NCBI RefSeq assembly: GCF_004087835.1
Contig: NZ_CP035119.1
Location: 2,356,001 to 2,420,000 of the forward strand
DNA: 64,000 nt
Source of the DNA: Halorussus pelagicus
GTDB lineage: Archaea > Halobacteriota > Halobacteria > Halobacteriales > Haladaptataceae
Direction: 5' to 3'
Part shown: positions 1 through 64,000 of the stretch, piece after piece
Layout of the letters: the number at the start of each line of letters is the position of its first letter
How positions within the stretch are numbered: position 1 is the first letter of the stretch
Translations under genes and position numbers: made by a program
Notes under the pieces: generated by a model
The model's database searches: none
The model's input: the letters and a program-made list of their open reading frames with translations, nothing else
Told to the model about the DNA's origin: nothing

Positions 1-249
1 GAGGAATCCCGTGTCAAGGCGCTTGTCGCCGCGCTCGAGGATGTTGACATCGAGGAAGCGGTCGAGCAGGCTGCGGCCGTACCCGCTGGCGGAGCCGCCG
101 CAGGCGGCGCTGCCGCAGAGAGCGGTGCCGACGAAGAGTCCGCCGACGAGGAAGGCGGCGACGAAGAGGAAGAGACCGAAGCGGACGACGGCGACGACGA
201 CGAGGACGAAGACGCAGACGGCGAAGGTCTCGGCGAACTCTTCGGTTAA
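1..249 (+). CDS. rpl12: 50S ribosomal protein L12 (P1 family), C-terminal part
   Basis: Open from base 1 to the TAA at 247-249, 82 codons; the start lies upstream of the window. The sequence shows a short helical end, then an Ala/Gly hinge (PAGGAAAGGAAAE), then a long Glu/Asp tail closing with GLGELFG. This is the usual end of archaeal L12/P1 stalk proteins, which recruit translation factors to the large subunit. The acidic tail is stronger than in non-halophiles, as expected for a high-salt cytoplasm. Identification rests on the hinge and tail alone. Confidence 0.93.
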   Translation, partial: EESRVKALVAALEDVDIEEAVEQAAAVPAGGAAAGGAAAESGADEESADEEGGDEEEETEADDGDDDEDEDADGEGLGELFG

Positions 250-287
250 ATCGGCGTCCCGTTCCGGAACCCGACGTTTCAGAACTC

Positions 288-299
288 GATTTTTCTTTC
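288..299 (+). terminator. T-rich terminator after rpl12
   Basis: A T-rich stretch (ATTTTTCTTT) lies about 40 bases after the L12 stop with no strong hairpin, which is the usual form of archaeal intrinsic termination. The rest of 250-478 holds no convincing gene. Confidence 0.45.
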
Positions 300-478
300 G
301 CACGCTACCGAAGAGTGGCTACTGGGTGACTGTCGAACGGTCGGATTTCTAGAGAGGCGTCACTCGGTTTCGCGTCACCCCGACTTCACGCTCTCGGCAA
401 CCATGCTTTCACGAACCCAAATGAACTTTCAGTGAAGTTTCCGTAAGGGTCAAAGTCTGAGGGCAAGAATTGAGGGGT

Positions 479-895
479 ATGAGCGCAGATTCCGAACAGC
501 AGTCGATTCGCTGCCTCGTCGCCAAAGTCGGACTTGACGGGCACGACCGCGGCGCACACGTCATCGCGCGGGCGTTCCGCGACGCCGGGTTCGAGGTCAT
601 TTACTCGGGGCTTCACAACGCGCCCGACGAAATCGTGCAGGCGGCGGTCCAAGAGGACGTGAACGTGCTGGGCATCTCCATCCTCTCGGGTGCCCACAAC
701 ACGCTCGTCCCCAAAATCATCGAGGGTCTCAAGGAGTACGACGCCTTCGAGGACACCCTCATCCTCGTCGGCGGGGTCGTCCCCGACGACGACAAGGCGG
801 AACTCAAGGAACTGGGCGTCGCCGAGGTGTTCGGTCCCGGCACGCCGATGGAGGAGACCATCGAGTTCGTCCGCGAGAACGCCCCGCAGCGATGA
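479..895 (+). CDS. Cobalamin B12-binding subunit of methylmalonyl-CoA mutase type
   Basis: Small (138 aa) stand-alone B12-binding domain. The base-off B12 motif is visible near the N-terminus as GLDGHDRGAH (DxHxxG), followed by the SxL signature (GISILSG) and the GG loop (VGGVVPDDD). It matches the C-terminal domain of methylmalonyl-CoA mutase, which many archaea encode as a separate subunit (mcmA2) that carries adenosylcobalamin for the (R)-methylmalonyl-CoA to succinyl-CoA rearrangement. The ATG at 479 was chosen over a TTG three codons upstream. It overlaps meaB by ATGA, so the two are co-translated. The large catalytic subunit is not in the window. Confidence 0.9.
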   Translation: MSADSEQQSIRCLVAKVGLDGHDRGAHVIARAFRDAGFEVIYSGLHNAPDEIVQAAVQEDVNVLGISILSGAHNTLVPKIIEGLKEYDAFEDTLILVGGVVPDDDKAELKELGVAEVFGPGTPMEETIEFVRENAPQR

Positions 896-1947
896 GCGGT
901 GAACCCGACCACGCCGAACTGCTCGAAGAACTGCTGGCGGGCAAGCACCGCGCGCTGGCCCGTACCATCACCAAAATCGAGAACCGCGCGCCGGGGTACC
1001 GAAACCTCGTCTCGCAACTCCACCAGCACACCGGCGACGCCGAGGTCATCGGCATCACGGGCAGTCCCGGCGCTGGCAAATCGACGCTTGTGGACAAGAT
1101 GGCCAACTACTACCGCGAGCGCGGCGAGACGGTTGGCGTCATCGCGGTTGACCCCTCTTCGCCGTTCACGGGTGGTGCCGTCCTCGGCGACCGCATCCGG
1201 ATGGCGAGCAACGTCGGCGACATGGACGTGTTCTTCCGGTCGATGTCGGCCCGCGGTACGCTCGGCGGCCTCTCGACCGCGACCACGGACGCGGTGAAGG
1301 CGCTCGACGCCTTTGGCAAGGACAAGATACTCATCGAGACGGTCGGCGCTGGCCAGAACGAGATAGACATCGTGAAGTCCGCCGACACGGTCACGGTGCT
1401 GGTCCCACCGGGAAGCGGCGACGACGTGCAGATGCTCAAAGCGGGCATCCTCGAAATCGCCGACGTGTTCGTCGTCAACAAGGCCGACCTCGCGGGCGCG
1501 GACCGAACCGTGCAGGAACTCCGCGAGATGGTCCACATGCAACAGGACAACACGGCGAGTCTCGCCACGGGCCACCACGGCGCGGGCGCGACCAGCGACG
1601 AGCGCGACGAAGGAGACGACGCCGACGACGAGACCGATAGCTGGGACCCCCAAATCGTGGAGACCGTCGCCAAGGACGGCGAGGGCGTCGAGACGCTGGT
1701 CGAGACGCTCGCGGACCACGCCGACTACCTCGCCGAGTCGGGCCTGCTCGAAGAGAAGGCCCGGATGCGCTACGCCGAGGAGATTCGCAATCTGCTCCGC
1801 GACGACGTGGGCACCCTGCTGGAGGACGAAATCGAGCGACAGGGCGGCATCGAAGCGTTCGCCCAACAGGTCCTCGAACGCGAGACCGACCCCTACTCGG
1901 TCGCAGACGAGGTTATCGGCCCGCTCGAAGACTGCCTCGAAGAGTAG
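892..1947 (+). CDS. meaB: MeaB-type GTPase, methylmalonyl-CoA mutase chaperone
   Basis: A 351-aa P-loop GTPase of the MeaB/ArgK G3E family. Visible motifs are the Walker A GSPGAGKST, the switch region ending in ETVGAGQNE, and the guanine-specificity motif NKADL. The family protects B12-dependent mutases from inactivation and gates cofactor loading. The start overlaps the stop of the B12-binding subunit (ATGA), which ties it to that mutase. An acidic insert rich in Asp (about residues 225-250) looks like a haloarchaeal expansion. It is followed by a short T-run near 1960 that may terminate the pair. Confidence 0.94.
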   Translation: MSGEPDHAELLEELLAGKHRALARTITKIENRAPGYRNLVSQLHQHTGDAEVIGITGSPGAGKSTLVDKMANYYRERGETVGVIAVDPSSPFTGGAVLGDRIRMASNVGDMDVFFRSMSARGTLGGLSTATTDAVKALDAFGKDKILIETVGAGQNEIDIVKSADTVTVLVPPGSGDDVQMLKAGILEIADVFVVNKADLAGADRTVQELREMVHMQQDNTASLATGHHGAGATSDERDEGDDADDETDSWDPQIVETVAKDGEGVETLVETLADHADYLAESGLLEEKARMRYAEEIRNLLRDDVGTLLEDEIERQGGIEAFAQQVLERETDPYSVADEVIGPLEDCLEE

Positions 1948-2056
1948 TCCGGCCACGTCTTTTTGCTCGAACGTTTTCGTCCCGGTGGCCCGTCCGACTC
2001 GACTGACGCTCCCGTTATCACGTAGAACTAACAACGACCCGTCCCTACGATGGTGC

Positions 2057-2266
2057 GTGAATCAGTTGCGACGCTGGTATCGGCGTCTCGACGAGTGGAC
2101 GCAAAGCCTCTCTCGGCTCGGATACGCGGTCTTGACGGGCGCAACTGCCTTCTGTAGCTATCTCCTCGTCGGTAGCTTCTTCGGGAAGTTCGCCGTCGTT
2201 AGCGCGGTCGCAATGGGTCTCACGCTCACGGTACTTTACTACGCGTTAGACCCACGAGAGCAATAG
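2057..2266 (+). CDS. Small haloarchaeal membrane protein
   Basis: Not recognised by function. From the GTG at 2057 it gives 69 aa: a basic, Trp-rich head (QLRRWYRRLDEW) followed by two hydrophobic segments (about residues 23-40 and 44-62) and a short tail. The frame stays open to a GTG at 1985, but the extra N-terminus is low-complexity and the spacing to meaB is then short, so the later start is preferred. It is probably an independent two-helix membrane protein. Confidence 0.6.
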   Translation: MNQLRRWYRRLDEWTQSLSRLGYAVLTGATAFCSYLLVGSFFGKFAVVSAVAMGLTLTVLYYALDPREQ

Positions 2267-2370
2267 CAACATCACTGTCGGAACGTGGACGTAAACAGCA
2301 CCGCCGCTCGTCGGTCGAACGTCTGAGAAAAGTCCGTCTCGAACGCGGAAAACGCGAAAGCTCAGCGACG

Positions 2371-3156
2371 TTAAATCTCGCTCTCGAAGTCGTCGAGCGA
2401 GTAGGCGGGTTCGGCACCGCGGCGGTCGAGCGTCTCGTTGGCCAGCAGCCAGTAGACGACCGACAGCGCCTTTCGACCCTTGTTGTTCGTCGGAACCACG
2501 AGGTCCACGTTGCTCGTGTTGTTGTTGGAGTCGCACATGGCGATGACCGGAATGCCCACCGTGATGGCCTCCTTGACCGCTTGGGCGTCACCGATGGGGT
2601 CGGTCACGACCAGCACGTCCGGCTCGATGTAGCCGTCGTACTTGGGGTTGGTCAGGGTGCCGGGGATGAACCGGCCGGTCCGGGCGCGCGCGCCGACCGC
2701 GTCGGCGAACTTCTCTGCCGGGAAGCGGCCGTACTGGCGCGAGGACGTGACCAGAATCTGCTCGGGGCTGTAGTTCGAGAGGAAGTCCGCCGCGGTTCGG
2801 ATGCGGCTGTCGGTCTTCGAAACGTCGAGGACGTACAGGCCGTCGGTCCGGACGCGGTGGATGAACCGCTCCATGTCCTGGGTCTTCTGCTGGGTACCGA
2901 TGTGGACGCCAGCGCCGAGGTACTCCTCGACGGGGATGAGGAGGTCGGCCTCCTCTTGGTTCTCCATGACGTTCTCGTCGAGGTTCGGTCCCTCGTCTTC
3001 CTCGGTCGTTTCTTCGTCGTCGGCCTGCGCCGCCACGTCCTCGTCGGGCTGTTCGGACGGCTCCGCGCCGCCAGCGCCCTCGGGTTCGGTGTCGTTCTCC
3101 GATTCCGCGGCGTCGAGGCCTTCTTCGTCTACCTGTTCGGTGTCGTTTTCGCTCAT
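2371..3156 (-). CDS. rps2: 30S ribosomal protein S2
   Basis: Archaeal uS2, 261 aa. The first 65 or so residues are an extremely acidic Glu/Asp extension. The conserved S2 fold begins at about [21 protein letters not shown] and continues through the [14 protein letters not shown] and PDVLVVTDP motifs. The start (ATG at 3154-3156) overlaps the enolase stop by four bases. It is the last gene of the long ribosomal/RNA polymerase operon read leftward from 8622. Confidence 0.97.
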
Positions 3157-4364
3157 AGTCGTGATACGTTTTGCTCGATGCGAATGAGTTCGTTGAGCTT
3201 GGCGGTTCGCTCGCCGCCGACCGCGCCCGTCTTGATGTACGGGGCACCGGTCGCCACGGCGAGGTGTGCGATGGTCGTGTCTTCGGTCTCTCCGCTCCGG
3301 TGGGAGATGACTGGCTGGTAGCCGCTCTGGACCGCGAGTTCGACGGCGTCTACAGCGTCCGAGAGCGTGCCGATCTGGTTGGGCTTGACCAAGATAGAGT
3401 TGCCAGCGTCCTGTTCGATGCCCGTCTCCAGTCGCTCGACGTTGGTGACGAACAGGTCGTCGCCGCAAACGAGCGTTCGGTCGCCGACTTTTCGGGTCAA
3501 CTCCGCGAACCCGGCATAGTCGTCCTCGTCAAGCGGGTCCTCGACGTACGCGAGGTCGTACTCGTCAACGAGGTCGGCGATGTACTCTATCTGTTCGTCG
3601 GTCGAACGGGTCGTCTCGCGGTAGACGTACTCCTCATCGTCCTCGTCGTACATCTCCGCACCGGCCACGTCGAGACCGACCTTGATCTCGAAGCCGAATT
3701 CGTCGGCGACCGAGTCGGTGGCCTCCGCCATCAACTCGAACGCCTCGTCGTCCTCGATGGACGGTGCCCACGCGCCTTCGTCGCCTTTTCCGGCGGCGAT
3801 ATCGCGCTCGGTCAGCAGGTCGTGGACCTCCTGATGGACCGCGGCGTTGGCGAACACCGCGTCTTGGACGTTCGGCGCGCCGACGGGCGCGGCGAGGAAC
3901 TCCTGAATCGCGGTCGCGTCCTCGGCGTGTTCGCCGCCGCCGATGACGTTGCCCAGCGGCGTCGGGAACTCTTCACCGCGGAACGCGCCGCCGAGGTGCT
4001 GGTAGAGCGGTGCGCCGGTTACGTCGGCCGCGGCCTTCGAGGCGGCCATGCTGATGGCGACCGCGCTGTTCGCACCGATTTCGGAGAAGTCGTCCGTGCC
4101 GTCGGCCGCGCGAAGCGTGCGGTCCACGTCGCGCTGGTCGCCGACGAAGACTTTCCCCTCCAACCGCGGGACGGCGTGTTCGCGGGCCGAGGCGATGGCC
4201 TCGCTCGGGTTGAGTTCGATGGCCTCGTACTCGCCGGTCGAGGCTCCGCTCGGGGCCGCCGCACGGCCGAAGCCACCACTTTCGGTGACCACGTCGGCCT
4301 CGACCGTCCGATTTCCTCGGGAGTCGAGCACCTGTCGGAGCCGAACCTCGCTGACGAGCGTCAT
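3153..4364 (-). CDS. eno: Enolase
   Basis: Phosphopyruvate hydratase, 403 aa, converting 2-phosphoglycerate to phosphoenolpyruvate. The N-terminal [14 protein letters not shown] motif, metal-binding VEDPLDEDD and GDDLFVTN, catalytic Lys in [14 protein letters not shown], and [18 protein letters not shown] are all present. It sits inside the ribosomal operon, as in other archaea, overlapping rpoK upstream and rps2 downstream by ATGA junctions, so it is probably translationally coupled. Confidence 0.98.
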
Positions 4365-4540
4365 TTCTCACCTCGGCGTACCGTGAACGGCAGGACGCCA
4401 GCGTCGTACTCGTCGGCCGCGATGAGTATCGGCTCCGTCTCCTCGGTGTCGGTCAGCACGGGTGCGCCGTACGACACCTGCAGGGCGCGTGCCCCGATGA
4501 TTCGGGCCTTCTCGTAGCGGGAGTAGCGTTGCTGAGCCAT
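4361..4540 (-). CDS. rpoK: DNA-directed RNA polymerase subunit K
   Basis: A 59-aa RpoK, equivalent to bacterial omega and eukaryotic Rpb6. The core signature [21 protein letters not shown] is complete, followed by the acidic [21 protein letters not shown] tail. The family helps fold and stabilise the largest subunit. It overlaps rpoN by one base and enolase by four. Confidence 0.97.
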
Positions 4541-4740
4541 TACTGGTAGGGAGCGACGATGTCGACGAGGTCCTTGTGCGAGACGAGCATTCGGCGACAG
4601 CACTGTCGTTCGACGCCGAGTTCGTCGAGGACCTTTTCGGGGTCCTCGTCGCCCTCCTTCGTCGCCGACCGTGCTTTGAACTCTTCCCAGTACTCCCCGA
4701 CGACCTTTCCGCAGGTGAAACAGCGGACTGGTACCATCAT
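4540..4740 (-). CDS. rpoN: DNA-directed RNA polymerase subunit N
   Basis: A 66-aa RpoN (Rpb10 homologue). The zinc-binding pattern is intact: CFTCGKVVG near the N-terminus and the paired CCRRM further on. The gene opens with two consecutive ATG codons; either 4740 or 4737 could be used. It lies in the canonical S9-RpoN-RpoK order. Confidence 0.97.
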
Positions 4741-4787
4741 GGCTTATCGTGCCTCCGTCGTGGACCGCGGGTTTCCTGTCATAGTGA

Positions 4788-5186
4788 TCAGCGGTAAGAT
4801 TTCTGGTAGCGGGCGCGAGCGCCGGGACCGCCCCACTTCTTCGGCTCGGAACGCCGCGAGTCGTTGACCAGCAGCGACCGGTCGAATTCGATGAACGCGT
4901 CCCGAAGCTCGGCGTCGTTCGTGTACTGGACCAGACCGCGCGCGATGGCGGTCCGGACTGCGTCGGCCTGTCCGCTGATGCCGCCGCCCTGCACGTCGAC
5001 TTCAACGTCCACGTCGTCGCGCAACTCGTCGCCACCGATGCGGAACGGCTCCAGCATCTTCAGCTGTGCCGTCTCCGGTTCGACCAGCTCGACGGGCTGG
5101 GAGTTGATTCGCACTCGTCCCTCGCCGTCCGTGACGGTGGCGCGGGCGATGGCCGTCTTCTTCTTTCCGCTCGTGTTGGTTACCAT
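4788..5186 (-). CDS. rps9: 30S ribosomal protein S9
   Basis: Archaeal uS9, 132 aa. It shows the N-terminal [12 protein letters not shown] motif, the [19 protein letters not shown] core and the C-terminal [10 protein letters not shown] tail that reaches into the decoding centre. It starts inside the end of rpl13 (7-base overlap). Confidence 0.98.
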
Positions 5187-5617
5187 GTGACGTTAGCACC
5201 CAGATTCTTGCTGATTTCGCCCAGCTGGACGAATCGGATGTTCGAGAGTCGGTCCAGCGAGGTCCCGTCGAGAACCTCCCCGTCGTCGTCGTGGGGATTG
5301 CCGACGTAGACCCGGACGTTCTCGAAGGCTTCCCGACCGCGGTCTTGCTTGTAGGGAACCATCCCGCGGATGGTCCGCTTGAAGATCATGTCGGGGCGCT
5401 TGGGGTAGTACGGACCGCTGTCCGAACCCAGTTCGGCGCGCTTCTCGTATTTCGCCATCACGTCGTCTTCGCTTCCGGTGATGACCGCGTCCTCGGCGTT
5501 GACTACCGCGACACGCTCGCCATCGAGGGCGCGCTGTGCAACTTGGCTCGCCACGCGACCGAGGATACAGTCGCGGGCATCAACCACTACGTCTGCGTCG
5601 AATTCTGCGAGACTCAT
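5180..5617 (-). CDS. rpl13: 50S ribosomal protein L13
   Basis: Archaeal uL13, 145 aa. It has the family motifs [23 protein letters not shown] and [18 protein letters not shown]. It overlaps L18e by ATGA and S9 by 7 bases, supporting tight co-translation. Confidence 0.98.
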
Positions 5618-5967
5618 CGGATCACCCGTACGTTCGAGCCGTCGGGGTTCTGTTCGACTACCTGTTCGAGTTCGAGAGCCTCACCGTCCGCTTGCTGAAT
5701 CTTCGTCTCCGCGGTGGACGAAAAGTCCACGGCGGCGACGGTGACGGTCTTCTGCAGTGCTCCGCTTCCGAGAACCTTGCCGGGCACGACGACGGTCTCG
5801 TCTTCCTCGGCGTATCGCTCGATGCGACCGAGGTTGACTTCCGCGTAGGTGCTCCGGGGCTTCTCGAGGCGGTCTGCGACAGTACTCCACACGTCGGCGT
5901 CCGAGTCGCGGGACTCCGACTTCAGATCAGCGATGAGACTGGTGAGCCTCGGATTCGTCTTGCTCAT
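5614..5967 (-). CDS. rpl18e: 50S ribosomal protein L18e
   Basis: Archaeal/eukaryotic L18e, 117 aa, recognised by [14 protein letters not shown] at the N-terminus and [13 protein letters not shown] in the centre. A purine-rich Shine-Dalgarno-like GGAGG lies a few bases upstream of the ATG, close to the 3' end of the tRNA-Leu gene. Confidence 0.97.
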
Positions 5968-6000
5968 AATACTTCCTCCTGATGGGAATGAAAATTGCAG

Positions 6001-6085
6001 TGCAGGGAGCAGGATTTGAACCTGCGAACTCCTACGAGACAGCGCCCTGAACGCTGCGCCGTTGGCCTGACTTGGCTATCCCTGC
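6001..6085 (-). tRNA. tRNA-Leu (anticodon CAG)
   Basis: Class II tRNA, 85 nt, read on the minus strand. The acceptor stem GCAGGGA pairs with TCCCTGC, with discriminator A at 6001. The anticodon stem CAGCG/CGCTG closes a seven-base loop TTCAGGG with anticodon CAG. A long variable arm follows, then a T-arm with GGTTCAAATCC. No CCA is encoded. No TATA box is visible just upstream, so it is probably processed from the rpoD operon transcript. Confidence 0.97.
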
Positions 6086-6090
6086 ACGTA

Positions 6091-6232
6091 GAACACACGT
6101 GCAACCCTTCGCGGGCAACTGTGTGTTGTGGGTGGCCCTTCAAACCACTTTCGGTCTGCGTTCGGAATCGCACGCCCGCACGGCGATTGCACTGCTGGCC
6201 GAGACGGGCGAACGCCGAAATGTGGTTTGAAG
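6091..6232 (-). other. Structured RNA spacer between rpoD and tRNA-Leu
   Basis: The 161-bp spacer folds strongly. CTTCAAACCAC (6138-6148) pairs with GTGGTTTGAAG (6222-6232). After a one-base bulge, TTTCG (6149-6153) pairs with CGAAA (6216-6220). After a four-base bulge, GCGTTCG (6158-6164) pairs with CGAACGC (6209-6215), giving 23 pairs in all. Inside the loop AATCGC (6166-6171) pairs with GCGATT (6183-6188). A second hairpin is bounded by AACACAC (6091-6097) and GTGTGTT (6121-6127). It may be an operon-internal processed RNA or a tRNA-processing signal; the function is unknown. Confidence 0.5.
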
Positions 6233-6246
6233 TGCCCTGCATGGTT

Positions 6247-6996
6247 CTACAGTTGTACTGCTTGTTCGAGTTCGTCGGCGCGGTCGCTAATCGTCGCGGC
6301 CGCTTCCGTCACGAGCTCGTCGATGGTCAGCGACCCGTCGGTCTCGACGTGGAAGACGAACGCGTTGTCTACGTCGTGGACCTCGATCTCCTTGCCGGGA
6401 TACCGGTTCGTGAGGTCGTGGTCGAACTCCGCGGTCGAGACGAGTTCGCCGTCGTCTTCGATGACACCGCGCAGGATTCGGGTCTCTTCGGCCTCGTCGT
6501 ACTCGTCACGGTCGCCGACGACCTCCACGCGCTGGAGGTGTCGGTAGCCGACGGCCACGCCGCCCTGATGTTTGGCGTGGTCCTTCCCCGACGAGAGGAC
6601 GGCGTCGGCTTCGAGTTCGAGCCGTTGGTCGTCCTTCAAGTCGATGATGGGAACGTTGTCGTCGGCCGGTTGGACCATCTCGTCGGAACTCACGAGGTCG
6701 CCCGAGTAGGCGGTCCCCGGACCCGATACGTCGAGGCTGAGAGTGACGGTGTCGCCCTCCTCGAACTCGCCGAGCGGCGTGCTGAGGGGCACGAGACCGA
6801 GCCGTAGACCGATCTGCTCGTCGAACATCACCGACGAGTTCTCGACCATCCGGACCGTGTCGATAGAGAGTGTCGGCACGTCCGCGACGATGGCGCGGCG
6901 AATACCGTTGGCGAACGCCGGGGTCACGCCTCGAACGAGGAACCGAGACTGTCGGTCGCCGCGTTCGATGAACTCAACCTCGTACTCTTCTGTCAT
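6247..6996 (-). CDS. rpoD: DNA-directed RNA polymerase subunit D
   Basis: A 249-aa RpoD, the archaeal equivalent of bacterial alpha N-terminal domain and eukaryotic Rpb3, which with subunit L seeds polymerase assembly. The [14 protein letters not shown] motif and C-terminal FHVETDG segment are clear. It contains no cysteine, so it cannot carry the [4Fe-4S] cluster found in some archaeal D subunits. It lies 3 bases after rps11. Confidence 0.97.
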
Positions 6997-6999
6997 GGG

Positions 7000-7392
7000 T
7001 TAGAATCCACTCTTGCCCTTGGGGGCGCGGGTGCCGTCGTGCGGGATGGGGGTCACGTCCTCGATACGACCGATTTCGAGTCCGGCGCGAGCCAAGGCCC
7101 GAATCGTCGCCTGCGCGCCCGGTCCGGGGTTCTGCTGGAGATTGCCGCCGGGACCGCGCACGTTGACGTGAACGCCGTCGATGCCCGCGGCCTTGACTTC
7201 TTCTGCGACCGTCTCGGCCATCTGCATCGCGGCGTACGGCGAGGACTCGTCGCGGTTCTGCTTGACGACCGTCCCGCCGGAGGACTTGGCGATGGTCTCA
7301 GCACCGGTCAGGTCAGTGACCGTGATGATGGTGTTGTTGAACGATGCGTGAACGTGGGCTACGCCCCATTTTTCGTCGTCGTTTGCGCTCAT
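7000..7392 (-). CDS. rps11: 30S ribosomal protein S11
   Basis: Archaeal uS11, 130 aa. It shows [30 protein letters not shown]-type core (here [15 protein letters not shown]) and the [18 protein letters not shown] tail with basic end. It overlaps rps4 by four bases. Confidence 0.98.
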
Positions 7393-7913
7393 TCGTTACC
7401 CTCCGCTCGTTCGGGGTGGAGTTCGTCCGACAGCGGACTGTTCTCCTCGAACTCGACAGCGGACTCCTCGGCCACTTCGACCTTGTACGAGGGAGCCTGC
7501 ACGCGCTGGCCGTCAACGGTAACGTGTCCGTGGACGACGAACTGTCGAGCCTGATTCGGCGTGTTGCCCAGACCTTTGCGGTAGGCAACTGTCTGAAGAC
7601 GCCGCTCCAGCACGTCGGTTACGTCCAGCAGCAGGACATCGTCCAGTTCGTCGCCGTCGTCGAGGACGCCGATTCGCTGGAGTGCCGTGACGAACTCTTC
7701 GCCCTCAACCATCTCGGTGTCACCCTGCGCTCGCTGCGCGAGGATGTTCCGGGCTTCGCGGCGGTAGCTACGAAGCTTCGACTGGGCGCGCCAGAGTTCT
7801 TGCTTGTTCTGCAGGCCGTAGCGGTCGAGGAGACTGCGTTCCTCGGAGATACGCTCGCCCTGATAGGGATGGTTCGGCGTCTCGTAGAACTTGGTGTTCT
7901 GTCCGAGCGCCAT
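7389..7913 (-). CDS. rps4: 30S ribosomal protein S4
   Basis: Archaeal uS4, 174 aa. The N-terminal half carries the [13 protein letters not shown] region; the S4 RNA-binding domain follows with [12 protein letters not shown] and [10 protein letters not shown]. The C-terminal tail is acidic. It begins on the last base of the S13 stop codon. Confidence 0.97.
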
Positions 7914-8431
7914 TATTCTTCACCACCCTCGTCTGCGGCCTCTTCGGCCGCCTGCTCTTCTTTGATCTCCTCGACGTTGACGCCGATGGTGCCCTCGGTA
8001 CGCCCCGTCGAACGGGTGCGCTGTCCGCGGACCTTCTGGCCACGCTTGTGGCGGACGCCCTTGTACGAGTCGATCATCTTCATCCGGTTGATGTCCTGTC
8101 GACGGGTCATGTTCAGGTCGTTGCCCGTCTGGTGGGTCGTCTCTCCGGAGAAGTACTCGTTGCGGTGGTTAGCGAGCCATTCAGGGACCTCGTCGGCGAA
8201 GTTCTCGACGGCCTCGACGACGGTATCGATCTCGTCGTCTTCGAGGCGTCCGAACGTCGCCGTGCGATCTACGCCGGTCTTGTCGGCGATGATTCGCGCC
8301 GCTCGGCGACCGATCCCGTTCAGTTCGCTCAGGGATCGTTCGACGGACTTCGTCCCATCGAGGTCGGTTTGCCCGATGCGGACGAAATAGCGGAGGTCCT
8401 CGTCTTCCTCCTGTGGTTCTTCCGTACTCAT
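7913..8431 (-). CDS. rps13: 30S ribosomal protein S13
   Basis: Archaeal uS13, 172 aa from the ATG at 8431. Conserved segments are [29 protein letters not shown] and the C-terminal [19 protein letters not shown] that contacts the P-site tRNA. An open frame continues upstream into the tRNA-Ser gene but has no family support. It is the first protein gene after the operon promoter and tRNA-Ser. Confidence 0.97.
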
Positions 8432-8448
8432 GGTTTGGATACTGAAAG

Positions 8449-8533
8449 CGTCGAGGGAGGGATTCGAACCCTCGAGGCTTGACGCCACAGAGTTAGCAAC
8501 CCTGCGCCGTGGGCCAGACTAGGCTACCTCGAC
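8449..8533 (-). tRNA. tRNA-Ser (anticodon GCT)
   Basis: Class II tRNA on the minus strand. Acceptor stem GTCGAGG pairs with CCTCGAC, discriminator G at 8449. The anticodon stem CAGGG/CTCTG encloses TTGCTAA with anticodon GCT, decoding AGC/AGU. A long variable arm and the T-loop GGTTCGAATCC follow. It stands at the head of the S13 operon, so the tRNA and mRNA share a primary transcript. Confidence 0.97.
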
Positions 8534-8612
8534 ACGCTTGCATTCACTGTCGCCCTCTCGGACTCGGGACCGGACGCCCCTACAGGTTTGCAACTCAATC
8601 TACTGGGCGGCC

Positions 8613-8622
8613 ATATATAAAT
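8613..8622 (-). promoter_or_regulatory. TATA box of the tRNA-Ser / ribosomal operon
   Basis: The minus strand reads ATTTATATAT, a near-perfect haloarchaeal TATA box, about 80 bases upstream of the tRNA-Ser 5' end. Start of transcription is expected near 8590. No better TATA box is seen between here and rps2, so it probably drives the whole operon. Confidence 0.75.
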
Positions 8623-8740
8623 ACAACGAAACGCTGTCTCTTCGTTCCGGCTTCTCATGATTCTGAGAGGAATCGCTCCCGAGGTTCCGCGTTAAGCGTA
8701 CGGGCTAGCCCGAAGTCGGGGGGAAAACAGGTATGGAGTT

Positions 8741-8766
8741 CGGGGAGGACACGATTCGAACGCGCG
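8741..8766 (-). other. tRNA 3'-end-like fragment
   Basis: On the minus strand GCGCG-TTCGAAT-CGTGT forms a five-pair T-arm (two G-T wobbles) with a canonical T-loop, followed by CCTCCCC and a G, as in the 3' end of a tRNA. No matching 5' half (GGGGAGG) is found upstream. It lies just past the moaA stop. It may be a relic attachment site left by an integrated element, or chance resemblance. Confidence 0.3.
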
Positions 8767-8773
8767 TCGGGAT

Positions 8774-9754
8774 TCAAACTTCGACGTACTCGTCGTTGAT
8801 TTCCCACTCGCCGTCGTCGCCCTGCACCATGTACTCGCCGTAGTAGGGGACCCGATTCTCGACCGTCTCGCGGAACGTCCCCCGAATCTCGTCGCGTGTC
8901 ATCTCGCCCATCGACCGGAGGTCGTCGTTGCGATTCAGACATCCCTTGAGGTATCCTTCGTGCGTGACGCGCACGCGGTGGCAGTTCGCGCAGAACTGCG
9001 GGTTCTCGACCGGGTCCACGATTTCGACCATCCCGCTCGACTCGTCCGACGACGTTCCGCCGACCCAGTAACGTCTTCGGTGGTGCATCTCGCGGGTCTC
9101 GACTTCGTCGGCAAGGTCGGCCAGCCAGTCGTGGACGCGCTGGATGTCGATGTTCCACTCGGGCTTGCCCGTGAGTTCGGGCATGTACTGGATGAGTTGG
9201 AGCTGCAACCCCTCGTTCTCGGCGACGTGCTCGACCATCTCCTCGACGTAGCCCGCCGTGTGCTCGAACACGACCATGTTCAGTTTCACGGGGTCGAGTC
9301 CGGCATCGAGCGCCGCCTCGACGCCCTCGATGACCTTGTCGTAGGCTCCGCTTTGGGTAACTTCAGCGAACGCCTCGGGGTCGAGCGCGTCCTGCGAGAC
9401 GTTCACCCGCTCCAGTCCGGCGTCCACGAGGTCGGGCGCACGCCCCGGCAGGAAGGTTCCGTTCGTCGTCATCGACACCTCCATCTCGTCGGGTGTCCGC
9501 CGGATTATCTCCTCTAAATCTTGCCGGAGCATCGGTTCGCCGCCCGTGAACTTGACCTTGCCCACGCCGAACTCGTGGGCGACTTCCAGAAATCTGACCA
9601 CTTCGTCTGCGCTCATCTCGTCGTCCTGGGGGTCCATCGGCCCGCGAGTGTCGCCCAACCCCTCGTTGTGACAGTAGACGCAGTCGAAGTTGCACCTGTC
9701 GGTGAGCGAGACCCGCACCCCGGAGACCTCGCGCCCGAAATCGTCCTCCAACAT
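8774..9754 (-). CDS. moaA: GTP 3',8-cyclase (molybdenum cofactor step 1)
   Basis: Radical SAM enzyme, 326 aa, converting GTP to 3',8-cyclo-GTP for molybdopterin synthesis. The radical SAM cluster motif CNFDCVYC is near residue 18, the SAM-binding GGEP follows, and the second cluster is CANCHRV with a third Cys in GYLKGC. The end lacks the GG pair found in bacterial MoaA, ending DEYVEV instead, so activation by the C-terminal tail may differ here. A TATA-like TTTTAAG lies just upstream of the start. Confidence 0.95.
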
Positions 9755-9864
9755 GGTTCAGACCTTTCGCGCACGAGTCCTTAAAATCGCTGTCGAACCC
9801 CGCGCTCTCGTAACCGAATCCAGTTACGAACGCGTTCGGTCGCGCTACTCGCTCGACCTTGTCG

Positions 9865-10107
9865 TCACTCGTCAGTTTCGCTTCGCCCCTCGTCCGCCGA
9901 GTCGGACTCCTCTACCACGGAGGCGACGGCGTGACTCCCACCGACCTCCTCGATGCGGATGTCCACGCGGTCCCCGAGGTCCGCGCCGGGGACGAACACG
10001 ATGAATGATCCGATTCGGGCGACACCATCGCCTTCGCTCCCGAGGTCTTCGATTTCGAGCGAGTAGCGCTCTCCAACATCAACCGGAGCAGTCTCGCGGT
10101 CCGCCAT
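9865..10107 (-). CDS. TRAM domain RNA-binding protein
   Basis: A single TRAM domain of 80 aa. The pattern VGERYSLEIEDLGSEGDGVARIGSFIVFVPGA and GDRVDIRIEEV is typical. Haloarchaea encode several such small proteins, thought to act as RNA chaperones or in translation. The ATG at 10107 was chosen because the open frame upstream is not TRAM-like. The C-terminus is a short acidic/serine tail. Confidence 0.9.
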   Translation of the reverse strand: MADRETAPVDVGERYSLEIEDLGSEGDGVARIGSFIVFVPGADLGDRVDIRIEEVGGSHAVASVVEESDSADEGRSETDE

Positions 10108-10236
10108 GACCCCCGAAACGATACGCTCAAGATTACGTATTCGGTGCGCCCGAGGCGATTCCTCTGGGTTCGCGCCCGACGACTCGGGACCGAAAGTTGA
10201 CAAGGCTTATCGACACGTCGGACCGTATCTTCGGCC

Positions 10237-11271
10237 ATGAACGAATCGGAGGTACGCGACTTACTCGGGGAAATAGAGGACCCGGACCTCGGCGACGACA
10301 TCGTCTCGCTCGGTCTAGTCAACGACGTGTCTGTTGACGGCGATACCGCGGTCATCTCGCTGGCACTGGGCGCTCCCTACTCGCCCCACGAGACCCAAAT
10401 CGCCAACCGCGTTCGGGAAGTCCTCGGCGACCACGGACTCGACGCCGACCTTTCGGCCCGCGTGGACGACGATATCTCGACCGACGAACAGGTTCTTCCG
10501 AACGTCAAGAACATCATCGCGGTCGCCTCGGGCAAGGGCGGCGTCGGCAAATCCACCGTCGCGGTCAACATCGCGGCCGGTCTCTCCCAGATGGGCGCGC
10601 GCGTCGGCCTGTTCGACGCCGACGTGTACGGGCCGAACGTCCCCCGGATGGTGGATGCCGAGGAAGTCCCGACGGCGACCGAAGACGAGACCATGATTCC
10701 GCCCGAGCAGTTCGGCGTGAAACTCATGAGCATGGCCTTCCTCGTTGGCGAGGACGACCCCGTCATCTGGCGCGGTCCGATGGTCCACAAGGTCCTCACC
10801 CAACTCTGGGAGGACGTGGAGTGGGGCCACCTCGACTACATGGTCGTGGACCTCCCGCCGGGGACCGGCGACGCCCAACTCACGCTTCTCCAGAGCGTCC
10901 CCGTCACGGGCGCGGTCATCGTCACGACGCCCCAAGATGTCGCCATCGACGACGCCCGCAAGGGCCTGCGGATGTTCGGCAAGCACGACACGTCGGTCCT
11001 CGGCATCGCCGAGAACATGTCCACGTTCAAGTGCCCCGACTGCGGCGGCGAACACGACATCTTCGGCCGCGGCGGCGGCGCGAAGTTCGCCGAGGACAAC
11101 GACATGCCGTTCCTCGGGTCCATCCCCATCGACCCGTCGGTCCGGACCGGCGGCGACGAGGGGAAGCCAATCGTCCTCGACGAGGACAGCGACACGGGCG
11201 ACGCCTTCCGCGTTCTGACGGAGAACGTCGCCAACAACGTCGGAGTTATCAAGCGACGCCAGCAACGCTGA
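10237..11271 (+). CDS. Mrp/ApbC family Fe-S cluster carrier ATPase
   Basis: 344 aa. An N-terminal MIP18-like domain (about residues 1-80, with EIEDPDLGDDIVSLGLV) is joined to a deviant P-loop ATPase: GKGGVGKST near residue 100, DADVYGPNVPRM, and DLPPGTGDAQLTL. A CPDCGGEH pair near residue 265 supplies the CxxC that binds the bridging cluster in the dimer. The family loads [4Fe-4S] clusters onto target proteins. It is followed after 3 bases by a small conserved-looking protein. Confidence 0.94.
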   Translation: MNESEVRDLLGEIEDPDLGDDIVSLGLVNDVSVDGDTAVISLALGAPYSPHETQIANRVREVLGDHGLDADLSARVDDDISTDEQVLPNVKNIIAVASGKGGVGKSTVAVNIAAGLSQMGARVGLFDADVYGPNVPRMVDAEEVPTATEDETMIPPEQFGVKLMSMAFLVGEDDPVIWRGPMVHKVLTQLWEDVEWGHLDYMVVDLPPGTGDAQLTLLQSVPVTGAVIVTTPQDVAIDDARKGLRMFGKHDTSVLGIAENMSTFKCPDCGGEHDIFGRGGGAKFAEDNDMPFLGSIPIDPSVRTGGDEGKPIVLDEDSDTGDAFRVLTENVANNVGVIKRRQQR

Positions 11272-11274
11272 GAC

Positions 11275-11481
11275 ATGTCCGACGACCCAGACGGAAGCGA
11301 CCCGGAGCGCGTCGAGACGCTTCGCACAATTGCCGATGACATTCGTGCCGAGAGTTCCGAGAGCAAGATGGTCGCCGCGATTCTCTACCGAATCAGCGAC
11401 CTCTACGACCCCGACGAGGAGACTTCGCCGCGGGACATCTACCTGAACATGCGCGAAATCATCCGGACGAAGGAGTCGTAG
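11275..11481 (+). CDS. Small acidic protein downstream of mrp
   Basis: 68 aa, not recognised by function. It is predicted helical and soluble, with an acidic head and the segment ESKMVAAILYRISDLYDPDEETSPRDIYLNM. It starts 3 bases after mrp and is probably in the same operon. Confidence 0.75.
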   Translation: MSDDPDGSDPERVETLRTIADDIRAESSESKMVAAILYRISDLYDPDEETSPRDIYLNMREIIRTKES

Positions 11482-11487
11482 GCCGCG

Positions 11488-12417
11488 TCAGCGGAATCTG
11501 CGGAACGCAAACAGTCCGATCAGGACCGCGGCGCAAATATACACTATCGGGATTCCCGCGAGTTCGTGTCCGCTGCTGAGTCTCGTGCCGATACCTCCGT
11601 AGCTGTCGTTGCGGTACTCGTAGTTGTTCTGCATCCACGTCGGTCGCACCGGCTCGTACGAATCGTTCCAAACTTGGGTTTGGTCTCCACTCTGTCCGGC
11701 GAACTCTACCTGATCGATTCCCCCTTCCGCCGTCGTCGTGTTGCCCGTATAGAGGCGCGCTTCACCAGCTATCTCCGCGCCACGGTCGTCGAGCAACTCT
11801 ACGGTAATCGTCCGCGTGTCGCCCGGCCGAACCGAAGCGGGATAGAGGCTTCCGTCTGTCCCGACCGTGTGAACCATGAGTTTCGTGCTGTAGAGCTGTT
11901 CCGACGGATTCACGAGCGTGACGTTGGCTACTGAGGACGGCTCACCCGCAATCGTCCCCTCGGTGACTTCCACATCGGCGATGTACGGCGTCGGAATCTT
12001 TCCGGAGTCGGCCGAGTCGATTTTTCGCGTGAAGTTGAACTCGGCGTGTCCGCCGAACGTGGAGAACGTGACCGTGTGTTCGTCCTGATTGACGTTTATG
12101 CCGTCCGTGATGTTGATTTGCTTCGTTCGCTGTTCGCCGCTAGAGAGGTTGAGATTTTCTTCATGAACTCGTTGCTTATCGACTTTGAGTACATATCCTG
12201 TGAGATTGACTTTCTCTTTAGTTGGATTCTCAGCTATAATTTCAACCACGGATTGCTCTTCGTTGAGCGTGACCGTGTATTCGACATCACTTGCTGACTC
12301 GACTTCTTTGCTCGAATGTTCGTCCTGTAATGGCTCCGTAGCGACGACGGTCATGGAGAGTAATCCACAAGCCACGAAGAGGACACCGAACGCGATGGAC
12401 AATTTCTTAGAGATCAT
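11488..12417 (-). CDS. Secreted protein with C-terminal membrane anchor
   Basis: 309 aa, function unknown. The N-terminus is a signal-like hydrophobic helix (residues 7-27). The body is beta-rich with many Asn-X-Ser/Thr sequons (NLT, NIT, NFT, NVT, NDS), suggesting N-glycosylation. One transmembrane helix (IPIVYICAAVLIGLFAF) and a basic RRFR end close the protein, so the body is outside and the tail inside. It begins 6 bases after the stop of the large PKD protein, so the two form an operon and may form an anchor-partner pair. Confidence 0.75.
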   Translation of the reverse strand: MISKKLSIAFGVLFVACGLLSMTVVATEPLQDEHSSKEVESASDVEYTVTLNEEQSVVEIIAENPTKEKVNLTGYVLKVDKQRVHEENLNLSSGEQRTKQINITDGINVNQDEHTVTFSTFGGHAEFNFTRKIDSADSGKIPTPYIADVEVTEGTIAGEPSSVANVTLVNPSEQLYSTKLMVHTVGTDGSLYPASVRPGDTRTITVELLDDRGAEIAGEARLYTGNTTTAEGGIDQVEFAGQSGDQTQVWNDSYEPVRPTWMQNNYEYRNDSYGGIGTRLSSGHELAGIPIVYICAAVLIGLFAFRRFR

Positions 12418-12423
12418 GGCGAT

Positions 12424-15400
12424 TTAGTTGTTAGTAGACTGCGAACAGGCCACTTTCAGCTTACACCAGCTAGGTCCACTCCCTGTATCAGTTATGCTTT
12501 CTATTATCTCGCCTCTACTTTTAGCTGTTTCGTACACGAATGTATTCGACACGGGTTCTCTCTTTTCGGTGACACTGCCGGTTTCCGGGTCGTAGGACCG
12601 AGTCGTGAGCGTTCCAGTGACGACTGCTTTGGTTCTAACGACGTCGCTTCTCTCGTCGTATATCGGCGTCCACAGTTTTGCGGTGCCATCGTTGCGGACG
12701 AGAGTCCAAGTGGTCGTCTGTTCGGTCGTTATCCGCCAGTCGTCTTTGGCATACACCTGCTTTCTCGCCAGCGTGTAGTCCTTCGTCGTAACTTCCGTCT
12801 GCCATTCGTAGACCGCATCTCGGACTTTGGTATCACGCGCAACTTCGTAACGCGTCACTGTTTCGGTGGACTGGGTTTTATATTCGACCTCGAATTGGGT
12901 CTCGTACACCGCGTCCGAAATCTTCACCCGTCTCGCTTTCCCGGTAAACGTATGCGTTGGGCTGCGCTTCGATGTTGCCCAGTACGTTTCTGTCTTCGTA
13001 ACGGTATAGCTGTACGTCGTTGTCGTCCGATACGTGTAGGTCTCCTTCGTTCTATAGGTGTACGTTCGGCGAACGTTGTAACAGCCGAACTCAGGACGAC
13101 ATCGCTCTATGACACGCGTGCGAGTTTTCGTCACCCATCGGGTTCCAGTCCGATGTACCGTCATCGTCTTGGTCTTCTCGATCTCGTTTTTGTAGCTGTA
13201 CTTGCGCTGAGTTCGGTACTCGGCAGGCTCGACACGTTCTTCACGAGTCTCTCCTGTTCGCTCTCCGTTCCAGAGACTCGAATCATGCCACTTCTGCTCG
13301 AACTGGTTTCCGGAGAGTGGATACCATCTGGAGAACGTTTCCGTCGTCGTTTTCTGACTCTGCTCACGTCCGGAAGCGTACCATCCGTTTGAGGATGCCA
13401 GAAACATCTCCCGAAGTCGGAGGCTGTCGAACGTTTTCGTTTCAGTTTCGTACTTGGCGGCCTCGGTCTGAACTTTGCTTTCGAGTACGTATTTCGATTC
13501 TTCGCTGGTTTGATCGACTTCGTATCCTCGGTCGAGATACTCGTTTCGGGTTTGAACGGTATCAACGGTCACTTCCCTCGTGCGAGGCCTTTCGACCAGA
13601 TACGAGAGATTTTCCACGGTGGCCGCGGTCCAGTCCCTACTATGAGTCTCCGAAACCCCAATCTCCGGCAGATCGGTTTCAACCTCTTTTCGAGCGTTTT
13701 CTTCGTTATAAATCGTCACCGTCGGAGAGGGCGAGGTTGAGGCGAGCGTTTCGGTGGGAACTTCGATGATTCCGACGTATCGATACGGCGTCTCTGTCGC
13801 GTCGGAGTGTCCACTTTTTGTTGCCTCAACTGTCTTCCATTCGACGACGTTTGCCTCCGGGTTCGATACCGAAATCCCCAGTGAGAAGTCCTGATAGTAC
13901 GTCTGTTTCGAGAAGTGGTACGGTTCCGTTTTCACTTGAACACGAACAGTCTCTCTGTCAGCGTAAGGTTCCTCGCTCAGAACGGTCGTCTTGGATATAT
14001 CCGGAACGAAATACTCCAAGAAGTCGAAATTTCGCTTCGCTCGCAAATCGTACTCGTCTTCGACGATGCTGGCCGCTCGCTTGTAAGATCGGAATTTTGC
14101 CGTCGAGTTGTCAGGTTTCGTCGGCTCTGCTCCGTATTTCCAGATGTATTTGAGTTCCGTTCCGTCCGGGTCAAAAGACCCCGAGGCGTTTACCAAGATG
14201 CCGTGCTCGCGGGTGATGTACTCCTCTGTACCGTCGTTGACTACATTTAGCCGGAGTTCTGGCTGGCTTGGTGTTACAGAGAATATAGATATCTGTTTTT
14301 TCTTCCAGCTAAATAGGTTCCCCAGATACGCTACGTGTGAGGATACTCTATATTTTTCTGGCGATTTACCCGCCCAGTAACTGTGAATGACTAAACGATC
14401 TTCTTCTGTCTCCTCTACTTCTCTGACCCGTCTATTTTTTATTTGTCTGAGATTATCATCTCTGGACTGTACTTCTGCATCCACTTCCTCAGCGTCAACA
14501 CCGTTCAAATCGATTTCCAAGACGTGGTGCGCGGCGTACCGAGCGGGGTCAAGCCGCTCGTGGTACGAGTCTACCGGTCCGTTGACGAACTCCGACCTGA
14601 CGATTTCGGGGTCCTCGACCGGAACGATTTCTCGACTCGTACTGGCTGTCTGGCCGCGCTTGTCGGTGGCGACGACGCGTACTGTGTGTCGCTGACCGGG
14701 GGTGAAATCCGAATGAGCAAAACGCATCGTTCGCTGGCGGCCAAACTCGTGGTGACGACCTCTGCGTACGGTATCGCCAGCCACGGCGACGATTTCGCCA
14801 TCGACTTCGACGCGAAGTCCGTTCAAGTTCTCGTACTCATCGACGCCGCTGACGCTCCCCGAAATCGAACCGTGTGGGTCGAGCGATTCGAACGAGACGT
14901 TCGGTCGCGGGTCGGCCGTGACCGTTGTCGTCCCATCAGTGAACGTGGCGACGTTGGTGGAGTGATCAGTGTACGTCACGACGGCATAGAGTTCGTGGTC
15001 GCCGGGTTCCCACGTCCGGGTCAGCGACTGGCCACTCCCGATACGACCGGCGGTGCTTCGCCACTCGACGGAGGCAATCTCGCTAGTCGGAGCGTCCAGT
15101 CGAGCATTGTACCGACCTCGGAGGGGTCTCGAACCAGTGACGACTGTGTCGCCCGCTATCTGCGGCGAGTTTCGGTCGGCGGTCGTCGTCCCCGACCCCG
15201 GCGATTCAGTGGGTGAGTCGGACTGCGACTGGACTTCGACAGCGAGCGAACTCGCGTTCGTCAGTCCATCGACGTCGTAGACCGTCGCGGTAACGTCGAG
15301 GTCTCCGGCAGTGGGGAAATGCTTCGTCACGGTGTGTGTCGTCTGGTCGGCCGAAAGCGAGGAGTTCGCAATCCGGGTGCCATTGACTCGCCAGACGATG

Positions 15401-15876
15401 TGGTCGAGTACGGCGGTTCCCTTCGAGAGGGTCGCGGTGTAGGTCGCCTCAGAGCCTTCGGTTGGTCGCGTCGCGCCCGTGACCGAGACGGCCGGACCTT
15501 CGCCGGGCGATACGTCGGCGTAAAGCGTGTCGGAACTGGTCGCGCCGTCGTCGTCGGTGACGGTTATCGTGACGCGATAGCGGCCCGTCTCGGTCGGTGA
15601 GAATCGCGTTCTGGCACAGTCGGCGCAGTCGGGGGCGACGGTGTCACCGGCCGGAGTTCGTATCGACCAGTCGTAGCGCTCGATGCGACCGTCTGGGTCG
15701 CGCGACCCCGTGGCGTCGAGGAGGACGGTCGCACTTTTCCTCACGTCTTGGTCGAGACCAGCGTCCGCGAGTGGCGCTTCGTTCGCGGACGTGGCGTCGT
15801 TCACAGCGAGCGTTCCGGCTGCAGTGGTCGTCACGACAAGGAGTACGGTGAGAACAACCAACGTCAGCTTCGACAT
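12424..15876 (-). CDS. Giant secreted PKD-domain surface protein
   Basis: 1150 aa. Residues 1-25 form a signal peptide. A clear PKD/Ig-like fold follows (APLADAGLDQDV, then TGSRDPDGRIERYDW), with further PKD-like segments such as ASGSFDPDGTELKYIW in the middle. The last 250 residues are an unusual run rich in Thr, Tyr, Arg and Glu (for example TYTYRTKETYTYRT) with the alternation of beta-strands, and four cysteines (CRPEFGC and near the end). No C-terminal anchor is seen. The ATG at 15876 was chosen over 15891 because the TATA-like TTTTTTAAG is near 15905. G+C is lower than in the flanks between about 12100 and 14450. Confidence 0.85.
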   Translation of the reverse strand: MSKLTLVVLTVLLVVTTTAAGTLAVNDATSANEAPLADAGLDQDVRKSATVLLDATGSRDPDGRIERYDWSIRTPAGDTVAPDCADCARTRFSPTETGRYRVTITVTDDDGATSSDTLYADVSPGEGPAVSVTGATRPTEGSEATYTATLSKGTAVLDHIVWRVNGTRIANSSLSADQTTHTVTKHFPTAGDLDVTATVYDVDGLTNASSLAVEVQSQSDSPTESPGSGTTTADRNSPQIAGDTVVTGSRPLRGRYNARLDAPTSEIASVEWRSTAGRIGSGQSLTRTWEPGDHELYAVVTYTDHSTNVATFTDGTTTVTADPRPNVSFESLDPHGSISGSVSGVDEYENLNGLRVEVDGEIVAVAGDTVRRGRHHEFGRQRTMRFAHSDFTPGQRHTVRVVATDKRGQTASTSREIVPVEDPEIVRSEFVNGPVDSYHERLDPARYAAHHVLEIDLNGVDAEEVDAEVQSRDDNLRQIKNRRVREVEETEEDRLVIHSYWAGKSPEKYRVSSHVAYLGNLFSWKKKQISIFSVTPSQPELRLNVVNDGTEEYITREHGILVNASGSFDPDGTELKYIWKYGAEPTKPDNSTAKFRSYKRAASIVEDEYDLRAKRNFDFLEYFVPDISKTTVLSEEPYADRETVRVQVKTEPYHFSKQTYYQDFSLGISVSNPEANVVEWKTVEATKSGHSDATETPYRYVGIIEVPTETLASTSPSPTVTIYNEENARKEVETDLPEIGVSETHSRDWTAATVENLSYLVERPRTREVTVDTVQTRNEYLDRGYEVDQTSEESKYVLESKVQTEAAKYETETKTFDSLRLREMFLASSNGWYASGREQSQKTTTETFSRWYPLSGNQFEQKWHDSSLWNGERTGETREERVEPAEYRTQRKYSYKNEIEKTKTMTVHRTGTRWVTKTRTRVIERCRPEFGCYNVRRTYTYRTKETYTYRTTTTYSYTVTKTETYWATSKRSPTHTFTGKARRVKISDAVYETQFEVEYKTQSTETVTRYEVARDTKVRDAVYEWQTEVTTKDYTLARKQVYAKDDWRITTEQTTTWTLVRNDGTAKLWTPIYDERSDVVRTKAVVTGTLTTRSYDPETGSVTEKREPVSNTFVYETAKSRGEIIESITDTGSGPSWCKLKVACSQSTNN

Positions 15877-16067
15877 GCGGTTGGTTTGCACCGTTCCCGC
15901 TTAAAAAATTACGTGTGAAGTTTTAAGAGGTAATTGAATAATACTGTTCAAATCCGCTCCCGGAGTAAAGAACGGAACGTCGGCAAACACCCGTCAGAAT
16001 CAATCGCCCTCAATCCCTCATGAACGTTCCTTGCCAATCTATAGCAAAGGCTTTACTGATTCCCCCA

Positions 16068-16074
16068 TTTATTT
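16068..16074 (+). promoter_or_regulatory. TATA box of porAB
   Basis: TTTATTT, about 40 bases before the porA ATG, puts transcription start near 16098. A GGCC-TAAC-GGCC palindrome lies between it and the start codon. This 233-bp region between divergent genes otherwise holds the promoter of the PKD gene on the other strand and nothing else recognised. Confidence 0.5.
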
Positions 16075-16109
16075 CCAATCACTGGGCCTAACGGCCGTGA
16101 GCAACAGAT

Positions 16110-18008
16110 ATGACTAACGACGAACTTATCTGGCGAATCGCGGGGGGTTCCGGCGACGGAATCGACTCGACGAGCCAGAACTTCGCCAAAGCGCTAATGC
16201 GCTCGGGTCTGAACGTTTTCACGCACCGACACTACCCGTCGCGCATCCGTGGCGGCCACACGTACGTAGAGATTCGGGCGAAAGACGACCCCGTAAAGTC
16301 CCGAGGAGACAACTACAACTTCCTCCTCGCGCTGGGTGACAGCTTCGCTCGCAACCCCCAAGAGGAAGCCTACTACGGCAACGAGGAGGTCAAACCGCTG
16401 ACCGAGAACCTTGATGAACTTCGAGAGGGCGGCGTCATCGTCTACGACTCCGGCCTGCTCGACGCCAGCGAAATCGAGAACTTCGACGAGCGCGTCGAGG
16501 AGAACAACTGGCACGTCTACGACCTCGACCTGCGGGGTCTCGCCAAGGAACACGGCCGAGAAATCATGCGCAACACGGCGGGCGTCGGTGCCACCGCGGC
16601 GCTACTCGACATGGACCTCCAGTACATCGAGGACCTGATGACCGACGCCATGAGCGGCGACGTGCTGGAGGCCAACCTCCAGACTCTCGAAGAGGCCTAC
16701 GAGTCGGTCAAGGAGGACTACGAACACACCCACGACCTGCGCGCCCCGACCGGGACGCAGGAAGCGGAGCAGGTCCTCGTCTCCGGCTCGCACGGCATCG
16801 CCTACGGGTCGCTCGACGAGGGCTGTCGGTTCATCTCGGGCTACCCGATGACCCCGTGGACCGACGTGTTCACGATTATGACCCAACACCTGCCCGAGAT
16901 GGGCGGCATCTCCGAGCAGGTCGAGGACGAAATCGCCGCGGCGTCGCTCGCCATCGGTGCGAGCCACGCCGGAGCGAAGGCGATGTCCGGGTCGTCCGGC
17001 GGCGGCTTCGCGCTGATGTCCGAACCGCTCGGTCTCGCCGAGATGACCGAGACGCCCATCGTCCTCGTGGAGTCGATGCGCGCTGGCGGTTCGACCGGAA
17101 TGCCGACCAAGCCCGAGCAGGGCGACCTCGAACACGTCCTGTACACCTCGCAGGGCGACTCGAACCGCGTCGTGTTCGCGCCGGGCGACGCCGCGGAGTG
17201 TTACGAGCAGACTCGAAAGGCCTTCGAAATCGCCTACGAGTACCAGATTCCGGCCATCGTCATCTACGACCAGAAGCTCTCGGGCGGCCACCAGACCGTC
17301 CCCGAGGACGTGTTCGATGAGGAGCCGAACCCCGACATCGGGAGCGTCGTCACCGAGGAAGACCTCGAAGAGGCCGTGCAGGAAGCCGGTCGCTTCAAGC
17401 GGTTCATGTACGACGACGACGGCGAGCGCGGCGGCGTCAGCCCCCGCTCGCTCCCCGGCCAGAAGGGCGGCAACTACCTCGCTTCGGGTAACGAACACAA
17501 CGAAGTCGGCCACATCAGCGAGGACCCGGACAACCGCGTCCTCCAGATGAACCGTCGGATGGCCAAGCTCGACTCCATCCGCGACGAACTCGCGGAAAAC
17601 GCCGACCATCAGGCAGTCTACGGTCCCGAGGACGCCGAGTACGGTATCCTCAGTTGGGGCAGTACCAAGGGGGTCGTTGAGGAGGCCGTCGATGTACTGA
17701 ACGAGCAGGGCCACTCGGTGAAGGCGATGAACGTCAGCGACATGATGCCGTTCGCCGCGGACGAGGTAACCGCGTTCCTCGAAAGCGTTGACGAGGCGCT
17801 CGTCGTCGAGATGAACGCGACCGCGCAGTTCCGCCGCCACGTTCAGGGTCAGCTCGGTCGCTTCGGCGAGAAGCTGTACAGCCTGCTTAAGTACGACGGC
17901 AACCCCTTCGAGCCGCGCGAGGTCGTCTCCGGCTTCGAGAGCCGAATCAGCGGGGACGCCGACCTGAGCCAGTACAACGTCCGCATCGAATCCGCAACGG
18001 GTGACTAA
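16110..18008 (+). CDS. porA: Pyruvate:ferredoxin oxidoreductase, alpha (gamma-alpha fused) subunit
   Basis: 632 aa. The gamma domain comes first (IAGGSGDGIDSTSQNFAKAL, then RGGHTYVEIRA), followed from about residue 210 by the alpha domain with SGYPMTPWTDVF and the MSGSSGGGFALMSEPLG segment. With the beta subunit it oxidises 2-oxoacids to acyl-CoA and reduces ferredoxin. Length and close resemblance to the halobacterial pyruvate enzyme favour PorA over the 2-oxoglutarate enzyme KorA, but substrate cannot be proved from sequence. Confidence 0.9.
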   Translation: MTNDELIWRIAGGSGDGIDSTSQNFAKALMRSGLNVFTHRHYPSRIRGGHTYVEIRAKDDPVKSRGDNYNFLLALGDSFARNPQEEAYYGNEEVKPLTENLDELREGGVIVYDSGLLDASEIENFDERVEENNWHVYDLDLRGLAKEHGREIMRNTAGVGATAALLDMDLQYIEDLMTDAMSGDVLEANLQTLEEAYESVKEDYEHTHDLRAPTGTQEAEQVLVSGSHGIAYGSLDEGCRFISGYPMTPWTDVFTIMTQHLPEMGGISEQVEDEIAAASLAIGASHAGAKAMSGSSGGGFALMSEPLGLAEMTETPIVLVESMRAGGSTGMPTKPEQGDLEHVLYTSQGDSNRVVFAPGDAAECYEQTRKAFEIAYEYQIPAIVIYDQKLSGGHQTVPEDVFDEEPNPDIGSVVTEEDLEEAVQEAGRFKRFMYDDDGERGGVSPRSLPGQKGGNYLASGNEHNEVGHISEDPDNRVLQMNRRMAKLDSIRDELAENADHQAVYGPEDAEYGILSWGSTKGVVEEAVDVLNEQGHSVKAMNVSDMMPFAADEVTAFLESVDEALVVEMNATAQFRRHVQGQLGRFGEKLYSLLKYDGNPFEPREVVSGFESRISGDADLSQYNVRIESATGD

Positions 18009-18010
18009 TC

Positions 18011-18946
18011 ATGAGTGCATTCAACGCAATCGGTGAAGAGCGAGAAATCGACAGAGACGAGTTCACGCCCGAAATCGAACCGCAGGCGACGTGGTGTCCG
18101 GGCTGTGGCGACTTCGGCGTCCTGAAGGCGCTGAAGCAGGCGATGCCGGAAGTCGGCCGTACGCCGGAAGAGACCCTGCTGGTCACGGGTATCGGTTGCT
18201 CGGGCAAGCTGTCGAGCTACTTCAAGAGCTACGGGTTCCACTCCATCCACGGCCGCTCGCTACCGGTCGCTCGCGCGGCGAAAATGGCCAACCCCGACCT
18301 CGAAGTCATCGCGGCGGGCGGTGACGGCGACGGCTACGGTATCGGCGGGAACCACTTCATGCACACCGCCCGCGAGAACCACGACATGACCTACATCGTC
18401 TTCGACAACGAAATCTTCGGGCTGACGAAGGGCCAGACCTCCCCGACCAGTCCGAAGGGTCACAAGTCGAAGACCCAGCCCCACGGGAGCGCAAAGCAGC
18501 CGATTCGACCGCTCTCGCTCGCGCTGACCTCCGGGGCGTCGTACGTCGCTCGGACCGCGGCGGTCAACCCGAATCAGGCGAAGGAAATCCTGACGGAGGC
18601 GATGGAACACGACGGGTTCGCGCACGTTGACTTCCTCACGCAGTGTCCGACGTGGAACAAGGACGCCAAGCAGTACGTCCCGTACATCGACGTGCAGGAC
18701 AGCGACGACTACGACTTCGACATCACCGACCGAGGAGAGGCTTCCGAGATGATGCAGAAGGCCGAGGACGCGCTCTACGAGGGCGAGGTCCTGACGGGTC
18801 GGTTCTACCACGACGAGGACCGACCGTCCTATCAGGAGGAAAAGCAGGCCACGGGCGACATGCCCGAGGAACCGCTGGCCGAGCGGTACTTCGACGAGGA
18901 CTACGAGTGGGAGCGTAGCTACGACCTGCTCGAACGTCACAAGTAA
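18011..18946 (+). CDS. porB: Pyruvate:ferredoxin oxidoreductase, beta (TPP-binding) subunit
   Basis: 311 aa. The WCPGCGDFG motif and the GIGCSGK loop open the protein. The thiamine-diphosphate/Mg motif GGDGDGYGIGGNHF follows, with DNEIFGLTKGQTSPTS. The C-terminal extension beyond residue 230 is present in PorB and absent in the shorter KorB, which supports pyruvate as substrate. It starts two bases after the porA stop and is certainly co-transcribed. Confidence 0.92.
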   Translation: MSAFNAIGEEREIDRDEFTPEIEPQATWCPGCGDFGVLKALKQAMPEVGRTPEETLLVTGIGCSGKLSSYFKSYGFHSIHGRSLPVARAAKMANPDLEVIAAGGDGDGYGIGGNHFMHTARENHDMTYIVFDNEIFGLTKGQTSPTSPKGHKSKTQPHGSAKQPIRPLSLALTSGASYVARTAAVNPNQAKEILTEAMEHDGFAHVDFLTQCPTWNKDAKQYVPYIDVQDSDDYDFDITDRGEASEMMQKAEDALYEGEVLTGRFYHDEDRPSYQEEKQATGDMPEEPLAERYFDEDYEWERSYDLLERHK

Positions 18947-19084
18947 CTCGGCGTCGCTGCTGGCGGTTTTCGATTTTTCGAGATGCGTGGCCAACGCGGC
19001 GTCCCGACGGCGACTCTCGTCGGGACGCGAATCGACTGACGGCAAAGCGGTGCGGTTTTGTTTCTGTGGGGGCTGATCGAAAGT

Positions 19085-19981
19085 ATGACTCTTCCAACTG
19101 GTTCCCGTCGAAGTTTCGTCGCCAGCGTCGCGGTCGCTCTCGCTGGGTGTGCCGGAACGTCGAAGCGCGGAAACGAGTCCGATAGTGCTACGACGACCAC
19201 CCAGACAACCGACGAACGGACCACCACTGGGTCCGACGCCGAAGGGACGACAGTTGAGTCCGACGACGCCGCGCCGACCGTCGCGTGGGACGAGGTTGCA
19301 CCGTTCCGGAAGTGGCTCACCGACTACAGCACGATACCGAACAGCAACCACCGCTTCGACTACGTGCGAGGCTACTCCGACGCGTACGTGAAAGGCGGCC
19401 GCGTCTCGTTTCTAGATCTCTCCCGCGAGAGTTTCGACGGACACCTCACTCAATCCGGCAACGTCATCCACCTCGGGTCGTTCGACGCCGCCTCGCTGAC
19501 CGCCCGCATCGAGGAGTCACCCGACCACGAGCGGACCGGCGAGTACGAGAAGTACGCCTTCGCGGAACAAACCGAGACGGGCATCGAGGTGGCTGTCAGC
19601 GACGACGCCCTCCTCGCGGGGTCCGACCTCCGGACGTGGATAGACACGCGACTGGGGAAGCGAGAGCGATTGGAGGAGAGAGACCCCGATTTCACCCGCG
19701 TCTTCCAACGACTCCCCGACCGCGGCCTCGTCACCGGGCAGTACGGGCCGCCGACCGGCGGGGAAATCGACAATGACGCTATCAAGCTGTGGGGTCTCTC
19801 CAGAGGGAGTCTGTCGTCGGACACCGCGACGTGGGTTTACGTGTTCGAGACGGCCGAGGACCTGACCGACGAGGCACTGACGAGCGTCGAAAACGGTCTC
19901 GGACCGCTCGTCCAAGAAGTCACGAACTCGAAGCGAGACGGCCGGTTTGCGACGATTACGGCCACGCCGGTCCAGCTCTAG
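19085..19981 (+). CDS. Twin-arginine lipoprotein, unknown function
   Basis: 298 aa. The N-terminus has SRRSF followed by a short hydrophobic run and the lipobox LAGC, so it is probably exported by Tat and lipid-anchored. A Thr/Ser/Asp-rich linker (to about residue 65) precedes a globular domain of about 230 residues that I do not recognise. An ATG nine codons upstream is possible but would spoil the signal peptide. Confidence 0.72.
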   Translation: MTLPTGSRRSFVASVAVALAGCAGTSKRGNESDSATTTTQTTDERTTTGSDAEGTTVESDDAAPTVAWDEVAPFRKWLTDYSTIPNSNHRFDYVRGYSDAYVKGGRVSFLDLSRESFDGHLTQSGNVIHLGSFDAASLTARIEESPDHERTGEYEKYAFAEQTETGIEVAVSDDALLAGSDLRTWIDTRLGKRERLEERDPDFTRVFQRLPDRGLVTGQYGPPTGGEIDNDAIKLWGLSRGSLSSDTATWVYVFETAEDLTDEALTSVENGLGPLVQEVTNSKRDGRFATITATPVQL

Positions 19982-20010
19982 TCGCCGGTCCGTGGCCAGA
20001 TGCGAGGCGG

Positions 20011-20235
20011 CTACCAGCTGTCGCCATCGAGCGCGCTGCTTTCTTCGTCCTCGCCGCTTTCGCTTCCGTCGTCGTCTTCCCCGCTGTCGCCTCCGTCGTC
20101 GCTCTCTCCGTCGTCGCCATTCTCTCCGCCTTCGTCATCGTCTTCGCCACCGCCGGGCATCCCGCACCCGGCGAGACCGGCGGCGACTCCGGCGAGCGAG
20201 ACCTGTAGGAACCGTCGGCGCGAGCGTCGTTCCAT
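20011..20235 (-). CDS. Very short acidic Tat lipoprotein
   Basis: 74 aa. RRRFLQVS, a hydrophobic run and lipobox LAGC form a classic haloarchaeal Tat lipoprotein signal. After the anchored Cys there is only a Gly/Asp/Glu/Ser low-complexity tail. The start at 20235 is set by the Tat motif. It may be a surface charge-spacer or a relic of a larger lipoprotein. It faces the preceding lipoprotein tail to tail. Confidence 0.6.
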   Translation of the reverse strand: MERRSRRRFLQVSLAGVAAGLAGCGMPGGGEDDDEGGENGDDGESDDGGDSGEDDDGSESGEDEESSALDGDSW

Positions 20236-20406
20236 GCACCGACGTAACTCGTCGGCGGGGAAAAGGCGGATGGCCGTCAGCAACTGCTCGCACTCGGCGA
20301 CCGCTCAGAGACCGCTGATTCGACGCCGCAAACAAGCGTTCGGTCAGCGTACGAACCGTTTTCCTATTCGGAAGGTATTTTTTCCTGTGACCGAAACACA
20401 CTGCTA

Positions 20407-20835
20407 ATGAGTACACAGTCCACGGAGGACCGAATTCTCTCCGTCCTCGAAGAGGACGCACAAGCGTCCTACGCCGAAATCGCCGACCGGGCGAACGTCT
20501 CGAAGCCCACGGTCCGAAAGTACATCGACAAACTCGAAGACGAGGGGGTTATCGTGGGGTATTCTGCCGAGATAGACCCGAAGAAACTCTCCAGCAAGTC
20601 CATCGCGCTCGTCGGGATGGACGTGGCCAGCGAGAAGTACGTCGAGGCCACCCGCGACCTGAAGAACTTGGCCGAAGTCGAGACGCTGTACTCCTCGTCG
20701 GGCGACCACATGCTCATGGCCGAGGTCCGGGCCGCGGACGGCGACGCCGTCGGCGACGTCATCAGCGAGAAGATTCTGGACATCGAGGGCGTGACCGCGG
20801 CGCATCCGTCGTTCCTGCAAGAGCGCTTGAAGTAG
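20407..20835 (+). CDS. Lrp/AsnC family transcriptional regulator
   Basis: 142 aa. The N-terminal helix-turn-helix (SYAEIADRANVSKPTVRKYIDKLE) is followed by an RAM/AsnC effector domain with the typical GDHMLMAEVRA strand. Haloarchaeal Lrp proteins respond to amino acids and control amino-acid metabolism. It stands convergent to an aminotransferase gene, a possible target. Length matches the family. Confidence 0.93.
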   Translation: MSTQSTEDRILSVLEEDAQASYAEIADRANVSKPTVRKYIDKLEDEGVIVGYSAEIDPKKLSSKSIALVGMDVASEKYVEATRDLKNLAEVETLYSSSGDHMLMAEVRAADGDAVGDVISEKILDIEGVTAAHPSFLQERLK

Positions 20836-20940
20836 GACGGGTCGTGGAAATCGAGTGAGTTCGGCGTCGGTTCGTTTTCGGTGGTTTGGGGTGGCCAGTA
20901 GGGGAACCCTTGTTGTGGAGAAAAGTAGCGACGGGGAACG

Positions 20941-20974
20941 CTAGTTGCGGAGGAATGCTAGTTGTGGAGGAACG
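20941..20974 (+). repeat. Tandem 17-bp repeat, two copies
   Basis: CTAGTTGCGGAGGAATG at 20941-20957 is followed directly by CTAGTTGTGGAGGAACG, two mismatches. A third, weaker copy (CTTGTTGTGGAGAAAAG) starts at 20909. Confidence 0.7.
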
Positions 20975-21147
20975 AAGAGAAAGCAGTCGAGAAGCTAGCT
21001 TCAGACTTGAACAAATCATACCGCACAGCACCGCCCCGCACGGGCCTCACGCCTCCCCAGCCTCCTCTATTGCTCCTTTCAGTCGCTCAGTCGTCCACCG
21101 TCAGAGGCACACTCTGACGAGCCTGCACTCGCTTCGCTCGCGCGGAT

Positions 21148-21174
21148 GGGCGCGACGCACACGGCGTCGCGCCC
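21148..21174. terminator. Strong hairpin between convergent genes
   Basis: GGGCGCGACGC and GCGTCGCGCCC are perfectly complementary (11 bp) around a five-base loop ACACG. It lies 3' of both lrp and the aminotransferase. There is no T-run, so it may act as an RNA 3'-end stabiliser rather than a true terminator. Confidence 0.4.
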
Positions 21175-21267
21175 ACACGCGCCGGTCGGAACGATTCACA
21201 ATTGCGTGAGCCATCTCTATCCACTGCTAGAAAACGAAAAACTGTCCGAAAGCCGTCCGCAGCGAGG

Positions 21268-22428
21268 TCAGTCTGCCGTCGAGAGTTCGAGGCTCTCCAG
21301 CGCGCGCTGGATGCGCTCGGAGGCCTCGGCCAGTCGCTCGGCGCTGTTGGCGTAGGAGACTCGTAGACACTCCTCGGCGTTGGACCCGAAGTCCGGGCCG
21401 GGCGTCATCGCCACGCCCGCCTCTTCGAGGAAGAAGTCCGCGGCGTCGAAGGCATCCCCCGGCAGGTCGCTCACGTCCACGAGCAGGTAGTACGCGCCAC
21501 CGGGCGTATACCCCATGCTCAGTCCCCAGTCCTCGACTTCGCTCACGAGGTAGTCGCGGCGCTCCCGATAGGTGTCGCGCACGTCGCCGAGGAAGTCGCT
21601 GCCGACCTCGTCTAACGCCGCGACGCCGCCCGACTGGACGAAGTTCGGTGCGCAGATGAGCGTGTTCTGGGCGATGCGGTTGACGTGGCCCACGTACTCC
21701 GGCGGCGCGACCATCCACCCGAGCCGCCATCCGGTCATGGCGAATCGCTTGGAGAAGCCGTCTATCACGAATGCGTCGTCGGTGTACTCCAAGATGGTGT
21801 GGTCCTCGCCGTCGTAGGTCAGGCCGTGGTACACCTCGTCGGAGATGACGGTGGCGTCCGCGGCGTCGGCGAGGTCAACGAGTTCGGCGAGCGTTGACCC
21901 GGAAAGCACCGCGCCGGTCGGGTTCGCGGGCGAGTTGAGCAGGAGTGCTTCCGTCTCGGGGCTGACCGTGCGCGCGAAGGCGTCCGCGCGCGGACGGAAT
22001 CCGTCGTCGGCAGACAGCGGAACCGTCGAGATGCGCCCGCCGGTCTGGCGGACGAAGTTCGGGTAGCAGGCGTAGTAGGGGTCGGTCAGCACCACCTCGT
22101 CGCCGGGGTCTACCAGCGCGGAGAACGCGAGTAGGAGCGCGGGCGAGGACCCCGAGGTAACGACGATGCGCTCGGGCGACACGTCCACGCCGTAGCGCCG
22201 GTCGTAGTAGTCGGCGATAGCTCGGCGCAGTTCCGGTTTCCCCTTCGAGGAGGTGTAGCCGGTTTCGCCCGCCCGGAGCGCCGCGACTGCCGCGTCGGTG
22301 ACTGCTGTTGGCGTGTCGAAGTCGGGTTCGCCCACTTCGAGATGTACCACGTCGTCCATGCGGTTTGCCCGTTCGAGTACGTCCATCGCGGCGAACGGGG
22401 TCGTCCGGGTCGCGCGCTCCGAAACCAT
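21268..22428 (-). CDS. PLP-dependent class I/II aminotransferase
   Basis: 386 aa, fold-type I. It has the substrate/cofactor motifs GEPDFDTP, SPANPTGAVL, the ISDEVYHGLTY Asp-Tyr pair, and the PLP lysine in DGFSKRFAMTGWRLGW. The C-terminal Arg binding the alpha-carboxylate is in LRVSYANS. Best described as aspartate aminotransferase-like; the amino donor cannot be fixed. Strong TATA box at 22451 indicates a leaderless transcript. Confidence 0.92.
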   Translation of the reverse strand: MVSERATRTTPFAAMDVLERANRMDDVVHLEVGEPDFDTPTAVTDAAVAALRAGETGYTSSKGKPELRRAIADYYDRRYGVDVSPERIVVTSGSSPALLLAFSALVDPGDEVVLTDPYYACYPNFVRQTGGRISTVPLSADDGFRPRADAFARTVSPETEALLLNSPANPTGAVLSGSTLAELVDLADAADATVISDEVYHGLTYDGEDHTILEYTDDAFVIDGFSKRFAMTGWRLGWMVAPPEYVGHVNRIAQNTLICAPNFVQSGGVAALDEVGSDFLGDVRDTYRERRDYLVSEVEDWGLSMGYTPGGAYYLLVDVSDLPGDAFDAADFFLEEAGVAMTPGPDFGSNAEECLRVSYANSAERLAEASERIQRALESLELSTAD

Positions 22429-22450
22429 GTGCAGTGGAGAACGGGACTAC

Positions 22451-22460
22451 ACATATAAAG
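22451..22460 (-). promoter_or_regulatory. TATA box of the aminotransferase gene
   Basis: The minus strand reads CTTTATATGT, centred about 27 bases before the ATG at 22428, the spacing of a leaderless haloarchaeal mRNA. Confidence 0.7.
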
Positions 22461-22568
22461 CTTCCATGTGACAGTCAGTATTTGCCGACCGACGGACGTT
22501 GCCGACGCTCGCCGTGCAGACGACCGGGACCGCAAGGATTGGGTTCCTACAGTCCCTACGCCGAACTG

Positions 22569-23054
22569 ATGGCTACCTACCAGCGCGAAGTCCGGGTCGA
22601 TGCGCCGCTCGACGAGGTGTGGACGTTTCACTCCCGAATCGACGGACTAGAGGCGCTCACGCCCGACTGGATGCATCTCCGAGTCGAGACCATTCGCGGC
22701 CCGGACGGGAGCAAGCGCGGCGACGACGCGGTGTTAGAGTCCGGCACGGCGGTCCGGATGTCGATGCAACCGTTCGGCGTCGGTCCGCGCCAGCGCTGGA
22801 CCACGCGAATCACCCGCCGCCAAGAGGGCGACGGCACCGCCGTCTTCACGGACGTGATGGAGGACGGGCCGTTTCCGGAGTGGCACCACACGCACTACTT
22901 CTACGCCGACGGCGACGACCGGACGCTCCTTCGAGACCGGGTGGAGTACCGACTCCCCGTGGTCGGCGACCTGTTCGGCCCGCTCGGCTGGGTCGGTTTC
23001 GAGCCGATGTTCCGGGACCGCCACCGCCGGACGAAGCGGATTCTGGAGGACTGA
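22569..23054 (+). CDS. SRPBCC (START-like) ligand-binding family protein
   Basis: 161 aa. The order YQREVRVDAPLDEVWTFHSRIDGLEALTPDW near the start and the C-terminal GPLGWVGFEPMFRDRHRRTKRIL fit the SRPBCC helix-grip fold. Members bind hydrophobic ligands; many haloarchaeal copies are annotated as cyclase or cell-division-inhibitor-like without proof. The ATG at 22569 is the first giving the family N-terminus. Confidence 0.82.
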   Translation: MATYQREVRVDAPLDEVWTFHSRIDGLEALTPDWMHLRVETIRGPDGSKRGDDAVLESGTAVRMSMQPFGVGPRQRWTTRITRRQEGDGTAVFTDVMEDGPFPEWHHTHYFYADGDDRTLLRDRVEYRLPVVGDLFGPLGWVGFEPMFRDRHRRTKRILED

Positions 23055-23082
23055 GCGCGGGGCGGACAAGCGACCCTGCCGC

Positions 23083-24324
23083 TCACACGCCCACCATCAG
23101 CGGTCCGAGTAACACCCCCATCAGGTGGACGCGCCGGGCACCGAACCGCGCCGGAACGAGACCGACGAGCGTGGCGACGCCGAAGACGGCGACGCCGACC
23201 CCGCCCGCGAACAGCCAACTCAGTCCGACCAATAGCGCGAGGACGCCGACCGAGAGGCGCAACTGGTCGATAGCGCCGACCGTCCGGAGGTAGCGGTCGC
23301 CGACGCCGAGGACGAGCAGAAAGCCCGCGAGACCCGCAATCGCGGCCGTGACGAGCAGGAGCGGTAGGTTCACCGGCGCGTTCGCCTCCCGGAGCGCGAC
23401 CATCACGCCGGTCCGGGGCGTGCCGAGCGCCGATAATGCAAAGAGCGCGAATATCGTGTTGGCGGTGTTGACGCCGCTGGTCGCCACGACGAATCCGCGG
23501 GCGTCGGTCGAACCGGGCACCAGCGCGAGCGCTATCACCGCGGCGACGGCCGAGGAAACGCCCGGCAGGTAGCCGACGGCCGCTCCGGCGAGGCTTCCGG
23601 CCGCCGCGGTCAGGCCGACCGTCCGCCGGGAGACCGCAATCGTCGCGTCGTCCTGCTCGGGGACGCCCGACCCCGACAGCGCCTCCAGCAGGACCGGCGC
23701 GCCGAACAGGCCCGCGAACAGGGGCGTGAGCATCCCGCCCGCGTCGAGGGGCGCGGCGGGGGTCAAATCGAGAGTCGCGTACCCGAGCGTCGCGCTCCCC
23801 GTGAACCCCGCCATGCCGCCCCAAAACGCCCGAATCGAACCTTCGGTCAGCAGGAGGAACGCGACGACGACGCCGAGAACCACCGGGAGGTGCGCGCGCA
23901 CGACGGGGTAGGCGACCGTCATCCCGCGCGTGACCGGCACCGCGAGCGGGACCGCCAGCGCGACCGCGAGACCGCTCCCGAGCGCCGAGAGCCGAATCGC
24001 TTCTCGCCCTCGGCCCGCGATGACGAGTCTGTGGGCCGGGAGCGCGGTCGCGGCCATCGCGGCGTCTGGCACCCCGAGCGCCATCGCGGGCACGGCGTCG
24101 AGAAACGAGTGAACCACTCCGGCCGCGAGTATCGCCGCGCCGACGAGTCGCGGCGGACCGGGCACCGCGGGCGCGACCGACGCCAGCAGGAGCGCGAGGT
24201 TGTTGACGTGCAGGCCGGGCGTGAGTCCGCTCAGCGTCCCGAGCGCGACCCCGCCGAAGACGAACGCGAGCGCCGCGGCTGAGGGACCGACCGACAGGCC
24301 GACGCGGACGCCGGACGCCTCCAT
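23083..24324 (-). CDS. TctA-family (tripartite tricarboxylate-type) integral membrane permease
   Basis: 413 aa with about ten hydrophobic segments. The GTLSGLTPGLHVNNLALLL and YLPGVSSAVAA motifs are the two repeated Gly/Pro signatures of the TctA family, one in each half of the protein. No TctB or periplasmic TctC gene is adjacent, so it is probably one of the archaeal stand-alone members with unknown substrate. Composition is very rich in Ala, Leu, Val and Gly. Confidence 0.82.
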   Translation of the reverse strand: MEASGVRVGLSVGPSAAALAFVFGGVALGTLSGLTPGLHVNNLALLLASVAPAVPGPPRLVGAAILAAGVVHSFLDAVPAMALGVPDAAMAATALPAHRLVIAGRGREAIRLSALGSGLAVALAVPLAVPVTRGMTVAYPVVRAHLPVVLGVVVAFLLLTEGSIRAFWGGMAGFTGSATLGYATLDLTPAAPLDAGGMLTPLFAGLFGAPVLLEALSGSGVPEQDDATIAVSRRTVGLTAAAGSLAGAAVGYLPGVSSAVAAVIALALVPGSTDARGFVVATSGVNTANTIFALFALSALGTPRTGVMVALREANAPVNLPLLLVTAAIAGLAGFLLVLGVGDRYLRTVGAIDQLRLSVGVLALLVGLSWLFAGGVGVAVFGVATLVGLVPARFGARRVHLMGVLLGPLMVGV

Positions 24325-24444
24325 CGGGGCAGGTTCGTCTCGGCTTCGGATTTAAACGTTCGTGCGAGACGGAATCGGCGGCAAGGAGGTCGGCGTCCGC
24401 GACGGACAGGAACACACTTGGGCCGGAAGTCCCAACGTCCGAAC

Positions 24445-25062
24445 ATGGCTACTTCGACTGCGAAGCGGCGGGTCAAGGACAACCCACGGGCCGCAACTGC
24501 GGCCCTCTCGGTACTCGGTTACGTCCTCGTCCTCGGAACGTTCGCGGGCATCCTGCCCATCTATCCGGAACTCGAACGCGCGACGGTGGACCTGCTCAGT
24601 CACGCCATCGCGGTCGTGAACACCTTCGCGCTGACTTCCATCGTCCTCGGCGTGCTGTGGATTCGCCGCGGCGAGGTTCGCAAACACCGGGCCGCGATGT
24701 TGACCGCGTTCACGCTCATCATGCTGTTTCTCGTCATCTACCTCGTGAAAATCGGGGGCGGCGGCGAGAAGCAAATCGCGGCGACCGGCCCGGTCTACTA
24801 CGCCTACCTCGTGATGCTCGCCATCCACATCGTCCTCTCGGCGGTGTCGGTGCCGGTGGTCGTCCACGCGGTGGTCCTCGGTCTCACCCACACCCCGTCG
24901 GAACTCCGGGACACCGCCCACGCGAAGGTCGGCCGAATCGCCGTCGCAGCGTGGGGTCTGAGTCTCGCGCTCGGCATCGTGACCTACGTCATGCTCAACC
25001 ACATCTACGGCGTCGAGGAGTACGTGATGGCGTTGGCACCGCTCGTCGCCATTCGGCGATGA
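24445..25062 (+). CDS. DUF420 membrane protein
   Basis: 205 aa, five predicted transmembrane segments. TFAGILPIYPELE, the conserved KHRAAMLTAF and the histidines in the third and fourth helices (LAIHIVLS, VHAVVLG) fit DUF420. The family often lies with haem-copper oxidase genes and may help in their assembly; here it is about 6 kb from coxB. It overlaps the next gene by ATGA. Confidence 0.85.
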   Translation: MATSTAKRRVKDNPRAATAALSVLGYVLVLGTFAGILPIYPELERATVDLLSHAIAVVNTFALTSIVLGVLWIRRGEVRKHRAAMLTAFTLIMLFLVIYLVKIGGGGEKQIAATGPVYYAYLVMLAIHIVLSAVSVPVVVHAVVLGLTHTPSELRDTAHAKVGRIAVAAWGLSLALGIVTYVMLNHIYGVEEYVMALAPLVAIRR

Positions 25063-25955
25063 GCGAGGGCGCTCGGTCTCCACGCCTCGGCGCGCGCGTC
25101 GCCGACGCGCTCGAAACTCCGGTCGAGTCCGTCACCGAACTCGACGGCGGCGAGGTCGGGCGCGTCGCCCGCGTGACTCTCGCCGACGGCCGGACCGTCG
25201 CGGCCAAGACTGGCGAGACGCCCCTCGGCGTGGAGGCGTTCATGCTCGACGTTCTGGCGGACCGCGGCCTCCCGGTCCCCGAGGTGTTGTATCGCGGCGA
25301 CGACCTGCTGGTCTTGGAGTACGTTGAGGGCGACAGTGAGATTATCCCGGTCGTCGAGCGCGACGCGGCCCGCCACCTCGCGGCGCTCCACGGAGAGCGC
25401 CCGGCCGAACGGGACGGAGCGAGCGACGAAGCGGCGGGGAAGTACGGCTTTCCGCGCGACACCCTGACCGGTCCGTACCGCCAACCGAACCCGTGGACCG
25501 ACTCGTGGGTCGCGTTCTTCCGGGACCGGCGACTCCGCCATTTCGCGCGGAAGGCCCGCGAGGCGGGCGTCCTCCCGGCAAAACTCGGCGATAGACTCGA
25601 CGCGCTCGCGGGCGACCTCGACTCGTTGCTCCCCGATGACCCGCCGCCCGCGCTGATACACGGCGACGTGTGGGCGAACAACATCCTCGCCGCCGACGGG
25701 CGGGTCCGGGCATTTCTCGACCCGGCGTGTTACTTCGGCCACGCCGAGGTGGAACTCGCGTACGTCGCGTTCGCGGGGTCGTTCGGCGACGCCTTCTTCG
25801 AGACCTACGACGAAGCGCGGGGCATCGACCCCGGATTCGACGAGGGTCGGCGCGCGATTTACCAGTTGGTTCCCCTGCTCGAACACCTGCTCTACTTCGA
25901 GGACGACCGCTACGCCGCGAAAATCGCGGACCATCTCACCGACCTCGGCTACTGA
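25059..25955 (+). CDS. Fructosamine/ketosamine kinase family protein
   Basis: 298 aa, protein-kinase-like fold. ATP-site Lys lies in TVAAKTG, the catalytic loop is LIHGDVWANNIL, and the metal-binding Asp is in FLDPACYFGHAEVELAY. The family phosphorylates ketosamines, which marks glycated proteins for repair. Length matches the family. Start chosen at the ATGA overlap with the DUF420 gene. Confidence 0.9.
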   Translation: MSEGARSPRLGARVADALETPVESVTELDGGEVGRVARVTLADGRTVAAKTGETPLGVEAFMLDVLADRGLPVPEVLYRGDDLLVLEYVEGDSEIIPVVERDAARHLAALHGERPAERDGASDEAAGKYGFPRDTLTGPYRQPNPWTDSWVAFFRDRRLRHFARKAREAGVLPAKLGDRLDALAGDLDSLLPDDPPPALIHGDVWANNILAADGRVRAFLDPACYFGHAEVELAYVAFAGSFGDAFFETYDEARGIDPGFDEGRRAIYQLVPLLEHLLYFEDDRYAAKIADHLTDLGY

Positions 25956-26028
25956 CTGACCTCGAAATCGGTCGCACCCCCTCGGTTCGACCGAGTGACA
26001 TAAGACCCTCGGAGACGAGTGACCACTC

Positions 26029-26568
26029 GTGACAGACGAGTGGACGTTCCCCACCGCCACGGGTACGGCGACCGTCCGTGACGGTCGCCTCGAAATCTCG
26101 GGGTCGGTGGGCCGGATTGTGCGCGAGAAATGGCGAGAGGGCTGGACCACCAACGCCGCGGGACGGCGGTTGCTGTTCGTCTTCTCGCTGGTCGGGTCGG
26201 CCAACCTCCTCCGCCGCGTCGTCGCAAGCGGTTCGGATATCCTCTCCGGCCAAGCCGACCCGATGCCGCTGTTCCTGTCCGCCTGCGTCTGTTTCGGTCT
26301 CCTCGTGGTAGCGTACCGAGCGACCCGCACGAAGACGGCCCGACTGCGTGACATCGCCGTGGTCCGGCGCACGGACGACGACGAACTCAGCGTCGAGTTC
26401 GAAGACGAGGCTCGCGGCCTGCTCGACATCGAGACGCCGACCGAAGACGACGCCGACGAGGCCGCCGAAATTCTCCGGTTGCGCGGCGTTCCGGTCGAGG
26501 ACGCGACCGACGAGGAGATTCCCGAGTCGGCCGGATTCCGCCAGCGACTCCGCGCAAAAGTGGAGTGA
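26029..26568 (+). CDS. Hypothetical membrane protein
   Basis: 179 aa from a GTG start. A beta-like head (residues 1-35) is followed by two hydrophobic helices (about 47-60 and 77-93) and an acidic cytoplasmic tail with DDADEAAEILRLRGVP. Not recognised. Its stop is 2 bases from the convergent ABC permease. Confidence 0.65.
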   Translation: MTDEWTFPTATGTATVRDGRLEISGSVGRIVREKWREGWTTNAAGRRLLFVFSLVGSANLLRRVVASGSDILSGQADPMPLFLSACVCFGLLVVAYRATRTKTARLRDIAVVRRTDDDELSVEFEDEARGLLDIETPTEDDADEAAEILRLRGVPVEDATDEEIPESAGFRQRLRAKVE

Positions 26569-26570
26569 GG

Positions 26571-27364
26571 TCAGTCCGTCCGCGGAATCGCGTAGGTCCC
26601 GGCGGCGAAGAAGACGAGCGTGAGGGCCGCGAGGACCGCGAGGTTGACCTCCCACGACTCGCCGAAGGTGACGGCCGGAAGCACGATTTCGCTCCCCGTC
26701 GGCACGTAGGTCAGTTCTCGGACCCCGCGAGCGAAGTACGTCAGCGGCGAGAGGTTCATGGCGGGTCGGAACCACGCCGGGAGCAGGTCGGGCGTGACGA
26801 ACGTGTCCGAGAGGAACAGCAGGGGGAGCGCGATGGCGTTGCTCGCGGCGATGACGCCGTCTTGGGAGTCGGCCAGTCCGCCCAGCACCGCGCCGAGACC
26901 GCAGAACAGCGCGACGGCGAACGCGACGAAGACGGCGACGAGCGCCAGATTCGCCGGGCCGAGCGCCAGCGACGCGGTGCCGGTCACCAGCGCCATCAAC
27001 CCGAGGATGAGCAGGCCCGCGATGCCGATGATGGCGACGTTGACCAGCGTGTGGGCGAGCAACCACTCGGCGCGCGACAGCGGCGTCGTCGCCAGTTTCT
27101 CGAAGCGGTTGCCCTCGCGGTGGCGCGCGACTTCGGACCCGACCCGCGAGAGCGGCGTGAACAGCACCACGACCGCGAGATACCCCGGCAGGTAGTAGCC
27201 CGGCGGTTGGGCGAACAGGCCGCCGCCCGGATTCGTCTGGACCAGCACCGCGAAGATGAGGATGAGGATGACCGGGAAGAAGAACGTGAAGAACACCGCG
27301 GTCCGCCGCCGAGTGAACGACCGCCACGCCGCGCTGGCCTCCGCGCGGACGCGACCGCTCGCGG

Positions 27365-27368
<4 letters not shown>
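26571..27368 (-). CDS. ABC-2 type transporter permease
   Basis: 265 aa, six hydrophobic segments, ABC-2 fold. It shows FFFPVILILIFAVLV in the first helix, the cytoplasmic HREGNRFEKLATTPLSRAEWLLA, and LSPLTYFARGVREL near the end, all usual in ABC-2 exporters. It overlaps the ATPase gene by four bases. Substrate unknown. Confidence 0.92.
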
Positions 27369-28399
<1,031 letters not shown>

Positions 28400-28483
28400 G
28401 CCGGGCACTTGCGGCGGTCCGGCCCTAAGCCCGTCGGTTCCGACGCCAGCAACTATTTGTGTCGGAGGTCGGATAGAAACCGT

Positions 28484-28744
28484 ATGACCGACGGCACCGA
28501 CGCGTTCAGAACCGAAGTCGAAACGAAGGTCGCCGCGGAGTTCGGGACCGAGCGCGACGCCGAGCGAGTCGCCGACGCCGCGGTCCGACTCCGGGAGTCG
28601 GAGGGCGTCGAGTGGAGTCCGACGTTCATCGCCGAGCGCATGGCCGACGCGCCGAAGCGAGATTCGGTCCCCGAGAAGTGGGACTGGTTGCTCGGCTACG
28701 TCGGCGGTCCGGCCGACGCCGAGGAGTACCGACTCGCCGAGTGA
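28484..28744 (+). CDS. Small hypothetical soluble protein
   Basis: 86 aa, charged and probably helical, with ESEGVEWSPTFIAERMADAP and the C-terminal WDWLLGYVGG. Not recognised. It is transcribed away from the ABC genes. Confidence 0.7.
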   Translation: MTDGTDAFRTEVETKVAAEFGTERDAERVADAAVRLRESEGVEWSPTFIAERMADAPKRDSVPEKWDWLLGYVGGPADAEEYRLAE

Positions 28745-28772
28745 ACTCGACGCTCCCGGCGACAGCATCGAC

Positions 28773-28985
28773 TCACTCGCCGAGGCGCGCCAGTCGCTCC
28801 TGAAGGCTCTGTGGCTCGTCGCCCAAGGAATCGCTCGCGCCCGAGTCGGAGGTCTCGGCCGAGTGGCGATAGCTCGGCGGCGCGAACCACGTCGGCGGCG
28901 GCGAAGCGCAAGGAGACCCAGAGGTAGTATCTCGACTCCGAGGCCGCGAAGTCGAGGCGGTGGCGTCGTCACCGGGAGTCGGCAT
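28773..28985 (-). CDS. Possible small haloarchaeal protein
   Basis: 70 aa. The middle (PPPTWFAPPSYR) and helical end (SLQERLARLGE) look coding, and the start is preceded by a TATA-like CTATAATCC and a palindrome. No family is recognised, and composition is low-complexity. It may be a real small gene or chance. Confidence 0.4.
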   Translation of the reverse strand: MPTPGDDATASTSRPRSRDTTSGSPCASPPPTWFAPPSYRHSAETSDSGASDSLGDEPQSLQERLARLGE

Positions 28986-28990
28986 GGCTG

Positions 28991-29006
28991 TCAGACGAAC
29001 GTCTGA
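28991..29006. promoter_or_regulatory. Operator-like palindrome
   Basis: TCAGACG-AA-CGTCTGA, 7-bp arms around two bases. It sits between the TATA-like element (about 29012-29020, minus strand) and the ATG at 28985, the position of a repressor site. Confidence 0.45.
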
Positions 29007-29063
29007 TGTGAACTGGATTATAGCCGCCCCAAATCATCACGGAAAATAATGGTAGTGAGGTTC

Positions 29064-29774
29064 TTACCGGAACGTTCCGATGGACGGCCGCCAGCGAAGC
29101 AGAACGACCGTCAGGGCGAACGCGGCGGTACCGAGCGTGTACGACCACTCGCTCGCCGCGGCCGCGACCGCGGTCCCGCTTCCGGCGACTCCGGCCGCGA
29201 GCGTGGCGACGACGGGCCATGTGCAACTCACACAGGAGACCAGTCCGATCAGCCCCGACACCGCCGACCCCGCGGTCTCCAGCACCGTGTCGTAGACGAG
29301 ATACGCCAGCGTCAGGTAGCCGACAAGCTTGTACGGCATCAGGGTCGCCTGCACGAGTTCGCCCGAGTACAGCAGGGCCGGTCCCCAACCGGGTGGGAGC
29401 CACGCGATTCGGAACCCGGAGGGATGGGTGTGTGCGCCCGCCGAGCCTCCGGCGTGACTGTGAAAGAGCAGTCCCGGCTTGAGCAGGCCGCCGACGGAGG
29501 CCAGCAGGAGGAAGTAGCCGACGGCAATCGTCGCGCCGACGTAGCGAGCGCGGGGCGAGTCCGCCGACGGCTTCGTCCGGACGAGCGCCCACGCGCTGAG
29601 ATTGAGCCAGACGAACGGGAAGACGAGATACCGCCACTCGGTGATGGTCACGTCCGCGAGCAGGAGGTACGCGAACGTGAGGATGAGTTCGGTGTTGAGG
29701 GCGAGTCCCACCCACAGCAGGGTGTCGAAACTCGGCCGGAGTCGGTCAATCGAAACGTCGAGAGTCCGTGTCAT
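29064..29774 (-). CDS. Multi-pass membrane protein with CxxC pair
   Basis: 236 aa, about seven hydrophobic segments. A short histidine-containing loop (FHSHAGGSAGAHTHP) follows the third segment, and VSCVSCTWP gives a CxxC pair in a later segment, which could bind a metal. It lies 10 bases after the CtaA-CtaB fusion gene, so a role in oxidase assembly or copper/haem handling is possible but unproved. Confidence 0.7.
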   Translation of the reverse strand: MTRTLDVSIDRLRPSFDTLLWVGLALNTELILTFAYLLLADVTITEWRYLVFPFVWLNLSAWALVRTKPSADSPRARYVGATIAVGYFLLLASVGGLLKPGLLFHSHAGGSAGAHTHPSGFRIAWLPPGWGPALLYSGELVQATLMPYKLVGYLTLAYLVYDTVLETAGSAVSGLIGLVSCVSCTWPVVATLAAGVAGSGTAVAAAASEWSYTLGTAAFALTVVLLRWRPSIGTFR

Positions 29775-29784
29775 GGTTGGCGGG

Positions 29785-31197
29785 TCAGAACGCGAGCGCG
29801 TCGGCGACGACCGCCAGCAGGAGCGCGCCCAGATAGGCGTTCGAGGCGTGGAACGACCGGAACGCGGCCTCTTCGGTCCGCTCGTAGTGGAGACGGATAA
29901 CCGTCCAGAGGAAGACCGCACCGAACGTCACGCTGGTCGCGGCGTAGAGCCACCCGAGCGTCGTGACCGCCGAGAGCAACCCCGCCGCCAGCAGGGTCGC
30001 CCCGAGGTACAGCAGGATGTGCTTGCGAGTAACGGCCTCGCCGCGGACGACGGGCATCATTGGGAATCCGCCGCGGGCGTAGTCGTCCTTGTACGCCAGC
30101 GCGAGGTTGTAGAAGTGCGCAGGCGTCCAAAGGAAGATGACTCCGGCGAGTACGATTGCGGGCAGGCCGATTTCGCCCGTCGCGGCGGCCCCGCCGATGA
30201 GCGCCGGGAGCGCCCCGGCGAATCCGCCGATGACGGTGTTCTGGACCGTGTTGGGCTTCAGAAGGAGCGTGTAGACCACGCTGTAGAACAGGATGGCGAA
30301 CAGCCCGAGTACGGCCGCCAGCACGTTGACCGTCAGGAACGCGGCCAGCGAGAGCACTGTCAGCACGAGACCGAAGACGACGGCGTTGCGGACCGGAATC
30401 TGGTCGGTCGCCGCGGGCCGGTCGGCGGTCCGGTTCATCTTCTTGTCCACGTCGCGTTCGAGGACGTGGTTGAACGTGCCCGACGCGCCGATAGAGAGGA
30501 CCCCGCCGGTGAGGGTGGCGACGACCGTCCTCACCCCGAGGTCGGTGGGACCGGCCGCCAGCGCCATCGCGGCCGAGGCGACCAGACAGAGTAGCCACAT
30601 CAGCCGGGGTTTCATCAGTCGGAAGTACGCGAACCCGGTGCGCTTGGCGCGGGCGACGAATCCGTCCGGGACCGCGGCCGGATTCGGGCGCTCGGGATGG
30701 TCCTCGGCGTCGGGCATCTCCTCGGGGTCCTCGACGCCGGTCGGTTCGTCGAACGTTTCGGGTTCGAGCGTCCACGCCAGCGCGAGAATGATGCCGCCAA
30801 AGATGGCCATGCCGACGACGAGGTGGACCGCCGACAGCACCGCCGGGGTGGCGGTGGTCGCGGCGAACGCGCCGAGACCGACCTGCGCCGGGTAAAGCAA
30901 CGCGGCGACGGCGAGTGAGGTTCGGACGCGGCGGTCGGTATCGACGCGCCACGCGAGTATCGTGGTCGCCGCGAGCGCGAGCGCGACGCCGAGCGCGGCG
31001 ACTCGGTGGCCCCACGCGACCGCGAGTTTCGGCTGGTCGAGCGGGACGAGCCACTGGCCGTTACACGCGGGCCACGTCGGACAGGCGGCCGCGGCGTCCG
31101 TCAGCGCCGTGGTTGCACCGACGACCACCAGTAGATAGACGCCGATTGCGGTACCAGCGAGCATCGAGACGAACCGCCGGGACGTGTGTTCTGTCAC
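29785..31197 (-). CDS. Fused half-size haem A synthase and haem O synthase (CtaA-CtaB)
   Basis: 470 aa. Residues 1-145 are a four-helix half CtaA with the Cys pair CPTWPAC, one haem-ligand His in AWGHR and another in SAVHL. After an acidic linker (about 147-185) comes protohaem IX farnesyltransferase (UbiA fold), with NHVLERDVDKKMNRT as the prenyl-diphosphate/Mg site and AYKDDYARGG as the second Asp motif. Together they could turn haem B into O and then A. The gene is divergent to coxB, which needs haem A-type centres. Confidence 0.92.
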   Translation of the reverse strand: MTEHTSRRFVSMLAGTAIGVYLLVVVGATTALTDAAAACPTWPACNGQWLVPLDQPKLAVAWGHRVAALGVALALAATTILAWRVDTDRRVRTSLAVAALLYPAQVGLGAFAATTATPAVLSAVHLVVGMAIFGGIILALAWTLEPETFDEPTGVEDPEEMPDAEDHPERPNPAAVPDGFVARAKRTGFAYFRLMKPRLMWLLCLVASAAMALAAGPTDLGVRTVVATLTGGVLSIGASGTFNHVLERDVDKKMNRTADRPAATDQIPVRNAVVFGLVLTVLSLAAFLTVNVLAAVLGLFAILFYSVVYTLLLKPNTVQNTVIGGFAGALPALIGGAAATGEIGLPAIVLAGVIFLWTPAHFYNLALAYKDDYARGGFPMMPVVRGEAVTRKHILLYLGATLLAAGLLSAVTTLGWLYAATSVTFGAVFLWTVIRLHYERTEEAAFRSFHASNAYLGALLLAVVADALAF

Positions 31198-31335
31198 GCG
31201 AATCTCCTTATCGAATATCCGGACTCGCCGTATTTAGAAGAACCGAATCACGCGGCGCACGAGGAGATCGAACAATCCCGTCCGACGGGGGAAGTCAGTA
31301 GGTATTTATGAGTCTCGTACTAATTCCTGAACAGC

Positions 31336-32055
31336 ATGAGTTCCAAGCGGACAGCGTTCGCAACGCTACTGGGGGTCGCGGCGCTCGCCCTGTTCGCCGA
31401 CCCGGTGATGGCGCAGGGGTACGATTCGACGACCGAGGAACTGATTCGGTCGCTCAACACCCAGTTGCTGTACATGGCGATTCCCATCACGGTGCTGGTT
31501 GAGGGTATCCTCATCTACACCGTGTGGAAGTACCGCAACAACGACGACCCCAAGCCCACCAAGGAGAACCGTCGCCTCGAAATATCGTGGACCATCGCCA
31601 CCGCGCTGGTCCTGCTGGTCGTCGGTTACGCCTCCTACGGCGTGATGGCCAACGAGTACGTCTCGAACGCCGAGGGAGCGTACGAACCGAGCGAGGAAGC
31701 CGTCGAAGTGGAAGTCGTCGGCCAGAAGTACCTCTGGAACTTCAACTACGAGGGCGAGAACGTCTCGGCGACCGGTACGCTCGTCCTGCCTGAGGGGCAG
31801 AACGTGTATCTCAACATCACTTCCACGGACTGGCTTCACGCGTTCCACGTACCCGAACTCGGGTTAAAACAGGACGCCCTCCCCGGTCAGCACAACATGA
31901 TTAAGACGAAGATAACCGAGACCGGGACGTATCAGCTCTACTGTGCGGAATACTGTGGCGTCGGTCACTCGAAGATGCTCGGTGAAGTCGAAGTCGTCTC
32001 CCAGCAGGAGTATCAGGACTGGCTGGACGACCAGCAGGGCAACAGTTCGAGCTAA
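31336..32055 (+). CDS. coxB: Cytochrome c oxidase subunit II (haem-copper oxidase)
   Basis: 239 aa. Signal sequence, two transmembrane helices (about 42-62 and 83-103), then the extracellular cupredoxin domain. The CuA ligands are intact: His in HAFHVPELG, then CAEYCGVGHSKM. The haloarchaeal electron donor is probably a halocyanin. TATA-like GTATTTATG near 31302 gives a leaderless start. Subunit III lies 1 kb away on the other strand; subunit I is not in the window. Confidence 0.95.
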   Translation: MSSKRTAFATLLGVAALALFADPVMAQGYDSTTEELIRSLNTQLLYMAIPITVLVEGILIYTVWKYRNNDDPKPTKENRRLEISWTIATALVLLVVGYASYGVMANEYVSNAEGAYEPSEEAVEVEVVGQKYLWNFNYEGENVSATGTLVLPEGQNVYLNITSTDWLHAFHVPELGLKQDALPGQHNMIKTKITETGTYQLYCAEYCGVGHSKMLGEVEVVSQQEYQDWLDDQQGNSSS

Positions 32056-32182
32056 CTCGCGTTCCGCGCTCTCCGCTTTTCGGACTGAACACCGACCGCG
32101 TAGCCGCGGCGTCGCCCAGCGAGTGTGACCCGTTTTCACGGAACCGCACGCTTTTTTGACACGGTGAGCGAACCGTCCCGGC

Positions 32183-33041
32183 ATGTTGCCGCCCGATTGG
32201 ACCGACGACCCGCCGCCGACGCGACCCCGTCACCGAGCAGTTCCACGGAACCGAAATCGCTGACCCGTATCGCTGGTTGGAGGTTGACGACGAAGCGGTC
32301 CGCGAGTGGACCGTCGCACAGAACGAGTACGCCGACGCGCTCCTTGACACTCCCTCGCGCGGCCGCCTTCGCTCGGAGATGCGAACGCTCGCCGATGGTG
32401 CCGGGTACGGCACCGTCGAAGCGGCGAACGGTCGTACTTTCGAACCGTATGCGAATCGGGCGACGAGCGCGTCGATATTCATGTGGCGAGCGTTCCCGAC
32501 GGCGAGGACGTGGCCGTGCTGGACGACTCCGGGCGAGTCAGTCGTGCGTTCGTCGGCTACGACCCCGCGAGTCCCGGCACGGTCGCGTGGAACGCCGACG
32601 GCGAGTGTTGTACTACGTTGCCACCGAGTCAGCGTCGGGCGGCGATACCGAGACGGAACTGCGCCACTGGTGCTTCGACGGACGCGAGGAAGTCCTGTTC
32701 GCGCCCGAGACCCCGACGAGTTCGAGTTTTTACGAGCGTACTCGCCGTATCACAACGTCGCGGACGACGCCGACGACCGCATCGAGTACCCGCCGGTCCT
32801 GTTCACGGCAGGGTAGAACGACACCCGCGTCCACCCCAGTCACGCCCGGAAAATGGCCGCCCGGATGCAGGCGGAGACAGCGGGCGGTCCTGTCCTCCTT
32901 GGCACGGCCGAGGATGCCGGTCACGCGGGCGGCGAGTCGGCCGAGACAATCGTCGCCGAGCAGACCGACCGCCGGACGTTTCGCTACGAGGCGTTGGGAA
33001 TGGCTGGAAAAACGAGCGCGCGAAACGGCGAGGTTGGTTAG
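32183..33041 (+). pseudogene. Decayed prolyl oligopeptidase family (S9) peptidase
   Basis: Pieces of an S9 peptidase appear in successive frames: the N-terminal TDDPPPTR, then after a shift VTEQFHGTEIADPYRWLE and DDEAVREWTVAQNEYAD, propeller fragments (DGEDVAVLDDSGRVSRAFVG; YYVATESASGGDTETELRHW), and the end YSPYHNVADDADDRIEYPPVL with the His region EDAGHAGG. An in-frame stop interrupts LFTAG/NDTRVHPSHARKMAARMQ. The GxSxGG nucleophile segment is missing through a large deletion. Normal length is about 700 aa; this is under 290 codons. It is dead. Confidence 0.88.
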
Positions 33042-33889
33042 AACGAGACTTCCGCGCCGACGTACAGCACGACGACGAGGAATATCCAGACCGCGTCCAC
33101 GAAGTGCCAGTACATCGAGACCGTCGTGACCGAGACGTGGCGGTCGGCGGTGTACTGTCCGTAGAGCGCGCGGATGAACACGATGCCGATGAGGACCGCG
33201 CCCATCGAGACGTGGAGACCGTGCAGGCCGGTCAGCCCGTAGAACGCGCTTCCGAAGATGCCCGTTCCGACCGTGAAGCCCTCGTGCTGGATGAACTCGT
33301 AATACTCGTAGACCTGTCCGCCGATGAAGACGACGCCGAGCAGCAGCGTCGAGGCCAGACCGACGAGGAAGTTCTGGCGGTTACCCTTCCGGAGTTGGAT
33401 GTGGCCCCAGTGGAGCGTGATACTCGACAGCACCAGCAGCGCGGTGTTGACCAGTACCAGCGACCCGACCAGTTCCGGGAACTCTTCGGTGGACCACGTC
33501 CCCGCGCGGATGAAGAAGTAGTAGACGAACCCGGCGCTGAACGTCGCTACTTCGGACCCGAGGAACAGTACCATGCCCCATCTGAGTCCGCTGCCGCCGT
33601 GACCGTCGCTCGACCAGAACGCCGAGACGAAGGCGTGGTACACCCAACCGTACAGTCCGACGAGGAAGAGACCAATCGACCCCACGAACGCCACGGGACC
33701 GTAGAGCGGGTTGACTATCGGGTCCTGTCCTTGGGCGAGCAAGAATAGTGCGGCACCGATGTAGATGCCCGCACCGCCGAGCGCGGTGATGAAGGGCCAC
33801 CAACTCGCCTCGCCGAAGCCGCGGGGCCAGTCCTCGACGGCCGGGAGGTGATGGCCGTGCTCTTCTGTTGAATCGTCCGCTACTGTCAT
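33038..33889 (-). CDS. coxC: Cytochrome c oxidase subunit III
   Basis: 283 aa, seven transmembrane segments. The conserved features are the acidic patch FLGSEVATFSAGF, FYGLTGLHGLHVSMGA and the end SMYWHFVDAVWIFLVVVLYV. Start chosen at 33889, after a TATA-like CTTTTTACTATTC on the minus strand, giving a leaderless mRNA. It reads into the decayed peptidase, with which it overlaps by 4 bases at the 3' end. Confidence 0.95.
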   Translation of the reverse strand: MTVADDSTEEHGHHLPAVEDWPRGFGEASWWPFITALGGAGIYIGAALFLLAQGQDPIVNPLYGPVAFVGSIGLFLVGLYGWVYHAFVSAFWSSDGHGGSGLRWGMVLFLGSEVATFSAGFVYYFFIRAGTWSTEEFPELVGSLVLVNTALLVLSSITLHWGHIQLRKGNRQNFLVGLASTLLLGVVFIGGQVYEYYEFIQHEGFTVGTGIFGSAFYGLTGLHGLHVSMGAVLIGIVFIRALYGQYTADRHVSVTTVSMYWHFVDAVWIFLVVVLYVGAEVSF

Positions 33890-34050
33890 ACAGGGTGGTT
33901 GCGCGTCGAATAGTAAAAAGGCACCTGAACGCGTCCGCGAACCGACCGGAGTTCCGTCGGTGTTGTGCAATTACGTCGCGCCCGTCGCTCGCCGCGCGGA
34001 CCCGCCGTCGTCGCGCTACTCGACTCCGGGACGCGTTCCCCATCGTCGCG

Positions 34051-35130
34051 CTACCGTTCGACTTCCGGATTATCCACGACGCGCTCGCGCTGACGCCGAA
34101 GTCGCTCCGGCGTTTCGGCGTAGACGTGTTCGAAGATGGCGTCCACGTCGAGACCGGTGCGGGTCTCGACTTCGGCGACGGCCTCCGCGACGCGCTGGTC
34201 GGCCCACTCTCGGAGTTTCTCCTCGTCGGTCGCCGACCAGCCGTGAGCGTCTTCTAAGAACTCGCGGGTGCGCTCGACGGGGTCCTTCTGTCGCCATTTT
34301 TCGACTTCTTCGTCGTCGCGGTACTTCGAGGGGTCGTCGGTGGTCGTGTGGGCACCCCGCCGGTACGTGACTGCCTCGATGAGGCGCGGTCCCTCCCCGG
34401 ACTTCGCGGCGTCGAGGGCGTCCTCGACCGCGGTGTACACCGCCAGCACGTCGTTGCCGTCCACGCGGACGCCCTCGAAGCCGTAGGCCTGTGCTTTCTG
34501 GGCGATGGTCGCGGAGGCGGTCTGGCGCTCGCGCGGCATCGAAATCGCCCACTGGTTGTTCTGGCAGAAAAAGACCGTCGGCGTCTCGAAGACGCCTGCG
34601 AAGTTCATCCCCTCGTGAAAGTCGCCTTCGCTGGTCGCGCCGTCCCCGAAACTGACGAGCGCGGCACAGTCGTCACCTCGATAGTCCGCCGCCATGCTCA
34701 CACCGACGGCGTGAGGGAGTTGGGTGGCGATGGGGATGGTCGGTGGGAACGTCCGGAGCGTAGCGGGGTCCTCGCGGTCCACGTAGTTGCCCTTCCCGAG
34801 CAGGTGGACCAATACGTCTTCGAGCGCGAGTCCGCGAGTCAGGTAGATTGCGTGGTCACGGTACGTCGGGAAACAGTAGTCGTCGTCCGCGAGGGCGTAC
34901 GCCGCGCCGACCTGCGCGGCCTCTTGGCCCTGAAGCGGTGCGTAGGTGCCGATGCGGCCCTGTCGGTGGAGCGCGACCGCTTTCTCGTCGAACGTCCGGG
35001 CGAGTACCTGTAGCCGGTAGAGGTCGATTACGGCCGACTCCGAGAGTTCGGGGTCGGTGCCTTCGTTGACGGTGCCGTCCGGAGCGACGACGCGGGTCAC
35101 GTCGGGTGCCTGTATTGCCATAGTATCCAT
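34051..35130 (-). CDS. 2-oxoacid dehydrogenase E1 component alpha subunit
   Basis: 359 aa. TPP-binding motif GDGATSEGDFHEGMNFA continuing to the NNQWAIS region, and phosphorylation-loop-like YRRGAHTTTDDPSKYR are typical of pyruvate/branched-chain E1 alpha. No E1 beta, E2 or lipoamide dehydrogenase gene is adjacent, so it is a stand-alone paralogue or partner of subunits elsewhere. The start is ambiguous between 35130 and 35121; both fit the TATA box at 35163. Confidence 0.92.
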   Translation of the reverse strand: MDTMAIQAPDVTRVVAPDGTVNEGTDPELSESAVIDLYRLQVLARTFDEKAVALHRQGRIGTYAPLQGQEAAQVGAAYALADDDYCFPTYRDHAIYLTRGLALEDVLVHLLGKGNYVDREDPATLRTFPPTIPIATQLPHAVGVSMAADYRGDDCAALVSFGDGATSEGDFHEGMNFAGVFETPTVFFCQNNQWAISMPRERQTASATIAQKAQAYGFEGVRVDGNDVLAVYTAVEDALDAAKSGEGPRLIEAVTYRRGAHTTTDDPSKYRDDEEVEKWRQKDPVERTREFLEDAHGWSATDEEKLREWADQRVAEAVAEVETRTGLDVDAIFEHVYAETPERLRRQRERVVDNPEVER

Positions 35131-35162
35131 CACCGACTTCCATGACAAAGTGGGCGTCCAGC

Positions 35163-35172
35163 ATTATAAAGT
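35163..35172 (-). promoter_or_regulatory. TATA box of the E1-alpha gene
   Basis: The minus strand reads ACTTTATAAT about 35 bases upstream of the probable start codon. Confidence 0.65.
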
Positions 35173-35327
35173 ATTGTTGGGGAGACAAAATGTCTGGAGA
35201 TGGTCGGCGTGTTTAAAAGAACGCTGGGAATTTCCGACGAGGGGCGCGCAAAACGCGCCGTCGAGTGACGAACCGTCGGAATTTTCGATTCGAAACGCTT
35301 ACTGTCGGCCGAAGTTCATGCGGTGGT

Positions 35328-36638
35328 ATGACACAGTGGATCGGCGAGACGTTCACCAGCGACGCCGGGTGGAACCACTTGGAGACGCTCGTTAACATCG
35401 GCGACCGGATGGCCGGGAGCGAGGGCGAGCGCGAGGCCGCCGAGCGCACGCGCGACGCGCTCGCAAGCGTCGGCGCGCGAGACGCCCGACTCGAAACGTT
35501 CGACGTGCAGGGCTGGGCCCGCGGCGACAGCGAGATTCGCGCTGGCGACACGACACAGGAGTCCATCGCGCTCCCGCGTAGTCCCGACGCGAGCGCGACG
35601 GGCGAACTCGTGGACCTCGGCTACGGTCTCCCCGCCGACTTCGAAGAGACCGACATCGAGGGAAAGGTCGTGATGGTCGCCTCGAACGTTCCGGACTACT
35701 ACGACCGGTTCATCCACCGACGGGAAAAATACTACTACGCCGTTGAGGGCGGCGCGGCCGCCTTCGTCTTCCGGAACCACGTCGAGGGCTGTCTGCCGCC
35801 GACCGGAAGCGTCGGAACCGGCGAGGACCCCATCGGCGACGTTCCCGCCGTCGGGGTCTCGAAGGAGGTCGGGTCCCGACTCTCGCGGCGCTGGGAGGGC
35901 CAACAGGTCGAGGTACGCGTCGAGGCTGACATCGACGACGCGACGAGCCAGAACGTCCACGCGGAACTGGGTCCGGACACCGACGAGGAGGTGCTTGTCA
36001 CCAGCCACGTCGATGCCCACGACATCTCCGAGGGCGCGATGGACAACGGCGCGGGAACGGCGATGGTCGTCGAGATGGCTCGGTCGCTCGCGGCCCGCGA
36101 GGACGAACTCGATACGAAGGTACATTTCATCGCGTACGGCTCCGAGGAGGTCGGTCTCGTGGGGTCGGGCGTTGACGCCGGGAGCCGCGACTTGGACTCC
36201 ATCAAGGCCATCGTGAACAACGACGGCGTCGTCCGCGGGCGGACGCTCACCTTCCACACCCACGGCTTCGACGCGCTCGACGCCGCGGCCGAGCAGTTGG
36301 GCGAGGACTTTAGCCATCCCGTGAAGACCATCCCCGAGCAGGGTCCCCACAGCGACCACTGGCCATACGTCAAGTGGGGCGTGCCGGGCTATCACGTCAT
36401 GAGCGAGACCGGCGACGAGGGCCGCGGGTGGGGCCACACCTACGCCGATAGCTTGGACAAACTCGAAGTCCGGGACCTCCGCGAGCAGGCGATTTTGCTG
36501 ACCGAACTGACCGTCCGCCTCGCGCGCGAGGAGTTTTCGGTGGCCCGCAAGGACCCCGAAGAAATCGCTGCGGCGCTCGAAGACGAGGACCAAGCCGAGG
36601 GCATGAAGATTATCGGCGACTGGCCCTACGACGAGTAG
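35328..36638 (+). CDS. M28 family zinc peptidase with PA domain
   Basis: 436 aa, no signal peptide, so cytoplasmic or leaderless. An N-terminal helical part and a PA insert (about 85-200) precede the catalytic domain. The co-catalytic zinc ligands are recognisable: SHVDAHD, AMDNGAGTAMV, GSEEVGLVGS and the C-terminal His in HTYADSLDKL. It is probably an aminopeptidase. Start at the ATG at 35328. Confidence 0.92.
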   Translation: MTQWIGETFTSDAGWNHLETLVNIGDRMAGSEGEREAAERTRDALASVGARDARLETFDVQGWARGDSEIRAGDTTQESIALPRSPDASATGELVDLGYGLPADFEETDIEGKVVMVASNVPDYYDRFIHRREKYYYAVEGGAAAFVFRNHVEGCLPPTGSVGTGEDPIGDVPAVGVSKEVGSRLSRRWEGQQVEVRVEADIDDATSQNVHAELGPDTDEEVLVTSHVDAHDISEGAMDNGAGTAMVVEMARSLAAREDELDTKVHFIAYGSEEVGLVGSGVDAGSRDLDSIKAIVNNDGVVRGRTLTFHTHGFDALDAAAEQLGEDFSHPVKTIPEQGPHSDHWPYVKWGVPGYHVMSETGDEGRGWGHTYADSLDKLEVRDLREQAILLTELTVRLAREEFSVARKDPEEIAAALEDEDQAEGMKIIGDWPYDE

Positions 36639-36685
36639 ACGACCCACCGTACGGCCGCGACGCGGACTCCGTACCCTTTTGAGGG

Positions 36686-37477
36686 ATGGTGACCAAGTGG
36701 CCGCCAATGGGTAGCGCGAACGACGAGGGCGTCGGAACTGCGACGCTCGGCATCGCTGGCGATGGCGCGCTCGCCGACGAGATACGCGACGCGGTCGAGA
36801 CCGACGCGGCCGCGGTTCGCGGCCCGGCAAGCGAAGTCCTCGCGGCCGACCCCGCGGCGGTCGTCGCGGTCGGCGAGACCGCTCTGCTCGCGCTCGTCCG
36901 CGAGCGCGCCGCGGTGCCGGTCCTGCCGGTCGATGCTGGACCGGGCTACGGTGGCGTCAACCCCGAGGCCGCCACTGCCGCAGTCAAAGCAGTTCTCGCC
37001 AACGAGTTCGAGACCGTCGAGCGGTCGGTGCTGTCGGTCTCGGTCGGCGGCGAGCGCGTCGGTCCCGCGCTGGCGGACGTGATGCTCGTCACCTCCGAAC
37101 CCGCTCGCATCTCCGAGTACGCGGTCCGGTCGCGCGGCGAACAGGTGTCTCGATTCCGTGCGGACGGCGTGGTCGTCTCGACGCCGACCGGGAGCCACGG
37201 CTACGGCCGGAGCGCGGGCGGGCCGCTCGTCGAACCCGACAGCGGCGTCGTCGGCGTCGTTCCGGTCGCACCGTTCGCGGTCGATTTCGACCACTGGGTG
37301 GTGTCGGCCGAGCGTCCCGTCGAACTGTCGGTCGAGCGCGACGAAGGCGAGGTCTCGCTGTCGCTCGATGACCGAGAAGTCCGTGCGGTCCCGCCCCACA
37401 CACCGGTTGAGGTCGTGGCAGACGGCGCGCTCGAACTGGTTCGGGTGGCCGAGAGCCGACCGTTCTTCGAACGCTGA
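36686..37477 (+). CDS. NAD kinase-like protein lacking the GGDGT motif
   Basis: 263 aa. The C-terminal beta-sandwich of the NAD/ATP-NAD kinase fold is clear, with STPTGSHGYGRSAGGPL (about 165-181) in place of SPTGSTAY and VVPVAPF. The N-terminal domain has AVGETALLA (about 61-69) where active kinases have GGDGTLL, so the catalytic Asp and glycines are missing. It may bind NAD(P) without phosphorylating it. An ATG at 36707 is another possible start. Confidence 0.75.
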   Translation: MVTKWPPMGSANDEGVGTATLGIAGDGALADEIRDAVETDAAAVRGPASEVLAADPAAVVAVGETALLALVRERAAVPVLPVDAGPGYGGVNPEAATAAVKAVLANEFETVERSVLSVSVGGERVGPALADVMLVTSEPARISEYAVRSRGEQVSRFRADGVVVSTPTGSHGYGRSAGGPLVEPDSGVVGVVPVAPFAVDFDHWVVSAERPVELSVERDEGEVSLSLDDREVRAVPPHTPVEVVADGALELVRVAESRPFFER

Positions 37478-37570
37478 CACGCGGACCGACGGCCGGGAGC
37501 GGTGGCGCGGGCGGGCGTTCGACGCGCTCGGAAATGAAGGTTTAATACGACGCCTTCACGAGTATCCAGT

Positions 37571-38011
37571 ATGGAACCGCTGTCACTGCTCGGACCGATT
37601 GACACGCTCTTCGCGGACATCATCGAGTACGTGGTGTTCGCCCTCGTGTTGGTCAATATGGGCACTCGCTGGTGGGCCTACAGGGACTACCGCAAGCAGG
37701 CCCAAAGCGACGACTACGACGAGGAACTGAGTCGCAACTGGCTCCACGAGGTCTCGAACGTCGTCCTCGTTCTCGGGTCGTTCTACCTGCTGAGCCTCCA
37801 TCACCACGCCGGGATGGTCCTCTCGACGCTCGTCCTCGGTCTGTTCGTGACCGACTTCTTCGAGTTCGAGGCCCGCGAAGTCGAACTCCGGAGCGACGAG
37901 AAACTGTCGAGTCCCAAGGGCGCGCTGAGCGCATCGTTCGTCGTGTTCCTCTACGCTGGCTATCTCAGCGTGTTCTTCGTCATCGAACCCCTCTGGAACT
38001 CCGTCATCTGA
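37571..38011 (+). CDS. Membrane protein at the edge of the cytochrome bc cluster
   Basis: 146 aa with four hydrophobic segments, a charged loop (YRDYRKQAQSDDYDEE) and several histidines (LLSLHHHAGM, NWLHE) within or next to helices that could ligate haem. Not recognised by function. TATA-like GGTTTAATACG near 37543 gives a leaderless start. It faces the bc-type cluster tail to tail. Confidence 0.75.
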   Translation: MEPLSLLGPIDTLFADIIEYVVFALVLVNMGTRWWAYRDYRKQAQSDDYDEELSRNWLHEVSNVVLVLGSFYLLSLHHHAGMVLSTLVLGLFVTDFFEFEAREVELRSDEKLSSPKGALSASFVVFLYAGYLSVFFVIEPLWNSVI

Positions 38012-38484
38012 TCGCGGCTTGCGGTCGTTTCTTTCGGTCCATCGCTTCTGGGTAGTCAGTCGTCGGTCTTCGCCCTCGCTGGAACTGCCGAGGCGAGCGA
38101 CCACCGCTTGTGACGAGTCGCGCTCTCCGAACCGCAGGACACTGCCGCGGACCGCGTGGCCTCCTCGCTCTTCGCGCGACACAGTCCTCTTCACCGTCCG
38201 CGACACCGTCCGTCGAACTGCTCGCGTTCGCGTCCGACACTCGACTGCGGCCGACGGCGACGTCCTCCGCGAACGGCACTCTGTGAAGGAGCGCGAGGAG
38301 TTCGCCGTCGCCGTGGCTCGGCGTGGACGCGGCCCAGTCGGTCGTCACCCTACTGGGAGACGGTCGTGCGCGGAGGCGACGCGACGTGCGTCGCATCGGC
38401 CTTACGAGACGACGACCCGACCCCGCGACTGCGCGCGGGCGGCGCTAGCGAGGGAGGAAAACGAAAGAAATCGAACGGTCGATT
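38012..38484. other. 473-bp gap with no supported gene
   Basis: High-G+C sequence with open frames on both strands, none of which looks like a conserved protein. Short gene-like phrases occur in neighbouring frames of the plus strand around 38230-38400, as in a decayed gene, but I cannot name a family. Confidence 0.5.
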
Positions 38485-38739
38485 CTACGACGATGCTTCG
38501 CGCAGTTGGTCGAGCGCCGGAAGAACGACCCAGAACGTCAGTACGCCGAGGATGGTGAACCACATCATCGCCTCCCGGAGCATGATGGCGGCTTGCCCGT
38601 ACATGTCCAGATTACCGGGAATCTCACCGAGAAGCTGCGTGTCCTCGAACCCCGGCGTGGTGTACCACCCTGACAGCACCATCCAGACGAGACCGCCGCC
38701 CGTCAGGATACCGAATCCCTTAATGAATTCGTCAGCCAT
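38485..38739 (-). CDS. Small two-helix membrane protein of the bc cluster
   Basis: 84 aa: MADEFIKGFGILTGGGLVW, a first membrane helix, a loop with GFEDTQLLGEIPGNLDMYGQ, and a second helix (MMWFTILGVLTFWVVLPAL). Not recognised; probably an accessory subunit of the bc-type complex. It overlaps the upstream gene by 8 bases. Confidence 0.8.
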   Translation of the reverse strand: MADEFIKGFGILTGGGLVWMVLSGWYTTPGFEDTQLLGEIPGNLDMYGQAAIMLREAMMWFTILGVLTFWVVLPALDQLREASS

Positions 38740-39049
38740 TGTTTGTTGGTTCGTCGGAGTCGTCTTTAGGTTTTCCCATTCCCTCGGCTCGGAAGCGAGT
38801 CGCAAACGCGTACACCGTCGCGCCCGCGGCAATCATCGCCACGCCGAGAATGGCCAGCGGCAGGTCCATCTCCGACAGCGAGAGTCGGGCCTGTCGTGTC
38901 GCGGTGTCGAGGACGATGAACCCGCCCACGACGAACGCCACCGCGAACATGGTCGAGAACACCGTCACGGCCTTGTAGAGCCTGAGCGGTACCTCGACTT
39001 CGCGTGCGCCAGTCTCCTCGTCGTCGGTGTCGTTCGTGCTCGAATCCAT
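38732..39049 (-). CDS. Small two-helix membrane protein of the bc cluster
   Basis: 105 aa with acidic ends and two central hydrophobic helices (about 26-48 and 63-83). Not recognised. It lies between the cytochrome b C-terminal subunit and the previous small protein and overlaps the latter, so it is probably co-translated. Confidence 0.8.
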   Translation of the reverse strand: MDSSTNDTDDEETGAREVEVPLRLYKAVTVFSTMFAVAFVVGGFIVLDTATRQARLSLSEMDLPLAILGVAMIAAGATVYAFATRFRAEGMGKPKDDSDEPTNNG

Positions 39050-39068
39050 AATAAAAATCGTGACGGCG

Positions 39069-39824
39069 TTACTTCGGCGGCCGGAGCCGGTAGTACCGGC
39101 GGTTGAGGTCGTACATGTACCCCTCGCGCATCGACTTCAGCACCGCGTACGTGATGGTGCCCACGATGGGCGGCACGAGGAACGTCAGGTCGAACAGCAG
39201 GTGCGGGTCGACGGGGGTGAGGTTCTTCGCCGAGTAGATGCTGATGGTCCACGCGAACGCGAACCCAGTCATCCCGACCGCGGACCAGAAGGGCTGTTCG
39301 ACCGGTCGGCGTGCGCTTCCCTTGTTCAGGAACGGGACGATGGCGACGATGCCGACGACGACGACGTTTGCAACGACGCCGTACGCGCGGTCGGACAGCA
39401 GCTTTTGGCCGCCGAGAATCGCCAGCTCAGGGTTGAGCGGGCCGAGCTTCAGCAGGCCGAACGACCAGTAAAGGTACCAGTCCGGCAGGATGACCGCCGG
39501 AGTCGAGTTCGGGTCGGCCGGAGCGCCGAGGTGCGGCGGGAGCGTCGCCGAGAGGAAGATGATCATCCCGACGAAGAAGCTCGTCAACGAGAGGTTCCGA
39601 ATCATCTCGTGAGGCCACACCGGGAACGCCAGCACGTCACGCTCGACGTAACTGGACTCCTGTCGGAGGTCTTGGTCCTCTCGACGTGCGCGCTCGAAAT
39701 ACTCGTAAGTCAGCCGGGAGAGACCCTGTGTACGCTGCTTGCGCTCGCTCCACGTCGGGGTCTCGTCGTCCGGCGGGACAATACCAGTTCCGCTTCCGTC
39801 TGTCTGTGGTTCTTCGTCTGCCAT
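39069..39824 (-). CDS. Cytochrome bc complex, cytochrome b C-terminal (subunit IV-like) protein
   Basis: 251 aa. After a soluble N-terminus (about 75 residues), several membrane segments follow. The Qo-site tetrapeptide appears as PDWY (PDWYLYWSFGLL) where most have PEWY. With the next gene it makes a split cytochrome b, like b6 plus subunit IV. It oxidises menaquinol and passes electrons to the Rieske protein. Confidence 0.92.
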   Translation of the reverse strand: MADEEPQTDGSGTGIVPPDDETPTWSERKQRTQGLSRLTYEYFERARREDQDLRQESSYVERDVLAFPVWPHEMIRNLSLTSFFVGMIIFLSATLPPHLGAPADPNSTPAVILPDWYLYWSFGLLKLGPLNPELAILGGQKLLSDRAYGVVANVVVVGIVAIVPFLNKGSARRPVEQPFWSAVGMTGFAFAWTISIYSAKNLTPVDPHLLFDLTFLVPPIVGTITYAVLKSMREGYMYDLNRRYYRLRPPK

Positions 39825-39827
39825 GAT

Positions 39828-40622
39828 TTAGTGGGGTTCCGCGATGCCCTGAATCCACACGATAGCGATGTGGACGGCGATGAGCGTCGTTACGACGAAC
39901 GGGAGCAGGAAGACGTGGAAGATGTACATCCGCTGGAGCGTCGGTTGCCCGAGGCTGAACCCGCCGAAGACGAGTAGCGCGAGCCACTCGCCGATGAGCG
40001 GTATCGAACGGGCCATCTCGACGCCAATCTGTCCTGCCCAGAACGCCAGTTGGTCCCACGGGAGAAGGTATCCCGTGTATCCGAACACCATCGTCAGGCT
40101 GATCAGGATGATGCCGATTATCCAGTTGAGTTCGCGCGGTTCCTTGTACGCTCCGGTGAAGTAGACTCGAAGCATGTGCAGGAACACGGCGGCGACCATC
40201 ACCTGCGCCGACCATCGGTGGATGGACCGGAGCATGAAGCCGAAGTTCAGGTCGGTCATGATGAACGCCAGTTGATTGTACGCCGTCGTCGGGTCGCCCG
40301 TGGTCGCCGGTGCGTAGTAGAACCCGAGTAACGCGCCACTCAGCGCCGCGACGACGTACGCGATGGTCGAGAAGCTACCGAGCGCGTACAGCGGGTACCA
40401 GTACCAGAACTTGTTGTCCAAGTTGTACTGCTCGGTGTGACTCTTGGGCATCTGCATGTTGACCCTGTAGTACAGGGTCTCCAGAATCTCGAGATAGTCA
40501 ACGACGCGGAATCGCTTGTCGAGCCAGATGAGAACCGTCAGGAACGTCGTCTCCACTGGCGACAGGTTCCGCTCCCGAAGCCATTCGCCGTGGTCGTGGT
40601 CGTCCTTGCGTTCGAGACTCAT
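39828..40622 (-). CDS. Cytochrome b N-terminal (b6-like) subunit
   Basis: 264 aa, four transmembrane helices carrying the two haem-ligand pairs: HRWSAQVMVAAVFLHMLRVYF and, 80 residues later, HVFLLPFVVTTLIAVHIAIVW. GYTGYLLPWDQLAFWA is the classical quinone-site motif. It lies 3 bases downstream of the Rieske gene and 3 bases upstream of the C-terminal subunit. Confidence 0.95.
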   Translation of the reverse strand: MSLERKDDHDHGEWLRERNLSPVETTFLTVLIWLDKRFRVVDYLEILETLYYRVNMQMPKSHTEQYNLDNKFWYWYPLYALGSFSTIAYVVAALSGALLGFYYAPATTGDPTTAYNQLAFIMTDLNFGFMLRSIHRWSAQVMVAAVFLHMLRVYFTGAYKEPRELNWIIGIILISLTMVFGYTGYLLPWDQLAFWAGQIGVEMARSIPLIGEWLALLVFGGFSLGQPTLQRMYIFHVFLLPFVVTTLIAVHIAIVWIQGIAEPH

Positions 40623-40625
40623 TGG

Positions 40626-41477
40626 TCACTCACCACCCGGTCGCGGGAGCGCGACGAACGACTTTTTGATGATGTTGAACGGGTCGTACACCGACTGGTG
40701 ACACTGGCAGTAGATCATGTCCTCTGCGCTGGCCACGGACGACCCTGCCAACCCTTTGAACGTTGGGACGCAACAAAAGTGCGTGCATTTGTTCAGGTTT
40801 GCGATAAATCCTTCTTCGGTGCTGGCCCCGATCCAGTCGTCTTCTTTGGCCATCTCTTCGATCCGACTGCTACGGATTACCTGAATCGGCATCCGACCGC
40901 TCGGCGGCACGTCCTGCGAGCGCCACATTCCTTGTGCGGGCTTACCGAGACCGCTCTGGCCGATGCCGTTGCCCCACGTCTCGTAGTCGCTGAAGTCGTC
41001 AACGTGAATCTTGTCGCCTTCGCTGACCGACTCGTTCTGCCAATCGAACTTCGAGTTGCCGGTGTATCGGAAGTAGTTGTCCTGGTCGGCGTCGGGTTGG
41101 ACGCCGGGGTACGTCTGGACGCCGCAGTACTGGAACCACTCCGAGGAGTAGGTAACGCCGCCCATTTCGGTCTCGGCGACCGTTACCTCTCGTCCGCCCT
41201 GATTGACCGTCTTCACTTCTGGCCAGACGCCTTTCAGGTAGCCTTCCGAGTCGATTTCGACCGGAATCTGGGGCATCCCGCGAGGTGCGGGACCGGAGGT
41301 GTTCTGCATCGCCATGAACTGAGTGGTCCCACCGCCAGCGCCGGTTTGGGCCGTGGTGGCGTTGACGCCTGCTGCGGCGGCCGTCGCGACGCCCGCGAGG
41401 GACGCGCCACCGACGACGCCTTTGACGAAGCGGCGGCGGCCTGTGCTCTTGGGGTATTTGTCGTCTTCTCCTGTCAT
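40626..41477 (-). CDS. Rieske iron-sulfur protein of the bc complex
   Basis: 283 aa. A Tat-like signal/anchor (GRRRFVKGVVGGASLAG) targets it outside. The [2Fe-2S] ligands are in CTHFCCVP and CQCHQSVYD, near the C-terminus. A long insert of about 150 residues sits between the anchor and the cluster domain, which is much larger than in mitochondrial Rieske proteins. The start at 41477 is fixed by the Tat motif. Confidence 0.95.
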   Translation of the reverse strand: MTGEDDKYPKSTGRRRFVKGVVGGASLAGVATAAAAGVNATTAQTGAGGGTTQFMAMQNTSGPAPRGMPQIPVEIDSEGYLKGVWPEVKTVNQGGREVTVAETEMGGVTYSSEWFQYCGVQTYPGVQPDADQDNYFRYTGNSKFDWQNESVSEGDKIHVDDFSDYETWGNGIGQSGLGKPAQGMWRSQDVPPSGRMPIQVIRSSRIEEMAKEDDWIGASTEEGFIANLNKCTHFCCVPTFKGLAGSSVASAEDMIYCQCHQSVYDPFNIIKKSFVALPRPGGE

Positions 41478-41479
41478 AG

Positions 41480-41866
41480 TTATCGCTTGTAGTACGGGTA
41501 CACTGCCTGTTTGAACTGGTCCCACGCGTCACCGAACGAATCGGTGCCGTGTTGCTGTTCCTCTCGGATGTAGAGGTCTTCCCACTTGCGGCGACGCTTC
41601 TTGACGATCATTACGTCCGGGAGGAACTCCTTGCGGTACAGCAGGAGGATGAACGCGAGGTCGATGAAGATGACCGCGAGGACGCCCCCGAGGTACATGT
41701 TTCCGATTCCACTGAACCCCCAACCAGTGAGCAGTCCGTAGGTGAACAGACCGACAAACACGACTTCGACCACCGTCAGAAGGACGATGGCGATAGCCGC
41801 GGCCGTACTCTCTCGTGGCGGTTCGTAGCGATGAATGTCGCCGTAAGTCGAGCCTGTGGATGACAT
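41480..41866 (-). CDS. Membrane accessory protein of the bc cluster
   Basis: 128 aa, two transmembrane helices (about 20-47 and 55-75) then a basic soluble tail (KKRRRKWEDLYIREEQ). Not recognised. It lies between the Rieske and cupredoxin genes with 2-base spacing on each side, so it is in the same operon. Confidence 0.82.
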   Translation of the reverse strand: MSSTGSTYGDIHRYEPPRESTAAAIAIVLLTVVEVVFVGLFTYGLLTGWGFSGIGNMYLGGVLAVIFIDLAFILLLYRKEFLPDVMIVKKRRRKWEDLYIREEQQHGTDSFGDAWDQFKQAVYPYYKR

Positions 41867-41868
41867 GG

Positions 41869-42525
41869 TTAGTTACCTCCGCTCGCGTGCGGTGACTCGC
41901 CGTACTTCAGGATGAAGAACGTGTAGACGAGCGAAACAGCCATCATGAGCAAGGCCCCCAGCCCGACGAAGTGGGCCTGAATCGGCACGCCCATGTGTTT
42001 GGGGTCCTCCTCCGCGTGTCCACCGCCGCCACTACTCTGCGCGCCGCCTTCCTGTACCGTGATGGAAGCCTTCATTCCGGCGGTGCGGTGTGGCTGGCAG
42101 TAATACTCGTACGTTCCGGTCGTCTCGAACGTGTGAGAGTGTTCGTGGCCGGTGTTGTAGGTCTTGGTCTCGCTCCCTGCCGTCCCTTCCCAACCCGCAC
42201 CGTCGGGTTGGCTATTCACGACGATGTTGTGGTTATCTGACTCCCAGACGAAGTTCACTGTCGTTCCGGGAGCGATGGTCAAATCGGCGGGCTCGTACAC
42301 GAGGCTCCCGCCGGGACCGACTATCACTTCCTCGGTCGGACCGCCACCGCCGGACGAGCCTCCGCTGGTCGTCGTCGCGTTGGCGGCGGTCGTGGTCTCG
42401 TTTTCGGAGGCAGTGGTATTGCCGGACGACGTGGTAGTCGTCTCTTGGGCCGCAGCGGCCGTCGCCCCTGCGGCACCGCCGCCCGCAACACCGGTGGCTG
42501 CCATCAGAAAGTCCCGCCTCTTCAT
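41869..42525 (-). CDS. Halocyanin-like blue copper protein with C-terminal anchor
   Basis: 218 aa. A Tat signal (KRRDFLMAATG) and a Thr/Ser/Asn linker precede a cupredoxin domain with the four copper ligands: His in DNHNIV, then Cys, His and Met in YYCQPHRTAGM. A C-terminal transmembrane helix (about 190-210) anchors it, unlike usual lipid-anchored halocyanins. It could carry electrons from the Rieske protein to the oxidase. Confidence 0.93.
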   Translation of the reverse strand: MKRRDFLMAATGVAGGGAAGATAAAAQETTTTSSGNTTASENETTTAANATTTSGGSSGGGGPTEEVIVGPGGSLVYEPADLTIAPGTTVNFVWESDNHNIVVNSQPDGAGWEGTAGSETKTYNTGHEHSHTFETTGTYEYYCQPHRTAGMKASITVQEGGAQSSGGGGHAEEDPKHMGVPIQAHFVGLGALLMMAVSLVYTFFILKYGESPHASGGN

Positions 42526-42610
42526 ACGGTTGAAAGTCAGGACAGGACTTGCTTAAAGCCACCGATGCCGCCGGACGGGGGTCTGGGCGGCCGACGCGCC
42601 GAGTATGGGT

Positions 42611-43516
42611 CTAGTTCCCACTTTCGGACCGCGGGGAAACGTCCGTATCGGGTGCGTCGTCGCCCGTCGAACCGCCCGCGTCGCCGACCGCATCGGGCGA
42701 CTCGTCGTCGCCGTCCGGCAGGAAGTCGGGTCGCTCCTCCTCGTCCAAGCCGACTGCCCGGAGGCGGTTGCGGTACTCCTCGGCCCGGAACCGGTCGGAA
42801 AGTCGGGCGTTGGCCACCAGCAGGAAGACGAACACGCCGAAGAAGAAAAACCCGAACGCGGCCACCGCGGCGACGAGCGGGAGACCGAGGGCTATCCACG
42901 ACACGAACAGCGCGACGCCAGCGAGGACGTGGGCCGCGGCGATAACCTGCATCAGTTTGTTGCCCAGTTGCCCGGAGCCTTCCGGTACCTCCGCGGGGTC
43001 GGGAAGCACCTCGCCCTCGGGCATCTCGGGCACCTCGTAGCTCTCCATCGAGGCCAGCGCCACCGAGGGTTTCACGTCTCGGAGGACGGTGCCGCTCCCC
43101 TCGACAGTGCCGTCGGGGTAGACTACTGCGTACCCCTCGTCGGAGTACGCCAGCAGTTGTGGCTTGCCGTTCCGTTCGATGCGCTCGACGACGGCGAACA
43201 CGTCTCGGTCGGCGACTCGACTCTTGAGGTCGGCCTCCACCCTGTCGAGCAGGTCGCGGCCGGTAATCCACGAGTCGTGGTCGAAGACCGCTTCCCACTC
43301 CTCGTAGGACATTTCGGCCATGTCTTGGGGGCCGAACTCCTCGAAGTCGTACTTCTCCTCGACTTCCTCGGAGGTGAGTCGGTCGCGCTCGCCCGCGTCG
43401 GCGGGGCGGTCCGGGTTCTCTCGGTCCTCCTCGGGGTCGGGTCGGCCGCTCGCGTCGGCCTCGCTCGGCGAATCGACCGGTCGTTCGCCCGCCGGGTCGT
43501 CCGAGGCGTCGGTCAT
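42611..43516 (-). CDS. Membrane protein upstream of the bc cluster
   Basis: 301 aa. An acidic, disordered head (about 55 residues) leads to a soluble domain (MAEMSYEEWEAVFDHDSWITGRDLLD), then two transmembrane helices (about 188-237) and an acidic tail. Not recognised. Gap to the cupredoxin gene is 85 bases, so it is probably part of the same gene set. Confidence 0.78.
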   Translation of the reverse strand: MTDASDDPAGERPVDSPSEADASGRPDPEEDRENPDRPADAGERDRLTSEEVEEKYDFEEFGPQDMAEMSYEEWEAVFDHDSWITGRDLLDRVEADLKSRVADRDVFAVVERIERNGKPQLLAYSDEGYAVVYPDGTVEGSGTVLRDVKPSVALASMESYEVPEMPEGEVLPDPAEVPEGSGQLGNKLMQVIAAAHVLAGVALFVSWIALGLPLVAAVAAFGFFFFGVFVFLLVANARLSDRFRAEEYRNRLRAVGLDEEERPDFLPDGDDESPDAVGDAGGSTGDDAPDTDVSPRSESGN

Positions 43517-43586
43517 TGTCCGGAACTCATACCTGTAGCGGTATAAGCGCCGCGACGTAGCCTCGGCGGTCAGGGCCGAAGCACGC

Positions 43587-44252
43587 TCAGAACGGCGTCC
43601 ATTCGTGCGGTTGGTCGCGCAGGCCTCGCACTCGCAGTTCGCTTTTGCCGTCGTCGCGCTCCCGAACGTCCACTTTGGCGTCGCAGAGTTGGGCCATGGT
43701 GCTGACGACCTTCTCGTCCTGCGTGGCCGGGTCGATGAGGAACACGCCGAGACCGTCTGTCGCGGCGATGCGCCCGCTGATCGTGTGGATAAACCGCGAG
43801 ACCGTCTGAAAGTCGGCGTACATCAACAGCGTCGAGATGGAGTACAGACCCGCCCGGACGCGCTCGGTGCCCGACCGGTGGATATTCTGGTAGAGTCCCG
43901 AGAACTCGATGCCGATACCCGTCAGGTCGCCCGGACTCGACACCGTCTCGACGCTGTCGGCGAACTGGCCTCGACCGGGTCCCGAACTCACGCAGTCCAC
44001 GACGCCGACGGGCGAGCCTCCGAGGTTGGTACAGAGACCGTCGCACTCCGAGAGAACCTTCCCGCTCGCCTTGTCGGTGGAGACGAGCAACATTCCCTCG
44101 CCGCGGTCGGTCGCGTCGGCGACCAGACGGAGCGCGAGACGGCGCGCGCCGCCCATCGTGGGACCGGCCACGAGCAGGTTCGTTCCGGGTTCGATACCGC
44201 CGAGCGGCAGGTCGGCGGCGAACTCGTACAGCGCGACACGCTCGTTGCTCAT
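43587..44252 (-). CDS. RecA/KaiC-like ATPase-fold protein with degenerate Walker A
   Basis: 221 aa. The core resembles archaeal RecA-superfamily (KaiC-like) proteins: PLGGIEPGTNLLVAG at the start and VFLIDPATQDEK late. The P-loop reads GPTMGGARR (about 30-38), lacking the GK[ST] lysine, so ATP hydrolysis is doubtful. It overlaps the response-regulator-like gene by ATGA, indicating a coupled signalling pair. Confidence 0.72.
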   Translation of the reverse strand: MSNERVALYEFAADLPLGGIEPGTNLLVAGPTMGGARRLALRLVADATDRGEGMLLVSTDKASGKVLSECDGLCTNLGGSPVGVVDCVSSGPGRGQFADSVETVSSPGDLTGIGIEFSGLYQNIHRSGTERVRAGLYSISTLLMYADFQTVSRFIHTISGRIAATDGLGVFLIDPATQDEKVVSTMAQLCDAKVDVRERDDGKSELRVRGLRDQPHEWTPF

Positions 44253-45184
44253 CGTCGTCCTCCTTCGCCGTCGTCCTCGGGCGGGTCCGCGCGGTCCTCG
44301 TGCAACTCGGACAGTTCGTAGTGCAGTTCGAGAATGTTCATCGCCACGTCCGCCAGCGTGGCGAGAAACTCCCGGTCGTCGTCCGAGAAGGTTCGCGGTT
44401 CCTTGCCGTAGGCACACAGCGTCCCCACGGTCAACCCGTTGTCAGTCGTCAGGTCCGCGCCAGCGTACGAGCGAATCCCGAGGTCGTCTAACTCTTCGTT
44501 GTCCGCGAACCGCGGGTCCTCCGTCACGTCTTCGATGACGGCCACCGGGTCGTCCTCGACGATGGCGTAGGTGCAGACGGAGTCCTCCCGTTGGATCGGG
44601 GTCCAGTCCGCGCCGTGACAGGCCAGAAACTCTTGGCTGTGTTCCTTTATCAGGCTGATCGACGACATCGGCACGTCGAGATGTCGGGCGGCGAGGTCGG
44701 TGATTTTCCCAACGTCGTCCTGTAGCGCCTCGGGGTCGAGGTCGTAGGGGTCGAGCGCGGCGAGTCGGTCCGTTTCGTTCTCTGGGAGCGGATACGCCGT
44801 CTGCGCGCGAAACGACGCGGTGAAATCCACGACGTTCCACAACTGGTCGGCGGCGTTCGGCGCGTCCTTGGGGACGTACTCCACGACGGTATCGCCGAAC
44901 TCGTCGGTGGCCAGTTCTTCGCGGTCGGCCGCGGTGTAGACGATGCAGGCGACGCTCGGCCGAACGTCCCGGACGCGCGTGGCGAGTTCGAGACCGGTCC
45001 CATCCGGCAGGTCGTGTTCGGTTACGACGCAGTCGGCAGCGCGTTCGCACAACAGTTTCTCGGCCGCCGAGAGCGATTCGGCCGCGACCAGCGTCGGCTC
45101 GTCGCCCGCGGCCCGAAGTCGGTCCAGCGTCTCCTCGCGGGCCGACTCGTCGGGGTCCACGAAGATGATGATGGGTCCGGACAT
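44249..45184 (-). CDS. Receiver-GAF signalling protein
   Basis: 311 aa. Residues 5-115 form a CheY-like receiver (FVDPDESAREE, VPKD lysine at about 106). The phosphoacceptor position in VVTEHDLPDG carries Glu (residue 56) instead of Asp. Residues 150-295 are a GAF sensor domain (SSISLIKEHSQEFLACHG). No output kinase or DNA-binding domain is present. The start is at 45184; it overlaps the RecA-like gene. Confidence 0.85.
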   Translation of the reverse strand: MSGPIIIFVDPDESAREETLDRLRAAGDEPTLVAAESLSAAEKLLCERAADCVVTEHDLPDGTGLELATRVRDVRPSVACIVYTAADREELATDEFGDTVVEYVPKDAPNAADQLWNVVDFTASFRAQTAYPLPENETDRLAALDPYDLDPEALQDDVGKITDLAARHLDVPMSSISLIKEHSQEFLACHGADWTPIQREDSVCTYAIVEDDPVAVIEDVTEDPRFADNEELDDLGIRSYAGADLTTDNGLTVGTLCAYGKEPRTFSDDDREFLATLADVAMNILELHYELSELHEDRADPPEDDGEGGRR

Positions 45185-45339
45185 TTGGTTCGTTCGTCCG
45201 AACTGTGGTTCCTCCGCCTGATTAAGTTTGCTACAAACTATCCCGAAGGCAACCAGTCGCGGCAAGGTCGGAATCTAGTCGGGAGCAGCGCGAGACCGGT
45301 TTCGCACCGCTTAACCACCCGCGTTCCCAACCGCCGTCC

Positions 45340-45828
45340 ATGGTCAGCGAGACGGTGGTTGCGGCTGGGGTCGCCCTCGTCGTCACTGCCAGCCTCCCGT
45401 TTTACCTCTACGGCGCGTGGTACATCCTCGACCAAGAGGTGGTTACGTGGGACGTGCTGATACACCACCTCAAGTTCATTACGGTCGGACTCCTGTTGAC
45501 GGGGGTGCCGATGGTGACGTGGATGCTCCCGCGCTTTTTCGACCAACTTGGGGGATTCGCGGCGCTTCACGCCTTCCTCGGCATCCAAGCCTACGCGATG
45601 TTACTAGTCGCGCTGACGGGCATCGTCCGCATCTTTCAGGTCAAGCGCCAGCACGACCTCTACGAGACCGACGCGGCCGACCGCGACGTGGACATCAGCG
45701 AACTCCACGAGAACATGGGCGCGTGGCGCGGGCGACTCCGCGTCGGCGTCGTGGGCTACGTCCTCTTTTGGGTGCTAGCGTGGATCGTCGGGATGGCACG
45801 ATTCTTCATCGACTACGTGTTGTACTGA
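45340..45828 (+). CDS. Four-helix membrane protein, histidine-rich
   Basis: 162 aa, four predicted membrane helices with intramembrane histidines (LIHHLKF, ALHAFLG) that might ligate haem. Not recognised; it may belong to the neighbouring respiratory gene set. Confidence 0.75.
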   Translation: MVSETVVAAGVALVVTASLPFYLYGAWYILDQEVVTWDVLIHHLKFITVGLLLTGVPMVTWMLPRFFDQLGGFAALHAFLGIQAYAMLLVALTGIVRIFQVKRQHDLYETDAADRDVDISELHENMGAWRGRLRVGVVGYVLFWVLAWIVGMARFFIDYVLY

Positions 45829-45853
45829 ATCGCGCGCTCCGATTTCCGGGTCG

Positions 45854-46261
45854 CTACGATTCCGTGGTTGTCTTACACGCTTCGCCGCCCGTCGTTGAAT
45901 AGTACCCCACGCTCCCCTGCTCGTACTCGACGATGAGTCGGTGACACTTGTCGTCCTCGTAAGTCACTGAGTCGGCGGCGTCGGTCCCGAGAACTCGCGT
46001 CGTGACCGTGACCCGTCCGCGCTCGCTCGGCAGGTCGTTCACGACCGGAACCGGTTCCTCTTCGGCGGGCGCGACGGCGTGGGTCTCATCGTAGACCGTC
46101 TCGCCGTCGGCCTCGATTTCGAGGTCGAATCGGCGCGAGCTGTTGCTCTGGTTGATTAACCGTAGCTCTGCGACGCGGGCGGACGGTTCGGAGTCACCGA
46201 GACAGCCACTCAGCGAGAGGGTGGTCCCGGCGGCCAGCAGGAATCGTCTTCGGGTGAACAT
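45854..46261 (-). CDS. Small Tat lipoprotein, unknown function
   Basis: 135 aa. RRRFLLAAGTTLSLSGC is a Tat signal with lipobox. The mature part is one beta-rich domain with two cysteines (CHRLIVEYEQG, EACKTT). The start was set by the Tat motif; the stop lies 25 bases from the convergent gene at 45340. Confidence 0.78.
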   Translation of the reverse strand: MFTRRRFLLAAGTTLSLSGCLGDSEPSARVAELRLINQSNSSRRFDLEIEADGETVYDETHAVAPAEEEPVPVVNDLPSERGRVTVTTRVLGTDAADSVTYEDDKCHRLIVEYEQGSVGYYSTTGGEACKTTTES

Positions 46262-46277
46262 CGTCTCTGGCAGTGAA

Positions 46278-46961
46278 CTACCACGCCTCGCCGCTGGCGA
46301 GGTCCACCTCGTGGTCAAGTTTCGAGGACGGACAGACGTTCTCCAGCACGCAGTCGTCACAGTCGGGGTTTCGCGCGGTGCAGGTCGCCCGCCCGTGACT
46401 GATACAGAGGTGCGTGAACTGTTGCCAGTCGTCCTCGGGGACGATACCCATCAAGTCCTGCTCGATGTCCGTCGGGCGTTCGTCCTCCGTGATACCGAGA
46501 CGCCGCGAGAGGCGCTGAACGTGGGTGTCAACCACGATACCCTCCACCACGTCGTGGCCGTGCTGGAGCACGACGTTTGCGGTCTTGCGCCCGACGCCTT
46601 TCAGTTCGGTCAACTCGTCCATCTTGTCGGGGACTTCGCCGTCGTACTCCTCGATGAGGGTTCGGGCGGTAGAGACGATGTAATCGGCCTTGCTGTTGTG
46701 GTACGTAATCGAGCCGATATCCTCGGAGAGTTCGTCAACGTCGGCTTCGGCGTACTCCCCGACGGTCTCGTACTTCTCGAAGAGGTGGGCGGTCTCCTTG
46801 TTTACGCGCTCGTCGGTACACTGCGCCGAGAGCATGACCGCGATGAGCAGTTCGAGGCGGTTCGAGAAATTAAGCGAGATTGTGGTGTCGGGATACTCCT
46901 CGTAGAGGCGTTCGACGACCTCCTCGGCTTGCGCTTGGCGGCTATCGAGTGGCGTTCCCAT
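46278..46961 (-). CDS. nth: Endonuclease III (DNA glycosylase/AP lyase)
   Basis: 227 aa. The helix-hairpin-helix with catalytic Lys is LKGVGRKTANVV, the catalytic Asp is in VVDTHVQRLSRRLG, and the [4Fe-4S] motif C-x6-C-x2-C-x5-C is complete near the C-terminus. It removes oxidised pyrimidines in base excision repair. Start at 46961 by family length. Confidence 0.96.
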   Translation of the reverse strand: MGTPLDSRQAQAEEVVERLYEEYPDTTISLNFSNRLELLIAVMLSAQCTDERVNKETAHLFEKYETVGEYAEADVDELSEDIGSITYHNSKADYIVSTARTLIEEYDGEVPDKMDELTELKGVGRKTANVVLQHGHDVVEGIVVDTHVQRLSRRLGITEDERPTDIEQDLMGIVPEDDWQQFTHLCISHGRATCTARNPDCDDCVLENVCPSSKLDHEVDLASGEAW

Positions 46962-47087
46962 GTCCGTTCGGTGGCGTGCGCGGGGTTTGAATGGTTCGCT
47001 ACTCGCTCGGACGCTGAAGTCGAATCCGCGAAAAGCCACTATCGGAGTACCGAGAGTTTTAACCACCACAACCACCCCCGTCCAAGC

Positions 47088-48068
47088 ATGAAGGCGACCG
47101 CGAAAGCTCACCCCATCCAAGGACTCGTTAAATATCACGGGATGCGCGACGAAGACCTGCGCCTCCCCTATCACGACTCCATCAGCGTCTGCACCGCGCC
47201 GAGTCACACCAAGACCACCGTCGAGTTCGACCCGGACCTCGACGCCGACACCTTCGTCGTCGGCGGCGAGAAGTTGGAGGCCCACGAGGCCGACCGCGTG
47301 GCCAACGTCGTCGCGGAGGTCCGAGCGCGCGCCGACGCCGACCACGCCCAGTATCCCGTCCGACTGGAGAGCGAGAACTCCTTCCCGTCGAACGTGGGTC
47401 TCGGTTCGTCGTCGTCCGGATTCGCCGCCGCGGCGATGGCGCTGGCGGAGGCCGCGGACCTCGACGCCACCCGGCCCGACATCTCGACCATCGCGCGCCG
47501 CGGGTCGTCCTCGGCCGCCCGCGCCGTGACCGGCGGGTTCTCGGACCTCCACACCGGACTCAACGACGAGGACTGTCGCTCCGAGCGCCTCGACAGTCCG
47601 CTCGAAGACGACCTGCGAATCGTCGCGGGTCTCGTCCCCGCCTACAAGGAGACCGAACACGCCCACCGCGAGGCCGCCGACAGCCACATGTTCGAGGCGC
47701 GACTCGCGCATATCCACGACCAGCTCGCGGAGGTGCGTGACGCGCTCCGCGAGGGCGACTTCCAGCGGGTCTTCGAGACCGCCGAACACGACTCGCTGTC
47801 GCTGGCTGCGACGACGATGACCGGTCCCTCCGGGTGGGTTTACTGGAAGCCCGACACCATCGAGATTTTCAACGCGGTCCGCGAACTCCGCGACGAGGGC
47901 GTGCCGGTCTACTTCTCGACTGACACCGGCGCGAGCGTCTACGTCAACACGACCGCCGAACACGTCGAACGCGTCGAGGAAGTCGTCGCCGACTGCGGCG
48001 TCGAGACGATGGTCTGGGAGGCTGGTGGCCCGGCCCGGATTCTCGACGAGAGCGAGGCGCTGTTCTGA
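47088..48068 (+). CDS. mvaD: Phosphomevalonate decarboxylase (GHMP kinase family)
   Basis: 326 aa. MKATAKAHPIQGLVKYHGMRD opens the protein, the ATP loop is VGLGSSSSGFAAAA, and ARRGSSSAARAVTGGF and STDTGASVYV supply substrate and catalytic residues. The haloarchaeal orthologue is established as decarboxylating mevalonate 5-phosphate to isopentenyl phosphate in the modified mevalonate pathway for lipid synthesis. TATA-like AGTTTTAACC lies about 30 bases upstream. Confidence 0.93.
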   Translation: MKATAKAHPIQGLVKYHGMRDEDLRLPYHDSISVCTAPSHTKTTVEFDPDLDADTFVVGGEKLEAHEADRVANVVAEVRARADADHAQYPVRLESENSFPSNVGLGSSSSGFAAAAMALAEAADLDATRPDISTIARRGSSSAARAVTGGFSDLHTGLNDEDCRSERLDSPLEDDLRIVAGLVPAYKETEHAHREAADSHMFEARLAHIHDQLAEVRDALREGDFQRVFETAEHDSLSLAATTMTGPSGWVYWKPDTIEIFNAVRELRDEGVPVYFSTDTGASVYVNTTAEHVERVEEVVADCGVETMVWEAGGPARILDESEALF

Positions 48069-48081
48069 ACCGAACGCCGTC

Positions 48082-48421
48082 TCAGAGGCCCACGTAGTCC
48101 GTCGCTCGCTCGACGCAGGCATCGACCACTTCGGTTTCGAGCGTCCCCTGCCAGCGGTCGTGGTCTAAATCGTCGTGGTCCGGAGAGGCGAACCCCCACG
48201 TCACGACCTTGCTGTTTTCGGGCATTCCTCCGCGAATCCAGTCGTCGTCGCGCAGTTCGAATCCCTCGTCGTACCACGACTTCGAGGTGAGCGTCAGCGC
48301 GACGTACTGCTCGCCGTAGAACGGATGCGACTCGTCCGAGACGATGAGCCACGGGCGAGCGTGCGTGCTGTTGTCGAACGGGTCTTTTTCCGTAGACAAC
48401 GTCGCCTCGGTCGTAGTTCAT
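48082..48421 (-). CDS. PemK/MazF-like toxin, frameshifted near the start
   Basis: The ATG at 48421 overlaps the antitoxin-like stop by ATGA and gives MNYDRGDVVYGK, the PemK/MazF N-terminal motif. A run of five T's (48385-48389, plus strand) then shifts the frame; with four T's it would read on as DPFDNSTHARPWLIVSDESHP. As written, the C-terminal 105 aa can be made only from a TTG at 48399. The family cleaves mRNA. The toxin is probably inactive in this sequence, or the run is variable or an assembly error. Confidence 0.75.
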
Positions 48422-48798
48422 TCGTCGTCCTCGTCGCGTTCGGCGTTCGGATGCGGTTCGTCGGGCGCGTGAGCGGCCCACTCGTCGGGGTCTTCCTCTC
48501 CGAGTCGGTCGTCGAGAGCGGATGTGGTTCGGAAGTACGCACTGAACGACGCGAGTCGCTCTTCGTCGGCGGTGATGGCCCAGTAGGGACCTTTGTGCCG
48601 GACGAGTTCGCGGTCTTCGAGGCGACGGAGGACGTTCCCGATGGAGTTTTTATTCACACCGACCTGCTCGGCGATCTCGGCGGGCTTGAACGCGAGGTCG
48701 TCGTTATGGGCGAGAAAGCGGAGGACGCGCTCGCCGTTCGTCATGTCGGCGAGTTCGGTCTCGCTTTTCTCTTCGAAGGTGTCGATGTCGATAGACAT
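48418..48798 (-). CDS. Winged-helix regulator, putative antitoxin
   Basis: 126 aa. A MarR/ArsR-like winged helix (FKPAEIAEQVGVNKNSIGNVLRRLEDRELVRHKG) occupies residues 35-75; the C-terminal half is acidic. It overlaps the PemK-like toxin by ATGA, the usual arrangement of antitoxin before toxin. Repeated GTAAC sites just upstream suggest autoregulation. Confidence 0.82.
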   Translation of the reverse strand: MSIDIDTFEEKSETELADMTNGERVLRFLAHNDDLAFKPAEIAEQVGVNKNSIGNVLRRLEDRELVRHKGPYWAITADEERLASFSAYFRTTSALDDRLGEEDPDEWAAHAPDEPHPNAERDEDDE

Positions 48799-48810
48799 GA
48801 GTGGATAGAC

Positions 48811-48868
48811 GTAACCTATCGTAATACGTGTTACTGACGTACAGATGTAACCATGTACGCAATGTAAC
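48811..48868. promoter_or_regulatory. Repeated GTAAC sites upstream of the toxin-antitoxin operon
   Basis: GTAAC occurs at 48811, 48847 and 48864, and inverted (GTTAC) at 48830-48834. Spacing between start points is 17-19 bp, less than two helix turns. The set overlaps the likely TATA element (CGTATTACG on the minus strand). Confidence 0.5.
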
Positions 48869-48954
48869 TCAGCTCTCGCAGTTGCTTCGCCAACCGTGAC
48901 CTATCGGCGTCTCCCCCGCACTTCTAAGCCCCCTCGCTCCCTAGCCCCGACAGA

Positions 48955-50115
48955 ATGCGAATCGCTGTCCTCGGCGCGGGCTACGCCGGACTGGCCCTCG
49001 CCCGAAAACTGGAGCGCACCGTCCCCGACGACGTGGAGATTCTGGTCGTAGAACGGACCGGACGCCACCTCGTCCAGCACGAAATTCATCGCGCGATTCG
49101 TCGCCCGTCGATTGCCGACGACATCGTGGTTCCGCTAGACGAGGTGCTGGACCGCGCTGAGGTCCGGCAGGCCGAGGTCGCCGAGGTGGACCCTGACGAA
49201 AACGTCGTCGCGCTCGCGTCGGGCGAGGAAATCGACTACGACTACGCCGCGGTCTGTCTCGGGACCGAGACGGCGTTCTACGGACTGCCGGGCCTCGAAG
49301 AACACGCCACGCCGCTCAAGACGCTGGACGACGCCGAGACGATTCGCGCGGGGTTCCTCGACGCGATTTCGGCCGGACGACCCGACGACCCGAGTCGCGT
49401 CGTCGTCGGCGGTGCGGGCCTGTCGGGCGTGCAGGTCGCGGGCGAACTCGCGGCGTTCGCCCGCGAGGAAGGCGAGAGCGAGTCCGTCACCGTCACCCTG
49501 CTCGAACAGTTGGACGAGGTCGCGCCCGCGTTCCCCGAGAACTTCCAATCTGCGGTCCGCGAGCAGTTGGAGACCCGCGATGTGGAGATTCGGACCGGTA
49601 CGGCGGTCTCCTCGGCGGACGACGAGGCCATCGAACTTGACACCGGCGAGCGAATCGACTACGACCAGTTTGTCTGGACTGGCGGCATCCGCGGTCCCGA
49701 CGCCCTCGGCGGCGAGCGCCCCGCGGTGAAAAACACCCTGCGACTCGGCGACGGCACCTTCGTCGTCGGCGACGCGGCCCGCGTGGTGGACGCCGACGGC
49801 GAACCTGTCCCGGCGAGCGCGCAGGCCGCGGTCCGGGAGGCCCGCGCCGTCGCGGAGAACGTCGCCAGCCTCGTGGCGTACGACCGCGAGGGCGACGATA
49901 TGTTCGAACCGCGACTCGAACCCTTCGCGTTCGACTCGCCGGGGTGGCTGGTCTCCATCGGCGACGGCGCGGTGGCGCAGGTCGGTCCGACGGTTCTCAC
50001 CGGCGCGGCCGCGAAGGCGCTCAAGACGACCGTCGGCGCTGGCTACCTTTCGTCGGTGGGTGCGATACGGAACGCCGCGGACCTCGTGGGAGAAGAGTTG
50101 GGATACGAAACGTAG
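48955..50115 (+). CDS. Type II NADH dehydrogenase-like FAD oxidoreductase
   Basis: 386 aa. FAD-binding GAGYAGLALARKL at residue 7 and NAD(P)-binding GGAGLSGVQVAGELA at about 152 are both intact, with the FAD phosphate motif TFVVGDAARV near residue 265. The C-terminal SPGWLVSIGDGAVAQVG fits membrane-bound NDH-2, which passes electrons from NADH to menaquinone without pumping. It would feed the bc-type complex encoded upstream. Confidence 0.88.
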   Translation: MRIAVLGAGYAGLALARKLERTVPDDVEILVVERTGRHLVQHEIHRAIRRPSIADDIVVPLDEVLDRAEVRQAEVAEVDPDENVVALASGEEIDYDYAAVCLGTETAFYGLPGLEEHATPLKTLDDAETIRAGFLDAISAGRPDDPSRVVVGGAGLSGVQVAGELAAFAREEGESESVTVTLLEQLDEVAPAFPENFQSAVREQLETRDVEIRTGTAVSSADDEAIELDTGERIDYDQFVWTGGIRGPDALGGERPAVKNTLRLGDGTFVVGDAARVVDADGEPVPASAQAAVREARAVAENVASLVAYDREGDDMFEPRLEPFAFDSPGWLVSIGDGAVAQVGPTVLTGAAAKALKTTVGAGYLSSVGAIRNAADLVGEELGYET

Positions 50116-50120
50116 TCGGC

Positions 50121-50495
50121 CTACAGTCCGGGCACGCCGAGCGCGCCGGTGGCGATGAGACCCACCGAATTGAGCACGACCAGCACGACCCAGACCGTGA
50201 TGTAGGCGACGAGCGCGATACCGAGCGCCTTCCCCCAACCGCCGGGGTAGCGCGCGTTGATGACGTACACCCACGCCAGCAGGCCGAGGACGGAGCCGAC
50301 GAGGCCGCCGACGATGGGGATGATGCTGAACAGCCCCGCGACCAGCCACCAGACGAGCGCGCCGACCAGCGCGGTCAGGATGGCGTACTCGTAGTCGTCT
50401 CGGTCGGCGATGACGCGCGCGCCGACGTAGATACCGAACGCCCCGATGAGGAGGCTCACGACGAAGCCGATGACGAAGTTCAGGAACCCTACCAT
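50121..50495 (-). CDS. Four-helix membrane protein, Yip1-like
   Basis: 124 aa, almost wholly hydrophobic, with four predicted helices and Gly-rich turns (VGGLVGSVLGLLAWVY). Probably a small integral membrane protein of the Yip1/DUF-type; not assigned. The TATA box at 50522 fits a leaderless start at 50495. Confidence 0.72.
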   Translation of the reverse strand: MVGFLNFVIGFVVSLLIGAFGIYVGARVIADRDDYEYAILTALVGALVWWLVAGLFSIIPIVGGLVGSVLGLLAWVYVINARYPGGWGKALGIALVAYITVWVVLVVLNSVGLIATGALGVPGL

Positions 50496-50521
50496 GTGTC
50501 CGTATTTGCTTCGAGCGACCA

Positions 50522-50529
50522 TTTATATG
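50522..50529 (-). promoter_or_regulatory. TATA box of the four-helix protein gene
   Basis: The minus strand reads CATATAAA, centred about 30 bases upstream of the ATG at 50495. Confidence 0.6.
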
Positions 50530-50613
50530 TAGCGTCTGTCGGTCGCGGACGGGGACCGCGGCCGCGACGGGCGTCCGGCAGGTCTCACTCGCTGAGACGG
50601 TCGCGCCTCGCGC

Positions 50614-51249
50614 TCACCGCGTGCGCTCGTCGGTTTCGAGGTTCATCTCCGTCTCGTCGGCGTCGCGGTCGGCGGAGGTGCGCTCGCTCTCGTCGCCGGT
50701 CCGCGCGCGCTCGATTCGCTTGCGCGCGCTCTCGGGCGTCTCGGTTTCGAGTAGCGCCTCGACCTTTCGCTCGAAGTCCGTCTCGCTGAGGTCGCCACGC
50801 GCGTATCGCTCGCGGAGCGTGTCGAGCGCGTCCTGTTTCGACTCCACTTCGGCGTCCTCAACTCGCTCGGCGCTCCGGCCGGACTCGTCGTTTTGCTGTG
50901 CCGTCGCGGCCCTGCCGTCGTGGCGGTGGCGTTCGCCCGTGCCGTCGTGGCGGTGGCGTTCGCCCGTGCCGTCGTGGCGGTGGCGTTCGCCGGTATCGTC
51001 GTACCGGTCGTATTCGCCAGTCTCGTCGTGTCGCTGATGCTCCCTCGTGCCGAGCCATGGGTCGTACTCGCCCGTGCCGTGGTCCCCGGTCAGGGTCGCC
51101 ACTATCGGAACGAGGACCGCAAACCCGATGACGAACACGAGCCAGAAGTCCTCGACGCCCAGAAAGAGCGCACCGAGACCGGCACCGAGGATTCCGAGTG
51201 AGGTGAGTCCGACGAGCGCGTTCTCGTGAGACTCCGTCGGGTCGTTCAT
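50614..51249 (-). CDS. SHOCT-domain membrane protein with nine-residue repeats
   Basis: 211 aa. Two membrane helices (about 12-55) are followed by a hydrophilic region with three copies of TGERHRHDG plus looser copies (TGEYDRYDD), then a coiled segment and a SHOCT motif (DALDTLRERYARGDLSETDFERKVEALL). The His-rich repeat could bind metal. The start at 51249 is the first with a sensible first helix. Confidence 0.8.
   Translation of the reverse strand: MNDPTESHENALVGLTSLGILGAGLGALFLGVEDFWLVFVIGFAVLVPIVATLTGDHGTGEYDPWLGTREHQRHDETGEYDRYDDTGERHRHDGTGERHRHDGTGERHRHDGRAATAQQNDESGRSAERVEDAEVESKQDALDTLRERYARGDLSETDFERKVEALLETETPESARKRIERARTGDESERTSADRDADETEMNLETDERTR
50914..51048. repeat. 27-bp coding tandem repeat
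   Basis: Three near-identical 27-bp units (GCCGTCGTGGCGGTGGCG at the start of each) run from 50914 to 50994, followed by two diverged units to 51048. They encode the TGERHRHDG repeat. Confidence 0.85.
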
Positions 51250-51362
51250 GCAGACTGCTACCACCGACGACGTTAAAAAGGTTGTAATCTCTCGGACACG
51301 ACGAATTCTGTTGGGTACCCGGCGTCAATGGGTTTAAGTTTATACGCCGACCTTCGGAGCGC

Positions 51363-51584
51363 ATGGCACGCGAGACTGCGTTCGTAGACAAAGCACTGGC
51401 GGGGGCGGTCGGTCTCGCCGCCGGAGTCGTTATCGGTGCCCACGCGCTGCGCCGCTACCGGCGCACCGGGGGCACGACGATTATCTGCACGGAGTGTGGC
51501 GAAGCGCTCCCGGTAGACGACGTGCTCGACCCGACGGTAACCTGTTCCTGTGTCGCACCGCGGGACTCGCACGGCTTCTGGTAG
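51363..51584 (+). CDS. Small membrane protein with zinc-ribbon-like end
   Basis: 73 aa: one hydrophobic helix (about 11-26), a basic stretch (RRYRRT), then CTECGEALPVDDVLDPTVTCSC, four cysteines suited to bind zinc. TTTATA near 51338 gives a leaderless start. Function unknown. Confidence 0.72.
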   Translation: MARETAFVDKALAGAVGLAAGVVIGAHALRRYRRTGGTTIICTECGEALPVDDVLDPTVTCSCVAPRDSHGFW

Positions 51585-51620
51585 CGAGGCGTTTTCCCGG
51601 TTCGTGCCCAACGACCCCGC

Positions 51621-51968
51621 ATGGACGATTCGGACCTGCGCGAGCGACTCGAACAACGACTGATGAGCCACGGCGTCTACGTCACCGACCTCACGACCGA
51701 CGAGGGGACGCTCCGCATCGAGTACGAGACGGCCTCGCCGGGCGACGGCGTGCCCCACCGCGAGGTCGGCCGCGTCCTCAATCGCCTGCTGGCGCTCCAC
51801 GAGGAAGGATGGGACCCTCTCGACGTTCGCGCCGACGTGTCGAGCATCGAGGAGGAGCCGCGAGGGACGTGGCGGGCCGACGCCGAGTGGTTGACCGCCC
51901 ACGCTCGCGGCGACCTCTCGGACGTTGACCTCTCTCAGCGCGTCATCGACACCATTGAGGAACCCTGA
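51621..51968 (+). CDS. Small soluble hypothetical protein
   Basis: 115 aa, acidic, with VYVTDLTTDEGTLRIEYE and a helical tail (SDVDLSQRVIDTI). It has the look of a conserved haloarchaeal protein, but no function is recognised. The stop is 19 bases from the convergent aminotransferase. Confidence 0.75.
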   Translation: MDDSDLRERLEQRLMSHGVYVTDLTTDEGTLRIEYETASPGDGVPHREVGRVLNRLLALHEEGWDPLDVRADVSSIEEEPRGTWRADAEWLTAHARGDLSDVDLSQRVIDTIEEP

Positions 51969-51987
51969 GCCGTGGTTCCGTCCTCGC

Positions 51988-53076
51988 TCAGTCGAGAACG
52001 TCCGCGAGCGCGTCCATCGCGCGCTCGACTCGCTCGGCGTCGGCGTTGTACCCCATGTGCCCGACCCGAAGTACGTCGTCGGCGAGGTCGCCGAGACCGG
52101 TTGCGAGGGTGACGCCGTGGCGGTCGGCCAGTTTCTCTTGCAGGTCGCTCGCGTCTCCATCCACTTCGAACGCGGTCACGGTCGGCGAGCGGAGCGCCTC
52201 GTCGGCGGCGAACGGGTCGAGACCGAGGTCCCGGCCGCGCTCGCGGCACCGAGCGGCGACCGCCTCGTGGCGGTCGTAGACGCTGGCGAGACCTTCCTCA
52301 AGCAGTCTATCGAGCGACGCGTCCAGCGCGTAGAGGTTCGAGACGCTGTGGGTGTAGGGCAGATGGGGAGCCGAGCCGTCCGAAATCTCGATGTCCCGCC
52401 ACGGTTCGAGGCTGGTGTAGAAGGTGTTCTGCTCGATATCTTCGACTCTCCCCCACGCGGCGTCGCTGACCGACAGCGTGGTCAGGCCCGCGGGCGAACT
52501 GAAACACTTCTGGGAGGCTCCGAGACACACGTCGATGTTCTCGGTCGGGACCGGCGCGCCCCCGAGCGACGAGACCGCATCGACTATCGTCAGGACGCCC
52601 GCGTCCTGCAAGATGCCCAGAATTTCGTCGAAGTCGTTCAACACGCCGGTCGGCGTCTCGCAGTGGACCATCGTGGCAACTTCGAAGTCGCGCTCCGCGA
52701 CTAGCTCTTTCACGGTCTCTACGTCGAATCTCGCGTCGAAGGGCACGTCGTGGAGTAGCGGGTCGCCGCCGTGGGTCTCCACGAAGTCCGCGAACCCCTC
52801 GCCGTAGATGCCGTTGGCCAGACAGAGGACTTCGTCGCCGGGTGCGACCAGCGACGCGACGGCCGTCTCCAACCCGAGGATGCCCTCGCCGCTGAGGACC
52901 ACAGTATCGTCATCGGTGTCGTACACCCGCGCCAGTTTGTCGAGCAGGTCTCGGTAGAACGTGCCGAACTCTGCCTCCACGTCGGGGTTGACCGGCGGGC
53001 GACCCATCGCGTCCAGTACGTCCGGCGGAACGGCGGTCGGTCCGGGCGTCATCAGCAGTTCGTCGTCGTTGGTCAT
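51988..53076 (-). CDS. Class V aminotransferase (alanine-glyoxylate / serine-pyruvate type)
   Basis: 362 aa. LLMTPGPTAVPPDVLDAM at the start, the cofactor Asp in VDAVSSLGG, the PLP lysine in GASQKCFSSP, and the terminal VLRVGHMGY are family hallmarks. It probably transaminates glyoxylate or pyruvate with alanine or serine. Start chosen at 53076 by the TPGPT spacing. A truncated second copy lies at 55017-55225. Confidence 0.92.
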   Translation of the reverse strand: MTNDDELLMTPGPTAVPPDVLDAMGRPPVNPDVEAEFGTFYRDLLDKLARVYDTDDDTVVLSGEGILGLETAVASLVAPGDEVLCLANGIYGEGFADFVETHGGDPLLHDVPFDARFDVETVKELVAERDFEVATMVHCETPTGVLNDFDEILGILQDAGVLTIVDAVSSLGGAPVPTENIDVCLGASQKCFSSPAGLTTLSVSDAAWGRVEDIEQNTFYTSLEPWRDIEISDGSAPHLPYTHSVSNLYALDASLDRLLEEGLASVYDRHEAVAARCRERGRDLGLDPFAADEALRSPTVTAFEVDGDASDLQEKLADRHGVTLATGLGDLADDVLRVGHMGYNADAERVERAMDALADVLD

Positions 53077-53195
53077 GAGGTGGTTTGGCACTCGGCGCGG
53101 TAAAGAGGCGTCGTTTGCGCGGACGACGAAGCGGGTGTGCACTCCGAGGGCACGACCGTAGAAGTGTTAACGTCTTTCAGTGCCTATCGACCGCT

Positions 53196-54335
53196 ATGGA
53201 ACCGACTTCGAGACGGCGGTTCGTGGCCGCGGCAGGTGTCGCGCTGACCGGGCTGTCGGGATGCATCGGGGGACTCACCGCGGAGGGTGTCGAGGGGCAG
53301 GATGGGGAGTTGCAGGACAGTCGAGCGGGAGCGCAGGGGACGACCACCGCGAGCGAGCGCGTCGGCGGGATTCCGCTCCGTCCATCGGCGCTCCCGGTCG
53401 AGTACGACCTCGCAACGCTCCGCGAGGAGGTCCTGTCTGGCGGTCCGCCGAAGGACGGCATCCCGTCGATAGACGAACCGACGTTTCAGGACGCCGAGCA
53501 GGCGGATTCAGAGTTGCGCCCCGAAGACGTGGTGTTCGGTCTCGTTCGGAACGGCGAGGTCAAGGCCTATCCCCAGAAGATTCTGGTCCAACACGAGATA
53601 ACCAACGACGTGGTGGGCGGCGAGCCAGTTTCGGTGACTTACTGTCCGCTGACCGGGACCGCGATGGGGTTCCGGCGCGGTGAGACCACCTTCGGGGTGT
53701 CGGGGAAACTGGTGAACAACAACCTCGTGATGTACGACCGAGAGACCGACAGCCGGTGGCCCCAAATCCTCGGGACCGCGATTTCCGGCGAGTTCGGGGG
53801 GCGGTCTCTGCAGGAGTTTCGACTCGTCTGGACGACGTGGGAAATGTGGAAGGCGACCCATCCCGAGACGCGAGTCCTCTCGACGGACACCGGGCACGTC
53901 CGCAACTACGAACAGGACCCTTACGGTTCCTACGTCCCGAATCCGTCGGGGTACTACGTGCGGGACTCGACGCTGTTCGCGCCGCTCGGGGAGGACGACC
54001 GCCTGCCGAACAAGCGGGTCGTTCTCGGCGCGCGGCTACCGGAGTCGGAGTCGCGGCTCGCGTTCGAGAAGCCCGCGCTCCGAGAGGCGGGCGTGCTGTC
54101 CGGTTCGGTCGGTGACGCCACCCTCCTCGGGGTCTACGACCCGAGGCTCGACACGGCCTACGTCTACCGGAACCCGACTGGCCGGTCGTTCGACTACGAC
54201 AAGGGGCGGGCCGTCGCCGACGACGGGACGCGCTACGAACCCGCGAACCTCCCGCTCGACCGATTCTACGCCTTCGACGCGATGTGGTTCGCGTGGTCGG
54301 GGTTCTACCCGAGTACGGAGGTCGTGACGGGATGA
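53196..54335 (+). CDS. DUF3179 Tat lipoprotein
   Basis: 379 aa. The signal SRRRFVAAAG with lipobox LSGC is followed by a linker and the DUF3179 domain: DGIPSIDEPTF, VEVKAYPQKIL-type segment, and VSVTYCPLTGTAMGFRR with a single conserved Cys. Family function is unknown; the conserved Cys and the PLTGT motif suggest a metal or redox site. The next gene follows after 43 bases. Confidence 0.9.
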   Translation: MEPTSRRRFVAAAGVALTGLSGCIGGLTAEGVEGQDGELQDSRAGAQGTTTASERVGGIPLRPSALPVEYDLATLREEVLSGGPPKDGIPSIDEPTFQDAEQADSELRPEDVVFGLVRNGEVKAYPQKILVQHEITNDVVGGEPVSVTYCPLTGTAMGFRRGETTFGVSGKLVNNNLVMYDRETDSRWPQILGTAISGEFGGRSLQEFRLVWTTWEMWKATHPETRVLSTDTGHVRNYEQDPYGSYVPNPSGYYVRDSTLFAPLGEDDRLPNKRVVLGARLPESESRLAFEKPALREAGVLSGSVGDATLLGVYDPRLDTAYVYRNPTGRSFDYDKGRAVADDGTRYEPANLPLDRFYAFDAMWFAWSGFYPSTEVVTG

Positions 54336-54378
54336 CGGGCGTCGAAGAGATGCGACGGAGAGTCGGGGTGGTGACCTA

Positions 54379-54978
54379 ATGGCCACCGAGACGCGCTCGC
54401 GCGGTCCGGTCCGCCGGACCGTCTCCCGGACGGAGTTCGCGGTCCGGGCGTCGCTCGGGCGGCGCGACGGGGTCGCGGTGTTCGCGGGCGCGACGGCGCT
54501 CTATCTGCTGGCGTATCTCTGGCTCGGCGACCTCCTCGCGTTCGACGGAAGCGGTGAGGTCGGGATACTCGTCGCCGAGAATCCGCTCGGACGCCTCTTC
54601 CAACCGGCCAACAGCGCCCTCTCTTTCGAACCGGTCGCGCTCGTGGAGTTCGGGTTCGGCACGTATCTGTTCTCGCTGAACACGCTCCTCGGTCTCGGTA
54701 TCGCACTGCTGGTCGGGGTGAACCTCGCGGTGACGTACCTCGCGTGGCGACAGCCGAAGGCCTGTGGCATCGCCTCGTCGTCGTCCGGTCTGCTGGCCGG
54801 GGTTCCTGCGCTATTGTCGGGTGCGGCGTGCTGTGGCCCGGTTGTCCTCGTCATCTTCGGCATTCAGGCGTCGAGCGCGATGCTGACCGTCTTCCAGTGG
54901 TTGGTTCCCGTCGCAATCGTCCTGCTGGTCGGGAGTCTGCTGTGGGTCGGTCGGAAGGTAGACCCCGCACTGGCCTAA
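54379..54978 (+). CDS. Membrane protein with CCGP motif (MerT-like)
   Basis: 199 aa with four or five helices. The third quarter contains GVPALLSGAACCGPVVLVIFG, resembling the Cys-Cys-x-Gly-Pro motif in the first helix of MerT-type metal transporters, though the order differs. A mercury or copper role is a guess. It follows the DUF3179 gene and may share its operon. Confidence 0.72.
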   Translation: MATETRSRGPVRRTVSRTEFAVRASLGRRDGVAVFAGATALYLLAYLWLGDLLAFDGSGEVGILVAENPLGRLFQPANSALSFEPVALVEFGFGTYLFSLNTLLGLGIALLVGVNLAVTYLAWRQPKACGIASSSSGLLAGVPALLSGAACCGPVVLVIFGIQASSAMLTVFQWLVPVAIVLLVGSLLWVGRKVDPALA

Positions 54979-55016
54979 CTGCGGGAGAGGACGAGCGTCG
55001 CCGCGACTCCTGCGAG

Positions 55017-55225
55017 TCAGACGAGGACGGCCACGTACGCTCCGCGACATTCCTTCACCGACTCGGCGTCGAAACCCGGAGTCGGCGCGTCGTGGACCGC
55101 AGGGTCGCCGCCGTGCATCTCCACGAAGCCCGCGGACCCCTCGCCGAAGATGCCGTTGGCGAGACACAGCACCTCGTCGCGGTCTTCGACCATGAGAGTG
55201 GTTGGCACTGGAGTGCGTGAAGAGC
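55017..55225 (-). pseudogene. Truncated copy of the class V aminotransferase
   Basis: Read leftward from the ATG at 55193, MVEDRDEVLCLANGIFGEG, GFVEMHGGDPAVHDAP and FDAESVKE closely match residues of the intact gene at 51988-53076 (DEVLCLANGIYGEG, FVETHGGDPLLHDVP, FDVETVKE). About 75 codons after the start are missing and it stops after 58 codons. Upstream bases 55191-55225 match the region just before the parent ATG. It is a decayed partial duplication. Confidence 0.85.
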
Positions 55226-55259
55226 CGTCGCTTCCGCCGGAGAATGCGGCAGGGAGGGG

Positions 55260-56003
55260 TCACTTCCCGACGTATCGGACCTCGAACCGACCGGAGAGTC
55301 CGGCGATCAGCGAGAGGCCGACGAGCGGAGTGACCCACCGGAGGACCCCGGCCGCGAAACTCCGGAACGAGGAGGTGGTTGCCGAGGACAGATACACCCG
55401 GTAATAGGTGCCGTCGCTCAGTCGAATCGGCGTCTTCGGGCCGTCGAGGTCGCGGTGGGACGTTGCGGTGCCGCGTTTCGCGGCCGCTCTGACGGGGCCA
55501 GGAGCGCGCTCGGCGCGAATTGAGACCGACTTGAGTGCGTCGCGTGCGGACGTGGGTTCGAGCGCGAGGTCCACGCGGTACATCCCGTTCTCGTTCTCGT
55601 GGGAGCGATTGCTGTCGTATCGCAACTCGTGGACGGTCTCGTTCACGACGACGTAGCGGTACCGCTCGAAGGTCGGGAGGTCGTGATTGATGAGATTCGT
55701 CGCGTAGATGCTCGTCGGAACAGTGTTGTTGGCGAGGTACTGCTCGAAGAAGCACGCGCGAGACCTCATCGCTCCTTCCGTGCAGGCGACTTCGACACTG
55801 ACGGGAGTGCCCGCTGGCGCGGCCGACTCGTTGGCGTACTCGATGGTTCCGTTTTCGGCGGTGACGCGAACGCGCTCGTAGCGGTAGTTCGTGTCGCCGA
55901 GATGGAGAATCGGTGCCCAGACCGGTGCGACGAGGAGCGCCAGCGCGATCACCGCGAGGAGGGCGTCGCGGCGGGGAGGAGTTAGCAGAGCGACAGGTGC
56001 CAT
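55260..56003 (-). CDS. Membrane-anchored secreted protein, unknown function
   Basis: 247 aa: an N-terminal hydrophobic helix (about 14-34), a large beta-rich extracellular domain with Asn-X-Ser/Thr sites (NGT, NES, NNT, NET, NRS) and two cysteines (ACTEG, RACFFE), and a C-terminal hydrophobic stretch. Not recognised. Confidence 0.7.
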   Translation of the reverse strand: MAPVALLTPPRRDALLAVIALALLVAPVWAPILHLGDTNYRYERVRVTAENGTIEYANESAAPAGTPVSVEVACTEGAMRSRACFFEQYLANNTVPTSIYATNLINHDLPTFERYRYVVVNETVHELRYDSNRSHENENGMYRVDLALEPTSARDALKSVSIRAERAPGPVRAAAKRGTATSHRDLDGPKTPIRLSDGTYYRVYLSSATTSSFRSFAAGVLRWVTPLVGLSLIAGLSGRFEVRYVGK

Positions 56004-56087
56004 CGGTGCTTGCCGGAACGCCGCGGAACTAAATCCTGTCGCTATCGAAAAGAGCGAACCGACGGGGAGAATGGGTGTCCGACGAAG

Positions 56088-57326
56088 CTACGCCTCGTCG
56101 AACAACGTCTCGCCTTCGACCATCTTCTCTTCGACCACGTCCATGTCCAGCGTCACGCCGAGACCCGGCTGTTCGGGAATCTCGATGTAGCCGTCCTCGA
56201 TAACGTCCTCCTCCACGAGGTCGGACCACCAGCCGAGTTCGTAGGAGTGGTACTCGACCGCGAGGCTGTTCGGGATGGCCGCGCCGACGTGCGCACTCGC
56301 CATCGTCGCCACGGGCGAGGAGACGTTGTGCATCGCAACCGGCACGTAATACTGGTTGGCAACGTCCGCGATTTTCCGGGTCTCGCGCATCCCGCCGACC
56401 TTCGGCAGGTCGGGCGCGACGATATCGACGGCCTGATTCTCGATGAGACGGCGCTCCTCCGTGACTCGGTAGCGGTTCTCGCCGACCGCGATGGGGGTGG
56501 TCGTGGACTTCGTGACCTCCTCTTGCACGTCGAGGTTTTCCGGCGGGACGGGGTCTTCGAGCCACCACACGTCGTACTCCTCGATGGCGTCCGCGAGACG
56601 CTTGGCGGACCCACCGGAGAACGTCCAGTGGCAGTCGAAGGCAACGTCAGCGCGGTCTTTCACGCGCTCGGTGACCTTCTCGACGATTTCGGCCTTGTGG
56701 CGAATCTCGCCGGGCCGGAGGTGGCGGTTCGCGCGGTCTTTCTCCAGTCCGGAGGGCACGTCAAGGTCGAACTTGAGCGCGTCGTAGCCCAGTTCCTCGA
56801 CGACGCGTTCCGCTTCGTCGGCGCAGGCGTCGGGGTCGGCCTCGGACTCGGTGTGACAGTCGCAGTAGACCCGCACCTCGTCGCGGTACTTCCCGCCGAG
56901 AAGTTGGTAGGCGGGGACGCCCAAAATTTTGCCCGCGAGGTCGTGAAGCGCGAGTTCGATGCCCGAGATGGCGGTGACCGTGACGCCCTCGACCGACCCC
57001 TCGCCGGACATCTTCTGGATGAGGTGTTCGTAGAGGCGGTCGATGTCTAGCGGGTTCTCGCCGACGACGAACGGCTTCATCCGCTCGATGAGTTCGGGCA
57101 CGCCCGCGCCCCAGTAGGCTTCGCCGGTCCCCACGACACCGGCGTCGGTGTAGACTCGTACGAGCGTCCACGGGAAGTTACCATCAACCATCGTGGTCTG
57201 CACGTCGGTTATTTCTACGTCGCGTCCGTTCGGACGCGAGTTGTCGCACTCCATCGTCTCCGCCGAGAGTTCGCGCATCGTGTACTCGGCGTTCGGGTCG
57301 TGGAGCGACTCGTAGTCTCGAACCAT
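56088..57326 (-). CDS. gnaD: Enolase-superfamily sugar acid dehydratase (gluconate dehydratase type)
   Basis: 412 aa. The mandelate racemase/muconate-lactonising fold is clear: KFDLDVP, then FDCHWTF and LEDPVPPE with metal-binding Asp/Glu, and AVGENRY as the third metal ligand. In haloarchaea this subgroup dehydrates D-gluconate to KDG, or D-xylonate for a close paralogue. The operator-like motif at 57335-57354 and kdgA nearby favour gluconate. TATA-like AATTTTTAC overlaps the motif. Confidence 0.87.
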   Translation of the reverse strand: MVRDYESLHDPNAEYTMRELSAETMECDNSRPNGRDVEITDVQTTMVDGNFPWTLVRVYTDAGVVGTGEAYWGAGVPELIERMKPFVVGENPLDIDRLYEHLIQKMSGEGSVEGVTVTAISGIELALHDLAGKILGVPAYQLLGGKYRDEVRVYCDCHTESEADPDACADEAERVVEELGYDALKFDLDVPSGLEKDRANRHLRPGEIRHKAEIVEKVTERVKDRADVAFDCHWTFSGGSAKRLADAIEEYDVWWLEDPVPPENLDVQEEVTKSTTTPIAVGENRYRVTEERRLIENQAVDIVAPDLPKVGGMRETRKIADVANQYYVPVAMHNVSSPVATMASAHVGAAIPNSLAVEYHSYELGWWSDLVEEDVIEDGYIEIPEQPGLGVTLDMDVVEEKMVEGETLFDEA

Positions 57327-57334
57327 GACAATTA

Positions 57335-57354
57335 CTTACTCCGGGTAGAGTAAA
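57335..57354 (-). promoter_or_regulatory. Inverted-repeat operator of gnaD
   Basis: On the minus strand TTTACTC-N6-GAGTAAG ends 8 bases before the gnaD ATG and overlaps its TATA-like element. It matches the motif before gdh and, more weakly, before kdgA. Confidence 0.6.
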
Positions 57355-57602
57355 AATTTGTAGGTTCGTGCGGCTCGCTCGGGCGCGAGCGTCGTTCCGA
57401 ACACGAGGTACGCACCGAGGGCGAACAGCGGCGCGGCGAGCAGGATGCCCCCGAGCATGAGCGTTAACAGTGCGTCGAGCGCGCTCAGTGCGCCGATTAT
57501 CCAGCACTGCACGCCGAGGAGCGTTCGCTTGTTGAACAAGGAGTTGTCGCCGTTCGTGGCCGTGGATTCGGGGAGTCTACGGCGGAGAGGACCGGAGTTC
57601 AT
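57336..57602 (-). CDS. Small two-helix membrane protein
   Basis: 88 aa: a basic head and two hydrophobic helices (about 31-48 and 49-70) with GGILLAAPLFALGAYLVFG. Not recognised. Its last codons (FLLYPE) lie on the gnaD promoter motif, so regulation and coding overlap there. Confidence 0.62.
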   Translation of the reverse strand: MNSGPLRRRLPESTATNGDNSLFNKRTLLGVQCWIIGALSALDALLTLMLGGILLAAPLFALGAYLVFGTTLAPERAARTYKFLLYPE

Positions 57603-57784
57603 CTGTATCAGGTGGTTGTGAATCCCGTGGTCCGCGTGGGTCCATTTCCGTCGCCGTCACGCCGCGTGCGACTATCGAGCTATGACAAAGACTAGCACAA
57701 CATCGGCATTAAAACCTCCGACCGTTCACCGAGGACAGAACAAAGCGAACGGAACGAACGGAACGGGACGGTCGTTGCCGCGCT

Positions 57785-58705
57785 TCAGAGTAAGCCGAGT
57801 TCCGAGAGGTCCGCGCGGAGCGCCTCGCGGTCGTCGTCGTCCATCGTCCGGAGCGGACTCCGGAGCGGGCCGGGTTCGAGGTCAACGTCTCGCAGGCCGA
57901 GCGCGGTCTTGACGCCCGCCATGTAGGGACCGCGCTTGAGCGCCGAGCGCACGTCGTAGACCTCGCTCTGCAACTCGCGGGCACGCTCCTCGTCGTCCCC
58001 GTCGTAGGCTTCGTAGAGGTCAACGACCAACTCGGGGAAGACGTTGGCGACGGCGCTGACCATGCCTGCACAGCCGACTTCCAGTCCGGGGAACAGAAGC
58101 GAGTCCGACCCCGCGAGGAAGGTCAGTTCAGGGTGGGCGTCGATAGCCTGTCCGAGCCACGGCACGTCCTTGCTCGAATCCTTCAGCCCGACCAGATTCT
58201 CGATGTCCGCGAGCGCGTCGAGCGTGTCGAGCGATAGCGAGTTGCCCGTCTTGCTCGGGATGTGGTAGACGTACACCGGGAGGTCCACCGCCTCGGCGAC
58301 CCGCCGGTAATGGGTCAGGGCGGCGTCGTGGTCCACCGGGTAGTAGTAGGGCGTCACGACGACCACGCCGTCCGCGCCGACCGACTCGGCGTGTTCGGCG
58401 TGCGCGACCGTCTGGCGCGTACTTGGCGCGCCGACGCCCGCGATGACCGGCGCGTCGTCGCCGATTTCGTCCACGACTGCCTCGACTACGCCGTCGCGCT
58501 CGTCGGGCGTCAACAGCGGGAACTCGCCGTTGGTCCCCAGCGGGAAAACCCCGTGTGCGCCCCGGTCCACGACGAACCGCGCGTGGGCCGCAGTTTCCTC
58601 GTAATCGACTGATTCGTCCTCGTCGAACGCCGTAATCGTCGGCGGGACGACGCCGTGGACGCCGAGCGGGTCGTCCGCGCCGGGTTCGGGCGCGTTGTTC
58701 GCCAT
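57785..58705 (-). CDS. kdgA: 2-keto-3-deoxy-(6-phospho)gluconate aldolase, DHDPS family
   Basis: 306 aa. GVVPPTITAF opens the barrel, GTNGEFPLLT is the substrate loop, the Schiff-base Lys is in LVGLKDSSKD, and the Tyr is in VYVYHIPSKTG. In Haloferax this family cleaves KDPG to pyruvate and glyceraldehyde 3-phosphate. The ATG at 58705 was chosen; an upstream ATG at 58744, sitting 10 bases below the TTTACTC motif, would give a leaderless 319-aa form. Confidence 0.87.
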   Translation of the reverse strand: MANNAPEPGADDPLGVHGVVPPTITAFDEDESVDYEETAAHARFVVDRGAHGVFPLGTNGEFPLLTPDERDGVVEAVVDEIGDDAPVIAGVGAPSTRQTVAHAEHAESVGADGVVVVTPYYYPVDHDAALTHYRRVAEAVDLPVYVYHIPSKTGNSLSLDTLDALADIENLVGLKDSSKDVPWLGQAIDAHPELTFLAGSDSLLFPGLEVGCAGMVSAVANVFPELVVDLYEAYDGDDEERARELQSEVYDVRSALKRGPYMAGVKTALGLRDVDLEPGPLRSPLRTMDDDDREALRADLSELGLL

Positions 58706-58754
58706 ATCCGAAGCGACGGGTGCCCCGTCCTTAAGCGGTCGCATCTCGGTAGGA

Positions 58755-58774
58755 CTTTTTCGAGTTTGAGTAAA
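58755..58774 (-). promoter_or_regulatory. Operator-like motif before kdgA
   Basis: On the minus strand TTTACTC-N6-GAAAAAG: one perfect and one weak half-site, with the same six-base spacer as at gnaD and gdh. Confidence 0.45.
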
Positions 58775-58805
58775 CTTTTAGTCGGTGGCGCTACAGGGTG
58801 TGTGT

Positions 58806-59078
58806 ATGAACGTCACTGTAAAACTTACCGGAACCCTCGTCGCACGGACCGGCACCCGCGAGGCGCGCGTGGCAGTGCCCGACGACGCGACGGTCGCAGA
58901 CGTGGTTGACAAACTCGCCGAGCAGCACGGCCCGCAGGTCCGCGCGGGCGTCCTCGACGGCCAGCGCCTCCGCTCGGACACCGTGGTCGTCCGCGAGGCG
59001 TTCGACTCGACGGAGACGCTCTCGACGTACAGTTCGCTGGAGAGCGGCGACACGGTTCGGTTCCAGTTGAACGTCTGA
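58806..59078 (+). CDS. Ubiquitin-like MoaD/ThiS family protein without C-terminal GG
   Basis: 90 aa beta-grasp protein (MNVTVKLTGTLVARTG, then DDATVADVVDKLAEQ and DTVRFQLNV). Family members end in Gly-Gly for activation and sulfur transfer or protein conjugation (SAMPs), but this one ends FQLNV. It may be processed, or act in another way. Divergent to kdgA. The ATG at 58806 fits the fold. Confidence 0.8.
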   Translation: MNVTVKLTGTLVARTGTREARVAVPDDATVADVVDKLAEQHGPQVRAGVLDGQRLRSDTVVVREAFDSTETLSTYSSLESGDTVRFQLNV

Positions 59079-59190
59079 GCGCGACTCGGTCGGCGAGATT
59101 CGAGTGGGCTGGGACCGCCGCCGACCGCTTCTCGGCTTCTCGACTTTTCTTGGTTTCCGGTCTCGATGGGCGACGCTTCGAGACAGGATA

Positions 59191-59664
59191 TTACGCAGTA
59201 CGGTTGTTGAACGTCCGATAGAGCAGCTGAACGACTACTTCTGTGACTCTCCAGACGAGCGTCGCGCAGACGACGACGGTCGCCAGTGCCACGAGGCCGA
59301 GCCAGAGGACGATTCCGTACTGGAGTTGCGTCACGACACCGAACGCCAGTCCGACGGCGATACCGCCGCCTATCAGGACCCCCGCGCCCTTCAGCGCGAG
59401 GCGCTGCCAGCGGTTGAATCTGAGTCGGTCGTCGCGGCCCAACAGCGCGGGCAGGCTGACGCCGACCGCGGCGAGTCCGAGCGTCAGGACGACGACGATG
59501 CCACCGATAATCGCCGCCATTCCGTGGGCGAACCCGTCGCTCTCGGGCGGCGGTGGCGGCATCGAGGCTACAGTGAAGACTGTCGCAGCCGCGACTCCGA
59601 CGCCGACGCAGACGAGAACGACGCGAACCGCCGCTACGAGGGTGGATTTCACGTTGGAGGGCAT
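59191..59664 (-). CDS. Hypothetical four-helix membrane protein
   Basis: 157 aa with about four hydrophobic segments and a Pro-rich loop (SMPPPPPES). Not recognised. The start was placed at 59664, where the membrane segments begin. Confidence 0.68.
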   Translation of the reverse strand: MPSNVKSTLVAAVRVVLVCVGVGVAAATVFTVASMPPPPPESDGFAHGMAAIIGGIVVVLTLGLAAVGVSLPALLGRDDRLRFNRWQRLALKGAGVLIGGGIAVGLAFGVVTQLQYGIVLWLGLVALATVVVCATLVWRVTEVVVQLLYRTFNNRTA

Positions 59665-59741
59665 CGGCGTTCCTGTTGTGTGAGCAACGGCATAAGCTTT
59701 CGGAAAAATGACTAGTCGAGTTCGTATCGCCGCCGGGAGAC

Positions 59742-61001
59742 TCATCCCAAGTTCGCCAGTCGGTTCAGTGCGTAAATCGTCCGCAGTACGTCGCCAGCCT
59801 TCCCGCGGTCGAACACCAACTCGTCGGTCTTGACGACGTGGTCCAGTACGTCACGAGACGAATGCTCGGGAGCGGCCGCGATACCCATCCCTTCGTCGGC
59901 GACCCACTTCATCACCCGGAGGTCGCTCTTGCTGTCGCCCATGACCGCGGCGAAGGGGTCGTCGATGCCCAGCACGTCGAAGGCCGACTCGACGCCCGCG
60001 ACCTTGTTGAGTTCGAGGCTCCCGATTTCGGCCGCGTCGGCCTCGTAGTAGGCCACGTCGATGCGCTCGAAGGCGTTGCGAATCGGGGCGGGCACGTCCG
60101 CCGGGTCGGCGTCGGGCGTCCCGCCCTCGCTTTCGAGGACCCCCCGAATTTCGGGGTCTTGGGCCGCGTAGTAAGCCCGCGCCCAGTCGCTCGCCATGTC
60201 GGCGTCCGCTTCGACCGCTTCGCCAATTTTCTCGGTGACGGCGGACCCGAGCAGGTCGAGTTCGTAGACCAGCGCGCGGTCGATGACCTCGCGGGCCTCG
60301 TCGCTCCCCGTCTCGAAGTTGGGCTTGAGCGTGACGTTGAACTCGTTGCCCTGCAGGTGACACCCGCGGCGCAGGCGCTCGGGGGCCTCCGAGAGGACCC
60401 GCGAGCGCACCGCGTCGAAGATGGCCCGCACGTCGCGGTCCAAGTCGTCGTAGAGGAGACGCTTGGTGTCCGCGCCGTGGCCCGGCGTGAACACGCCGGT
60501 TCCAGCCTCGTAGACCACCGAGAGGTTTCCGGAGTGGACGATTTCGTTCCCGAGACCCTGAATCAGGAACCCCTTGACGTTCTCCAAGGTCTGGCCGGTA
60601 CAGACCACGATGGGCATCCCCGCCTCGTGAAACTCGGTCAGAAGGTGCAGGGTCTCGCGGGGAATCTCGTTGTCGGTGCCGCCCGCCGAGCGAAGCGTCT
60701 CGTCCACGTCGAGGACGAGGACGTTCACGCCGCGGTCGTACTTGGCGTAGAGGTCCAGCGCGGTGAACGCTTGGTCGCGCGTGGCCCGCGACGCGAGTTC
60801 GCAGAACGTCTCGCCCGCCGCAGGGAAGGCGTCGCGCACCTCGGTTTTGCGCTCGTCCAGTTCGTCGCTGGCCTCCTGCCAGTGTTCGAGCGCGACGCGC
60901 GAGTCCACCGGGGGAAAGAGGTCCACGAAGTTCTGGAGGGCCCGGAGGGTCGCGGCGTCGAACTCGTCGTAGAGTCGATAGAGTTGGTCGTACCGCTCCA
61001 T
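59742..61001 (-). CDS. HAD-superfamily phosphatase
   Basis: 419 aa. The catalytic DxDxT (VLDVDETLRSAGG) is at residues 96-101, the Thr motif is in VVCTGQTLENVKG, and the metal-binding end is MGDSKSDLRVMKW. The fold resembles Cof/sucrose-phosphate-type hydrolases with an unusual 90-residue N-terminal helical extension. Substrate unknown. Confidence 0.85.
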   Translation of the reverse strand: MERYDQLYRLYDEFDAATLRALQNFVDLFPPVDSRVALEHWQEASDELDERKTEVRDAFPAAGETFCELASRATRDQAFTALDLYAKYDRGVNVLVLDVDETLRSAGGTDNEIPRETLHLLTEFHEAGMPIVVCTGQTLENVKGFLIQGLGNEIVHSGNLSVVYEAGTGVFTPGHGADTKRLLYDDLDRDVRAIFDAVRSRVLSEAPERLRRGCHLQGNEFNVTLKPNFETGSDEAREVIDRALVYELDLLGSAVTEKIGEAVEADADMASDWARAYYAAQDPEIRGVLESEGGTPDADPADVPAPIRNAFERIDVAYYEADAAEIGSLELNKVAGVESAFDVLGIDDPFAAVMGDSKSDLRVMKWVADEGMGIAAAPEHSSRDVLDHVVKTDELVFDRGKAGDVLRTIYALNRLANLG

Positions 61002-61084
61002 GGTGGGAGTGGGTCGCTAAGTGAAATAAAGGTCGGGGTCGGTGCGAAACGTCGGCGGATTACGTTGTGGCTTCGTTGTCTCCG

Positions 61085-61417
61085 TTACTCCCGGCCCATC
61101 CGACGCCGAAACTCACCCAAGTCGTAGGTATAGTCTCCCTTCGGGAGAATACCGACAACGACCATCTCGTCGTTGCTAATTTCGTAGATGACACGATAGC
61201 CACTGTTGCCGACTCGTTCCCGATAGAAGTTGTATGCTTCCGTTCCAGTAAGGTAGGTAAGATGGTCCTGTGGAACGCGGTCCCACTCTATTTTGTCCTG
61301 CCAATCGTCGATTTTCCGTAAAATTCGCTTAGCGTGGTCGGGATTGTGTCCCTGAATATCGGCCAAATCGTCGCGGGCCTCGGGGAGAAACCGGAGTGTA
61401 GAAGGTGCGCGCGGCAT
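61085..61417 (-). CDS. RelE/ParE-family toxin
   Basis: 110 aa. LRFLPEARDDLADIQGHNPDHAKRILRKIDDW and RVIYEISNDEMVVVGIL fit the RelE beta-sheet, with basic residues in the C-terminus (EFRRRMGRE) suited to mRNA cleavage. It begins 3 bases after the antitoxin stop. Confidence 0.88.
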   Translation of the reverse strand: MPRAPSTLRFLPEARDDLADIQGHNPDHAKRILRKIDDWQDKIEWDRVPQDHLTYLTGTEAYNFYRERVGNSGYRVIYEISNDEMVVVGILPKGDYTYDLGEFRRRMGRE

Positions 61418-61420
61418 CTC

Positions 61421-61579
61421 CTACTCTAACTCAATATCTAACCCCTCGGCGACTTCCTCAACGGAGAGGTGGCTCGAATCGTCGTCCAACGACTCGACGC
61501 GCTCGGCGACTACTTCCCGTTCATCGGGGAGCATGTCGTCGTCAGACGGCGGTCGAGCCGGATTTCCGTCAGTTGCCAT
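61421..61579 (-). CDS. Short antitoxin of the RelE pair
   Basis: 52 aa, read from the ATG at 61579. The sequence shows an acidic peptide with DEREVVAERVESLDDD and VEEVAEGLDIEL, like haloarchaeal antitoxins of RelE pairs. It lies directly before the toxin gene. TTTTATATGG overlaps the start codon, so an internal ATG at 61534 may be the true start. Confidence 0.72.
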   Translation of the reverse strand: MATDGNPARPPSDDDMLPDEREVVAERVESLDDDSSHLSVEEVAEGLDIELE

Positions 61580-61682
61580 ATAAAATGCTATGGCAGTCAT
61601 CTGGATAAACGTTACTGTGTAAGCTACTCCGTCCCTCGGATTATCCGCCGAACATTAGACCCCAGCCCACCGAGAAACGGGT

Positions 61683-62660
61683 ATGATCGGCAAACTCGAC
61701 CCCGAAGTCCTCGTGCGCGTCCTCTCGCGGACGGGCGCACGCGACGATTCGGTGGTAATGGGACCGCAGTACGGCGAGGACGCCGCGGCGATGCGCGTCG
61801 GCGACCAACTGCTCGTTGCCAGTTCCGACCCGCTCTCGCTGGCGAAAGAGCGCCTCGGCACGCTCGCGGTCCACGTCGCGTGCAACGATGTGGCCGCGTC
61901 GGGGGCCGACCCGCGATGGCTCACGAACGTCCTGTTCCTGCCCGACGACGACGCGGAGACGGTCGATACCCTGACGACCCAGATGGACGAGGCGGCCCGC
62001 GAGTCGGGCGTCGCCATCGTCGGCGGCCACTCGGAGTACACCCCGGCGCTGGAGCGCCCGATGGTGTCGATGACCGCGATGGGACTGGCCGACGAGTTCG
62101 TCCCGACCGGCGGCGCGGAACCGGGCGACCGCGTGGTCCTGACGAAGGGCGCAGGCGTCGAGGGAACCGCGGTGGTGGCGACCGACTTCCGCGACGAACT
62201 CGACCTGTCCGCGGACCTGCTGGCGCGCGCAGAAGGCTTTTTCGCGGACATCAGCGTCCTGCCGGAGTCGCGGGTCCTCCGGGAGTCGGCCACCGCGATG
62301 CACGACCCGACCGAGGGCGGTCTGCTCAACGGGATGGTCGAGATGGCGACTGCCTCGGGGGTTCGTCTCGATATCGACCGGAGCGCGGTGCCCGTCCGCG
62401 AGGAGACCGAGAAAATCTGTGCGGCGATGGGCGTGGACCCGCTCTGCATCTTCGGGTCGGGCGCGCTGTTGGCGACCGTCCCCGAGTCCGACCTCGACGC
62501 GGCGCTCAACGCGCTCGACGCCGCGGGTATCGAGGCGAGCGAAATCGGGGTCGTGGAGAGCGTCGGCGAGAGCGACGCCAACGAGGACGCGGGCGTCGCA
62601 CTCGACGGCGAACTGATTCGTGACGCGATTCGTGACGACCTCTACGACCTCTGGGCGTAG
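61683..62660 (+). CDS. AIR synthase (PurM/HypE-like) family protein
   Basis: 325 aa. QYGEDAAAMRVGDQLLVASSDPL, GGHSEYTP and MHDPTEGGLLNGMVEMA match the two-domain PurM/HypE fold that binds ATP. It lacks a HypE-type C-terminal Cys (ends DDLYDLWA), so hydrogenase maturation is unlikely. No hydrogenase genes are near. Substrate unknown. Confidence 0.85.
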   Translation: MIGKLDPEVLVRVLSRTGARDDSVVMGPQYGEDAAAMRVGDQLLVASSDPLSLAKERLGTLAVHVACNDVAASGADPRWLTNVLFLPDDDAETVDTLTTQMDEAARESGVAIVGGHSEYTPALERPMVSMTAMGLADEFVPTGGAEPGDRVVLTKGAGVEGTAVVATDFRDELDLSADLLARAEGFFADISVLPESRVLRESATAMHDPTEGGLLNGMVEMATASGVRLDIDRSAVPVREETEKICAAMGVDPLCIFGSGALLATVPESDLDAALNALDAAGIEASEIGVVESVGESDANEDAGVALDGELIRDAIRDDLYDLWA

Positions 62661-62768
62661 TCCCAACGAGTTTCCGAGTATCTACCGGAACGCCGTCAAT
62701 CGCTAGCCAGAATGTGCGCGGTGGGCAGGACGACAGGTGTTGGGTTTCACCCCCGCCCGTATCAGATG

Positions 62769-62788
62769 TTTACTCGGTATAGAATAAA
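62769..62788 (+). promoter_or_regulatory. Inverted-repeat operator of gdh
   Basis: TTTACTC-GGTATA-GAATAAA, 32 bases before the gdh ATG. Same half-sites and six-base spacer as at gnaD. The second half-site also looks like a TATA element. Confidence 0.6.
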
Positions 62789-62819
62789 TCTTTTGTCCCC
62801 CGCGGTCCTACCACCGGTC

Positions 62820-63932
62820 ATGGAAGCAATCGTCGTCCGGCGGGGCGAGACCTCGCCGACAGTCGCCGAGGTGGCGCGTCCGGACCCCGAACCGGGTGAG
62901 GTGCTGGTCCGAACGCTCCGGGTCGGCGTGGACGGGACCGACCACGAGGTCATCGCGGGGAGTCACGGCGGATTCCCCGAGGGGGAAGACCACCTCGTGT
63001 TAGGCCACGAGGCCGTCGGCGTCGTCGCCGACGCCGAGGGCACCGCTTTCGAGGAGGGCGACGTGGTCGCGCCGACCGTCCGACGGCCGCCCGTCGAAGG
63101 CACCAACGAATACTTCGAGCGCGGCGAACCCGACATGGCTCCGCCCGAGGACTGCCGGGAGTGCGGTATCGACGGCGCGCACGGGTTCATGTCCGAATAT
63201 TTCACCGCGCCCGCGAAGTCGCTCGTGCCCGTGCCGGAAAGCCTCGCGGAGTGGGGATTCCTCGTGGAACCGGTCAGTATCTCCCAGAAGGCCATCGAAC
63301 ACGCCGCGGCCTCGCGGTCGGCGTTCGACTGGAACCCCGAGTCGGGCCTCGTGCTGGGCAACGGAAGCCTCGGCCTGCTCACGCTGGCCATGCTCGACCA
63401 GCGCGGCTACGACCGGACCTACTGCCTCGGACGCCGCGACCGCCCGGACCCGACCATCGATATCATCGAGAAGTTGGGCGCGACCTACGTGGACTCCCGG
63501 CAGACGCCGGTTTCCGAGATTCCGGACGCCCACGAGGCGGTCGATTTCGTCTACGAGGCCACCGGCTACGCGCGCCACGCCTTCGAGTGCATCGACGCGC
63601 TCGCGCCCGGCGGGGTGGGTGCCCTGCTCGGCGTCCCCGAACCGTGGGACTTCGAAATCGACGGCGGGCGACTCCACAAGGAGTTCGTGATGAACAACAA
63701 GGCACTGGTCGGGAGCGTCAACTCCAACGTCTCCCATTTCGAGTCGGCGGTCGAAACGCTCGGGGCGTTCCCCTCGTGGTTCCTCGACGACCTCGTGACG
63801 GGCGTCCACGACCTCGGCGACTACGAGGCCGCATTTGCGAACACCGCCGAAGACGATTCGGCAAGCGCCGAGACGCGGTCTCGGCATGACGAAACGACAA
63901 TAAAGACCGCGGTACAATTTAACCAGATATGA
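62820..63932 (+). CDS. gdh: Glucose 1-dehydrogenase (zinc-dependent, MDR family)
   Basis: 370 aa, close in sequence to Haloferax mediterranei glucose dehydrogenase. LRVGVDGTDHEVIAG and LGHEAVG supply the catalytic zinc ligands, and VLGNGSLGLLTLAML is the NAD(P) loop. It oxidises D-glucose to gluconolactone, the first step of the semi-phosphorylative Entner-Doudoroff pathway. An extra 36 codons could be read upstream, but the ATG at 62820 gives the family length. It overlaps gfcR by ATGA. Confidence 0.94.
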   Translation: MEAIVVRRGETSPTVAEVARPDPEPGEVLVRTLRVGVDGTDHEVIAGSHGGFPEGEDHLVLGHEAVGVVADAEGTAFEEGDVVAPTVRRPPVEGTNEYFERGEPDMAPPEDCRECGIDGAHGFMSEYFTAPAKSLVPVPESLAEWGFLVEPVSISQKAIEHAAASRSAFDWNPESGLVLGNGSLGLLTLAMLDQRGYDRTYCLGRRDRPDPTIDIIEKLGATYVDSRQTPVSEIPDAHEAVDFVYEATGYARHAFECIDALAPGGVGALLGVPEPWDFEIDGGRLHKEFVMNNKALVGSVNSNVSHFESAVETLGAFPSWFLDDLVTGVHDLGDYEAAFANTAEDDSASAETRSRHDETTIKTAVQFNQI

Positions 63933-64000
63933 AGAACGTAGACGACCTCATCGAGAGCGCGGCAGAACTCGCCCAGCAGGGGCTATCGAAGGGCGAAATC
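63929..64000 (+). CDS. gfcR: GfcR-type sugar regulator, N-terminal part
   Basis: Only the first 24 codons are in the window: MKNVDDLIESAAELAQQGLSKGEI. This matches the start of the orotate phosphoribosyltransferase-like DNA-binding protein GfcR, known in Haloferax as the activator of glucose and fructose degradation genes. It overlaps the gdh stop by ATGA, so it is co-transcribed with a gene of its own regulon. The function depends on the part outside the window. Confidence 0.75.
   Translation, partial: MKNVDDLIESAAELAQQGLSKGEI

Follow-up and report, generated by a model that had tools for sequence, protein, structure and literature searches.

What does a long imperfect hairpin do between a gene for an RNA polymerase subunit and a tRNA gene? 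In Halorussus pelagicus, such a hairpin occupies the spacer between rpoD and tRNA-Leu, within the 64,000-nucleotide stretch of DNA analysed here (the window). The tRNA is followed by a gene that we take, from its sequence, to be rpl18e. The same region carries an open reading frame that begins just past the rpoD stop codon, runs in sense through the hairpin and the entire tRNA gene, and ends at the start of rpl18e (Table 1). This frame, which we refer to as the bridge ORF, has been overlooked so far: the initial annotation missed it, and a search limited to openly licensed PubMed Central papers found no published report of it.

Table 1. Coordinates of the features of the rpoD-tRNA-Leu-rpl18e region, numbered from the first letter of the window.
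Feature	Position	Strand	Remarks
rpoD (RNA polymerase subunit D/Rpo3)	6247..6996	minus	upstream gene; assigned from its translation and its relatives
rpoD stop codon	6247-6249	minus	
rpoD-tRNA-Leu spacer	6086-6246		161 nt
Bridge ORF	5964..6242	minus	92 codons; spans the hairpin, the likely promoter, the leader and the entire tRNA-Leu
Bridge ORF start ATG	6242-6240	minus	4 nt past the rpoD stop
Main imperfect hairpin	6134..6236	minus	outer stem of 3+11+6 pairs plus an apical domain
Main stem, 5' arm	6215..6236	minus	bridge ORF codons 3-10
Main stem, 3' arm	6134..6154	minus	holds the likely promoter
BRE-like CGAAA	6149..6153	minus	
TATA-like TTTGAA	6139..6144	minus	placement checked by eye against the upstream regions of other tRNAs
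Second hairpin	6092..6127	minus	in the leader ahead of tRNA-Leu, a leader that exceeds the length usual in haloarchaea
tRNA-Leu (CAG)	6000..6085	minus	whole gene within the bridge ORF
Shine-Dalgarno-like GGAGG	5975..5979	minus	5' of rpl18e, within the end of the bridge ORF
ATGA overlap	5964..5967	minus	rpl18e start and bridge ORF stop
Bridge ORF stop TGA	5966-5964	minus	
rpl18e	5614..5967	minus	downstream gene

For comparison we gathered 184 rpoD-tRNA loci, 80 through a protein search, 30 from whole genomes (the window included) and 74 by place. tRNA-Leu(CAG) lies downstream of rpoD in 182 of them, the exceptions being L079, which meets a contig end, and L183, which lacks the tRNA. The 184 loci represent 168 distinct spacers, 165 of which are longer than 60 nt. 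Among named isolates, those whose rpoD matches the window's best belong to Halorussus. Rfam searches of the whole 64 kb returned two tRNAs as the sole matches at or above the gathering score.

In the predicted fold, the main stem joins 6236-6215 with 6154-6134 through 20 pairs. The minus strand of 6086-6252 reaches -73.5 kcal/mol (z -4.2), and -115.6 when the tRNA is included (z -5.2), with none of 200 dinucleotide shuffles folding as well in either case. A hairpin beyond chance, as initially annotated, is thus present; the plus strand of 6060-6330 likewise folds well (z -4.8). When z was taken as the best of three windows with 60 shuffles each, the rpoD-tRNA-Leu spacer was lowest (-4.99) among the upstream regions of the genome's 46 tRNA hits. 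The next-lowest values, -4.86 and -4.32, belong to two short hits, L221 and L222 (G000:C1:163869 and 1413426), which have the same upstream sequence as each other, one similar to that of L187; they are perhaps rRNA-spacer tRNAs. The stem previously drawn as 11+5+7 pairs exists, but that drawing uses an alternative inner pairing (GCGTTCG/CGAACGC) in place of the predicted 3+11+6. Similarly, the span first given, 6091-6232, does hold structure but starts the main stem four bases too late and lumps two hairpins together. The second hairpin described nearer the tRNA was found; it is kept in Halorussus and partly in Haladaptatus and Halomicrococcus, where the distance between the promoter motif described below and the tRNA is 70 nt, not 43. 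No T stretch follows the main stem on its 3' side, and among the spacers listed the hairpin loop has no conservation between lineages.

The 3' arm of the main stem contains both a BRE-like and a TATA-like element. The combined motif, ATCGAAAGnGGTTTGAAGGGGC, was present in 164 of the 165 distinct spacers longer than 60 nt, L082 being the one without it, at a score above 3 for a matrix derived from and trained on these same spacers. Its distance to the tRNA is exactly 43 nt in 117 of the 165, 70 nt in 26 (window included) and 58 nt in 12. CGAAA is the haloarchaeal BRE consensus in the excerpt of Babski et al. 2016 (PMC4983044), which also reports that transcription starts adjoin 39 of 52 tRNA genes in H. 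volcanii. Because CGAAA corresponds to the BRE, TTTGAA sits at the TATA position, and similar elements were seen by eye at about the same place 5' of several other tRNAs of the genome, the motif is likely to be the promoter of tRNA-Leu. Its near-universal occurrence speaks against the earlier view that this tRNA has no promoter of its own. Elsewhere in the window (8448-8620), a TATA-like TTTATATATGG lies about 87 nt 5' of the tRNA-Ser that precedes rps13, which gives this tRNA a leader longer than usual.

The 14 positions of the promoter-arm core are mostly paired with the start of the spacer in the predicted folds of 164 loci, with at least 10 positions paired in 124 and at most 5 in 18. Because GC-rich arms pair easily, we compared each locus's own arm with the arms of other loci in an arm-swap test, a double-centred permutation over 108 distinct arms with row and column effects removed. 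Arms of the same locus matched better than foreign ones when both stem parts were used (z -12.4; leader control -0.1) and for the outer part alone (z -4.7). The bases just upstream of the motif gave z -5.8, as expected if they belong to the stem; taken singly, neither the promoter core (z -1.9) nor the BRE (z -1.6) reached significance. Two further tests gave weak signals: the pairing of the own arm beat all 100 shuffles in 21 of 164 loci (median z -1.1), and the own arm ranked first among possible partners in 9 to 13 of 163. At genus level, where 18 sequences were aligned, 93.9% of cells were paired and one-sided changes were chiefly A-U to G-U. To the question raised initially, whether relatives keep the structure, the arm-swap test gives a positive answer across haloarchaea: the arms co-vary between lineages, although none of 20 pairs has a two-sided compensating change within the genus. 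Mismatches in the arms comprised 106 G-U and 76 A-C; the arms fitted the sense strand better in 65 of 106 cases and the opposite strand in 41 (p 0.011, relatedness uncorrected), and for the hairpin as a whole the sense strand had the better energy in just 63 of 163. The inverted repeat thus appears to be conserved between haloarchaeal lineages, and there is weak evidence that it acts by pairing as RNA.

In every one of the 160 loci with an ATG before the motif, the first ATG past the rpoD stop, in any frame, lies in the bridge frame, even as the distance from ATG to motif takes 34 distinct lengths; the remaining 4 of 164 loci begin with a GTG that overlaps the rpoD stop as GTGA. Read in the bridge frame, which is that of the promoter's GAA triplet, the spacer is free of stops in 161 of 164 loci. 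The other two frames are stop-free in 10 and 108; the former frame owes part of its 342 stops to the TGA contained in TTTGAA and in the frequent ATGA start. From the start of the spacer to rpl18e, the 160 loci hold 4 stops in the bridge frame and 433 and 275 in the other two. Split by segment (before the motif, leader, tRNA, and the spacer beyond the tRNA), the bridge frame has 3, 0, 0 and 1 stops, against 170/50, 46/10, 160/169 and 57/46 in the other frames (before the motif, the TGA of the frequent ATGA start adds to the +1 counts) and 72, 39, 94 and 74 in shuffles. The four in-frame stops do little or no harm to the ORF: those of L062, L112 and L123 precede the first ATG, and that of L159 lies 7 nt before rpl18e.

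Through the tRNA itself, the bridge frame is the only stop-free frame in all 160 loci. The lengths on either side vary around it, with motif-to-tRNA distances of 43, 52, 55, 58, 70, 73 and 88 nt, all 1 mod 3 (one of the 164 loci has 69), and tRNA-to-rpl18e spacers of 14 to 352 nt. To allow for the shared history of relatives, we repeated the count with a single locus per cluster for 65 clusters whose spacers have few 8-mers in common. With the start codon excluded, the region before the motif then held 0 stops in the bridge frame versus 32 and 28, and was open in 65/65 clusters versus 39 and 46. In this genome 11 of the 46 tRNAs lie inside some ATG-started ORF, so only the conservation of the frame is informative. 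One of the others, L215 (G000:C1:687444-687526), lies within a sense ORF of 175 codons. The 3' end of the tRNA occurs a second time, RFKSCSLH-like in translation, 3' of tRNA-Leu in L016, L033, L038, L043, L054, L060, L063, L106, L137, L170, L174, L184 and L185; these copies resemble remnants of integration at the tRNA and keep the same frame in the bridged loci listed.

Both ends of the bridge ORF adjoin the neighbouring genes. In 155 of 164 loci its start falls within -4 to +13 nt of the point where the rpoD stop ends. At the other end, among 152 loci, the bridge stop and the rpl18e start share an ATGA in 111, while the stop is placed at -5 in 33 and comes 2-7 nt ahead of that start in 4. In the other four (L075, L129, L165 and L182) the frame continues into rpl18e, and the bridge could there be an N-terminal extension of that gene. 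The exactness of the overlap is partly automatic, because the rpl18e start holds stops in both other frames; the informative point is that the bridge frame reaches it. A Shine-Dalgarno (SD)-like motif precedes rpl18e in 141 of 160 loci and the bridge start in 9 of 158 (absent in 149). The 5' base of the hairpin lies at a median of 7 nt past the bridge ATG (quartiles 5 and 8; 157 loci), and its position scatters less around this ATG (MAD 1) than around the rpoD stop (MAD 2).

Counting as bridged any locus whose ORF starts within -4 to +25 of the rpoD stop and stays open to at most 10 nt before rpl18e, we found the arrangement in 171 of the 178 assessable haloarchaeal loci (from L003-L182, 180 in all). 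Six of those without it start further down (L067, L071, L139, L167, L169 and L176), and the seventh, L082, has a short spacer. Outside this set, where 12 of 24 outgroup loci were assessable, none of the 10 assessable loci with rpl18e further downstream (L184-L186, L236, L239-L241, L243, L250 and L252) was bridged, and re-reading with the rpoD frame left this result unchanged. Among short-spacer relatives of the same order, L184 and L186 show no full bridge, and in L185 a frame from +19 crosses the tRNA and stops 17 nt short of rpl18e. Where no tRNA intervenes, rpl18e stands directly at the rpoD stop (L245 and L246) or 5 nt after it (L183). In two more distant archaea, L250 and L252, the rpoD frame enters a tRNA-Leu with a TAA anticodon, with a predicted stop 39 and 38 nt past the tRNA start.

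The kept frame carries little trace of a kept protein. Across 57 pairs of related spacers, substitutions fell on the three codon positions without bias (239/218/238), and synonymous and nonsynonymous changes numbered 198/497 versus 188/507 expected by random placement. GC content by codon position was 0.69/0.71/0.74 in the bridge, compared with 0.72/0.36/0.83 in the window's rpoD, and three bridge members had no match in Pfam or NCBIfam at E up to 1. By these four results, it is the frame that is maintained, not the sequence. Among the translations listed, the residues common to lineages are those of the promoter and the tRNA. Indels were a multiple of three in just 33 of 93 cases in the compared pairs, whose identity goes down to 60%, and the others probably reflect misalignment at that divergence. 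What is kept appears, from these comparisons, to be the fact of being translated, rather than the product.

On this evidence, the spacer is probably a translated bridge: through termination-reinitiation, ribosomes leaving rpoD would cross the tRNA and reach rpl18e. Two statements in the excerpt of Huber et al. 2019 (PMC6728339), both on H. volcanii, provide a precedent: the overlapping genes tested were strictly coupled by termination-reinitiation, and the SD motif serves reinitiation, not de novo initiation. An SD motif and an overlap are found at rpl18e, an SD motif only rarely at the bridge start. In the simplest interpretation, ribosomes derived from rpoD translate rpl18e, and the frame is likely to be kept for this coupling. 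Ribosomes ending rpoD on the read-through mRNA would reinitiate at the bridge start, open the hairpin and translate across the tRNA sequence, which would keep the tRNA unfolded and uncut; they would then stop at the ATGA, where SD-assisted reinitiation would start rpl18e. Transcripts from the internal promoter would have no rpoD-derived ribosomes and could fold into tRNA.

The hairpin would shut the bridge start against ribosomes that do not arrive from rpoD. Because it is placed so tightly after the bridge ATG, a ribosome on the bridge start and a closed hairpin should be mutually exclusive, and the hairpin may work as a gate. This gate, and the notion that translation keeps the tRNA from folding and being cut, are speculative elements of the scheme. 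The abutting genes of L183, L245 and L246 suggest that the coupling came first and that the bridge maintains it. Quite possibly, although we stop short of calling it probable, the ORF has been retained throughout the haloarchaeal class and is selected only for being translated, as a ferry for ribosomes that couples two ribosomal-protein/RNA-polymerase operons over the tRNA gene between them, with translation, by holding the tRNA unfolded, deciding whether the sequence serves as tRNA or as codons.

An open frame could also serve to suppress polarity: ribosomes trailing RNA polymerase would stop premature termination, and reinitiation at rpl18e would be secondary. The frame data fit this account equally, an excerpted H. 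volcanii study (PMC8576121) is cited in its support, and hairpins can terminate transcription in that species, one having been tested at 59% (excerpt of PMC7237163). We nevertheless consider it unlikely, as it leaves the SD motif and the ATGA at rpl18e unexplained, and H. volcanii transcripts with long untranslated parts were stable according to the excerpt of PMC6728339. It is also doubtful that the hairpin chiefly forms the 3' end of rpoD mRNA, as terminator or as 3' stabiliser, while its 3' arm accommodates the next promoter and the open frame is secondary. Such a role would suit a stem that folds at z -4.2 to -5.2, has co-varying arms and ends before the point where the tRNA transcript is predicted to begin. 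It is at odds with the lack of a T stretch after the stem and the whole-hairpin energies, which favour the sense strand in 63 of 163 loci, and it does not explain why the frame is kept on both sides of the tRNA.

Three further explanations have much less in their favour. That the bridge ORF encodes a functional small protein is very improbable, near-universal as its start and open frame are in the loci examined: it shows neither codon-position bias nor any departure from the expected synonymous/nonsynonymous ratio, its composition is non-coding, Pfam and NCBIfam hold no match for the three members at E up to 1, and the lineage-shared residues among the translations listed belong to the promoter and the tRNA. 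A small protein was rejected as the main explanation for its want of purifying selection, its composition and the empty family searches. Nor do we give much credence to the inverted repeat as a DNA feature, a second and divergent promoter copy making antisense RNA into rpoD. The complement of the window's 5' arm, CCGAAATGTGGTTTGAAG, is near the promoter sequence, and the G-U and A-C counts are not far apart; yet by eye CGAAA and TTTGAA are not kept in the 5' arm complement in the spacers listed from other genera, and the arms slightly favour the sense strand (by the uncorrected 65 to 41).

The roles proposed originally, a processing signal (for splicing endonuclease, or an RNase P leader) or an independent small RNA, are highly unlikely despite the conserved structure: the spacer has no Rfam match at E up to 10, the loop is unconserved between lineages among the spacers listed, and the seven bulge-helix-bulge products of circular-RNA sequencing in H. 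volcanii are tRNA introns, rRNA and the HVO_1309 5' UTR in the excerpt of PMC7714728. A role in tRNA processing in particular is unlikely, since the tRNA transcript is predicted to start downstream of the main stem. As specific candidates, a bulge-helix-bulge was rejected, with no canonical motif seen by eye and no product from this locus in that excerpt, as was a guide RNA of the H/ACA or C/D type (sR-h45), for which Rfam gave no match and a literature search for that name came back empty.

Were translation across the tRNA to be confirmed, the locus would represent a new way of holding an operon together, through an ORF that is kept for its translation, not its product, and that in most of the haloarchaea examined traverses an entire tRNA gene in the sense direction. 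Such ORFs are easily missed where annotation masks tRNAs and demands conserved proteins. A single stop codon in the "non-coding" spacer should then silence the next gene. The same DNA would be read as tRNA from the internal promoter or as codons on the read-through mRNA, which raises the question of how a tRNA within an mRNA escapes RNase P.

Several elements of the arrangement have counterparts in known systems. The excerpt of a study on Halobacterium (PMC7394353) describes seven ribosomal genes (rps2, rps4, rps9, rps11, rps13, rpl13 and rpl18e) of two consecutive operons that also include three polymerase subunits, and reports these genes as co-regulated in three regulatory groups and split in seven more; these operons match the rpoD and rpl18e operons here. 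The likely promoter resembles the haloarchaeal promoters of Babski et al. in combining CGAAA with a TATA-like element at a distance that, in most haloarchaea, fits a start just 5' of the tRNA. It differs from them in that its TATA-like element is TTTGAA and that it forms an arm of an inverted repeat and part of an ORF. With the termination-reinitiation pairs of Huber et al., the locus shares the ATGA overlap, the SD motif within the upstream ORF and an ordinary ribosomal-protein gene downstream, as well as a bridge start close to or overlapping the upstream stop. In contrast to those pairs, the bridge ORF is no recognisable protein gene and contains a promoter and a complete tRNA gene. The closest parallel for the latter is the tRNA-Sec in the selB ORF of Alphaproteobacteria, called the first such case in bacteria by its author in the excerpt of Mukai 2021 (PMC8124441), where a whole tRNA likewise lies in sense in an ORF overlapping the start of the next. 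As that excerpt presents it, the selB tRNA sits in the C-terminal extension of a real protein, whereas the haloarchaeal tRNA-Leu lies in a separate ORF without protein constraint, has an internal promoter and recurs in this form in many genera of archaea.
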